This document shows, one piece after another, positions 1-64,000 of a stretch of 64,000 bases of DNA. Position numbers and translations under genes: made by a program. Source of the stretch: Tubiluchus corallicola (lineage: Eukaryota; Priapulida; Priapulimorpha; Priapulimorphida; Tubiluchidae); contig JAQGDQ010000172.1 of the NCBI GenBank assembly GCA_030141605.1, forward strand, positions 310,001 through 374,000, in the 5' to 3' direction. The notes under the pieces are model-generated. The model worked only from the letters and a program-made list of their open reading frames with translations, made no database searches and was not told the origin of the DNA. Position 1 is the stretch's first letter; every line of letters starts with the position of its first letter.

Positions 1-65
1 AAATTATAATATCGCAAATACAGTACTTCGTAGCATCTTAATAGATTAAAGAAACTATGCGTCAC

Positions 66-2240
66 CTTTATCACAATCACTAGTCCCATCGCAAAGCTTA
101 GATGTCGGTATGCAACGATAATTTTGGCATTGAAAAAAGTCCTCCTCACAGCACTTGATTTCATCAGATCCATCAGGACAATCCTTGCTGCCATCACATC
201 TCTGTAATTAATGTGAGGTTGAGTTAAAGATGCAAAGATTAGCATTATTTACAAACGATTCACCCACTTGTGGGTCCATAGCAAATCACTGCAGTCTAAT
301 GGACAAGGCTAAACAAGACTAGTATGGTCATAAATGTACACAATTATTTTTCAAGGGTTAAAAACTATCATCAACAAAAAATATCACTAAAGTAAAGAGA
401 GGCAATGATAAAATTTTAATTTTAAGCTGTAATTCAGACTTAAAATTAGACTGTATTCAGCACGAATGACATTTTTCTAAATGCAATATGCAGCAACTTG
501 ATTGAAATCCTTAGCTAAATAAAATAAGATCTATGCTTTAGACTAAAATTACATGTACTTGTTAATTATGATTTGTCCTAAAAATTTTTTTGCATTTTAA
601 TGGTCCATCACCATTTTCTAAGAAAATAGAATAATAATCACAGTTTATTGGCCATTTAAAATGCATTAACATCAAAATGAATAAATGTGTTTTACATACA
701 TAAATCCTAACACAAACGGTGCATACACAATAGATTATAATAGATAAAGCTAAAGTCATAATGCGTGTATATAAAAATCGCTAGAATTCAGCCCAAAAAA
801 CATATTAAATTTTTAATTAATTAAAAAGGCTTCTTTGTAAAAACAAGTTTTAAGAAATGACTTGCTTTTCAACATTAGTTATTTCACGTGCATAAAGTGG
901 TAATTTTTGATGTTGCCATTAGTGTTGTTCTGGATACACTTTTGCCGGATAGCGAATACCGGATATCATCGAATATTTCCTCAAGTTGACTTCCGGATTC
1001 GGATTATGGCTGAATAGGTTAGCTAAATTTGGATCGAATACGCGGATCTGTTCGGATAATGAAAAATTAGTGAATGTTTGCAAACTTTAGCATTTTCATT
1101 TAGTCTATCATCTTAAAGGACCTAGCCCGAAGATACACCGTATTACCATACACTTGTAAACGAAAAAATGTCTGTAAAATTTTCGTTTTGAAAACACAAA
1201 CATGGGCTAAAATGATCTCTAAGTGTTGCTTCATTTATTTATTTTCAACTGTTAAATTATTCAAAAACTATTTTCAATAGTACATTACAAAAACCGGATA
1301 GCGAATATTTGCGATTATCAACTTTTTATAACTGACAAATAATATCGAATACGAATACCTGCAAAATCTTGCGAATATCACCATTTTTGGATACGAATCG
1401 GATATCCGGAGCGACACCTAATGCTATGTAAATATTACGAGATCAATGTGTGGACTACATTGTAACGTGGTGCAATAAGTGTCAATGAACTAATTCATCT
1501 AAAATTAAGCTTGGGCACATACGGCTTCAAAAATCACATATACGAGATGGCACTGCACCATTAAGAGCTTTGAATGAATTAAGCATTAGGAATATGTTGC
1601 ACGTATGGCAATCACCTTGACAACTAGCATCGCATGAAGCAAATTAAAAAGGCAGATATTTATGAAGCTTACCTGATTCTGTGGAATACATTTGCCACTC
1701 TCACACCTCCAGTATTTGTGAGAGCACTGATCAGGACAATCTTCTTCGTCGCTGCCATCATTGCATTCTGTGAGACCATCACACACCCAAGACTAAGAAG
1801 CACATATGCTGAATTAATTACGTGAAAGCACAAAGTCTCTGTTTATGCAGTTAACATACACATATCTCAGTATTTTTAATACTAAATGCTGAAAACAAAG
1901 TTGCTGTGCCGTGGGCACACAAAACATCATCTCATGCAGTACCATTTTATTTCCAACAAAACTGGTATAATGCAAACAGAGACACATGAATTAGATAACT
2001 TTAATACATATAAGACAGATCATTTGATTTTCTTTTGCCTTTTCCTTTTAGGCCTAACATGTCTATGGAATTAGGAGAAGTTATTTGATTGTTATACAGG
2101 CTAAGAAACTCCTACAATTAGATCATGAATATACTAGCTATGTACCTGAGGAATACAGTTTAAATCAGTCTTGCAGGTAAAATCAGATGGTGAACAAGTC
2201 GGTGGCTCACGGCATGATTTAGGATCAATATCATCAAGCA
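66..2240 (-). other. LRP5/6 LDL-receptor class A repeats 1-3
   Basis: Introns cut each repeat in the middle. LDLa1 runs from the end of exon 2295-2146 ([17 protein letters not shown]) into 1792-1673 ([16 protein letters not shown]). LDLa2 runs from 1792-1673 ([15 protein letters not shown]) into 201-66 ([16 protein letters not shown]). LDLa3 begins in 201-66 ([24 protein letters not shown]) and continues past the window in phase 1. The calcium-binding CDGxxDCxDGSDE signatures are intact in repeats 1 and 2. Confidence 0.93.
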
Positions 2241-5200
2241 CATATTCCAGTGGACAAGAACATCTCATCTCACTTGGTGTGTTCTTCAAATTCCCCTGCA
2301 AAACAAAATGCAGCAATCCGCACGCTTGATAGATTCATTATTTTTATGGCTAATTCATTATTAGTTAAAGAATTATTGCTTGAGTTTACCTTTTAAAGTT
2401 AGCCTGATTATTGTTGCAAAATTTATTCTATCAATTTATTAAAGTTTAGGTAATGGTTTTTACAACAGGAATAATGCGGCACATTCTCCAGCAAGCAAAC
2501 CAATACCAAGTTTAATCAAATACTTTCATTATGATTCTACTCACACGCACAATGTCTACATTCTTGTAGTATTTTAAAAGAATACTTAAAAATAAGCGAG
2601 AGGTTGTGGCAAGAGCAATTCACATGAAGGTTTTGGGAAATTGACATTAGCATTGTCCACAATAAAACACTGAAAGGTTGCATCTATTATACAGCATGCA
2701 GAATGTTCCAGAAAGAATTGTGTTAAATCAAACACAACGTAGCTCTTCCTTTTTTGAGTATTATTAATCCAAACTTGAACTGTTCTATCCGTTATGAACT
2801 AAAATTATAACATGACAGAAACAGAATTTTGGGATTTTCTTAATGAGCTGCGCAGAGATGGGAAAAAAGGAAAGAGGTTCCAATAAAGCAAAAAATATTA
2901 TGTACACAACTAAAATTGAATTAGCTTCCCTACTTCAACTACACAATATGATGCACAACATTTTCCGCGTATAATCTACAGAATCAGCCACTAATTGATC
3001 AAATTAATTGTTTTGATATTTTAAACACTGAATCTTGAATTTTTGACTACTGAGATCAAGCTTTCTAGTTCTTCATACTCCTTCATGCTATACAACCACA
3101 TATTAGCAGTAACAGCAACCTTAGAAATCCAAGGGCATACTTACCACACATATGTGAGAACAGTTGCCATTATTCTTCGAACATAGATTAGTATTTGTAG
3201 AACTAAGATGATGAGTTGCAACTATGTCAGATAAATGCCCCATTCGGCCCATTACAATACTCCTGTTCTTCCCAGTAAATTTATTAACTCTCTCTGCAAT
3301 AAAAACACCAGCTAACTAAACTGTTTTTTAACAATCTGGACAATTTTATTATACCACAGTTAGTTATCTAAAACTCAGTTTATGAAATGATATTACCTTA
3401 TCTCAAATACTACACACATACTACAGTGAGTAATCTGTTTACAGTGGTAACTGAAACTATAATACAACAGCTTATGCTTTGAAGTTACATCAACAAATGA
3501 AATAAGCTTAAACGATACACATCAAATTTTCAGAAATTAAAACCAACTTAACTATTTAATATATACAGTGAACATTTCTACCTATTCTCTGTTGATCTCG
3601 ATCATTCCAGTATAAGTAATCACCATGCACAGCTAATCCCATTGGCAGCAGTATTTGGCTGTTAACAAGCACTTTTCTTCCATTGCCCCAAATATCAACC
3701 ATCTAAGAAAAGAAGGTAGCATCTTTATAAGACACTGTCCAAATCCATTAAGATCTAAATCCTTGACTCAGACAGGCATTAAATAATATGGAAAACATAT
3801 CATCAAGTGGCTTTAGCTACCTCATTGCTTAAACGTTCAATGATATGAGAAATGTTATCATGAAGTATGATGCACATTGTTGCTTACACATTATATAGGT
3901 TGTAAAACAATGCCATCTGGCCTGGTGTCATTTATGTGGCTTGATGAACTCTGTAGTGTAAACAGAAAATGTTATCAGAGGTTAGATGCATATCATGTAG
4001 CTGATGTATTTCGTTGCTAGGACCTTAAATGGCATAAATGCATTTGTATAAAATATGTTAAATCAGAACAAACCTCAATTTTCCGCATTTCAGAATCCGA
4101 CCAATATAGTACGCTTTCATGTACATCCAATGCAAGACTTTGCGGATGCATGATTTCAGTAGATATTAGAGTTACCCGTGCAGTACCATCATATAAAGCT
4201 CTTTCAATTGTAGGATTAGACACCATGTTAGTCCAAAACATCATACTGAAAAGCGATATGGTGAATATCAGTTAGATTTTTCTAATATCTAGGAAAATTG
4301 GTCATTTCAATTTGTAGGCAAACATCTAAACAGCGCTGTAATAAACATACATAGAATAGGAAAAAATAAGTAACCCCCTAGTATGTTTGTGACAGTTAAC
4401 CAGTAAAAGATGTCAGTACTAATACATAGTAATATCATTTGATATATTTCTTAATAATAATAAGACACAACTAAGAAACCAACGATGAAATGGTCTGACA
4501 AGGCCAGAAACACACAAAAACATATGTTACTACAGCCAATTTACATACCTGTTCTGTGAATGTAAAACTATGGCTCGTGGCTGCTCGTTTTCGCCACTTA
4601 CTACCACTCCCACATTTGTGCCGTCTAGCCGTGTTATGTTAATTATATTCTTTATGGAACAAGTCCAGAACAGCTGTCTTGTGTAGGGATCGATAGCAAA
4701 GTCATGAGGGTGAAACTGACTATCGGGATTGTTTATAATACTCGACACCTACAAATTAAACAAGGGATGTAACAATAACTAAAACAAACACGTTAAATTC
4801 TGTGCTACGGAATATGTTGTAGAAAAGCATACAAAAAACAAAAATAACAAAAATGAGATGCATGCAGCTTTATTGTGATGTAACATCTTGCTCATTCAAC
4901 TATTTAATTAATTACAGTCCACATTTATACATTTCGATCTACATGTCAACATTTCAAAGAACTGTGTTGGATTTTCTAGGAAAAGTATATTGTTGTGTCT
5001 GACAGGGATTTAATACGTCCAGCAGTTGACTCAAAAAGCTATCTGTTTAGTAAAGCAATGACACAAAACCATTCCAATCAATTAAATCACATTAAAAACA
5101 TTCTATTTTAATATAGGAAAAACTTTGTCAACATACATTAGCTCCTGTATCATAGGCATAACGGATCTGTCTGTCATTTGGTCGACCATCGATGAAGAAG

Positions 5201-8200
5201 ACACGCTTGCTTACTGGGTCATAGTCAGTAGCTTGAACGTTGCGCAAGCCACGTATAGGTAAAACCATTTCTGGAGCATTGTGAGTATCCATTGCTATGC
5301 GCTTAATCTCTTGTCGTTGCGCAAATAGCAGGAATGACTCTGGTGCTAAACAGCAAAAAAATCCATCAGGTAGAACTTATCACACACCTGTTACTTATGA
5401 AGTAATAAGCAGAAACACAAGAACAATAGTTGATAAATTACAGTAGGCACCATTTATTAAAATCATGGTTAAAGGTATCAATAACCAAATTAATTCAAAA
5501 ACATCTTTTACAGGCTGCAGCCACTCAATGTACATAAAAACCAAATAACTCTGCATAACTGATTAAATATCTTTGTTTCATGTGCTTAAGTGTGCGACCA
5601 AAGAGCTTTTACCATCCTTATGTTATCTTAACATCACTTTTGTGCAGAGACAAGCAAGATTCTTACATCACAAATGTGCTCCCTAAGACAAGACCAACAA
5701 CAAGTTTGAAACCCAAATCAAAATTGTACCCTGTTCGGGTCACTTTATTAATCCGATGATAAAGTCATCACAATGGGAACCGGGAATTCAGATAAAACAG
5801 AAGGTGACAACTAGGAAGCCACTTCAAGAGAAAACTTGGGCATGACCAACTCCAGCTCAAGTGGATTATGCGCTGGGTGTTTTGCATAAATATGTACAAC
5901 ACAGTAATTTTTTTCAATGCTTTTTTCAGCATTATAAGCTAACTTCTTGGTTAAAAGTGAAGCAACCGTCCTTGTATAAATTTTTACAATTTTTAGCATA
6001 AATAAACAGACTTGCGAGACTTAGAAAAGCAATCATTTTTACTTTCCTTTTTTATTAATTTACTTATATACATATAAATAAGAATTCTTAAAAATATACA
6101 ATGAACTTAAGCAGTAATTCATTTCTAAAATTCATTTAAAGCCTTAGGAGTGCATACTTTCATGCCAATAACTTCTATACTACACCCATTGGCTATTTAG
6201 ATCAGCCGCTTAATTGAATCAAAACAAAACCATTCCAAAGTGACTCTGTTAAGCAGCACCTACTGTATATTAAAAAATTTAACAAGGTATCATTCGTATA
6301 AAAAATGTGTTAGAATTACGAACTTACGCTTGCATGTTTTTCCATCAGAACCAAGAGTATAATGCGTTGGACAACTGCATTTGAAACCTACTGGACCAGT
6401 ATGGCTATGGTTAGCTAGACACAAATGAGAGCAACCTCCATTTTCAATTGCACATTGATTCCAACCTAAAAGCAGCACGTCAAATATAGTTATGTTAAAA
6501 TAACAACTATTACTACAAATTTCACAAAAAGCCACAAAAACAAGAAATAAGCAATAAAAGGAAGTACCTACTGTTTACCCCATTTATCTCACCAGATTGA
6601 TGTGGTATTCTAATCCTGAAATTTTTCAGAATACCTGTCACAACGTGATAAATTACTGAAATAGAAAGGCCCCCCAGAGTCAGAAACAATTAGCAGCATT
6701 TCTTACTAAGATTCTGCAATGACCATTTTAACAATAATTGCAAATGCTTAATCATTGTAAACAAAACATACCTATTTGTCGTGATGAATGAAACACGAGA
6801 ATGTCAACCACATATTCCAGGTCACCCTGAATCTGAGTTCTATTTGTTCCAGTAGTTTTGTCGGCCCGCTCTATACCTTTAGTGTTCCAGTCTATCCAGT
6901 ACACATCATTCTCATATAATGTCAAACTGTATGGATGGTGAATGCTTGCTAGTTGTAACCGCTGACGGTTCATACCTAATGGGATAAAATTTTATAACGT
7001 GTATTGACCACATAGTTTTATACTTGAAAACTCAAACTCCTGTGCAGACAATTTCATACTTCTATTAAGCAATAATATCATTATCCAATTATAATTATAT
7101 CATTGACAATTAACATCATTATATCAGTAATATCCTAATTAGGGATACTAAACAATACAAATTTGGTGATACGATAACAATACAATACGATACTTTTTCC
7201 AACGATGCCTAAACTGTGACAGATAAACATATTACTGAGATAAAAATATTTATCTATGTGAGCTGCTCATGATGGGGAAAGTGACACATCAAAGTGTATA
7301 AGGGTCTCTATACATTGTCTGTATGATTCAGAATGAAGATAGCCATTATTGCAAGGCGAAAGTACACAAAATGATTCCATGTCTGACAAGCTTATAATTT
7401 TAATAAAATCTCTTTATCCATTTCTTTGCATATTTACAGTAAAGAAATAGAAAAGAGAAGCGATAAGCAACCATACCTGCCAAATTCGATCTGATAATGA
7501 TATTCCTATAATAATACTGATATTCATTGTTATCCTTAATATCCTAATCCATATTCATTATTGAGAACACAGTTAGTATCATTACTGTACTGAATAACAG
7601 ATTTCATTTACTGTGACCAAAGCATTAGATTTTGCATGCTAATAGCCATTTTTTGTACTGCTGGGTGAATTTAAAAAGAAGAAAGCTGTGCTAACTGCCA
7701 AAAAATGTCAAGAAAATATAAAAACCCATCAAAATGACTGTTTAAATATGTGACCATTACATTTAATTCGAAGTCCCATCAAACTAAGAATGGACGGTGT
7801 GTATTATGCACAATCACAAATAAGTAGAAGACATTATTACTTTTATTTAATTGGCATGAAGAAGTACTTTAATTTACATAGCGCATTGCTTTAGACATAA
7901 CAACTTTTCAAGACAGAGACAAGTCAGTTCAAATTGTCCTTATTTTCCTAAATTATCCTTTTAAAAATACAGTAGGCACAGCTTAATACACTCACTTAAT
8001 ACACCCAATTAACCGACCGAACCTATTAACCGATGGGTATAGTATTAGTATGAGTCACCAGCTTACTATGCACTGCAAAGGCTTTAAATGAACTTTAGAA
8101 ACAAAATAATGCCTAAATTGAAATGGTGAATTATACGAGTGAATTAGCAATAAATTAAATACTATACTTTTCTAAATCACACAAGTCCGTTCCTTTAAAG

Positions 8201-11200
8201 TTTGCTGCTTCATGTCATCGCAAAGAAGTTGGCTCACAAAGTTCTCATAATGATAAAAACATTGAAAATATGTTTTTGTATGATGCACTAGTTCCCGTAA
8301 AATACTTAGTGCTTGGCGTGCTTAAACTGTTGGTGGTGCCCGTGTTTCCCAGCAAGTAGCTTCGTCTATAGTTTTGCCTAAGCTCCTGCTTGCTATTGTG
8401 ACGTACTTGCTATACTGTACCCGTGTCCCTGACATAACAGCAATATCTAACTGATTAAACTTTCTGGCAAAGACAACCAGAGCTTCAAAAGCAAACTGCT
8501 AAGCAAGTGATTAAATGTTTAGCTTCCAGGAATTCTTGGGTAACGACGTTAATTGCAGTGGATGGGCGGGTCTCAAAGCAAACCATTAGACTAGCATATT
8601 AACGTATTACAAACGTTCCTGCTTACAAACAAAATGGTACTTAACATGATTGTTTCCATAGTATATTAGAGGACAAAAGAGAACTAAGATGATATAAAAG
8701 TCATAAAAGCTTATTAGTCACACGACAGTGTCTTATTGAAGCATGTGAAACAAAAATATTGAGTAAATTATGCAGAGTTATTTGAGCCAATTACCGACAG
8801 TTTTTATGTACATTAGAATAGAAGCGGTTAGTACCAGGCGTTTTTGAGTCAATTAAGTGATTGAGGCTATTAACCAGTGCCTACTGTACCTTAAATATTC
8901 TCTTTTGCTCACCTTCCAAGTCTGTAAATTCTATTGTATGTGCATCCAAGTTTGCCCAGTACAAGCGACTTTCCATAAAGTCTATTGCCAATCCATTTGC
9001 TCTACCAGGATTGCTAATTAAGGCCATCTGACCACTTCCATCCATCGATGCTCGTTCTATCTTAGGCTTGCCACCCCAGTTTGAAAAATATATATATCTG
9101 CAAAGTAATCAAATATTTTACTAGCAACTTACAAGCAGAGATTTATTACAATTTTTTTTGTTATCAGTGAAAGTGAAGTTGAACCTTTACCCAATAATTC
9201 AGATTAACCATACCTCTTGGAAAACATGTTTACTATATATGCACTATAAATTAATGCTTCCAAAAATTTCTTAGAACACATACCCAGCTCCAGGATTTAG
9301 TGTAATAGATCTTGGATTGTCCAAATCATTCCATATTAAAACACGCCGTGACGTGCCATCCAGTCGAGCCACTTCAATTCTATTTGCAACAGTATCAACC
9401 CAATAAATGTTACGAGCAACCCAATCTATTGCCATGCCTTCAGGATATTCCAATCCAAATTCAATTATGTGTTCAACAGATGAGCCGTTCATAAAAGAGC
9501 GACTGATTTTCTACAAAAACAAATCTGTTTTGTATCACAAAACTTCAATAGTTCTCATCACAAAATTGTAAGTTCAGTAGCCCAAGACTCGATTACTAAT
9601 TTACTATAAAGAAAACTTATAGTCAACCTAGTAAGTTAGGTTACACAATCATAATAGCTTGGTTACACTCACCTTGAGCTGGACATCTGACCAATAGATG
9701 CGATTATCGTTAATGTCGAAGTCAAGTGCAAAAGCATCCCCTATTCCAGATATTGGAATAACTACATTGTTATTGTTTGCATCTAAAGATATCCGTCGAA
9801 TGTTTTCGTGACCCGTAAACAGTAAAAATGCCTCAGGAATAATACAAGTACTTTGATCGGAAATTAATTCATATCCCATAGGGCAAGCGCATACATAGCC
9901 ATTTGGACGATGCAAACACAGATGCGAGCAGCCACCATTGTTATCGGCACATGGATTCCACCCTGATAACATAAACAGTTTCTATAATAGTATGACATCT
10001 ATCAACTATTTTTAAAATTGGTTTATTAACTTATTTATTAGTTGAGGGATTTATTCTATTCTATCAAAAGCAGATAATCACAAAATTAAGATTAAATATT
10101 TTAATTTATAACTACATTAAAAAGTGTTATTATATCATTATATAAAATTCAATAATGAAAATAATCTGACCATTCTCAATCACAGAAAAGTTATAATTTT
10201 TACAAGAAGATGACAAACAATTTTAGAATTCATGCTCATTGTGTCTAAAAGTTCTATACTATCACTATTTCTTGCTAAAAACTACAAAGTATTCACTTTT
10301 TTCAATCACACAGCCACATTGACATTTGTATAAATTTGATAATGAGGACTCTCTGTTACACTTTCTAAGCTTGCCTATCAAATTTTCTCTATTGTATTCC
10401 AGTTGTCTTGCTCATAATTATAACAGTAAGCAAACGGGAATAACTTTATACCACGATAATGTAAATGTGTTACGTACCATAAAGTGATACTTTTCTAAAC
10501 ATAAAAAAAATGAACTGGTCTTTCTACATCAAACAGCTTACCAGAAACATCATCTATGTTGACAGCTTTAAGTCCCATTAAATCCGGCAACTGATCAATG
10601 ATTATCTCTCTATTACCACCATCTGCTTTATACACTCGTTCTATTGAACGCCGCTGCCAGTCAGTCCAATAGATGTAGTCTCCTAGAACATTAAAATATA
10701 ACTCTTTGTAAAATTATCCATACATAGTATTTATGGTCATTCAAAGAGAACACAAGCACGAGTGGTTGGTAAGACATGATTTTTGATCCACAAAACGCAT
10801 TTTTATATAAAATGACTGGTACCATTATTGAAAATAGGCAAGATAAAATATAGTAAGTCCTCGCTTAACGACATTTTGTTTTAATGACCCTGAGCATTTA
10901 CCTTCCCTCGTTCATTTTAAGTCATTTTTTATTTGATCAACAGATTTTTAAACACATTTCAAGCATTAAGTGTACATACTACGTTATTCTATTCTAAACG
11001 CGCACTAGTAATATAAAACAGTGCAATTATTATATGTTTTTGCTTCCTGACTAACTACTAAACGCTAGCCCTTTGAGTGAGATCTATTTGCTATTTAGAC
11101 GCCTCCAGGCATCTGAGTGCAAGCTTTATGTGAAAGAATTTTGCCTACAACCTGTTCCTATAGCAACCAGCCTAGATGAAATTGTCTCAAGGTCGCCCCT

Positions 11201-14200
11201 TAAGTACATAACCTTAAATGCGTAGGGCTTAAAATTTGCAAAAAAAGAAACAGCTAGCTGGACATTGGTAAGAAAGATCAGTGGTTTCAAGCAAGTAGAA
11301 AGAAATTATCACCAGAAATATGAAAAAAACTAATAAAACATTTAAATTATATGTTTAAATCAGCAGTGATGTTTGCCTCTGGAATGTATCTCAACTCTTT
11401 TACATTGCTTTCTGTGGAAGTCTTGGCTTCATTTAACAACATTTCGCTTAACGTCGGATTTGCTGGAACGCATTAGCATCGTTAAGCGAGGATTTACTGT
11501 ATATACAGTCAATAACTGAAATACTTCTAAACAAGTTTCCAAGCAACTAATAACAACAGACCACAGTACTTTCAGATACCATGTTATTTCTATCATACTG
11601 TAACGCAATGTCAGTGCAGTGCAATTTTAAAAATAAATTAACAAATCATACGAGGTCTTATAAAACACTGTGAAAAACAAAATAATGTTTGAAAAAAAAT
11701 GCAGTCTGATTTTGAAAGTGATATATTTTTTACTTTTCTAAACAATAATATTATGTATAATAATATAATCACAGAAAATTTCTAGCTGTGTATTTTCAAC
11801 AAATTGAAGGAAAATGTATGTTCACTCTACTAATCCTCAACCACAAATAGGCCAATTGTTTTGTACAAATTATATAAACTACTAGTTTTACTTGTAGAGA
11901 TATTCTGTTAACATAACCTAAAATTGCAATATTATTAAATATCCAAGTCACACTGTAATACAAACCCAGCAGAGTGAAGCCAAAGATATGTGGAAGGTTA
12001 TCTTTAACTAGTGTTTGTCTATGTGTGCCATCAGTAAATGCCATTTCAATCTTATCAACATTTGCATCACCCCAATACAATCTTTTTGATTTTATGTCAA
12101 TAGCTAAACCATTGGGCCAACCTATAAAAAATGTTATTTATCAGACAAAGGTAAAACAAATGTGTAAACTAATTTTCATACTATGGAGTATGAAGAAAAG
12201 TAACTCTTTAGTCAGTAATTTAAAATGTTACCAGTTACTAAATTAAAACATCTTGATGCAAAAATATGTAAAATGACACAAAAAAATAAATGGCAAGAGT
12301 TGATAAATCAATCATAATTAAAGTCGCATTAGTTAAATGATTGTAATAAAAGGAACAGTGTTGATATCATCATATTCGCATGAACTAAATTACATATATT
12401 TAGCTAGATATATTACCTAGCGATGTATTGATTATTATTCTTCTATCAGTGCCAGCCAAAGTTGCACATTCTATTTTGGGGTGTTGCCCCCAATCTGTCC
12501 AGTACATCATTCTGTAAGTAAGTATATTTATCACCATATTACAATGTATACAGAACAATAGTCAATTTTATTAGTTAATAAATACAAAATAAATACAAAT
12601 TAATAATTTACAAAAATTAATACAAACCAAGTTTTTAATAAAACCTGGGAAATAAAAAATACATAGCTGACTGTCAGAAAGAACATGACTGACACACTAC
12701 TTACACTATTATTCAGCACAAAAACCGACAAAGCTCTGTGCAATATACCCCATGGTTATGACAACACCCAAAAGCTACAACTCTCACAACACTAATAGAG
12801 GATTTTCAAATAGACTAAACTAAAAGAACAAAAACTTTCAAACAAGTACGAGAACAACATAATTCTAAACCGGGCTGGTATCAGAGTGGAATATTTGAAT
12901 AAGAAATGGTTTAATAAGAATAAGAATTTAAGAAGTGTTTCAAGACACAACAAATTTTATGAACAAAGAGTTTAGTTGCATCCCATTTTAAGGTAAAACT
13001 CAAGTTATGTAATTTATGTAACAACCAGCAACTGTTATCATATTTTAATCTGACAACACAACAATTTTGCACAGTACAGACTAGAAAGTAAATTTTATAA
13101 TTTTTAGTGACTTTTAGTACCTAAAAATTTATCAATCAGCAGAAGAACTACCCTCGACTTAATATGCACCTTCAACAGACTGTTACATAATGATAAGACT
13201 GTTGCAAATTTTCTTTGATGTTTAAATTAAATTTTTCAAATGACAAAAGTTTGTTGTTTTTTGCACAACTGCAGACTTTGGTCAGCTTTATCTGATCTCA
13301 CAGTTTTCAGACGTGCTTTTGAGAACAGCTGTGCAGCCAGTTTATTAAAATGCAGTACAAGAAATTACTCAGTGTAACCACTTCTTAAAATATACAGCAA
13401 TGCCCTTTAATTAATTTGCACAGTTGCAAAAGAAAACACACGGGAAATTAATTTTGCTGAAAACGACAAAATAAAAGTATAGGATAAATTTTGTATAAGG
13501 AAGTGTTATTAAAGTTTATTACTTTACAATACTAATGATGTTAACACAAACCTGCATAAATTTCAAGCACTAGTTTCCTTACTTTCATAATGTACAGGCA
13601 CAATTTTACTGAAACTGTGGTAGAAGTGATATAACTACTTCCAGTATCCAAACCACATCAACATTCTGTTCAGCAAAAACTCCAAACATCAACATACCCT
13701 TCAGAAGGGTCAACAACAATTGCTCTTGGCTCGGAGAGGTCATCAGCAATTAGAACACGGCGAGAAGTCCCATTCAGACGAGCCACTTCAATGCGGTCAG
13801 TCCCTGTATCCGTCCAGTAAAGATTTCGACCCACCCAGTCTACTGCCAGCCCGTCAGGATGATTAACTTCAGTGTGGACTAACTGAGTTTGATCTACAAA
13901 GTATAAAATTGTGTAGTACATACAGAAATAATGGTTTCCTTGTTGAATATATCTCAACAGGAATGGACTGGGGTGCTTGTAAAGTGGGTGGAGTGGGGTT
14001 AAAACGTTAAGGGGGAGAGGAATTCAGGGTTTTTTCCTACCTAGGTAAAAAGGAATAACTGAAAAATTACAGGCTAGATTTAACTCTTCTCCCAAACTGA
14101 CAGGAGTATGGCATGTTACCTCATACATAATATTCACACATTCATACATTTTTCATATTCACATATTGTAGAACAATGTATGGACATGAAGTGTTTTGTA

Positions 14201-17200
14201 AAAACAGAGCAGGAGTCCTAAAAAGTGTCCGATTTAAAACATTTTGAGCATAAAAAATATACTAGCATGCTTTAGATGCCCAAAAGTAAAACACCATGAT
14301 TTAAACGACAGTAAACTGCTACTAAGTCTTAAATAAATATGCCAAGTTGCTGCTAACAACTGTAACTGCCAACTTAGATAACAGGCTTAAATACGTGTCC
14401 AGGCCCGTATGTTTCAGCTCATTAACTACAGGGATAATTAATATGGATTAATATGACAACTTAACAATAATGACACATTCTCTAGATATTCAATATAAAA
14501 ATGTACCTGATCCATCAAGTCGTGCACGCTGAATCATGCGAACCTCGTCATCCGTCCAGTAGACATATCCGTCAACAGGATCATAATCTATAGCTATGGC
14601 ATGCTTTACATCGGTCAGCTGTAGGACAACATCAGTATAATCAGGCGTATCAAGTGAGATACGCCGTAGATCTCTTCGACGAGCTAGCAATAAAATTTCT
14701 TTTGCACCTAAATAAATAATTGTGATAAATTAGTATCTAATCTTGATTATTAGTACTGAAAGCAGAGACAGCGACAATAGCACTTTATTTACCAATACAG
14801 AACACTACTGTTTGCAAAAAAAAATTATTACTATTTGCATCCATGTACATGAATACAACAATCACGTATTTTTCCATCTAATGTCTACAGAAAGTAAAAC
14901 GTTAGAACAAACGAATTGATCTTCCTAGTTAGTTGAAGAGCACAAATGAATGCCCTCATGTGCCTTAAGCTGCTGAGGCCGCCCCTGAAAATGCTTTTCT
15001 TCCCATCCAATCGCCCGGGTAACATTTTTTATCGCACACCTGGCTAGGAATTTTATAATATTTTTTATACGTTCATAAACTTATTTGACGCAATCATACA
15101 AAAGCGTATTTCTCTTAATTTGAAATGTAAAACGCAATAATTATAAGTTTAACGCCTAACTCTCGACCAGGGTTGCTGTTTTGCATGATGCTAATTATTG
15201 TATTGGAAGCTGAAAAATATTAACGGCTGAGCAGTGTTACGACTTATACATTAATAATTCAGAACATACATTCATACCGTTCGTACAAAAAAAGACTATG
15301 CGATAATCGATAATTATACACTAATTTAGTAATGCGAAACAAAAAAACATTACTGCTAACCAGTGGAAAGTAAACAAACTTTGATTTCAACTGATTTTAA
15401 ATATTCCACGATACAGCTTTTATACTCACAAAGCTTTGAAAAAAAATTTTTGAGAAAATTTTTTTTCCTCCCTCCCTACTGACATCTTTTCAGCTCACGA
15501 AATAAGATAGAAACACATTTTTTGTGGCCGGTCTGAGTTACCTTCTGCACAGGTGTGATTATCCTGCAGCAGCTTTACTCCTGTTGGACATGCGCAGGTG
15601 TAGCGTGGACGACGAGGAGATATTAAACACAAATGAGAGCAGCCTCCATTATTAACAGCACACACGTTGACACCTACAAAGAATAATTACTCTTTACACT
15701 CTTTTATTTAAAATTTTTGTACAGTAGCCAAAAATTACTAACCTTCATACAACACATGATATGCTACAAATAACCTTGTAAGTTTTGAAGGAATTAAGAA
15801 TGTAAAGAATTACAGAGAAGTAAATAAAGTTGTTAGATATTAATTACCCATTAGCTATAAAGCCTTACAATTGCAAGCATCAATTTCTTTCAAATCTAAC
15901 ACCTGGAATTTGTACACTCTAAGAAATGGGAATAAAAGAATGACAAAGTCAAAACAAAGATCAGATATCCAACTAGTCTGTTATAAATTTCATAAAATAA
16001 ATAATACAAACTCCATACAAATTTGTACCAATCTGCTGTTACAAATGACATGAAAAGTTTTAACACAATATTTGTAACAAAGCACAGAACAATACACTTT
16101 TACGAAGAACTACGCTAACAGCACCAATACAAAGATCTGTAGAAAAAAGTTATGTATACTAACCAGTCGGTTGTCTATCACTAGTAAACACTTGTAAACC
16201 CATCGGGTAATGATTGTTATGCACCACACGTCTGTTAGTACCCCTGTCCTTGTTGCAAGCATGTATAGCTCTGAAGAAAAGAGTGTTAACACACATCTTT
16301 GAATAAATTGAATTTATACACTATAAATTGAATTTATAATGTTATCACTTTCACTTAAAAATTTTTATAAAGCCATCCTCGCAAGTGTCTGTTGCAAACG
16401 TTACTGCCTACTTCTACAAACAGTAGTGACAACTTCAAAGAATAATCTAGAAAATGTTAGCAATGCAAACTTTGAATATGCAGCCCAACTTTGAATATCA
16501 TAAAACAGAATCAGTGACACTTACCAGCAGTCATTTTCATCACTACAGTTTTTGTATGCCATTTGGCACACAGAAAAGGTAAAACCCAGCACTTAATGAA
16601 TGACCCACTAATAATAATGGTTGTGGCAAGACCGGAACTCCTCACATTATCAAGATAATCCACCGAGAGGTGGCAATGAATCAGTAAATATGTCTCAAGC
16701 AAGTTCAAGTACATCTTCACTTAATGAAACAGCCATGGCAATTTGGCAGGTGAAAGAACTCCAAATCAATTTTTCCCAGGCATTGGTCAGGCTTGATGCT
16801 GCTCATATTCAATACTAAACACACGCCAGGACTATTTGGTGATGCCTCTTTGCCCTTACCATACCTTAAATTTGCATACCATACTGATGTATTTTTCATG
16901 AACTAGCAATTCCATACATAATGTGCTATAAACAATATGCACACTGACTGCGCTTAGCTTGCAGCTTCTGTATGCAAGTTACAGACATAATAACAATGCA
17001 AACATTTATCTTGCATTACTGCATAGAACAAGATTTAAAATTTTGTTGGTTAAACAATAACTTACCTTGTCTTCCAATCAGTCCAGTATAAATTGTCTCG
17101 ATATAGGGTAAGAGCAAAGGGCTGCAGCAGCTTGCCATCAACCACTGTCTCTCTGTTTGTGCCATCGTAGTTACATCTTTCAATGAAGCTAAGCTTTGCA

Positions 17201-18825
17201 TCTACCCAATATAACTTCTCTTCCTTGTAATCAAGGGCAATACCGTTAGGCCAGTAAATCTTGTCATTGATGATCACCTCGCGTGTCGCAGGGTCGCCAT
17301 TCATGCCTGCCTTTTCTATTTTGGACAGTTCACCCCAATCAGACCAGTACATATACCTAAAACAATGCAGCACATTAGACAAGTGCATATGTCTAAAACA
17401 ACAACTCATAATTCCCTTGTTGTAAGTTATTTATACAAAGTTGTAATGTAATGATATTTGTTATCATTGGAAAAAATACAAGAGAATCATAGAAGGTTTG
17501 ACAGCATCCACACAACGCTCCCATTGACAATAAACATAGCATGCAGAAATAAACACTTTTACAAGTTATATGAGACAATGTAGAAAGCTGAGTTACAACG
17601 TTCACTAAAAAGTAAAAATTTTATTGTCAAAAATGATGACTCTGGGCTCTGCAGTTTAATAATCAGTGTTTAAAAACCAGATTAACCCATAGTCCTATAC
17701 TTGTGCAAATGATTTTCCCCAATTTAATGTATGAAAAGCTCACCATAAAGCAATCATCATTTGTAGTGTCAGTAATTGCTTGACTCTTATGAGTTTTAAT
17801 ATTATTTTTAAGAATAAACTTACCCATGTGGAGGATCAACCACAATGGCACGAGGCAAATCCAGATTTTGCCAGAACAGAACCTTACGAGAAGAGCCATC
17901 AAAATTTGCTACTTCAATGCGATTGCTGTCTGCTTCTGTCCAGTAAATCTTCTTGGCTAGCCAGTCACATGCGAGACCGTCGGGTGAAACAAGGCCAGTT
18001 GTAATTGTTTCTATATGAGATGCATTGCCCTTGATCACAGCTCGGTTGATTACTTCCAGACTAAAAATAGAAGTATATATTACATGGCTTCAATAACAGA
18101 ATTCATACAAAATAAGACTAAATGAATTCAAATCCAAGTCCGCGAGCATGACCGTGTTTACCACTTGACTATGTCTAATCCAGTCACTAGAGTAGGTGAA
18201 TCATGTGCGATAAACCAGTAGGAAGGGTACTTGTGACTAGTCGCAGATGAAAATTAATACATTTTTATTCCCAAATATATAATACATTCGGTGACAGCTG
18301 ACAAGTTGAGCAATAAAACAGTCAAGTAAAAATGACTTGCATATATTTACAAAATGATGTATCATTATAGATTTTTCAAAATGTACCTTGCAGACTGAAA
18401 CAAGTGAAACAAACTTAGAAAAATCTCATAGTTTCTAGAGCGGCCTACCTAACTAAAACTTTTCGCAGTTACGAGTGTCACATGGTGGCTGCTAGGCAAC
18501 CTCTCGGTCTTTTGCCACCTTGTCTCTATGTAGTATTATTCATAATTAAATACTGTATATTGTTATCTTGTGTAAACGAGACGAATAAATTGAAAATGAA
18601 TTGAATTAAATTACGAGATACCGAACAATATTAATTTATCTAAATGTTTATAAATCACTAATGCATGCCTGATGTCTGTCCAGAATATCATCCGATCCTC
18701 ATAACAAAAGTCTATGGCTGCAGAGTCATCAAGGTTATTAATCAAGACTGAGGAATTCTTCTTTGAATGTTCGACATCAACCAAGCGAATGTCTCGTCGG
18801 TTTGCAAACAGTAGCAAGGGTTCTC
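66..18825 (-). CDS. LRP6: LRP5/6, Wnt co-receptor (ectodomain; both ends missing)
   Basis: Single-pass co-receptor that, with Frizzled, binds Wnt at the cell surface and recruits Axin through its cytoplasmic tail. Coding exons, from N- to C-terminus: 18825-18669, 18060-17824, 17356-17066, 16270-16164, 15673-15542, 14707-14507, 13893-13698, 12511-12417, 12121-11966, 10682-10542, 9962-9673, 9510-9284, 9097-8913, 6975-6772, 6465-6328, 5345-5137, 4748-4549, 4245-4074, 3702-3582, 3293-3145, 2295-2146, 1792-1673, 201-66. All phases agree and give 4014 nt, about 1338 codons, close to the vertebrate LRP6 ectodomain. Domain order is propeller-EGF four times, then three LDLa repeats. Diagnostic strings include [23 protein letters not shown] and [16 protein letters not shown]. 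The 5' exon with signal peptide is not recognised, and the TM/PPPSPxS tail lies off the left edge. The first visible intron has a GC donor. LRP5 and LRP6 are vertebrate duplicates, so an invertebrate gene is best called LRP5/6. Confidence 0.95.
917..1423. repeat. Degenerate MITE with CGGATA-rich ends
   Basis: Lies in the LRP5/6 intron between 201 and 1673. The ends are imperfect inverted repeats: CATTAGTGTTGTTCTGGATA on the left, and the reverse complement of the right end reads CATTAGGTGTCGCTCCGGATA. Both subterminal regions are full of CGGATA/CGAATA words, while the middle is ordinary A+T-rich sequence. This organisation resembles hAT-type MITEs. I could not find a clean target duplication, so the class is tentative. 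Confidence 0.5.
2240..5345 (-). other. LRP5/6 propeller 4 and EGF4
   Basis: Exons 5345-5137 ([24 protein letters not shown]), 4748-4549 ([15 protein letters not shown]), 4245-4074 (MMFWTN, LYWSD), 3702-3582 ([16 protein letters not shown]) and the start of 3293-3145 ([16 protein letters not shown]). Its YWTD repeats are the most divergent of the four propellers; the LFWTC form is also what vertebrate LRP5/6 has at this position. EGF4 is split between 3293-3145 ([13 protein letters not shown]) and 2295-2146 (CSCPLEYVL), followed by the REPPTCSP hinge into the LDLa block. Confidence 0.92.
5441..6265. mobile_element. TA-flanked pogo-like MITE, copy 1
   Basis: The left end starts CAGTAGGCACC and the reverse complement of the right end starts CAGTAGGTGCTG, each flanked by TA (5439-5440 and 6266-6267). 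CAGT termini with a TA target duplication are typical of the pogo/Tigger branch of Tc1-mariner. No transposase frame is visible. It sits between LRP5/6 exons 5137-5345 and 6328-6465. The terminal 10 bases are shared with the element at 7970-8886. Confidence 0.6.
6328..9840 (-). other. LRP5/6 propeller 3 and EGF3
   Basis: Propeller 3 starts inside exon 9962-9673 ([22 protein letters not shown]). It continues in 9510-9284 ([27 protein letters not shown]), 9097-8913 (a degenerate IYFSNWGG in place of YWTDWG, then LYWAN) and 6975-6772 ([25 protein letters not shown]). EGF3 is exon 6465-6328 ([24 protein letters not shown]). In vertebrates propellers 3-4 form the second ligand-binding half, bound by Wnt3a and DKK1. 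The 8913-6975 intron contains a 917-bp TA-flanked element. Confidence 0.92.
7970..8886. mobile_element. TA-flanked pogo-like MITE, copy 2
   Basis: The left end CAGTAGGCACAGCTTAATA and the reverse-complemented right end CAGTAGGCACTGGTTAATA form inverted repeats of about 20 bases with two mismatches. TA flanks both sides (7968-7969, 8887-8888). It is 917 bp long, within the LRP5/6 intron between 6975 and 8913. The middle is slightly richer in G+C than its surroundings but has no convincing transposase frame. Non-autonomous element or internally decayed copy. Confidence 0.65.
9840..14707 (-). other. LRP5/6 propeller 2 and EGF2
   Basis: Propeller 2 uses exons 14707-14507 ([23 protein letters not shown]), 13893-13698 ([18 protein letters not shown]), 12511-12417 ([14 protein letters not shown]), 12121-11966 ([22 protein letters not shown]) and 10682-10542 ([26 protein letters not shown]). 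EGF2 begins exon 9962-9673 with [17 protein letters not shown] and CACPMGY, and the same exon runs on into propeller 3. Similarity to vertebrate LRP6 is highest here. The intron between 11966 and 10682 holds a pogo-like MITE. Confidence 0.93.
10851..11499. mobile_element. Tigger-type MITE (TCCTCGCTTAACGA ends)
   Basis: The left end is TAGTAAGTCCTCGCTTAACGA and the reverse-complemented right end is CAGTAAATCCTCGCTTAACGA. TA flanks both sides (10849-10850, 11500-11501). The CAGTAA-TCCTCGCTTAACG terminus is a known hallmark of Tigger/pogo elements. The left terminal C has mutated to T. Its length is 649 bp, in the LRP5/6 intron between 10682 and 11966. No open transposase. Confidence 0.7.
15085..15535 (-). 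repeat. Dispersed repeat, copy 1 (inverted relative to 23252-23725)
   Basis: Read on the minus strand it matches 23252-23725 over several hundred bases. Shared stretches include TCGTGGAATATTTAAAATCA, the following TTGAAATCAAA, ATTACTAAATTA, GCATAGTCT and GCAACCCTGG. It ends only a few bases from the donor of the EGF1 exon (15542). The class is unknown and the limits are approximate. Confidence 0.6.
15542..18825 (-). other. LRP5/6 propeller 1 and EGF1
   Basis: Five exons. Exon 18825-18669 opens the mature protein ([10 protein letters not shown]) with an FWTD blade. Exon 18060-17824 has PDGLACDWL and IYWTE. Exon 17356-17066 has [29 protein letters not shown] and LYWTDW. Exon 16270-16164 closes the propeller ([18 protein letters not shown]). 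Exon 15673-15542 is a six-cysteine EGF with [10 protein letters not shown] and [10 protein letters not shown]. In vertebrates this propeller belongs to the binding surface for Wnts, DKK1 and sclerostin. Every boundary is GT-AG except the donor after 18669, which reads CAG then GCATGC. Confidence 0.93.
18124..18200 (-). repeat. Possible tRNA-derived SINE fragment
   Basis: On the minus strand an A-box-like TAGTCAAGTGG is followed about 26 bases later by a B-box-like GGATTTGAATT, the spacing and order of an internal Pol III promoter. No cloverleaf stems are evident, so it is not called a tRNA gene. It lies in the LRP5/6 intron between 18060 and 18669. Confidence 0.3.
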
Positions 18826-20133
18826 CTACAATTATTATGCAAAAAGAAATAATTGAAATGACTAAATCATACTGAAAATGTAATCACTACAGGCAATGTG
18901 CCCAACAAAAACACGTCAAGCCTTCTGGAAAATTAGGCTTATTTCAATGTTCGTGAAAAATGTTACAAGGATTTAGTAATAAAACTGCAATAAGCACCTC
19001 GCGTAACTAGTAAAATCACTTTAAAGTCGCGCTCACATCACGCTTGGACGCTCCCATTTTCAATGCCCATTCTTCTTCCAATGACATCATTCATCTTGAA
19101 GAAAAGCAGCGCACTGTGAATCTTCATCGAAAGTATAATAAGATTTTACAAAAACATTAGATAGCGAATTTTGTAATATTACTGCGTGAACATTAGGTAG
19201 GTTGCAGAAGTTTAAATTAGTTTAAGCAACACGCGCTTATGGAAAACCATGACACACTTACTAAAAGTCACGAAGTCTTCCAGGTACATCATAGTTTTCA
19301 AGTAAATGGCGGCAACCAGTACACTGAAAATTTCTAATCAGAAGTTGTGTATTTTAAATTTATACTCTTTGCAAATTTCTTTGTTATATTTTTCTAAGTT
19401 TAAATGATAACAGTAAAATAAACCCAACATACTAAGTGACTTGTTTTTGCCTTTAAGCACACATTGATCATTAAACGTATTACTGGCACAGATTACTATT
19501 AACAAGGTGCATGGAATAACTCTTATATCACGTGCTTCTGAAATAAACTATATAAATATCTGTTGTCCACATGAAATGGACCATATAAATGAAATAGCAA
19601 ATAATCACAGGCAGCACTAATGAATTACGAAGGAAAATAAATTAATTTTGACTTCAGTTTAATTTGCTAAATTAGTAATTTCCAAGTAGCTGATTAATGT
19701 GTTTTATTACCTAGCATATATGTACTTGCAGTACCGAAGTTTAGTGAATAAATGAACATTTAATTGAACAAAATTATCAAGTTAAATTATAGAAAAGTGG
19801 AATTATAATTTTGAGTGCTAACATTGCATTAGCAATGGGACATTTATCAAAGGAATGAAAAAATAATCCTTTGTAGACAGTTAGCAAAGCAACAAGAGAC
19901 AGCAATATGAACTGAATGATTATCTGTAGACTCAAATTATCTATGATAAAAGATTACTCACAAGGAATTTAGACTATATTGAAAAAAGGATATAAAACAT
20001 TATTTCAAATTCATGGACTACCAAAATCTCCTTTCAGTTATCAATATTATCATGGTACATTTGCTCAGCCTAAAAAGTATGAAACATTAGGCCTACCTCA
20101 AAATCAATGCAACGAAAGTCAGTATCACAAAAT

Positions 20134-20187
20134 TCACACACACACACGCACGCACGCACCCACACACACACACACACATATATATAT
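20134..20187. repeat. CA/CG dinucleotide microsatellite
   Basis: Alternating CA run with interspersed CG steps (CACACACGCACGCACGCACC) followed by another CA run and a short TA run. A chance frame crosses it and is not a gene. Confidence 0.9.
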
Positions 20188-23100
20188 GAATATGAATAAT
20201 TTCCACGAAAAATCAAACACATTCTGAAATTTCTTCTCCTAATGAAAGCATTTTAGTTACATTGCATGTGTAACATAACATAAGCTTTCAAAATTTAAAC
20301 CAAAATTGGTGGCAGCATAAATAAGATCACTTTATTTTTCTATTCTGCCAAAAGGATAAAACTAAAAGTTTTTGGTTATAAAACTTTGTATATGAACTTA
20401 AGCGAAAAAATCTGCAATGAATCTATGCAAGTTACAAAATTTTGATTTTACAAATCAGAATTTATCAATAGTTATATCAAGTCATAATAGTCTAATCCTT
20501 TTAAAAATGCATTTTTACACATTTTTAAAACAATTGTAAAAGTGCTTCTCAAGCAAATGTAGCTAATGATTCCATTGCTGGGTGAAAAACCCAAGTTACC
20601 CTATTTTAATTAAAACCTGCTTCTTTCTGTACATGTATATAGACCATTGTGCTCATTCTCATGCAAATACTGTGAAACCTATTCCCATAAGGCTACTTAA
20701 CGACACTTACATTTGTACTAATAATACGAATATAAAATTAGCTTTATTTGTGATGTGCCATTTTCGTGAAAAGGACCGCTGTCCATTTTCTTATGGCTGA
20801 CTACTTTGAACCACATGGAGCAAATAACAGCTATTTACTCTGCAACTTGTTTAACACATAGGGCAAACACTTGCTGCAGGATACATAGGATTTCTCAAAT
20901 ACTGTAAAACCCAAACGTCTCCACCTGAACAGCAAATATTTAATTCTTAAAACATTTAGCATCAAAATACAGCAAAGATTCGAAAAAGATATACATTTCA
21001 GGGATTTTTTACGCTTATTAGCTAGACACGCAAAAACGAAAGTTGTTAAATACACAAATAATTAGTTTTGCAAACTGTAAAATACATTGTTTTGCATTAA
21101 AAGAGCACTGTCCCTTGTGTAAGCCTCAAAAATGGTCATGTCAATTTTTCATGCAAATTTAGCTAGTGAGAGAGTGTTAAAATGATTAGTGATCCAGTTC
21201 GTAAAATCAAAAATCAAGCAAATATTAAATACACAGTTGATATTTTAGTGAAGCACAATTCACAATTCAATTCACATTTGCACAGACAATACAAACCAAA
21301 AACATTTCATTTATTACTAATATAATGCCTGATTTCAGAGAAAGTGTCATGTTCCTGTTTTAAGTACAATCAGCAATTTACTGGCAGTCTAATTTACTGG
21401 AATATTTCCAGTTTTGAAGCTAAAAAGAAAATTAGTTATGGCATATCCATCTGCATAAACCAAACTAACGATTATACTTCTAAAACAAGGAAAAAATCAG
21501 ATTTTATTACAATTTTCCATGGTTGTCAGTTTGACAAAACAATTATATTTAAAACTAAGTGGAGACCTGAAAAGGAACCGGGTAGTACAGTGTAGACTGT
21601 AGAGCATTACTACATGTATATAATGATATAGATAGAGATTTGATCATTTGAGATTCAAAGGAACTCAAGGCATTCAAAAATGGTTTTACTAAAAACAGTT
21701 CTTAAAATTTATTTTTTAAATCAGCCTATATTTTTTAATTTTGCTTATTACACAAAAATGGCCATACTGAGACTACCAGAATGAATAGTATGTTTTAATC
21801 TGAAATTTAATTATTATACATATATTTTCATTAAGTGCTTGCACAGATTTTGCTAAATTTTAATGCAGGTTGCAAGCCAATAACCTTTTTATAAGAATAA
21901 AACACCCATATATCAGTTATCAAAATAGATTACCAGAAAGAATTTTAACAACAACAGACACACCATGACTGCCCAAATCAGACAATAATGGTATACAATG
22001 TATACATTTTCTAATAATACATATGGCATAATAATACGATACACAAAGCAGGCTTAGCAGAGTTAGTGTTACATGTTACGAATCTAATAATGCATTAGCC
22101 TAAGAAACGGACAAAGTCAGAAATATATCAGGTTTACCATTTGAACTTTGATGTAATTCTAGCATTAATAGCTGACAATTACTTAAACTCCAAATTGTTT
22201 AATGGCTTTATGAAGTTTGCAAAATTTTAAAATGTCAGATGATTGGCATTTATAACCAAAGTATTATTTTTAATGTGTTAGGAATCGGCACTGAAAAAGA
22301 GGTTTTATAACATATAATATATTCAATATAAAATTGAAACTTGATGGAGCAGGCCATAAAACAACAAAATGAAAACGTTAAAAATTTTCTATTCTTTTAA
22401 TCAATTTACTTTTCTTAGTTCAATTACTAGAAGCCGTGGAAGGTATCACATATATTTTTAAAGCACACAGATTGTACTTAATTGCCACCGCAAAGACAAA
22501 TTGTAGGATTGTATAATTATAATACGAAACCTGTATGAACGGCTGCTATGTTTACTTTACATGTGCAGACGATCCTTTTAGATGCTTATTGTTTTTGTAA
22601 ATGATAAGTGTTGCGTTTCTCGAAAACCCTGCTTCAAATATGACTTAACAGTAGCTGATAAACTTTTCAATATGACAAAAAAAAATCCACCTGAGAATGT
22701 ATGCACGTGAATTTATTTATTTGGATCTAGAATTAAAGGGTTAAGCTAATACTTAGATAAACTTGTAACTTCGAGCAGTTAAAGATGCTGGTAAACAGAC
22801 TGGAATTCCTATACATTCAGTCCGGACTACTTTTTTGCTCTTTCAAGGGTGTTACAATATAATTTTAAATGACCATTAATCACTTTTGTAACCTAAGTAA
22901 GTAAGAGTACACTATGACAGAAATATTTGCATAAATGGCTTCATAAGTTCCACACAAATCAAAATGTATGAAAGCAGTAGCTTTTGCAAGACAGATCTAT
23001 AGATTTGGCAGCTCGATAATTTTAACTAATGGGCTAATGTTCTCTTGAAGGAAATTTTGCATCACCTGTGTAATTCTCGCGTGATCTGTCCTCTACACTG

Positions 23101-23251
23101 TAACAGTAGTTTATTTCGACCAAACTCTAAAAACGCATTTCTTGAAAAGAGTTAGACAGCAAACAAATAAAAAACACCAGGTCTTTAAATTTTTCAACAA
23201 TTATTTACCTATGTACAAAAGAAAATATAAAAGTTCACCTATGCGAATTGC

Positions 23252-23725
23252 AATGGGGCTGGTCAGCAAAAAAAATTGTTTCTGTCTTACCTCATGAGTT
23301 CAAAGATGTCAATAGGTAGGGAGGAAATTTTTTTAAAGCTTTGTAAATGTTTCAAGCTGAATCGTGGAATATTTAAAATCAGTTGAAATCAAAATTTTGT
23401 ATTCCCCACTGGTTAGCTCTATAATGTTTTTTCCAACTCACACTTTTTCATGCTTTGTTTGTTTTTAGTTTTTTGTTTAACATTACTAAATTAACGCATA
23501 GTCTCTTTTTTGCACAGTACGAATGTACGTCCAGATAATTATGGTATAAGCGGCAACGCTACTCGGTTAATACGCTGATTTGGCAGAAAATGCGATAATT
23601 TTTAGCCTCCAATACATAATCAGCATCATACAAAATTGCAACCCTGGCCGTAGAAAAACATGACTGCGTCCTCGCCAAATAACAATATTATAATAATTGT
23701 TGCATTTTAGGTTTTACGTTAATAT
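23252..23725 (+). repeat. Dispersed repeat, copy 2
   Basis: Inverted partner of 15085-15535, recognised by the shared words listed there. The two copies differ by many substitutions and small gaps, so it is an old interspersed repeat. Terminal structure is unclear and no coding frame is present. Confidence 0.6.
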
Positions 23726-26700
23726 GACTGCATCATGTAAGTATATGAATTTACCATAAAAATTGGAAATTGCCAGCAGGGTGTGGCTAAAAATTTTTTA
23801 CCAAAGCAATTAAGCAGACATAGAAGTATTTTTATTGTTGGCCTGAGTTTGTCAGTCCATTTGTGATTTACAAATATAACTGGAAGACGAAGTCTAATTT
23901 TCATTTCATTCACACTGCTTCCAACACTCCACCATCACCATTCTTGGAAATTACCATCCAACCAAGTGCACTTACTATAACCAACCTCAGATGTAAATGA
24001 ACAACAAAGGTATCCAGTGATATAGATTTTGTGCAAAAATGTGAAACTTAGCCTGACATTGCATATGGACAAGTCACACAATGCTGAACAGATTCAGTGC
24101 ATTAAAGCACACTTTGTCTAACTGAGCATCAGAAAAATTATTCAGATTTTTTTAGTTATCTGACAAATTCACTTAAATTATAAAGTTATACTTTGGAAAA
24201 CACTGACAAAAGTACTACAGTGTGACAGTATTTAAAGTATTAAAGATTCAGACCTTTACCAGGCTTTACGCAAATCATACTATATTATTACTGCAGCCAC
24301 GTGAGACTATTCATTGCAATTTTCTGGCCTTGTTTTAGATCCGGATCTGAAGAATTCAATCCAGTGTAACCTAGTCAAGAGTCGTCTACAGGTATAAATA
24401 TTCTGGGGCCATGAAATGTACTTACACTGATCCCAACAACTGTTTTAGTGGCCAGCAATAATGAAACACACTTCTGGCCTTACAGGAACTCAAAACGACT
24501 TTAAAATTTATGTGGAAATGTTGAGGACTGTCAAGACCCTCAACAAGCAAACAAACGGCATAGTATTAGTAAGGATGAAAAAGTCTGGTAACTAGCATCC
24601 AGCTTTTCTCATTTAACTAGGTGAAGAAGTTGTTGTGATTTCGTAAAGTCAGTCATGGCGCCAGATTTTGCCTTTTCCAAATTATAATACCCAGTAGTAC
24701 TAGTAGGCATTACTGCATTAATACGTAAATTTTATGTGCCTGGTTGTTTACCTATTTTTTGCTGTCTATTTTAAGTTTTGACGACAATTATTCACTGCGA
24801 TGGTTGAAACACGTTAAACAAAATTTATCGCACACGCGTTTTTCTTTGCTAAATGTGTCCGTCTCGGACGTATAGTTTACCCAAAGTATACATGCAGTAA
24901 ATGATGTGATTTGATTTGGCTCTTACCATGTATCGTGGCTAATATCCAAAAAACAAATACTAGGACTTCCCAAAAGCGCATGCTAGATGGCAGATACTAC
25001 ACCATGATTAATCAAACCGCTGTTTCAGTCTCATACAAAACAAACAGCGATATTATATTAACAGTTATTTTAAAAAAAATGAAAAACAACTTTGCAGCAA
25101 AACAGTATAACACTTTATCCACTATCCGCCATGATTTTGAGTAAACAGTCTCGAACACTGGCCGGTGATCAATCCGCGGCAAAACAAATAGTTCCATAAT
25201 TTTCGCCACGACCTACTCGTGATTGTTATGAGTGATATTGGAAACGGGGACATTTGACAGTAAAGTCTGCACTCTACAGAAATTCACAATAACGCTCCAA
25301 GCCAAACTTCTAAAATGAAATGAAATAAAGTAAAAAGTAGATAAACCTTTTAACTTCTCCAAGTGTTTTAGTTAATGATGGTGAGCAGATTTACTGTTGA
25401 GACATTAATTTTAATGAATGTTCACTATTCAGGGGTCAGTAGAGGTTCTTGTTTCTGTTGCGAACTGTTTTAACCATGACCATTAACTGTTCAAGTTGGC
25501 ATTTTTCTAATTCAGTAAACTGACTTAATGACCAAAAAATACTACAATATTTTTGACATTAATATGATAGTGACTATAATCTTTATCTTGTTTATAATAA
25601 ATGATTGATCATAATCGTTAGGATTTTAAATTATATCCAATAGCATTGTTTTCACTTATTATTTATGTTACATTAGCTAGAGTACTATTACGTAGTGCGT
25701 AAGTTACCTAAGTGCAATGTTAAAAACCCAGAGGCGCAAAATTTATGTATCAAACACAAATGCCATAATTATAGAAGTAAGGCCGATGTTACTAATTGTT
25801 GAGAGTCATGAGTCAAGTGTTTATGCATGGTTGCATGGATCAGCCCTTGTAAGACCTGTTTCATAGTATACATTGAACTCTATGTAAACTGATTTTGGAT
25901 TCATTCCCAAATACCCGTGTAATCACGTGCATAATATAGGCTTCCTTCTCAAAAGGTTTATTATAGTTGTAATCTTGCCAAAATTTTTCTAACTAGCTTG
26001 GGTTGTCACACCATCACATTATGGCACTCCACCTCCTCCTTATCGAGGATAATCCGTAGCCAGTTCTCGGTATGTAGTCATTGTATTTGTATTTTGTAGT
26101 AATTATCTAAATTGTTTCACTCATTCTCATTTTGATGTAGTCGTTAACTTAATGTAGTCAATGGCTCATACACATCATTTAGCTCTATTTTTTCTCTAGC
26201 ATGTATTTATTCGCATTGCCATTATCATGTAATCGTTCTTTTCCATATAATTATTGTAACTATCACATGTTAAATGTTCGTGTAATGTTAAAATAACTAT
26301 GCGCATAGTTTAAATTAAATTTTATCGTTCTTGTTTTCTATAAACGCCATTACTACTCAGAATTTAGATATTAACAAACTTTATTCTAATATTTACACCC
26401 TGCGAAATGTGGACTTGACCAGGTCTTTCAGTCGCCCCATAATTGCTTTCCCGCTTTTCAAATTTGAAACAAACTGGCTATGCACACGACTGAGGTTAAG
26501 AGGTCACATTCATTCATTCACAGTGAAAAATAAAATTAATGTTAGTGAAAAATGTATTGAGTGATTTTTTTCAATGCTTTATCTGCCTTGGATGATTTTG
26601 TTTCTGATTGTTTATTATGTTTTTATATGACTGATAGCAAACGAAAAATGTGCCGTAATCACACAAGCAACAAAAACTCATTTGTCTCAGTTGTGACTAG

Positions 26701-28697
26701 ATTTTTTGTTAGAAATTCGGAAGATGCGAAATTTGGAAATATGGATAAAAACAGTTGCACATAGTTATTTCTCGCGAATAAATGGTAGCAAGTTATATTG
26801 CCTGAAAGTATTTATAATGCAAAATCAGACTGCCATTTGCATCCATTGTTATGCTAAATACAACTAAATTATCATTCTGTGATTTCTAGTTGCCATGTGT
26901 AAACAACGCACCAATACAAATGTATTTAGGTGAAAAATTTCCCAACTTCATGCTATTCGTGAATCATAAATACATATCCCTTACATAAGTGGAACCAAAC
27001 ATTGTACAAAACTATAAAATTTTCAAAACAAATAATTTTTATTTCACTAGTAAACGAGTATGTCATCTACTGACCAATATTATCAACTACATGCCAGCAT
27101 TAACTATGTATTATTATTAGTCCCACTTAGTTTACTGCAGAGAATTATCACTTGTTCATTATTTTTTATTCCATAAGTAGTTTATAAGTCTATGTTCTTA
27201 CCTAGGCTCAGGATATAAAATTTTATATACATACAACTTATATACATAAAAGAGTCATTAACCTATTCAAAGAAAATCTGGCTTAAAAGGGGATATGTCA
27301 TTAATTCTTCAACATTTTTCATCATTGTCATTCTGCAGCTGACTATTTACAAATTAAAACTGGACAAATACACGTTTAAATATTACTAAAATACCAAAAC
27401 AATCAGAAATTTTCAATTGCGGTATCTCCCACCATCTTTCTAATAATGACAGACCAGTAATAGAATTTTTGACATGTTTTCATATCGAATATAAACAAGC
27501 ATCAAAAAGAACGTATACTTGAATAATTTGTTATAGTATCAAAAAGAATGCATTTTTAAATAATTTCTTCAAGTAATTTGCTTTCCAACCTGTAAAAATT
27601 TGACAATGGCACATGTTAATGACGGTGATGATCTAAAGTCGTCAGTAAATGTACAAATTAAAAAATATGTACGACAAAAAGGCAGTACCACTGGTTTGGA
27701 CAATTATTGAGCTATTTTCTATTTATTGAAAATAAAGAAAACGCTGTATATAAAAATAGTACCTGTACCTCTTTTTGACTATAAATTAAAATCCTTAAGC
27801 AACCACAAAGAGTTGCTACTTCGTGTACTAGAATAATTTTAGTAACTGTAATAAACTAATTGTGAAATTCACTAATCATCATAATAATACTTATAACTAG
27901 TGTCATGTACACTGCCATCAAGGAAAAGCTAAATGCAAACATACATTCAGGTAGATGATATAAAAAAGAGCAAAACAACAAACATCTACAACCGTATCAC
28001 ACAACACATTTTATATTTCTTCACACAAAAGCATGTTACGTTGCATCAAAATGAACTGGCAGTACCGCACCCATGCACATCTTAACAAATGAAATCAAGT
28101 GCAAAATACCACAAATATGCATAAACTCGCAGAAAAAGAATATTAGTGTTCATTAGCTGACGGAGTCATGCTACAGACTACCGATCATCTCATAGTTAGT
28201 TGTTAAATAAACAGGATTCAAAGACAAGCATACACGATTATTACTATTTAAATAAAAAATAAAAATAAGAAACTGCTTTCCCAACACCGTCTTTTTTCCT
28301 AGGTGCACAGTAACTTGCAAAATCAGATAGAATATAATTTTGAATTCGTAAGTAAATCATTACCGACGCATTTTTCAAAATAAACTGTGCAAAAAATTGA
28401 GCAATGCAACTCATCAATCATTGTAACAATTATCCAGATATTAATTATTATATGTCATGATGTCAATGAAAAAAAAAATTCATTGTAATATTATAAAATT
28501 ATAAGTGAAATTGTTAAATTATAAATTCCAGCTGAAAATTTTGTGTTGTAGACTTACTAAATCTGACGTAATTTAATACGTGAATGACTGAGTTATCACT
28601 TGTTGCCTGCAACAAAAGGGAATTTACTCATCAGAAATTTTGCCATTATGCTCAAATAGGAGAAAAATTTGCATGCTTTTTTTCTGTCTAGCTAAAC

Positions 28698-29197
28698 CAG
28701 GGGTGTGCAAATTGCGGCCCGCGGGCCACTTGCGGCCCGCCGAGAGAATTTGTGCGGCCCGCGGAGAGATTTGTCAACCTAATGAAAGTGCGGCCCGGGT
28801 GATTAATTGAGTGTATCCAGCTGAAGTCCGTGCCACGATCCCAAAGATAGTGCGTGTAGTTTTTTCTACTAGATCGGATGCCATTAACCCTTACAAGACG
28901 GTTGTAGCTTAATGTCACTGTACTACACAGACTGTGTGATACACATTACTAATATGCATTGTAATAAAATTACCACTATCTGTCCTGAAAGTAGAAATAT
29001 ATGGTTTGTAATATAAATTTTAATAACTTCTAAAATAGTTTCTTGAGTGTAGTAGTAATGATGTACGCAGGTCGGATGCAAAAAAATCGTTATTAGGCCT
29101 TTCTGTACTTGGCTCCTTGATCAAACTGCATGTGGCCCGCAGGAATTGCGGGAAAGTTTAATGTGGCCCGGCTAGTCAGATAATTTGCACACCCCTG
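28698..29197. mobile_element. hAT-like MITE, 500 bp, with perfect 8-bp TSD
   Basis: Both ends carry CAGGGGTGTGCAAATT as a 16-base perfect inverted repeat. They are flanked by identical 8-bp target duplications AGCTAAAC (28690-28697 and 29198-29205). Subterminal regions hold repeated GCGGCCCGC/GTGGCCCG words, as in Charlie-type hAT elements. No transposase is encoded, so it is non-autonomous. The exact TSD suggests fairly recent insertion. Confidence 0.88.
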
Positions 29198-29205
29198 AGC
29201 TAAAC

Positions 29206-30691
29206 AATTAGTTCAGTTTGTATACCAACATTTTTACCACAAATTTACTGTACAAACCAACCCTGTGTTTTTAGTTTACTATGGCTTTCACCACAAGAAG
29301 GCTTTTATTGTAACTACAAAGTTTTTTTTTGCTCTGTAGTCTAAATGGATAGCCTAAAAACTCTAACATTTCCACCTCTGCTACAATTTTCTTGGATGGT
29401 CAATACTGTCTTTCATTTCTGATGTCCAAAAAAGCACATATTGAAAATTTCTAGTACATCAAATAAATTTTATGGACAAACCATCTTCAGCGGAAATAAT
29501 GTTTGCTAACAATAAACATAGATGGTAGATAGTGAAGAACTAACAGGAAAGCTCTTGTAAAGTACAGTTAAACATAATATAGCAACAGTTGTTGAAATGA
29601 TTTATAAGATTATTCTCAATACTGAAGTTACAAGTGACAAACCTTAGAGCAAATAGAATATAGAAGTGTGTGAGCTCACAACGAGACGTCATTAATTCAA
29701 ACTGGCCTATTTGGAATCATTTTTATTAAAATGTGGCTATTTTCACAGCGCATTTTTAAATCATCGCATTTTTACCTCAAAATTTCTATGCTGAATGCGT
29801 TGCTTCTATAAGCGAAAATGCATTTGATTGCAAATGTTCTCTATTCGCCTATCTATTACAGTAAATCAGTTAGTAACCTTTACACACTGTGGAAAACAGA
29901 ACACAATATGCTGCATGGTAAACAATGCTGCTGTAGCAAACTCAATGCTCTATTCCATGCTCTATTCTAAGTGTATATTCTAAACCGTACTAAACAGTCT
30001 ATTCCATCCAGTCTATGAAATATACTGCTGACTGCAAAAAGCCAATCATTTACTTCATAAACTGATTTGCAATGCTGATCAATATGCTTTATACGGCCAA
30101 TGTTGAAAATATTTTGCTCAAAAGTATGTTTAGCCAGCTAGTAAATTCAAAAGCTTTGCAAAAAAATTTCTAAAAAAGCAAAGCTTAAAGCACAGCGATA
30201 AATCTATTTATCCACTAATGAGTACAAAAGTATAATGAACCTAAAAAATTAAATCTGGGCTACCTTGCAATTTTCTAGTGTTAAAAGCAAGCAATTTCAG
30301 ATGCTTAGAATCTAGCTTGGCAAATTGCCACTTGTGATTCTTACCTCAACATCTAAACTTAATTCACAAGTTCTTAGCCAAACAAGAACAAAATTTAAAT
30401 TTAAAATACAACTTCATATACTTTCATATTTTTTGATCAAACACGATTAAAAAGTTAGTCTGAAAGTCAAAAGGCAATTCTCACACTGTTAATCTGGTTG
30501 CCATTTAAACAAACAGTTGAGCTGTTTTTACAAAGAGTTTACAGGGAAATTATTCAGTCAAAATTTCAATGTGTGATTGCACATAAATGCATGCAAGATG
30601 ATTTGTGAACAACTAAATTATACCACAAGAAAAAGCATAGCAGATAATTATATACAAATTAACATAATTTTACCCAAAACAGGTGTGGTAT
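29206..30691. other. Intergenic, between LRP5/6 upstream region and UMPS 3' end
   Basis: A+T-rich sequence with no supportable coding frame, RNA gene or element. It presumably includes the UMPS 3' untranslated region on the minus strand. Confidence 0.5.
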
Positions 30692-30697
30692 TTTAAT
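30692..30697 (-). terminator. Possible UMPS poly(A) signal ATTAAA
   Basis: Minus-strand ATTAAA lies seven bases past the UMPS stop. It is the common variant of AATAAA, but a 3' UTR this short would be unusual and a more distal signal may be used. Confidence 0.25.
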
Positions 30698-30703
30698 GGC
30701 AAC

Positions 30704-33700
30704 CTATTGCAGCCGTTGCAAATATGCCTCCCACCCTGCTTGCCGATAAAGCTGCGCTGCCTGCAGTGGATTATCAGAATTAATTATTCCTCGCCCTACA
30801 ATCATGATATCAGACTTGCGAGAACCAATCACATCTTTCGGAGAATTGTACTGCTGGCCAAGCCCATCCCCTAAAATATCCAGTTGAACACCTGTTTGAA
30901 AAAATACATGAATACACTTTTACATTCATATTGACACTTTTCCTTAATGTGGACTACATTTTATGAGCAGGCATAGGTCATTTGAGAGAAATAAGAAGAA
31001 TATTTTACTCATTTAAAGTGTGAACCAAGCCGGTAGTGGTAAACTTAATTAGTTCATTCTGGTGTAAGAGTAAATTATGATTACGAACCATATGTACTCA
31101 TTTGATTTTTTTGTATTACTCACCAAACACAATACTAAACAAGAGAACAGCATTCTAAGATGAAGCTACTTCCAATCGCAAGCACCATACCACGACTGGG
31201 TGACTCTACCATGGACTAGGTTAGTTTTACACACAAGCTTAAAAAGTTGCCCAATTAATTTAACAATGATACGTTTTCACAGCTGGTATAAATATGGCAA
31301 TAAGCACATGTATTAACCTCCAAACAGGACAACTTCAAACCTTCAAGTGCAAAGATAATTTCATCAAGTTTCAACTTCATGACAAATGAAAAAATAATGC
31401 TGACTAACAATAAGTATCATAATCAGATTAAATCAACTACAATCACAGTGTGTTAAATAAAATCTCTACGGTAAAGCTACCTGGAGTAAAATGGATGAAC
31501 ATCGGATTCTCTGACACCTGCCCTTGTGAGATGAAACCAATGATAAAATCTTTATGCTGCTCTGCCATCTTCACACACGCTGAAAGCAATGCAAAATAAC
31601 TTTTGTTTTAGCCATTTTCTGCAAGTCTTAGTAAGCAAATGAATACAACACAAATTGCAATAGTTTAAGTACGATTTATATGTAATAGCTGTTACATAAC
31701 AAGCCTACTAAACCCAACTACATCTGTGCAAATCATTATTTTACTAAACTAGAAAAGGTACAGAAAGCACAAACAACTCCACTTTGACAACAGTACAACA
31801 TTACTAGTATTTAAAACTATGCAAAACTTGCCGAACTTCATCTCCAACTATGTCATTTTACCATTTTTGGAATAGCTTTCATAGTTATAACACTCCGAAA
31901 TACCTTTTGTATAAGGACCTGTTGCCAAAGAACCTTCAGAGCTCATTTCTGCTATGAGCAAACAAGCTCGGTTGCTGGATGTTGGGCTACCTCCATTCAC
32001 AACCTAAAATGTCATAATTTTATCAACATTATTCAACTATAGTATTATTTATTGAGCATTTTAAAATGAGGTGTAAAAATTATCGAGCATGGAAATAACA
32101 GCAGAAAGAGACCAAAAGTATTTCAGGAGCTGAATAAATTTCAAAACACACTACTATATGTCATAAAAACTTGAATGCATGATAGAGTGTCTCTAAAATT
32201 ATTGGACAGTAGTAGATTGTGCTAAATTTTTTTGCAGATAAATAATCTAACATATAACAATCCGAAATTAGTGAAGTCCAATGACAACAGATTTACTTTG
32301 AATGAAATGGAAAGTTTGTTAATAATTGAAATGTTAGTCTTGGTACTGCCAAGGCAGTTATGATAACAACAGTTTTGAAGGAAAATAGATATCACAGCCT
32401 ACAAGTGTAATACAGTATACCTTTCTCCACAAAAAACAGCAACAGTTTCTATGATTAAAAAAACAAATATAAACATAACTACTTGTATATAGACATGCAT
32501 CATCAGTATGACTTCTTTTGAGAAACAGAGTGGTGATAGGGAAAACAGAAGGAGTTTACAATTCCCTACACAATTTAAATACAGTAAAACTCTGATCTAA
32601 CCCTAACTTTAATCCTAAATCTAACCCAGCCCTAATCCTAAACAATCCAAGGAACACCTTGACCCCAACACAAATCTAACCCTAATCTCAACCCCAACTC
32701 TAATGCTAATCCTTACCCAAACTCTAACAGTAATCTGCTTCACAAATTATGGGGATTGTAAGCTTTAGATGGGAAAACCAATTCTTAAAATGAAAACAAG
32801 TGACATGCGTCCACTAAAGCAAAGACATAGCTATTTATTCCAAAACAACTATCTGCAACATATCAACCATAACATGGTCATGATCATGCAATCTGACTAA
32901 TATCCTCACTGCGAAAAGCAAACAAAACAATTTTCTAACTTAAAAGTTTTTGAACCACACCATTGTCTGAACCACTGTCTACCCTGCCTGCTTTGCGACT
33001 TTAGGTACTATAATGTTAGAGTTAATCAAGTTTTTACAATTTGGCTCCTGTCTTGTGTCTTTAAGCAATTAGAGCTTTTTTAGCTTTACTAATGCCTCAG
33101 CCCTTATTTCAGAGTTTCATGCCTGATTTCGTGACTCTACGTACCACAGTTTTAAAATTATTCAATTTTATGGTTCAAACAGACAGATGAATTGTGTCTT
33201 TGGTTCCTTGACTGACAGAAAATTGTTGTTAGAGCTCCTAGCCTAGATATCTGTCTGGCAAATTTCATGACTCTAACATCTACATTTATGAGTTAAGATG
33301 AATTTTTGGATGTGGCGACAACGACGACGATGTGTTACAGAATTTATCAGTTAGACCCCATTCATGAAATGAGTTTCAATAAATCTCTCATTTTGGACAA
33401 GTAATGAAAAACTACATTTGCGGATATTTTAAAAATTTTCATTAAGCTTAAACGATGGACCTCATCTTACCTTTTTTAGTCCTTCAACAACCCCTGGTCC
33501 AGGAACGCAGTGAGCATTTACAATATGAGCCCAGTCAGAAATATAGTAGATCCCGCCACCATACTGATGCTGCACGGTATTACCAATATCAGCAAATTTT
33601 CTACACAAAATAGACAGTGGCTTATTATGTAAAATAGTAATACAGTAACACTACACTGACAGTTACAATTACAAAGTGCAGTTTACAAAATAAGACATCA

Positions 33701-36700
33701 AAAATGTTCACCTGTCTTCGAAAATGAGGAAGTTATGTTTATTAGCAATTTCGTTGAGTCTGGGTCCAAATGTACTGCGGAAAGACTGGAAATTGTTAAC
33801 ACTGAGAATGTCAACATGTGTTTTTAGGCAGCAGATATATGGCCCAAGTTGTTCAGCAAACTACAAAAACAAACTTAACTTTAGTCTGCTATGAGCAAAA
33901 CATTCCCATCCAAATGTATTAATCAAATCTCACATCGTAACTGTTTAGGACAAATCACGAATAGGAAATAACTATATAGGTACTCAAAAAAAAATTTAAG
34001 AACTGTCAGAAACAGAAGCACAATAGTTATTAATTAGTGATCATGAAAAAGACAAATACACAGTATCGTAAGAAAAAAGCAATCTTATTAAGTGCAAAAA
34101 TTAACAAAAGGTTGCACAAAAGGCAAGGCAGAAAATGTCTGAGAGTTAAGAGCTCTATAGAAGGGCCTACATTCTTCTATACATCTATAACTTTTGGAAC
34201 AGCATTGAAGAACTAATGCAAAAGACAAGTACCACACAAGAAACTTATTCAAACTAAACTGGAGCTAAATCACAGATTTATGCTTATTGCTTGTGATCAT
34301 GCTGAAGCTCCTATTATGCTAGCTAGTCATGTTAGGTGCATGAAAATTTTGGTGAAGTGTTTCACTATTTAGGCAAATATGCAACAAAGTAACACTAAAA
34401 GAAGTGAAAGGTATTCAAAGCGATTGGCCTATTATACTAAATGAAGATGATCAGTGACTGTCAAATAGCTCTATTAACATAACCTTGTTAATATAACGTC
34501 AACATAACATGAAGTTATATTTCATAATGGTATGAGAATGAGCAATGTCGAAATTCAAGGCAGAATAAAGTCAAGCTGCTAACTTGAACAGCAGAAACTA
34601 GTGCATCACAACAATCAACTGCAGAATACTAAAAGAAGAGTATAATGGGCAGAGTACAATATTCATACGATGAGCAGTTAAACAACTTTTAGTCTGATTC
34701 TAGACAAATGTCATGGCAAAAGTAAGTGTTGTCTGTTACAAATTTAAACAAAAAAGGAAACGTTACATAAGTAACATATTCCTACCATCACTGGTTAAGT
34801 TTACCTGCAGTAACTTTTGCCAGTCAGTGAGATCTATTGCAATACAAAGGTTAGTCTGCTTTTCATCCATAATCCTGAGTAATTTCTTGGTTAGCGGATG
34901 GGTTGATAATGTCACCCTTTCTGTGTATGTTAGCGACTGCAAAATAAATTTTTGAACATTTTTAGGAGAAAACATTTATTACGATAGTGATAACCTTGAA
35001 TGAAAAGACAGAGCACATTGACAAGAAAGGTTTGATCACCTTCTTCATCTTTTTAGTAGATGACTGTTCACCGTTGTCCACTGCTTGTTCGGCTCCACGC
35101 ATTTGGTTTTGCTGTATGAACAAGCACACTGAATTGACCGTAGTTACATCAATTTTACGGTGTTTCTGTAGAATGGTGAGTAGCTGAGACACTGTACAAA
35201 CACTGTAAAATGTAACATTTGGTTAGGCTTTTAAAAATTTTTGTAGCACATGATTTTATTTTGATCCATATGCAAAACCAATTTTTAATTTCAGACCCAG
35301 TAAAACCATATAGTGATCAGAACTATTTTAGTACATGCAAAAGCTATGTAAATGAAGAACAGAAAACAATAAGCAGATATATTATCAGAAAAGAATAAAG
35401 AATGCTTAACAGCAATAGCTTTGAAATGTAATACACACTTTAAGAAAAATCTGTATGGCAACAAATCACTATCTTAAAAAACTTGTAAACAAATTCAGTT
35501 TTGATTATTCACTGCTACAAATTTTCGCTTCTGCATTGGTTCTTTTGACAAGCATTCAACATTTCTTCTTAAATTTAAGTACTTGGCTTCATAAAAAACT
35601 ACTTTACCTGTGTAGTTCTATACCCTGCTGCAGTAACATAACTCGCCCACCTTGTTCTCTGTCCAATAACACAACTGCATCTTTAACTACTATGCCAGAC
35701 TGAGACAGCGTCTTGCAAAAATAATTGTTAAAAAATCAATTTAACATACAAAACATAAAAAAATAAAAATGTACCTACACCCTTAAAACACCAAAATAAG
35801 TTTTTTTTTATTATATGTACACCAAGCAATGCAATCATTTAAGTATATAGGATGACTAGGATGTGTAGGGGCAACAATATAATCTTTATTTCTTACTGTA
35901 ACTAGTTTGCTAGCCATATATTTATTTGCAATTAAAAAATATTATGAGTAAATTATACTTTATACATTTTATATAAAAAACAGTACAAAACAATGAGATG
36001 CATGAACATTTCAAGTGTTTCTTGCAAGTTGCAAACTTCATAAAACTACAACAAAATAAAAAAAACTTTGTTAACAAATTACCTGTGCAGTTTCTAAAAC
36101 ACTAGATCCACTAGTAACAACATCCTCAATAATAAGACACGAATCTCCCATTTGAAACTGCCCTTCAATAAGCTTTTTCGTACCATAATCCTTTGCTTCT
36201 TTTCGTCGGATAAGCATAGGAATGTTCTGGTTTATGCAAACGCACTGAAAAATACCAAACAAGGCAAACAACATATTTTAGCACTAATATTATGTTTGCT
36301 TACTCCACTCAATAATATTTGATGAAATGATCAAAAGAAAAGCATTTTGGCTATATGCCGAACGAGCATACAAATAAGAGTAAAATGATGTCTTCAGACG
36401 TGGTTTATTTGTGATAAACATGATAATCAAGTTTTTTTCTTCAATGATTACTTGCAAAGCATGATTATTCATCAGATTTTCTATATTAATACTCAGCTCG
36501 ATAACTGTAGACTAGCAATACCTGCACTTTTTCCCAATGGGGTCAGATAAAATAGAAATAGAATGCAAATGCTAAAATATGCTATTTCACTGCATTTTTA
36601 TTAACTACTTTTTGCATGCATGCACATATACACACTCCAAAAATAATGCTTTCATATAACCAAAAAACCAAGTCAAATAAAAATATAGGCTATTCAAGTT

Positions 36701-38316
36701 TCGCTACATGCAGGTATCAAAATGTATATATCTAAACAAAAATATATTGATTTTGGTAACTATTAGCAGACGGTACTAAAATACGATAACATTTCTTAAT
36801 TCTGACTAATCAATTGAAATCACAGACGATAATAAAATGAAATGTAAACAACCAGCTTTATAGCACAAGTACATATGCCAAGAAATGAATCATAACCTTT
36901 TAAAACATGTAAAAAGTGAATTTAACCAACCTGGACTTACCGTTGCTATAGGTAGTGCTGTGTATGGTACGCCACATACTGAGACAAAATGTGATTTCTT
37001 ATGACCTATGACTTGCCATATATGTTCTGCAACTTCACGCTAAAAAAATACAGTACAAACAGGACATTTATAAAGTCGTCATTGTTCTAACAATTTTCAT
37101 TATTGCATTACATGTTACAGAAGTACAAAATTAGATACACTTTCTGTCTCATCACCTCTGTAATGAATCATGTTACTATACTAGTATTAAATTTTTAAAA
37201 AATGTATTAGAATGAACTAAAGAAAATCAACCTCAATGAATCCACAATTCATTACACATGTCATAGTCTATAAATCTGAAAAGGTTATAGGTAATGCTAT
37301 ACACTTATGTTATGACAAGAATTATCACCATGCCATAATTGTAGAAAGATGCACTTACATTTTTACATAAAGATATAAAGTGTACACTGATATTCTTTGT
37401 TAATTAGAATGCAATAAGTTCAAGACGTAATTTTATCATATGAAGTATCGAAGCTAAACTGCAATACTCCACTAATGTGCGCGTACGTGTGCGACAAAAT
37501 AGGCTCTACTTATTCTGTCTTACTTTAATGTGATAATATTCAGATATCGTCATATAGTTATAGATCTGCATAGGAGTGATTATATGCTTGGTAAGTTGTA
37601 TAATTCTTATTATTAATTTGAATGCACACTAATAAACTACCTGATTTAGCTTTAAATATTTTATACTCATCTTTACATAAATTTTTAACATTTAGTTTTT
37701 CACAGCAGTGCATATCAGGTCATGTTTATTCTTTATTGTTTACTTTCTTAGTGGATAGCCAAACTGTTGGCCTAATGTCTAGCTAGCTATGTTGTGCTAG
37801 CTACCAACTCCAACCTCCCATTTTAATATACAGCCACCCATTCAGAAATGTTTATATAAATGAATCTTCACCAAACCAAATAATAAAAAAACAATGGATA
37901 ACTATGACTACAGCCATAAAATTCAAAATGGAATAGTCTTAATTTCAAATACTATATACATTACATTTAAGTTCAAAAGATTACCGCTAGTAAAACAACG
38001 TTAAATATTTTCACATGTAAAAATTTCGCCACTCCACGTGCTGTAAATACAATAAATACAGCACCAACCAGACGGTTATCGATCGGTTCATACCAGACAT
38101 AACAACAGCTAGAAAAATCTAGGTCAAGCAGCCGGTTAAATTTGCAGAAGTTTTTCAGAAAATTCATACCAAAATTTTTGGATATGATACTATTACACGA
38201 AGGTCAAAATACACAGGTGACTGTATGCCGCTTTTGAGAGTAAACGAACCAAATTTGACCGCCTGAATATCGTACAAGTGCAATATTAAATCTTCAACAC
38301 TCATGCTTGGCGCCAT
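30704..38316 (-). CDS. UMPS: Uridine 5'-monophosphate synthase (OPRT-OMP decarboxylase)
   Basis: Bifunctional cytosolic enzyme for the last two steps of de novo UMP synthesis: orotate + PRPP to OMP, then decarboxylation to UMP. Eleven exons in order: 38316-38170, 37039-36941, 36244-36083, 35711-35608, 35202-35040, 34936-34805, 33860-33712, 33600-33471, 32003-31904, 31579-31481, 30891-30704. These total 1473 nt, giving 490 residues and a TAG stop (human has 480). The N-terminal OPRT domain has [10 protein letters not shown] (21-30), [10 protein letters not shown], and the PRPP loop [12 protein letters not shown] (119-130). The C-terminal OMPDC domain has the active-site KTHVD (282-286) and [10 protein letters not shown] (318-327) and ends [23 protein letters not shown]. 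The ATG at 38316 has a good context (AAAATGG). The acceptor of exon 35711 is AAG, chosen because it aligns without a gap. Catalytic residues look intact. Confidence 0.97.
32596..32730 (+). repeat. Degenerate telomere-like CTAACCCTAA array
   Basis: Repeated but imperfect CTAACCCTAA-type units (CTAACCCTAACTTTAATCC, AATCTAACCCTAATC, CCAACTCTAATGCTAATCC) across about 135 bases in the UMPS intron between 32003 and 33471. The units resemble TTAGGG repeats on the other strand with many substitutions. It may be an interstitial telomeric relic or simple-sequence drift. Confidence 0.55.
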
Positions 38317-40558
38317 TTTGAAGCCTAGATAACGAGGTTACCAAACAGCATCAACGGGAAGCTCAATCGGGAATTTTCCACGACCAAACCCCTTACCGCC
38401 AATTGGTCAAGGAAATTCGTATTACTCATTAACACCTAAATTCACTCTGGTGCTACCAAACAACGTAGATAAATAAAGTAACTCTCACGAACGTAAGTTT
38501 AAAAATTATTGTAATACAAGTTCAACGCACAATTTAACGTTGATCACTTATCAGACAACACGAAAATACGACTTGATTCATAATTAACAGTAGTCTTTTT
38601 CAATTATCTTATAGGCGTATTGCATAGATTATTTGTACGATTAGCAGTAAAGGAAATTGCATTGTTCTTAATGTTTACTATATGATTATTACCTTAATTT
38701 ACTTTAGCACTCAATTGAAATTCTTTGAAGTTATTATGGCATGGACCTCGATTCAGGTTGGCAAATAACAATGAGGTCATCACTAACTGTAACACAAATT
38801 CGGTGAGTTTTGTTTTTGTACTGTAAAACACTCAACACTTGTCACCATGTCTTAGAGATGAAATAATGGCAGGAGTTTTCCATTTCCATTTCATTATTCT
38901 ACAAATTTCTTTAAACATTTTGCAATTTCAGACTTCACTGGAAATCTAAAGTCATTTCTGCAGAAAACAGCACTGTAGAATTAAAAAAGCAATGAAAAGG
39001 AACCAAGCTTTCCCAATAATATCAATTGGAAACACATACACATGTACTACATATAGTGTCATATTAAAAAGTGCTTATGCATATTGTAAATACAAAACAT
39101 TTATTGCATTAGATACTGTCAATTACATAAATTCACCTCATAGAAGAAAAGCAATAGCTAACTTCCTACTTATATTAAATTGTGCATGATAGAATTATAA
39201 ATGCATAGTATATCATATCAGCTACTATCATAAAAAAATCATTGTTATTATTACAAATTTCAGTGAAACTATTAATTTTGTAAAACTTCATACAAAAGTC
39301 ACAAGTTGTAAAGTACAGGAAACAATTTAGAGATCAAGTATAATGAGCAACTACTTTCTATTAAACTGGCTGTCAAGTGTAAATGTATGCAATGTTGCAA
39401 TAACTAAAAACGTAAATACAGGGAAAATAAGTTAATTTAATTTCTCGTTCATTTCCATCAAATAAAATGGGGATAATCAATTCACCAAGTGTGAGATGTA
39501 GTTGCTTGGTGTTAAAAGTTCTATATACAATAAAAGAAAAATAAATGAAAAATATCACATTCGATATACTTAAAATATTTTTTCTTGACAGTATATACTA
39601 TATGCGTGCCTGCAAACACAGACCCGTCCATAAGTCGGCATAGTTACAACAACGTTATAATACTTCAAAGAAAAATGCACCAAAAATTTGGTCAAACGTT
39701 AATTTTTTTGTTTTTTTATAAAAACAAATGCTAATCAAATTATCAAGAAAATGTCCAAAAATACTAAAAATTTAATTTTATAACCTGGTGCACACTTTTC
39801 TGACTAGAAACTAGTACTGCAATTGTAAAAAACTTGTATTTTCAAACTCCGATAGTAGCTACTGGAAGCAGTCATTTTGCTTCTGGTTTTTTCTGTTGAC
39901 AAGACCAGATCTTTGTCAGGAAGAGTCATCTACTGGATTCAAAGATAACTTCCATGTGCTCTTGCAAAGTCCATAGCAACCTCCTTTCGTACGGTTGCTA
40001 AGTGTTTTGTAGAAACGCGACAAAAAACAATAGCTGACTTTAAGAGCGATTTTCTCAAGATTATGTTTTTCAGTGCGCAGCATGCACCTCAACTTCAAGG
40101 TGAATTATATCAGCTTAGAAATAACATGGAGCAATAACTTGATATCAAAATGATCCTTATGAAAATGGAGATGCAGGGTATGTGAATAACTAGAAAGGGT
40201 TAATTGCCGACTTATGGACGATTTTGCTATGCTAGCACACATATACTCTTAATAACAAACAGCACTTTAAGGAATGAGGAAAATTTAACTAGCTAACATT
40301 TCTTGAGAGATAATGCAAAATGAAAAAACTAAAATGTAGGTACGAGAGAATAAAAAATGCATCAAAATCAAAAAGCTACTAAAGAGATTTAATTATCAGA
40401 AAAACAAATTACATTCCTATTTTTTCAAATTTGACTCATTTTCTAGTATTATTAAGATACACATATCAGCAAAATAGTAAGCTACGCTTACAAAACAAGT
40501 TTACTCATCACCAAGTGACTGTGCAGGCAATAAACACAAAAAAATTTTCTGATAGCAA
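38317..40558. other. Intergenic, UMPS promoter side to NXN 3' end
   Basis: About 2.2 kb between the UMPS start codon and the NXN stop codon; both genes are on the minus strand. Apart from the CCAATTGG site at 38399-38406 I see no gene or element. Short chance frames only. Confidence 0.6.
38399..38406. promoter_or_regulatory. Possible CCAAT box upstream of UMPS
   Basis: Palindromic CCAATTGG lies about 85 bases upstream of the UMPS ATG, a usual distance for an NF-Y site in a TATA-less housekeeping promoter. No TATA box is visible. Suggestive only. Confidence 0.3.
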
Positions 40559-43500
40559 CTAATGGGCGATTGCCATTCCTTCTAACTCATGCTTTTCGTA
40601 TTTCATTACGAATTCTCGTACCACTTCTGGAGTGTATGGCTTTTCTTTGCAACTGTAAACTCGTAGCTCAGGAATATCAAGTATCACCAATTGTGGACTT
40701 GTTGCTTCGCCAAGCTGTATAAATTCCTTTACAGTATCACAGAAGTCATCCTGCAAAAAGTTATTCAAACAAGCAAGTTAAATGCGTGAAGCTGTAAAAA
40801 TGTATCCTTAAAGGAAAACGGCACAATTTTTTACAACACAGCTAACTCTGTTCTTTAATTTAAAATATACGTGTTATTACCTGTAATAACTGCTGAAATA
40901 TTTCTTATATTCAATGATTAGTTTAGGAGCTTCATTAATGCTGCAGACACAATCAGCAATGACCATTGGGTACAACATAGCAGAGTCTTTTATGTACATT
41001 TGCGAAAACAAATATTGCAAAATGGTAATGCTCTGTGGCACTGACTCGGCAAAAGCCCCACAAGTTGTAGGTTATCAATTTTAAATTTCAGTTCATTGTT
41101 GAGATAACGTGAGGCGTCATGACTCATGAATATATCCTGACATCAGAACATCAGAGTTGTGTTGTCAGCCATAACTCTCTTGCTCCAGTACAGCTAAGCC
41201 TAATAAGGTATGGCTATGAACATGTGACACTGAAGAAACTAACAAAATTATGCTATAGTGTTGATAAATCTTTAAAATTGGTTTTCTAAAAAAATAGTGC
41301 TTCTCAGATATATTAGCCAGATAAAATTGCATTTTCTTTTAAATGCAGATTATTCTTCTCTGAAGTGTCTAATACGTCATTCAAAATTTTTTAAAAGATG
41401 TTCAGAGCTTGCAAAAGAAAATAAAAAAGGAAAACAAGAGAAAAAATCGTACAAATGACTTGTTCTGCAACTTACGTCAAAACCGTAGAAAAAGAAGAGT
41501 GTTTGTTCATCCTGTTTTTGAAAGTGCTCTTCTGCTATTTCTCCCAGTAATTCTTGAGCAAATGTTTCATCTTCCTCCTTGCCATCTGCACAGTGAATAA
41601 CAACATAAAAATCAGAAAATCACGTTTTATGTCAAAGTTAGCCATGGCAAGCAATACTGTTCCATAAGCGCAAAGCGGAGACGGCCCAAGGATGAAGAAG
41701 CAGAGACTCTGTATAGATACTAAAAGTTTATTAAAGCATTACGTCAAAGCATTGTGAGGACATTTATTAAACAATTCCCGCCAGACCTCAATTTATAATA
41801 TGCATGATCATTTTATAGCTGTTAACATACCTTGCACAAGCCAACAGCACAGCAACCCAATACCATAATTATTTAATACGGTCACGAACTTCTTTTGTCA
41901 GGAAAATAACTTGTGTTTGTGCTTATTCATGGGTTTCATTAATAAAGGAGTATGTAGCATAATATTAGGGTTGGCAGTCCGAGTTATTCGTACCTGCTTA
42001 TCTAGAAGGCAGATCTAAGATTTTCACTTTATTTTTTTAGGAAGCCTGATAGCTGACTATATCTCTTTAAGCAGTGATAAACAATGTAGTTTTAGTGACA
42101 GCAAGAGTCAGCTTTTATGTATTGCTTGGTCAATTAACCTGCTATAATGTCCAATCTCCTTATTGCCCATAAGCAGTTGCAGCTAAGAGAGCAACAAGTT
42201 ATAGCAGTGTATGATATCTGTCATAAGCAAGTAAAAACTGACTACACTTGAAAACTTTTAATCGTGAGTATTATCAAAAATAGAAATACCAATCTCACTA
42301 AAAATACGGATGGTAAACACAACTTTTTTGTTTATACACAAACATTACCAGTAAACAAGATAAGACATGCATCCTCATTAAGCTTAGAAGCTGAAGCACC
42401 AGTGAGTTCCATTAGAGCTGTTGGATACCAAGGAAAGTCCTCACCATCAGGATCATCGTTAACAAATGCTCGTCCTTCTTTTGTGATTATCTGTCCTGCT
42501 TCGTCCAACACTACCAACGATGGAATTCCTAAAAATAATTATTTAACAAATAATTGGTATTTGTTATTCCAAAGTAAGCGACTAAATATCATTGTGAAAA
42601 ACTGTCAGTCAAACAGACAGACAAACAGCTGATGAGCACAAATGACAATTCAATCAAGATATCTGTGAAACTGATGCAACCGCATTCATACAAGATATTT
42701 ACACGACTGGTATCAAAATTTTTTCAAAGAAGTACAAGTACTGCAAGCTGATATAAATTTATTTCACATTTTAAAATTCACCATATCTCTACCATATCAT
42801 AATATGATGAACACACACGTGCAGTAACAAAAGTGGTTCAATTAAAAATTGTTACACAAATTAGTTCAGTTAAAAATAATTACGTGGCATTATGAACAAA
42901 ATCTGCTGTTATTATAACTATACAACAAATTAATTTTGATTTTTATATATATAAAGTGTCAGGCAAGGCAATTAAAATCCATCAGTATTTGTCCAGAATT
43001 TCATTATAAAAGATTTTTTTGCAATAGCTTGAAATAAGTTAAAAAAACTCAGGTAGAATATGCTCACAATTAAGATCTCCCTTAGTCACTGTAAACTGTA
43101 TTGTAAACTGTAAAATTTGCAGATTTTGTGAGGAAGGATTAATGTGATAATTTCCAAATAGACAAATTACACTAATAATAAACTCACTTACTACATAACG
43201 CAAGTAATTAGCTTTGTCAGGACATATTATAATGAACAGCAACTGAGAGCTCTACGTGTATTGCCTATTGTTTTCTTCACCGTTTCTTATTACTCAGCAT
43301 GTATTCATTAAGCAACAGTGATTAAACATCAAAATCAATCATTTTACATGCAACTCTGAAAGTAAATTGGCATTAATCAGCCCAGAGATGTGTTGTTTTG
43401 ATCCACACTGTTAGTTTCGTTTACAGTTATATAGCTTAGTTTCTCAATCAGTAATCAACCATGGCTACACAATGCGCAATTCGCAATCGATGTAATTCAC

Positions 43501-46500
43501 TTGAAAAGATGCATCGCAAAAATTTAGCTCATACTTTTTTCTGGTTTAAAGTAGGTACAAAACTTTAGTAGCATGTACATGCGAAAAGGCACAAAGAAAA
43601 CACAATTATTTCAATCAATATTTCACAGCCAAATTTTCCTTATGATGCATTCAGACTTCTCTCGCAACTTCTCTCTGAGAGTAGGGTTGCAATGTGTGAA
43701 TGGTTTGGCAACTTCTCTCAACTTGTTGCAAAGTGTGAACGGTTTGGCAACCTCTCTCGCAATTTCTCTCACAACTTATTGCAACATGTGAATGGCTTGG
43801 CAATTTATCTCATCTTTAAGCTGCCACATAGGAACTTTAGAAACTTCTAAATTTTTATAATTAACTAAAAGTAGTGCAAACTAACATACCTTCTATACCA
43901 TAGGCTTTTGACAGCTGCTTACAACGAGGATCTGCAAATGGCAGAGCAAGCCATGGCATTTGTGAAAAGTACTGGTTGAATGAATCCTGGCTTCGATCTG
44001 AGCTAACAAAAATAATTTCCATGTTTTTTCCAGCATTTTGAAGCTTCGTGTAAAGTTCTACAAGTTGTGGTGTGAATGCTTTACATGGTGGACACTGCAA
44101 AATGGAAAAATACCTATATGAGAGTAACAGTTTATGACAAATTAATACAGTGCTGAACAAATTTTTTCAGTACTGCGCAATCCAAACCTGCAATGCATGC
44201 ATTTATATACCATGCACGAGGCTTTTATTTTTGAAGTAGCATGGTCACAAAGTCTAACATAAAAACCTTTCAATAACTTCACAGATGCAAATTTCATACA
44301 ATCAGTGATGGCTACATTACCTCTACCAAATTTGCATTGGCAGTGGTACCAATTGTCATCAATATATGTGCCAAAATAGCAGTTGTGAATATAAAGGATG
44401 TAACTGGTGTCATTTGTCACATGGCCTGTTTATATTAAAGGTCTGCTGTAAACCACATCCAAAGGGTTTAGTTCTGTTGTTTTATAATTTGTGGAATGCA
44501 GATACAGAGTGACGGATTCAATTGTTGATATGAGCTTTAAGAATTGGACAGTGATAGACATTAATCACTTTTAGCGAGATGATAAGGTGATACTGCCATT
44601 GCACCTACTGTACAGCTAAAGTCATAGGCAGGACTATGTGGGTGTCAAATAACAATTTGTGATTAGTTGAAAACATTTCAGCAGACTAGAAGTCCTTTGC
44701 AACTTTAAAAAAAATTCAAGTGAGATGTATGATATACAGGAAAACAACAACTAGCACTTTATGCACATGGTAAGCAGGAAGAAACTTTAAAAAGTGGTAA
44801 CTATATAACGGTGGAGTTTTCGATTCAACAGCATGTATTGGCATGTACAGCACATTAGTAAGCTATAAAAAGGCCGTCCAAATTGTTGATTGGCAAGAAT
44901 TGTTTAATAAATGTGTTCACAATAAGTTGAAATGTTAATTATATAAAATCTGGATGAACGGATAGTTTGCACTGACATGTAGAGTTGGAGTATCTACAAC
45001 ACATATACCTTGGTATGAAGTCTTGATTACTAATAGTTCCCGTCTTCCGCATTCTCTTCATGGCCATTTCACAAATGGTAGTTTTGCTTATTTTTGAATA
45101 AAAGGAGCTAAAAGTATCAGAAATGCATAACTAGATCCTTTTCTCGATATTATGTATTAGATACCATACTTCATAAAATACGCTGCATTTGACATTTATA
45201 TGCAAAATAAATAAGTGTTTACCCAGTGCGCAGAAAAGTAGAGTAGTTTAATCTTATTACTAAGTGACGGCACTGGTACATCTTTGCCAGTGTTGCTGAT
45301 AAGCGAGTTTCCAATAACTTCTGAAAACATCTTTGGATGCCATGGAAAATTTTCACCTAGTAAATAACGACATTCCAGTAAGAAAACAAAACACAAACAT
45401 CCAATTAAAATATACAATGACTCTCCAATAAACAATTACCAAATAACTTATTATTATTATTATTATTATAAAAAATGGCAGAGAACATTCAAAAATCCAT
45501 GTAGCAGTAGAAGTCAGTTGGTCGGCTCTTGATACAAAATTGTACGAGAATCTAAAATTCAAATCGCATTAAATTTTGTAATATAAAAAAAATATATTTT
45601 AACTTCAATTTACCCTGAGATAAAGCACACATAAGTTACAGTATGCTAGCAACTGATTTAACAAACAAAATTCACCTATTTTAAAAATAGAATTTAAGCT
45701 TAATGCCAAAAGTAAAAATTTTGTAGTTAATGGCTCGATAAAACACAAAATGACCTTGCGGATCCTCTGCCACACAACCTCTTCCGTCGGAGGTAATGAC
45801 CCTTCCTGTTGCCATGTCCACAATTACCAGGGAAGGAATCCCTTGAATTTTAAATTTCTTCGACAGATTAGCCTATACACAAAAATTACAACTATATTAT
45901 AGTAAAAAGTAATAAGCATGCGTGTATGCTGGCAATAGGCCTTAAAAAGTAGTAAACATGCGTGTACGCAGGAGATAGGCCTAATTGTCCATATCACAGC
46001 CTATTAAATCAAACATGTCGATTAATGGGGTATTACATCATTGACTTTATAAGAACAGAAATATAAAATTTAGGGGAAAAAATTTAGCTACGTTTTGACA
46101 GAATTCCACAATGTGCTGCCATAAAACAGTTAAGAAACAGCACAGACAGTTTGGGAAACAGCAGACAGTCCACACATTTTCTGCAGATGCGTAATACAAG
46201 CACCAAATACCCCACACTGCTGCACAGATTTCAGCATTCTAGACGAATTACGCAGCAGCAATATAGTCAGTTTGCAGAAATTTTCAAATTCCTTAATTGA
46301 GATACAAGTAACAACATCTTTTAGCCAGATAATAAAGTTTAGGTTAAAATTAGAGGTTTATTGAAAATGTTATAAAGGCAAAAATACTTTTAGACAAGTT
46401 TACTATTTTAAGTAAGTAAAATACAAATAACTTAAATTGTTAAAAACTACTTTCACTTGGGTCTTCTAGTCCTTTACACTCACAGGCACTTTTCCTATTT

Positions 46501-49500
46501 CTCACTTTTACTGTGTGACACTTTCAAAAAATGTATATGTGAGAAATAAAATTGTGACACCCAAACCGTGTAAACAATCATATGTTTATCCAATTCATAT
46601 ATTAAAAGCAAACAGGGCAATTTTTGCAGACCATAAATCACTTTGATCAATGGTGTAAAATACCCACTAGACTGCCTAAAATGATTACCAAGCTCTGGTT
46701 CTTGTGATTAAATAAAAATTATTATGTAGTTATAGTAATTAAACTACATAATGTAGTTAATGGCTTATGAATGCACTTATCGGTGGTATGATCATCTGGT
46801 ACAACTTTCCAATCACAGCTCGCATGTTTGGAAAGCAAAAGTCAAAAGAAGACATTCTGTATATGACATTGATAAACAAAACACAAAATGCAGCAAATTT
46901 CAAGTTTTCAAATGATATTGATTGCAAATTCATTGGTGGGAATCTTGAAGCTTCCCTGATATCATGATTGAATTATGCAATTGGCCATAGTTTTGCTGAC
47001 ACAATGCCCATTTTAAGTGATGCATTTCTTATAAGTAACCTAGAAGCCAACTTGGTATAAATGTATGGATGAGCACAATGAATAATGAAACTAGATTTCT
47101 GAGATTAAAATGTAAAACATTCTTAAAAGACAATATTTTGTCCTTGCATTATTTCAAATTATAGATCGTTTAGATTTATGGCCTAATTACCCATATAATT
47201 TCTGCTTTTAAACTTATGTTTTCAGCAAACTTGTTTAATGGACAATATGCACAATATTTCTGTACAAACGAAAAGTCTTCACTGTGAAAACACATCTAGA
47301 TATAATTCAATTTTTAATTTTTTAAAGTTTATCCTTCATTATTCTTATAGAGAGTGTCCCCCACCGTTTAATACAGAATTTACACAGATATTAAAGCACT
47401 TCACATCTTGGTCTTAGTTTCATGGATAATGTACACAGCTTCTGTGCAGCTTAAGCTGGCAGAAGATTGTGTAGTGATGTTCAACTACGAGACACTTTTA
47501 CTGCAACAGTCAGCACTCATGAACCTGTCAATCTGTCAGACGCAAGGGAGCATTTGGCTTCACTGTTTGATCAGGATAAGTAGCAGATGATGTAAAATAA
47601 CAGCTAGCTAGTAGCTACTACCTAAAATAAACATGTAGGACCTAGTTATCAGTAAGGGCAGATGTAAAAACAATATGACTGTCATCGCCATTTAAAGTAT
47701 ACGTCTACCATGTATTCCGTGCTACATTCATCAGTAAAATTATGAGACAAGCACTGAGGAACAATTTGCGAATTACGTGTAAGATTCTTTCTTTGGTATT
47801 CCGTCTACATCTTCCTGTTGCAGCTGAGCCTCTTCCTGTTAGAGCAGGGAGTTATTTGACAGATTAGGAGATCTGTCAGCCAGATGTGCATGTAGAATTT
47901 ATTTTTGCAGTATATCAGAAACCAACACAAACTAGTACAACAGTCTGGAATCATTGCCCATCATAATGTACTAGAGCAGTAGTTTTGTTAACAAAATCCT
48001 TCTAAAGAAACTATTGATTTCAGCAAAACCTTGCTATTCCTGACAACTCAGTCAATTATTTTTTTATTTGATCAGAAAACTCATTTTGCAAATTTGCTCA
48101 ATTCATGAGAGTTTCGTAACAGGCTGATGTGATTTCAACGACTGAGAAGAAAAATATGAATAAATCATAATTCAAACAGAAAACTCATTTATTGTTATTG
48201 CATTGGGCTAAATTGAATGACTCAGCATTTATCATCACAAACAGGTCAGACGAAAGTTGGTGAATGTAAATTATTCGATTAGCCTACAGTATTAGCATAC
48301 AAAATATTGACGTGTTTAACTTATGAGCCAATGATTTCAAGTGTGCAATAAATAGATTTTTCTCCCAATGAGTAGAAAATTTTAAGATTGTCAACTGCAA
48401 ATTGCAGACACTACTTCTGCTAAATATACGTACGACAACTAGTTTCAACACTGAGTAAGAGCAACCAAATAAACGAAATGTTAAATACTGACTGAAGGGT
48501 AAGGAGACTCGGTTATAATACAACTATAACATTGTAGTGGTCATTTACATCTTAAGTAGCCTATAGCAGTGTTATATAGTCTACAATGGATATAATGGAT
48601 ACAATTTTGATTTTTTTAGCTATTTTGAAAATGTACTAAAATAATAGACTAATTAGCCACTATTAAATTTCACGTGTACTCCATACAAAGTACTATTAAA
48701 AGTAAACACTTATGTGTCTAGCTGACTGACTTATTATTTTGCAATTTGCACTTATTTTCTGAGGGTATAAAGATCAGCTGGAACTGCACAGGTTTGGCTC
48801 AGTGGCCAAGTGGTCTGTGCTAAAGAATGTATTGCAGCTAACACAGTAAGTTAATATATTAACTTCATTAGCTTGAAATAAATTTCCTTGCTAAAACATC
48901 AATTTTGTGAGTACCAGATTATTGATTTACCAAACTGATGTTTGGTAGCACTTATGCAGAAAAACCAAGACTAGGTATAGGTTTGATGAAAACTTCTTGC
49001 ACTGTGAAAGATTAATATATATGAGTTGGCTGCACAAATCCATCAACAGGCAAAATGCTAAAATGTGCAACTTAAATTTAAGCATTATACACCGTAAGTG
49101 CATTTTTTTAATTAAACAAATTTTGTTAGCGCTGTATATTACAATTAGTATTCAATGGTGCCTAAAAACAATTCAATAAAAGCATCAGCATTATAATTAA
49201 AATTTAAACAGATTACTATAAAACCCAGTGAATGTAAACCAGACACTGTGTACAACATGAAATTAGCAAACTTAGTTCGAAAATGCTGAAATGAACACGC
49301 CAGTCTTGAGCTTTTCTTAAACATGTCAAATTTAGTGCAACAACGCAAATCAAGTGGGGGTTTGTTCCATTCTCTAGGTTAAGCAGCTGAAAAAGATCAG
49401 TCTGTGAAAGTTTTGCAATGATTACAGGGTACCCTTAGAGTGATAACCTGTTCAGCCTGAGCACTGGAGCATGTCCGAACTGAGAAGTAACTTTAAGAAT

Positions 49501-51536
49501 ATTAGATGTAACGAATTATGAGAGGCAATAATTATAAATAACAGAATACTTCAAGAAGTAGCAAAAGACATAAAAGTAATGCACCCTGTTGACAAAAAAC
49601 ATTCAAGCAAACAGCATTAGGTAAAATACTATACAATGTTGATTTCAAAAGGTATGTAATCACAAAGGTTTATTTGAAATCAAAATTAACATCTTGCAAA
49701 CTTGACAGTACAAACTAATTTTCGAAGTTAACACAGCATTATTCAAATAAGCTGTTAAACTATAAACATTACCGTGATTGTAATTTAAATGACCCCAGAA
49801 ATATCAAAATATCAAGTACAAGATGAACATTTGAAAAGATTTATTACATGACAAAGTTAATAAAGTTCTGTTTACAGAATATATAACACAGTTTTTAATT
49901 AACCATCAATTACTGCAATACCAAATAGCTATGAAAAAAAACTCGTTACATTTTGTTGTCATCATCAATAAGGCTGTTAAAGGAAGGTTAATAAAGATGG
50001 AGTTTTGAAATTGTTGTAACTAGAATTTAAGAAATTTTACAATGTTATATTTTTAGACAGTTTGACATTCTGTAAGCAGGAATCCAATTCTCAGCAAAAG
50101 GGCCTAGTGAATGTAAAATATTTTTGCCAAGATTGAGACCTGGCTCATTATAAGGCCTAATCCTCTGTGTCGAGACAATATCTCCAAGCTATGACAAAGC
50201 TTTACCATTCCAACATAGTAATGTTATTCACACTACATTGTGTAATCAATTATAATTATTCATATTACATGCATGATTTACTCTCATTAAGAAATACATA
50301 CTACTTCCGATTATAGATACTGATTTTCATACTGAAAACAGCCTTTTCAGTTTTGTTTAATTTACATAATGGCTCTCACCTCTTTTCTGTTCCTCAATAA
50401 ACTAACCAAGCAAAATACAAAATAGCTGCATTACTATTATGTGTGCTTGATCATACTGTGTTTGACACTGTAATCGTTGACACGTGGTTAGAACTAGGCT
50501 GCAGAGTAAGTTACAGCACATAGAATTATATGTATTGTAGTAGATATGATACGATATTATATATAGCAAGCCTACTTGTTTTGCTGGTTGGTACACAATA
50601 GTAAGGATTTAAACATATTTAAAATGTGTACACAAATCTATTTCAGAATAATTTAAGTTCAAATTAAACTACATTATTTTAGATTATTCATATATATCGC
50701 AATGCCAACGATTATTCAAATTTAGCTAAATAATATTATTCCATATCATATCAGAAAGCAGCTATTCCAAGAATAATATGTTAATTAATTTTAAAATTGC
50801 AACCATGGATTACAGATTCAAAATCTTGGAAATTCATTTATTTAGCTAGTAGGCAGAAGTACTTAAGGAGGTGCTGCACAATAGCATAAAACTGTTTGCT
50901 TACTTAACTTTCACAACAGCAAAGAAATCATCATGAAAATTTTGTTCAAAATATGGGTTACACAACTGTATTACACACATTGCAGTCCGCTGTGAAACTC
51001 GGTAGACGGCTAGGAGCTGACAGGAAATTCAGATTAACTAGATTTGATTACACTCACACATCATGCAGTACACACACGTACGTGACTTTGTGCATCGTCA
51101 GTAACCTTGGTTAAGTAATGTGTCTTGTTCTCATTAACATAATTATATTAAATATTATTCATGTTTAACTCTCACTAGGTTGAAAAAAATATGCTACACT
51201 ACTCTAACTGTGATTAAAACCATTAATCATTATAGTTACCTTTAAATCTCGGTTGCTATATGGTATAGCAAGCCATGGCATGTCTTTATAGTATTCTTCA
51301 AACGATGCTTGGTCCCTGTCAGAGCTGACAAATACGAATTCAAAATTCTTGTTACCTTCTTTTAGCCTGTTGTAAACGTTAACTAGCTGTGGTGTAAATG
51401 CCCGGCAAGGTGGACACCAATGAGCAGAAAAGTACAGCCCTAAAATTTTTCCACTGCCACACAAACCATTTACGTCAACAGTTGCACCTAACTTGTCCAT
51501 TACAGAATCATGTAAAAGTGTTTTTAACGAACCCAT
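40559..51536 (-). CDS. NXN: Nucleoredoxin
   Basis: Thioredoxin-family oxidoreductase; the vertebrate protein binds Dishevelled and restrains Wnt/beta-catenin signalling in a redox-dependent way. Seven exons: 51536-51240, 45872-45755, 45356-45223, 44094-43890, 42528-42349, 41585-41476, 40750-40559. They total 1236 nt, giving 411 residues and a TAG stop (human has 435). Three thioredoxin-like domains follow each other. Domain 1 has LGLYFSAHWCPPC (CPPC 41-44), FVFVSSDRDQ and MPWLAIPY. Domain 2 has LLYFSAHWCPPC (CPPC 184-187), IIFVSSDRSQ, MPWLALPFADPR and GIEGIPSLVVLD. A C-terminal domain without CPPC follows (ELLGEIAEEHF, FFFYGFD, VILDIPELRVY). The second W|CPPC is cut by an intron after the Trp. 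The start context is AAAATGG. All phases match. Intron 1 is 5.4 kb. Confidence 0.95.
43656..43814. repeat. Short irregular tandem repeat in NXN intron
   Basis: About three copies of a unit of the form TTGCAA-TGTGAATGGTTTGGCAACTTCTCTC, starting near 43686, 43725 and 43779, with an extra internal duplication of the CTCTCGCAA part in the second copy. A chance frame across it translates to a repeated VNGLATSL motif. Lies in the NXN intron between 42528 and 43890. Confidence 0.7.
45448..45470. repeat. TTA trinucleotide microsatellite
   Basis: Uninterrupted TTATTATTA run of about 23 bases in the NXN intron just upstream (minus strand) of the exon at 45356. Confidence 0.9.
45873..51239 (-). other. 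NXN intron 1 (5.4 kb)
   Basis: Bounded by the GTAACT donor after 51240 and the TATAG acceptor before 45872. Read on both strands it shows only short frames interrupted by stops and no recognisable nested gene or element. A tRNA-like phrase near 48791-48820 lacks a B box. Confidence 0.7.
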
Positions 51537-52820
51537 TTTATCTAGATAATAGTTTAGCAGCCGTCTCGAAAGGTTTCAAACTGAAACTGTCCGATCAACA
51601 AAAATTTGTACTGTAGCTTACCAGCACGTGAAGGTGACGCCAATAGATTTTGCTACACCGGGTTGAACAAGATTTTTGCTACCGGCAAACTATACAATGC
51701 TAGTTTTTTTTCAGAAATCAATTACTGGCGTAAGGTATGTAATCGAAGAAACTCCACGCTATATTTCTGTGCACTGCATTCATAATAAATAGGTACGGAT
51801 AATCGAATACACAACACGCTGCGTTTACCGTCTGTTGAGTCACCTACAGTGAGCCGGATGAGTGCATCGCGCGACGGAACAAAATTTTATTATCTATGGT
51901 CGAAGCCTATAGATCCTCATTATATCCGCGCTGCTACAGTCAAGGCGATTCACAGTGGCTATACTAATATTTCTATCAGGCTCCTACAAATCCACATCAT
52001 AAAGGAGCAAGCCAAAAGGAAAACTGTATCCTGTCCTGTCATGCTGTTGTTATAGGGCTGTTGTAAATCGCTGATGTAAATATCCGCATCCGAAGAATTT
52101 TCGGATTTATATGGAGAGCTGAAATTAAGCAATCCGGTTTCAAAATTATGTACATCATTGCGTGACAACTATGAGATGTATGAACCATACTAAGACTCAG
52201 TTCATGGTGGTAAACGGTGATGTAGCCGATGACCAGCCCATGAAATGAGAGATTTCCAAATTAAGCACACATCTGCGTACGTTTATTTAGGAGCTACTAT
52301 CACAGATGACGGGAAGACTGATTCAATAGTCAAGGATCATATGCAAGAAAAGAATGCAAAAAACGAAGATTTTCCCTACTATGTGAAGAAAAGAGTCCTA
52401 GAGTGTGCACTGTTGATGGCAATATTCTACAGCTCCCAATTGGAATACAGAGAGAACATGGGCAAAACTTATGAGAAATACTTTTCGCCGTGAACCTTTA
52501 ATGAAAATTGTCGCCATAGCAAGGAATGCAAGCAGAAAACTTCTTAGATGTCTTGACCAGCTCCAGGCGAATTACTGGCCGAACTATATACCTCAGCTGA
52601 GAGTTTTGTTAGAACAGCGCATAAGGAATTGGGTTAATTCTATACGTTGTGTATTCTACTTGGAAATGAGCCCCGGTCTCGAAACTCCTCGTTTTGAATT
52701 AACAATATTTGAGCATCATCGGATAAGCTTCACAAGAATGCATCTTCAGTCACATAGGCTGCATATAGAAACGGGTAGATTGGCGAGACAGCCAAGGGAA
52801 ATAGGTTATGTCCTTGTGGG

Positions 52821-53191
52821 TGTTGTGTTTTGTTTCTCTCAGAAGGCTCGTAGAGAAAACCAGAAAACACGCCGTTAAATATTACTACTTTATTTACTGA
52901 GAATTCTACTACACAAAAAGATGAAGGTACGAGAAATGATTATACTAAACGTGAAAATCTGGAAAACATTTAAGTATATCTGAAAAGGTAAGTATACAAG
53001 TATAAGTCCGTCTAGATCTGCGTGCTCTGTGTGCGATCCCGTGTCGGCAGCCTGCTTCGCCTTATATAGCGCGCTGTAGAAACTTCTCGAACAAATGTTC
53101 GAGAACAATGCAGACGGTAAGGCGGTCATTCCGACGGAACATTCTACGATGTTCTATGCAATTCTAATTGATGGCAGCGATCTCCACAACA
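52821..53191 (-). mobile_element. Solo LTR, 371 bp, with 5-bp TSD
   Basis: Starts TGTTGTG and ends CACAACA, a TG...CA terminal inverted repeat, and is flanked by identical GTGGG (52816-52820 and 53192-53196). It interrupts a LINE coding tail that would otherwise be continuous, which fixes both edges. On the minus strand it has the promoter order expected of an LTR: HSE-like motifs, TATATAAG (near 53063-53070), then AATAAA (52889-52894). No internal retrotransposon genes remain, so it is a solo LTR left by LTR-LTR recombination. The superfamily (Ty3, Copia or BEL) cannot be told from this. Confidence 0.85.
53062..53145 (-). promoter_or_regulatory. LTR promoter: TATA box and heat-shock-element-like modules
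   Basis: On the minus strand, AGAATGTTCC (53136-53145) is followed by GTTCTCGAAC and then GTTCGAGAAGTTTC (within 53078-53107), then GCTATATAAG. Two of these are inverted GAA/TTC pairs two bases apart, and the third is a three-unit TTCnnGAAnnTTC array, the heat-shock factor consensus. The position just upstream of a TATA box is right for a heat- or stress-responsive promoter. Function is inferred only. Confidence 0.5.
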
Positions 53192-53485
53192 GTGGGGACA
53201 TTCAAACTGAGAAACACGTTATACAGACATGCCACCTTACATCTAATATTAGAAACCGCTACGACAATTTAAACTTTGCTGATTTAACTCGCTTCTTTGA
53301 GCACCCTAATCGTTATATAATATGTCACAAAATTTTGCAACTTTTATGCTGACGTACCTTGTATGCATAACACTGTTTTTAATACTATAACCTTGAGTAG
53401 GAAATGTACGTAAAGTGTCAATCTGGACCAAAATCACTAACGTATCGATTTTGGCATTAACCTTGTTCTTCGCGTATACATGTAA

Positions 53486-54775
53486 CTTGTTTTAGTCAAT
53501 GAACTACATACATACTCTACATCTCTAATACACACAACAGAAAATTGGAGACATAGTTTAGACAACAAGCAATACATTTTAGCAGCATTTTTGGATTTAA
53601 GTAAAGCTTTCGATAGCATTAATCACGAACTACTTTACGATAATTTAAAACAAATCGGATTAGATTCGATATCGTTAAAACTGATACAAAATTATCTCAA
53701 AGATAGACAACAACGAGTAAAGTTAGATACAATCAACTTTTCTGACTGGGCCACGTTAAACAGAGGTATACCGCAAGGAACACTACTAGATCCGTTATTA
53801 TTTTGCCTATATATAAACAACATATCCAGTGTATTAAAACACTCACAAATAACGCAATACGCTGATGACACTACAATCTACATAGCCCATGAAAATGTCC
53901 AAACTGCAAAAAATTATTTAGAAGAAGATATAAAAAATATAAATATGGCATTTAGTCATTACAAGCTAAAAATGAATAATGACAAAACAGAATTCATGAT
54001 ACTGTCACCCTCATTAAATACTAATGATGCATCATCAACCACTTTGACAATAGATAATGCTGTAATCAAACAAACTAACAATGTTAAATTCCTGGGCATA
54101 CAAGTAGACAATAATCTTTCATGGGATGATCACTTTAATAACATATACACAAAAATGGCATCTAGCACATCATATCTCCGACAAGTTAAAGGGCAACTAA
54201 CAAAGGAAACTAAAACACTAATATATAAAACTTTAGTTCTACCACACTTCTTATATGGATGTACGCTACTTCAAAAAACCAAAAGGGAAAATTACTTAAA
54301 ATTAAATCTCCTTCAAAATTATGCGTTGAGATTGATAGCTGGGTACTCATACAAACACAAGGCAGGTAGACAAAAATTCAAAGCTTCAACAACTAACCTG
54401 AGAAAAACTTTAAAATTCCCAATCATTGAAGCACACAAAGAATATTTTACTCTGCTTTTTATATTTAAATACATTAACAACATCAGCAAACCATTCCAGA
54501 ATAACAGATTTACCTTTTTTCCAAATCCTATCGTTAATTCCAGAACAAGCAATCTAAAACAAATTAGGACAAATACCCACTATGGAACGAACTCTGTAAT
54601 CAAACAAGCAATTTTACTTTGGAATTCTCTACCATTACAGGTTAAACAAATCAAGTCCCTAGCAGCATTTAAAACAAAATTAAAATCACTAATATTAACC
54701 AGATATGAAATACCATCACACCAGTACGACAACATACACACTAATTCCGAATTCATATACCCACGGCCATATTAA
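53486..54775 (+). pseudogene. 5'-truncated LINE (CR1/L2-like) reverse transcriptase
   Basis: Open frame from after a stop at 53483-53485 to TAA at 54773-54775. It covers the RT fingers/palm from AAFLDLSKAFDSINH (motif A) through RGIPQGTLLDPLLF to QYADDTTIY (catalytic YADD) and KFLGIQVDNNLSWDDH, then the thumb and the C-terminal tail typical of CR1/L2-type elements (ILLWNSLPLQVKQIKSLAAFKTKLK). The endonuclease domain and N-terminal RT are missing, so it is dead on arrival, although about 430 codons stay open, which argues for a young insertion. The 3' UTR ends with AATAAA (54967-54972) and a TA-repeat tail. It lies immediately after the older LINE remnant. Confidence 0.88.
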
Positions 54776-54996
54776 TTAAATCATAGTTTTTTTTTATATT
54801 TTTTTGTGTATAGTTGTAAATATGTTTGATTTTATTCGTCATTACTGCACAGTAGTTTAGATTGCACTGACGCATTTGCCTTCAGCAGTGTAAGTTTTTA
54901 TTAACTAACACTGATTGATTATCTCTGTAAAGTTTTTATCAGTGATTATCAATGTTTTTAATGGCAAATAAAGATTATTATATATATATATATATA
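54776..54996 (+). repeat. LINE 3' UTR and TA-repeat tail
   Basis: Non-coding tail of the element above: A+T-rich 3' UTR, AATAAAGATTATTA, then a (TA)n run at about 54977-54996. LINEs of the CR1/L2 group end in short microsatellite-like repeats rather than poly(A), which fits. Confidence 0.65.
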
Positions 54997-57900
54997 ACAT
55001 ACATACATTGACTAAGACATAGATAATAGACATGGACAGAGACTAAAACCGGAACTTCTTCTTTAGCAAGGTCTCATTTCATCCATTGTAGACAATTAGA
55101 GTATTCCATCCACTAAAAGCACAAGTTCTTCTACTCCTAAAGACAGATTGTTGATGTAGTTGAACATATTTATTTATCTTAACTAATTGTTGCCAGGTGG
55201 TTTTTTGCATGACTTTAAGGCTTCCTTTAAGGCGATTCTTACTACTGGCTGGTACGTCACTTGGTAATCTTAGAAGATGTCCTAGTCATTCTAATCTTCG
55301 GATCTTGATTTCTGAACTTCATAAATTTCTTTCGTTTTAGTGTACATATCTTCACTTAATTCAAAACTACAACGTCATTGTTAAATATTTTTCATGATCA
55401 TTGATCAATAAGAAATATAATAATTAAAACAGACTAGTGTAATTACCAATGATTTTTAATATGACAAAACAAAAAATTGTACTTGAAATTAGATAAATTT
55501 TATTGTGCACGGTAAATTTTCTTACTATCAATTTCGAGTAAAACCCGCAAATTTAGGTGTTAAAAACCGCGAATAGCCGATCATCCGAAATTATTCCCTT
55601 TTTGTAATCCAAAGTTAGTGTGGATTCCGCATCTTCATCCAGCATTTCTGTGGCAAATCCGCATCCGCCATTCACTGACTGTGATCACTAGGGGCAAGCA
55701 ATTCTAGAAATCGAATTTCGAACCGAATTTTTGGCTTTCGAATTAAAAATTTTATCGAATGTAGCCCAGAGATCGTGGATAGCAGATTGAGATCATGCCG
55801 CAGTTACGAAAGAGACAGAATTTACAGTCTGCGGATTGCTGATAGTGAATCGGTTGCCGATGTTCAGTTTGCGAATTCTAAGGCCTCTATATTCGGATTT
55901 TACGCGATATTGTGGCTACAAACAAATTAGACCATTTGTGTAAGGTAAACTTTAAATTGTTTGCACAAAAAGCTTACCCAATTTCAGGACAATTTTTTAT
56001 TTTGTCATGACAATTATGGTTTGTGCTGTGGTGTGATCGATAATATGGTGGGGTGATATATGTACATCGTGTGGTGAGCTGTCTTTGAGGGCTTCGAGCA
56101 AAATTTCTTTATGGGGTCTGGCTATAATAATTTATTATTGATTAATGATTATATATCCAACCTTAATACTGATAAAGTTTTTAATATATATAGAAGGCAC
56201 ACATAGCTTGTCTAGTTTTTTGCTTACGATCTTGCTGATACGCGACTGCTCAATTTCATATAAACGGCGGATTTTGCAGTGCGGATAAATGAAAAAGTGA
56301 TAATCGCGATCACTGATGTCCTCTACTGCGGGCGACTTGCACTTATACAAAAGCACTGTAGTAATAAATACATACACCTGTTGGTATGTCAATGGAAGTT
56401 ACAATTAATTACCGCTACATAGATCTGTATAAGCCAAAAAATGGTTTTAGATCCGTTTTTGTGCTGTATGGCAGTTGACAGAATAAACAATATTGAAAAT
56501 GTGTAAGCAATGCTAAACATAATTATTTGCTTCAGAACTTGATACTGAAATGATGATGCATTATGACGACACTGAAAGACTGGTAAGCATCAAACAAATA
56601 AGTTTTAAAGAGCTTTTTAGTTCGAACTCGATTTAGACGTAAAATCACAATTTTTAAACAAAAATATTAGTATTTTTAGGGCGGAAGAAAATCAAGCAAT
56701 GTGCACAACATATAATTGTCTTTGTGAGATCACTTTTAATTTATTAATGATTCGAAAATTTATTCGAAAATCTTCACAACTGAATTTGATTGTGATTCGG
56801 ATTTGAAATCCTTAAATTTGGTATGATTTGAGTCTGCTCTGGTAGAGAATGCACAATCCTATTGACGATATTAAAATTATAATTATTGTAGCAGTAGAGA
56901 TCGAAAATAACACAGAAGGATGTTGGAGCTTTCTGATAGTGAATGCTCACGTACCCTGTTGATTACATTGAGACAGTAGCCAATAAGGAGTGAAAATAAG
57001 GTCAAAAAGATGTTTAAGAATTGCAGAGAGGCAGTAGCCAATAGTGCTTGATGAAAATTTGCTTAGATGAAGCTAAAACTTTATTAATCTGTAGAAATAT
57101 CATCATTAATGCAATTTGAAACATGGTCAAACATTCAAATGGGTGAGTTATGAATTAGAAAAAGTTTAGGGAAGATCTTTGAAAAGTCTTATGAGATTGT
57201 CAAAGACTACTGTAGCTCAATACTAGCGCCATTATTTGAATTTGGTATATATAACCCATTAATGATCACATTAATTAAAAAAGAAGACTTACGTCTTATA
57301 GGAAGCATATTTTGCCAAATAAAGAGTGATTAGCAAATGAGCTCTTGGAGCCCCAATTGAATGAGATATACAGCTGATAAAATGGAATTAACATAGACAA
57401 AGAAGGTGATAAGTAAAAAAGCAAAATGAAAATAATAAATTAATGAAATAACAAAATTCTTGTAAGTTTATTAATGAAATCCAAAATAAAAGACCTAGTA
57501 AAAATATTGCAGAAACAAGTTCAAAACTGACATTTTCTCAAAGAATAAATAAAATCGGCTTGAAAGGGTATCTGGCAAACCAACTCTTTTATAAATGTTA
57601 TTTTATTATGTCCAATGGGAGGTATTGAACAATACACGACACATTACTGTCAGAATATTTTGTTGTTTTTTGTGTAAGGGAGATGATAAAATTTAGTTAG
57701 ATTTTAGTTCAGTGATGTTGTAAGAGACAGTAGTGAAAGACTGTTGAAAGCATTGAGGTTTATGGAAGATTGTACGTGTTGCAGAAAAATTTTCGTGTAG
57801 TTGATATGAATGATAGCAATGATGATAAATAAAAATTATTAATGCAGTGTTCAAAATCCTTTGCAAACAATTACGAATTAGTTAGCTACATGAGTGGGAA

Positions 57901-58276
57901 CTGGAGGGCGCGAGCGATCAGTGTATTCACGCTGATAATACCAGCCATTGGTTTTTTATTTGGAGATCCAACTGACACTGCACGTCTTTACTTGATTCAG
58001 TGTTAATCAACGTCCAATAATAATTTTACTGTTTAAGCGTCTTGTGTTTTTAACTATCCTCCCGAATCTCCCCTAACAAAAGATTACGTTGCACAATGTG
58101 CGTGTCTATACTTCAAAGTTTTGTCGTTTTCTCTTGAACGCAGCTTAGTTAAATAAAATCAAGTCGACCTTAATTTTGTCTGTTAAATCAAGATTGCTCT
58201 GTTTGCTCGTCTTGTATACCTGATTACCTGTAGATGTTGAACTTTAAAGCTTTCTGTGCGGGAACTTATTTTTAAG
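54997..58276. other. Gene-free stretch with old repeat debris
   Basis: No supportable gene. Around 55640-56400 there is a diverged relative of the MITE family seen at 58277 and 59557. Shared phrases include GCCAGACCCC, ATAATAAATT, GGATTTTGCAGT and GCGGATAAA, partly in opposite orientation. The remainder is A+T-rich with frequent stops. Confidence 0.55.
55640..56400 (+). repeat. Diverged third copy of the GGATCCG MITE family
   Basis: Segments near 56000-56150 match, in reverse complement, the interior of the element at 59557-60932 (CCAGACCCC, CGATGTAC). Segments near 56240-56300 match the right part of the element at 58277-59219 (CAATTTCA, GGATTTTGCAGT, GCGGATAAA). Termini are not recognisable. 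Limits approximate. Confidence 0.45.
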
Positions 58277-59219
58277 CAGTGGCTAGAGGTACGGATCCGT
58301 ACTCGTCTTTTCTGCGATACCGAATACGGATCCGTATTCGTAGCTATTTTTGCAACAAATACGGATCCGTGCTTTTTGTGACATTTACAAAACATATTTT
58401 TACCATTGCAGACAATGGTTCACTGTTGCAATTTCGTGAGAGTTACTGGAGTTGTAAAGCAGCAGAACTCCAGTAAAAAAACATTTTATAATTATTAAAA
58501 ATTAAAACGGGTATGCACAGTAGTCGGATATTCACATTCTTTTTAAAGGTATTTATCAGTAGAAATATTAACTAACGTCAAACAAGTACCCTAAAACTTC
58601 TGTAATCCATTACATTATTATTATATTAAATGTTCAAGCACTAATAATGCTAATTAGTGAGATAAAACTGTTACAATGGGAAGACGCATATGTATTCAAT
58701 TGACAATATAAACATATTCTTATCAGAAAAAAAATTAAAAGTTTAGCATAATATAAGAAAAAAGTTTTAATCTAATCCTGTTGTTTTTCATATGCAAACG
58801 GGGATAAACGCTTCTTTCATATCAAAAACAGGCAAACTTTTTAGTAATAAAGCATGACTCGTTCACCATAATATGGCAGAGTGTTGCGCGCATTCACCGC
58901 ATGTCCTATCTACGGATTACGTAATATAGATATCTATGAGGATGTTCAATTTCACTCAATCCGCAGATCTAGCGGATGCGGATATTTACAATTGTGGATT
59001 TTGAGGTTGCCGATAAACAAGAAAGCGATATATTACCCCTGTCTGACGGCAAACCGTATTTCTCGTCAATATCTTTCACGGTACGGCGATCCATATTTTC
59101 GCGTTAATATCGTTCGCCGTACGGATCGATCCGTATTTTCTAGTGAATGCTTTAGAGACACGGATCCGCATATTTAGTTGCATGCAGTTCCGGATACGGA
59201 TCCGTACCTTTAGTCACTG
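58277..59219 (+). mobile_element. MITE A with TACGGATCCGTA subterminal palindromes
   Basis: Terminal inverted repeats: the left starts CAGTGGCTAGAGGTACGGAT and the reverse-complemented right end starts CAGTGACTAAAGGTACGGAT. The 12-base palindrome TACGGATCCGTA or a one-off variant recurs at both ends (for example near 58290, 58322, 58362 and 59195). Repeated subterminal palindromes are typical transposase-binding arrays of hAT elements. Flanks (CTTATTTTT on both sides) hint at a target duplication but the alignment is imprecise. No transposase is present. Confidence 0.75.
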
Positions 59220-59556
59220 CCTTATTTTTTATGTTAATCGTAAATGGGTTTCGTCGAATTTTGAATAAAGAACAAATTAATTGTTTGTAAGTATGACTGT
59301 TACCGTGAATAGACTCGATCCTCTTCACCAAAATTGGCGAGCAAATAGACATCAACAAAAAATGTCTGTTTGCAAGATCAATAAGTGAATTACACGAATT
59401 TACTTTCTTGTTTGTAGTACAAACATGTGTTAACATTGTTCACATCATTTATTTGCAAACACCCATGTACAGTCAAGTAATTTTGCTGTAAAACTATATT
59501 GGAGAAAATAAATGTTCTATGTCTATGTCAAGTCATAAGTGGTATATTGTCTAAGG

Positions 59557-60932
59557 CAGTGACTAAAGGTACGGATCCGTATCTCGAAAGCATTCACTAG
59601 AAAATACAGATCGCCGTACCGTGAAAGATATTGACGAGAAACTACTACGGATCGCCATCAGAGACGGGCGGATATCACTTTCTTGTTTATCCGCAACTGC
59701 AAAATCCACGGATTGAGTGAAATTGAATATCCTCGTATCTGCAATATCTGCAAAATGTGGGCAGTAAATTAACTGGGCGTGGCATGTGTGCTGTATTGCT
59801 GAAAACCGTTTCTTAATGTAAAGCTAGGAGATATCATCGCAAATCAATAATAAATTGTTAGCCAGACCCCAACTTTGCTTGTGAACCTTCAATGACAACT
59901 CACACAGCACGATGTACGTAGTACATCATTCAACCATATCGTGCCCTTCACACTTCATATATATTAATTCTTTATTTGTCATTAAAAGGTTCACTCATTA
60001 TAAAAAATTTGAGTAAGCCTCAGTGTAATGTTAAAATAATAACACTGTTCAAGACAAATGTGTCCAGTGCAGATTAAGAAAAACTAAAGTGCAAAACTAA
60101 AAACTAATTATTTGCAATAAATGGACATTTTTACAAAACAGTAATTACAAAAGTACATTAAATTTTACTTGACATTTACACTGTATATACATTTGACATG
60201 ATACAATTAACAAAACACGCTTTACATTACATAATTAACATGATTAACATAATTAATATGGGACTTGGCTCATACAAAGATGCTTTAAAATGCTTACTGT
60301 GACAAACAAAATAATAAATCAAGCAAGTAATACTGGCACGCTATAATATTCACAGCATGAATTATTTGGCAACAGGTGCATGTAACAGTTTAGCAGCTCT
60401 TATAAATTAGACCTACTGTATATCACATAAAGACTAAAAATTTAGGTTATGTTCGATAAGTCAATAAATCACAACCCAAACTAAGGAAAAATACAGGGTA
60501 GTAGGTTATCACATTCATAACACTCTATAGAAAAAATAAGGGCTTAGTAGGTCATCATATTACAACACTCTAAGAAATTCATAACTCTCTAAGATTTAAA
60601 CTCTTGCAACAGCATAATATCAAAGCTAACAATTTGCAAGACTAACATTTATTAATATTTACAGTGTAACTTATATCATCACGAAGAAAAATGGTATTGA
60701 AGAAAAATGGTACGGCTACAGGTTGTATAATGCCATATCACCATTTTCATGAAGTGGGCATGTACTTTTCAATGATGTACAGGGCACATGGTCAAATGCC
60801 GTATGTCGTAAAAATGGTCAAAATCCGTATGTTTTGTAAATGTCAAAAAAGCACTGACCCGTATTTGTTGCAAAAATAGCTATGAATACGGGATCCAGAA
60901 AAGCCGAGTACGGATCTGTACCTCTACCACTG
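59557..60932 (-). mobile_element. MITE B, inverted copy of MITE A
   Basis: Its left end is the reverse complement of MITE A's right end (CAGTGACTAAAGGTACGGAT) and its right end matches MITE A's left end (reverse complement CAGTGGTAGAGGTACAGATC). Flanks TTGTCTAA and TTGCCTAA look like an 8-bp target duplication with one change. It is about 430 bp longer than copy A because of extra A+T-rich interior that also has relatives at 55640-56400. Only 337 bp separate A and B. Confidence 0.75.
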
Positions 60933-60944
60933 TCATTGCCTAAA

Positions 60945-61781
60945 CATAACGTCTAAATTTACGAAAAGTCTCTCGTTGCTATATGGAGGTTTAGCATACA
61001 CAGACACAGCGCCGAATTATCGTGTGGTATAGTGTATAGCCTGCAGCCCTTCAAACTTGGGAGTTGGAGGCCCTCAAGCTTTGGTAGCATTTGGTAAAAC
61101 ATCTGTTTTTTTAGTATGGTTGTGTTGAATTATGTTCTAATTTGGTTTGCGATAAATAGTAAGATAGTGGTATTCCTTCAAAGAATATTTTTATTGACAA
61201 ACAAAAGATAACTATTCTAGTTTACTTAAGGAATTTGCAATAAATTTTCTTCAAACTATGTAAATGTCATTAAAATATATCGCGAGTAAAAAAACATTTG
61301 AGGCGGCTGCCTGCTAGCTAGAGGGTGGCTCCATAACTTTATTAGCCTAGTTGCCCCAAAAGTTCATAATCCGGCCCTGCACAGACCTATGGGCCACAAA
61401 GCTTGCTAGCCTAAGTTCTAACTCTCAGACACCTACAGAAGAGGGCAGTTGATAGAATTAAAATATAGTACTCTATGAAACATTTTATCTGCATTGATGC
61501 GTGTACTTTGTTTAGACTTCGAAGTGGCTTGGTGTGGCACAATTTGATTGGCCTAGGAAATTAGATTCTAAAGTTAAGATTATTACTATTAGATCTGTTA
61601 CTATTATTACTATTAGATTAAATTAACTTTATAGTACAAACTGTAGAGTGATTCATTAAAACAAACCCTGATTAATTTCTAGTAGATGTATATTTGCTGT
61701 TGTACGAAAATGTGAACACTAATAAAATTAAATGAATTTGCTATATTCCATCCTTACTCATCAAATATGTTTATTTTGCAG
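60945..61781. other. Region upstream of SAE1
   Basis: About 0.8 kb without a coding frame. It should contain the SAE1 promoter and, if the acceptor at 61780-61781 is real, a non-coding first exon with its intron. I could not pick the donor. No TATA box is convincing. Confidence 0.4.
61780..61781 (+). other. Likely splice acceptor in SAE1 5' UTR
   Basis: TTTATTTTGCAG followed by GTCGCTG lies 37 bases before the SAE1 ATG. The pyrimidine-rich tract plus CAG is a strong acceptor, suggesting the 5' UTR is spliced although the coding region is not. Confidence 0.45.
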
Positions 61782-61818
61782 GTCGCTGTACAAATAATTT
61801 TAAGCAGCTGCAGAAATC

Positions 61819-62820
61819 ATGGTGGAACATAAGGGACATGCAATTAGCGAGGAAGAAGCTGCCTTATATGACAGACAAATTCGCTTATGGGGTCTAGATG
61901 CACAGAAACGATTAAGGGGTAGTCATGTCTTAATAGTAGGGCTTCATGGCCTAGGAGCAGAAATTTGTAAAAACATTGTTCTAGCTGGAGTTAAAGCTGT
62001 TACACTGCTTGACGATGAAAATGTCACTGAAGAAGACAGAAATTCACAGTTCCTCGTGGAACCAGCAGATGTTGGTAAAAATAGGGCACTCTGCTCCGTG
62101 GAGAGGACTCAGCAACTGAATCCGATGGTCATCATTGATGCCGACACACAGAATGTCAGCGAAAAAAGTGACCAGTTTTTCCACAATTTCGATGTTGTTT
62201 GTCTCACTGGCTGTGTCAAGGAACAGTTGATCCGTGTTAACAATATATGCCACTCACAAGGGATCAAATTCTTTGCAGGTGATACGTTCGGATATTATGG
62301 TTTTCTGTTTCTTGACTTATGCCATCATGATTATGTTGAAGAAGTTCGTCATGTTATTACTAAGGATGATAACAGTGGCAGCAAGAAGCAGAAAGTAGAT
62401 GAGACCAAACTTGTGAAACGATCCGAAACTTACATTACTTTCCAGGACGTGTTGGAGTTTGACTGGTCCACTCCCAAAGCTGTTAAGGGACTCAAGAAGA
62501 CACCGTCGACTTATTTCCTTTGTTTAGTGCTATTGCAGTTTCGCTGGTTGCATGGAAGATTGCCTTGTCATGGGGATCACGACCAACTGCTTGCGGTCAA
62601 GCAAAAAGTTTTGGAAGAACTGAAAGTTGACAAGAACATTTTGTCCGACTCATTTGCTGAACATTGTAAAGGTGAACTGAGTCCAGTATGTGCTATTGTT
62701 GGAGGCATTTTAGGCCAAGAAATAATCAAGGCTGTATCGTGTAAAGATGCGCCTCATAATAACTTTTTCTTCTTTAATGGTATTGAAGGCAGTGGGCTTG
62801 TAGACTGCATCGGCAAATGA
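61819..62820 (+). CDS. SAE1: SUMO-activating enzyme subunit 1
   Basis: Small (Aos1-like) subunit of the heterodimeric SUMO E1. With UBA2 it adenylates SUMO in the nucleus; the catalytic cysteine lies on UBA2. It has 333 residues in one uninterrupted frame (human has 346). The adenylation-domain start SEEEAALYDRQIRLWGLDAQ (10-29) is followed by the nucleotide-binding loop VGLHGLGAEICKNI (40-53) and TLLDDENVTEEDRNSQFL. Further on are FFAGDTFGYYGF, a Lys-rich segment GSKKQKVDE, and the conserved C-terminal half with CAIVGGILGQEIIKAVS and PHNNFFFFNGIEGSG. The start is the first ATG, in the context AATCATGG. The frame is intact with no frameshift, so it is probably functional. Most animal SAE1 genes are split by several introns, so intron loss or an expressed retrocopy is possible. 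Confidence 0.96.
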   Translation: MVEHKGHAISEEEAALYDRQIRLWGLDAQKRLRGSHVLIVGLHGLGAEICKNIVLAGVKAVTLLDDENVTEEDRNSQFLVEPADVGKNRALCSVERTQQLNPMVIIDADTQNVSEKSDQFFHNFDVVCLTGCVKEQLIRVNNICHSQGIKFFAGDTFGYYGFLFLDLCHHDYVEEVRHVITKDDNSGSKKQKVDETKLVKRSETYITFQDVLEFDWSTPKAVKGLKKTPSTYFLCLVLLQFRWLHGRLPCHGDHDQLLAVKQKVLEELKVDKNILSDSFAEHCKGELSPVCAIVGGILGQEIIKAVSCKDAPHNNFFFFNGIEGSGLVDCIGK

Positions 62821-63886
62821 CGAGCTCTCCAGAATCCACAGGAATATTTGCCTTGCAAAAGCTCAGTTATTGTGTTTACATGTTAACTGTCATCAAGCAT
62901 TCACTTTCAGAAAGTAATATCATGATCTAACTAATTACAATGTAAAGCTACTTATTGAAGAGAATTTTGACATTCAATACATATTGCGCTATTATGTAAA
63001 CTGTTGTCCTCATGCATCACTTATAGAATAATCTGCTGCAGTGGCAGATATAATATGTATAATCTGTAATAAGTATAAATATTCAAGTGTATAGGCTATG
63101 CGAGTATACATACACTGCTGAACAGTGTCAGATGAATGGGGCTTATAGTAATTCTTGTGAATGTGTCCTGTCAATTTAAAATACTAACTTGTAAAAATTT
63201 CTGAAAAATGCAATATAACAGCACGAATGTCAAAACAAATAACACATCATTCAGTATGGTATATAAAATTTCAATTGAAACATTTGTCACAGTCTTAGAC
63301 AGATAAATAATATTAATAACATTATTAGTTGAATACAAAATAGGCCATGCCATTTTTGCAAAATACATAGTTGGAAAATGCTTATGAAGTTTATAAACTT
63401 TTGGCAATATTGTAGATTATATGTTCCTATGCCCAGTCCAATAAAGAGAGCTGCTGTACAACCACTAAATAAGCTTAAACATGTAATAACATAAATACAC
63501 GTACTCGCCCACAAAAATAAAAAGTATAAGTACAGTGTACAAAGATGTGTAAAAGTTTTCAAAGCAGTTTTTAAGTGGACTAACAAAACTGCAATTAGTC
63601 AAGCTATAGTAACTTGAAAAGAACATTTTCTGTTACTAAGATTTTTCAGACAGCAAATTTTCTGAAAGTTTTGTCAAGTAGAACTTTCATTTCAATAAGT
63701 AACGAAAGGTGAGCAACAAATTTGCATTAAAATAATCTCACTCGTTACCTAGTCCCAGAATCGTAATTGTAGGTGTTAATTTCTGTAATAAATGAGTACT
63801 ATAAAAATGAGTCACTGAGTTAGACATAATCAGTAATCAGTACAAGACCTATGCCATTTTTTACATATACACAAATTTACAAATCT
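62821..63886. other. Convergent intergenic region after SAE1
   Basis: Holds the SAE1 3' UTR. An AATAAA at about 63441 (plus strand) is the clearest signal but is 600 bases from the stop. Minus-strand frames here are short and lack conserved features. Nothing else is supportable. Confidence 0.5.
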
Positions 63887-63979
63887 TTATTGTCCTTTGC
63901 TGCCGTTTTTCTCAATAGGAATCTCAAATTCTAACAAATTGCCCCTAAATGTTGCATTTTCAACATGAGCAACAGTCAT
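63887..63979 (-). CDS. Probable terminal coding exon of an unidentified gene
   Basis: On the minus strand a good acceptor (GTATTTAG before 63979) opens a 31-codon frame, the only one open, beginning MTVAHVENATFRGNLLEFEI and ending EKNGSKGQ then TAA. The stop is embedded in the poly(A) signal (CAATAAAG), followed by A+T-rich sequence. This is the expected look of a last exon with a very compact 3' end, convergent with SAE1. I do not recognise the protein family, and upstream exons would lie beyond the right edge. It could be a chance frame. Confidence 0.45.
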   Translation of the reverse strand: MTVAHVENATFRGNLLEFEIPIEKNGSKGQ

Positions 63980-64000
63980 CTAAATACATGTTAAAATTTC

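Follow-up and report, generated by a model that had tools for sequence, protein, structure and literature searches.

ONSEN (ATCOPIA78) of Arabidopsis is a heat-activated Ty1/copia retrotransposon for which HSFA2 binding and induction have been proven, and in every copy the LTR promoter contains the HSF motif nTTCnnGAAn, which ties the element to the heat response of its host (PMC3907296); it can also confer a heat response on neighbouring genes (PMC6927752). The promoter of Drosophila copia, named as the animal counterpart of ONSEN, has heat-shock consensus sequences, but lacks the at least three nGAAn units required for high-affinity HSF binding (PMC3907296). In Cryptococcus, TCN12 and TCN3 have one or two putative heat-shock elements (HSEs) in the LTR and are mobilised at 37 C (PMC12810828), and the Helitrons of Caenorhabditis are HSE-bearing mobile elements and a main source of the HSEs in an animal genome (PMC6927752). 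Proven LTR heat-shock promoters are known mainly from plant ONSEN; in the animal example, copia, the site is weak. Within open-access text, and so as a weak absence, we found no description of an HSE-bearing family in an animal Ty3/gypsy element, nor any literature on insect or arthropod HSE-bearing LTR elements.

We analysed a stretch of 64,000 nucleotides of Tubiluchus corallicola (hereafter the window), in which a decayed LINE is interrupted by a solo LTR with the following features:

52275-52820, plus strand: upstream part of the decayed LINE, remnants of the RT C-terminal region seen in translation, with stops and frameshifts
52816-52820, no strand: left copy of the target-site duplication (TSD) GTGGG, by direct reading
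52821-53191, minus strand as sense: solo LTR of 371 bp, TGTTGTG...CACAACA, by direct reading, with the same ends in copies across the genome
52889-52894, minus strand: AATAAA polyadenylation signal of the LTR, in the R/U5 region (sense position 298)
53061-53068, minus strand: TATA box TATATAAG, 10 bp after the HSE array and near-invariant among copies
53079-53105, minus strand: proximal five-unit HSE array TTCtcGAAcatttgTTCgaGAAgtTTC, made of two units, a 6-nt gap and three units (2+3)
53137-53154, minus strand: distal heat-shock module GAAcatcgtaGAAtgTTC, three good units and one degenerate unit in 5-bp phase
53192-53196, no strand: right copy of the target-site duplication GTGGG, by direct reading
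53197-53346, plus strand: downstream part of the decayed LINE; a zinc-knuckle-like motif, CPCG before the insertion point and DIQTEKHVIQTC after it, spans the junction

The exact insertion edges reported in a first-pass annotation of this DNA are confirmed: the LTR opens with TG at 52821 and closes with CA at 53191, has a 7-bp terminal inverted repeat (TGTTGTG/CACAACA), and is flanked by GTGGG on both sides. The same annotation held that the host LINE frame resumes across the LTR, and translation of the joined flanks bears this out: once the LTR and one GTGGG are removed, the frame runs continuously from GNRLCPCG into DIQTEKHVIQTCHLTSNIRNRY, and the flanks without the insert read GNRLCPCGDIQTEKHVIQTCHLTSNIRNRY in a single frame, a LINE-like C-terminal motif. 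A Pfam search with the decayed LINE around the LTR gave no match, and the label “dead LINE” is a fair one, with the LINE identity resting on motif reading rather than on a family match. A second LINE (window 53591-54775, plus strand; a 394-aa open frame encoding an RVT_1 domain) follows shortly after the one that hosts the LTR. Further along, at 61819-62820 on the plus strand, there is a 333-aa single intronless frame of the SAE1/AOS1 type (SUMO-activating enzyme subunit 1; ThiF E 1.5e-40), which may be a gene with few introns or a retrocopy.

The element in the window is a solo LTR, the remnant of a retrotransposon of a Ty3/gypsy-type family after recombination between its two LTRs. When its LTR was used as a query against the genome, the best 40 of 988 candidate places were scored, at 86-93% identity; for the LTR of a second subfamily, the best 40 of 1011 candidate places were scored; and a 19-mer promoter tag, TATATAAGGCGAAGCAGGC (the TATA tag), has 272 exact occurrences. 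The copies that we read are mostly solo LTRs, many of them with a perfect 5-bp duplication. According to the first-pass annotation, a lack of paired-LTR elements in the genome would have counted against its reading; such elements were found at four sampled places (C1986, C268, C1745, and C2031), one of them with Ty3/gypsy coding domains. Perfect 5-bp TSDs flank three of the pairs (C268, AGATT; C1745, GTAAT; and C2031, TAATG; read at their ends only), and in these three, RT matches are located between the LTRs. The fourth (C1986:478598-483689, L031) is the one pair whose interior was read as well: two LTRs in the same orientation enclose a gag with two CCHC knuckles and pol domains in the Ty3/gypsy order, namely RVT_1 (E 3.5e-12), RT_RNaseH (E about 6e-35), Integrase_H2C2, and rve. 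Its reading frames are broken, and its protease motif, ELDTATSG, was identified by eye only. The best PDB sequence matches of its RT are the RT/RNase H chain 4ol8 (E 3.8e-11) and the Ty3 Gag-Pol 7q5b (E 1.8e-10). No env gene was seen between the integrase and the 3′ LTR of this element; about 80 nt separate the end of the last frame from the LTR, which leaves no room for env in this one copy, and an env-bearing provirus of the insect errantivirus kind was rejected. At a further place (G000:C1295:1512-6893, L032), two LTR copies in opposite orientation lie within an inverted duplication (about 1 kb, 99.9% identical).

A tRNA primer site, TGGCGCAGTCGACAGGAT, follows the 5′ LTR, and a polypurine tract, GGTGGGGAGG, adjoins the 3′ LTR; the primer site TGGCGCAGTCGACAGG, five bases inside the 5′ LTR, shows small differences between copies. 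An exact genome search for a primer tRNA ending in CGACTGTG found nothing, and CGACTGCG matched three identical places (L089 in C1862, L090 in C2091, and L091 in C2163). These are not tRNA genes, since in each the R-U5 end of the LTR family is fused to TGGCGCAGTCGACAGGATTCGAACCTGTGCGGGAAAATCCCAACTGATTTCC, which reproduces the 3′ half of a serine-like tRNA with a long variable arm. They look like an integrated minus-strand strong-stop product that extended into its primer tRNA, and probably represent one duplicated event, since the three places have common flanks. This suggests a tRNA-Ser as the primer of the family. In all features compared (LTR ends with TSD, pol order, RT similarity, and primer site with polypurine tract) the family agrees with Ty3/gypsy. 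Two CCHC knuckles and a serine-like primer are, we presume, compatible with the Mag lineage of Ty3/gypsy, a placement that we offer as a lead only. The LTR family may already be present, unnamed, in a repeat library.

The first-pass annotation had described three GAA/TTC modules, including a three-unit array, upstream of the TATA box; the promoter position stands, while the unit count does not, the array here having five units. At the same position, sister subfamilies have six units (GAAtgTTCtgGAAcaaaacTTCtgGAAgcTTC), and the window copy has lost the first (sixth) of them, with CAT in place of GAA, its TATA box being intact. The family's U3 promoter carries a predicted HSF-binding array of 2+3 or 3+3 GAA/TTC units, with TATATAAG 10 bp downstream of it. 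This agrees with the definition of an HSE as three or more nGAAn units that alternate in 5-bp phase close to a promoter. In the window copy, 31 bp separate the distal module GAAcatcgtaGAAtgTTC from the proximal array downstream of it on the sense strand, and at each core position of this module about 30 or more of 34 LTRs share the same letter.

Since GAA and TTC are common in AT-rich DNA, the array could in principle be a coincidence in a single copy, and single three-unit sites are indeed common genome-wide (6773, against 4071 for the reversed pattern). The longer array behaves differently: the five-unit pattern TTCNNGAANNNNNNTTCNNGAANNTTC has 512 genome matches (257+255), against 0+0 for the reversed control, and in 5000 dinucleotide shuffles of the window LTR the number of GAA/TTC pairs (4) was reached in 0.04% and a perfect three-unit site in 0.6%, while a five-unit array arose in none. 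Together with the contrast between core and spacer columns over 34 copies (see below), these counts leave chance with a negligible likelihood. The 512 matches correspond to about 300 places (58 places per 100 matches listed) rather than 512, since six-unit arrays score on both strands. Among 18 of these places that we sampled, 17 lie in the LTR family (the exception is L053), so the family supplies nearly all of the multi-unit putative HSF arrays sampled in the genome; this dominance concerns complex arrays, the excess of single three-unit sites being smaller. A second perfect three-unit HSE in the window, GAATGTTCCAGAA at 2701-2713, is not within any LTR copy and is consistent with chance. 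We also observed, among the three-unit HSEs of the genome, a recurrent overlapping pair of TTCGAGAACTTTC with TTCTCGAAACTTC or TTCTCGAATCTTC (for example, at C2:939636, C14:11574, C4:473502, and C4:478357), which is possibly another HSE-bearing repeat family.

Conservation was measured in 34 LTRs, picked by overall similarity or RT adjacency, with the motif never used in the selection. Over the whole LTR the mean majority frequency was 0.888; it reached 0.961 in the 15 core columns of the array and 0.978 in the TATA box, and fell to 0.752 in the 12 spacer columns within the array. When this core/spacer template was slid along the LTR, the contrast of 0.21 between core and spacer at the array ranked 1 of 345 template positions. 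In 22 of the 34 LTRs (65%) all 15 core letters equal the majority, where random column sets give 22% (P 0.004 by a column permutation that assumes independent columns); this measure is not unique to the array, being reached by 19 of the 345 positions, and the spacer contrast is the informative one. The spacer at columns 104-105 shows seven dinucleotides (GA, TG, TA, AA, GG, CA, and AG) between a near-invariant TTC and GAA. A conserved core with drifting spacers is the footprint that would be expected of selection by HSF. According to the first-pass annotation, copies lacking the GAA/TTC modules at this place would have counted against its reading, which survived, as 29 of the 34 LTRs keep a perfect three-unit HSE and it is the spacers that vary freely about a fixed core. 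In an independent sample of 46 LTRs with the exact TATA tag (those in contigs common to the array and tag listings, hand-counted and possibly younger than average), the array is perfect in all 15 letters and correctly placed to the base in 21, where 17-22% would be expected under neutrality (binomial P below 0.001); we treat this sample as supporting evidence only.

The same alignment bears on two other accounts of the conservation. One is that the array is kept as a hairpin in the retroelement RNA, as the 10-bp perfect dyad of the window copy (TTCTCGAACA/TGTTCGAGAA) would allow. The spacer letters that would have to pair are fully complementary in 12 of 33 copies, but not at all in 11 of 33, and sister subfamilies with TTCtgGAA...TTCtgGAA cannot pair via their spacers; given this lack of compensatory changes the hairpin is largely refuted, and we regard it as highly improbable. 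The other account is that the array binds a different activator, such as a STAT-type factor. TTC and GAA half-sites also occur in STAT sites, which require TTCN3-4GAA. The array has instead the 2-nt spacing, alternating orientation, and 5-bp phase that HSF sites follow, and units of this kind recur in the hsp70 promoters of the host; a STAT-type site was rejected on spacing, and some such other activator seems very unlikely.

An array that HSF would recognise is the preferred reading of the conserved core, and the host has the components for it. A gene with an HSF DNA-binding domain is present in the genome, and three intronless eukaryotic-type hsp70 genes (L066-L068) have three-unit HSEs upstream of TATATAAG, which lies about 15-25 bp past the nearest HSE, a positive control for the layout in the same genome. 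With the array 10 bp before the TATA box and the hsp70 promoters arranged likewise, the first-pass description of a heat-shock-inducible promoter layout is supported. Capture of the LTR promoter from a host hsp70 gene is disfavoured: the LTR and the hsp70 flanks have in common only matches of 12-18 nt, chiefly at the HSEs themselves, so that convergence is more likely, an old capture being the less likely origin. Several bacterial groups seem to be represented among the DnaK genes of bacterial type that were also found (L063, L064, L065, L069, and L070, in C20, C575, C1995, C1605, and C1997); the contigs that carry them are symbiont or contaminant.

The best explanation, which we hold with good confidence, is that the window element is a solo LTR of a Ty3/gypsy-type family whose U3 promoter, with its HSF array, is predicted to be driven by stress; the family was probably switched on by heat or stress. 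Under stress, the host HSF would trimerise, and one or two trimers would bind the LTR array at its paired three-unit sites and recruit polymerase II at the TATA box TATATAAG. The predicted transcript would run from R-U5 through gag-pol to the AATAAA of the 3′ LTR, and would be copied with the serine-tRNA-like primer and inserted with 5-bp duplications, after which LTR-LTR recombination would yield solo LTRs. Every insertion, solo LTRs included, would thereby place a ready-made, portable heat-shock promoter at a new site.

The age of the insertions bears on whether this still happens. Divergence within the four LTR pairs is K = 0.083-0.093 (8-9%), and the nearest LTR relatives found are ~94-95% identical; the sampled insertions are therefore old, no recent burst is seen among these pairs and relatives, and present-day mobilisation is not supported by the four-pair sample. 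It is accordingly conceivable, if clearly short of an even chance, that only a fossil is left, the ancestral elements having been heat-responsive and the family now being dead with its LTRs silenced. The diverged pairs, the broken frames of the element examined, and the predominance of solo LTRs all fit such an end, but about 300 places keep a perfect five-unit array, several RT matches lie in long stop-free frames, and solo LTRs would be able to act as promoters whatever the coding capacity of the family. At the other extreme, a Ty3/gypsy family that is still active, driven by HSF through a promoter of hsp70 grade, with its ~300 dispersed LTRs as the main high-affinity HSF sites of the genome that alter how neighbouring genes respond to heat or serve as an HSF sink, seems unlikely. 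As for the window copy itself, a heat response today is predicted with some doubt, at slightly under even chances: five of the six units are retained and the TATA box is intact, but the copy lies in a decayed LINE, and its minus-strand orientation directs it away from the SAE1-like gene (61.8 kb).

The family offers a natural experiment, with hundreds of related predicted heat-shock promoters at different positions and with different unit variants (3, 5, and 6), and could reveal whether stress-responsive promoters aid the spread of mobile elements or alter the stress response of the host. Among the known systems, the Caenorhabditis Helitrons are DNA transposons whose link to heat shock has been studied in an animal, whereas here we have an LTR element and sequence evidence. 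TCN12 and TCN3 are fungal elements with fewer putative HSEs and with mobilisation shown, while the present family is known from its sequence. Copia is, like this family, an animal LTR retrotransposon, but belongs to another superfamily, and five to six units are present here. The closest likeness is to ONSEN, in the conserved HSF element of the LTR (29 of 34 copies here, with a contrast ranking 1 of 345); on paper the family would work like ONSEN, and its place in the heat-activated class rests on sequence, the defining step being induction. ONSEN is a plant Ty1/copia element with proven induction, whereas this is an animal Ty3/gypsy family with a five- to six-unit array and hundreds of copies, one whose strong putative HSF array has persisted while several subfamilies diversified.
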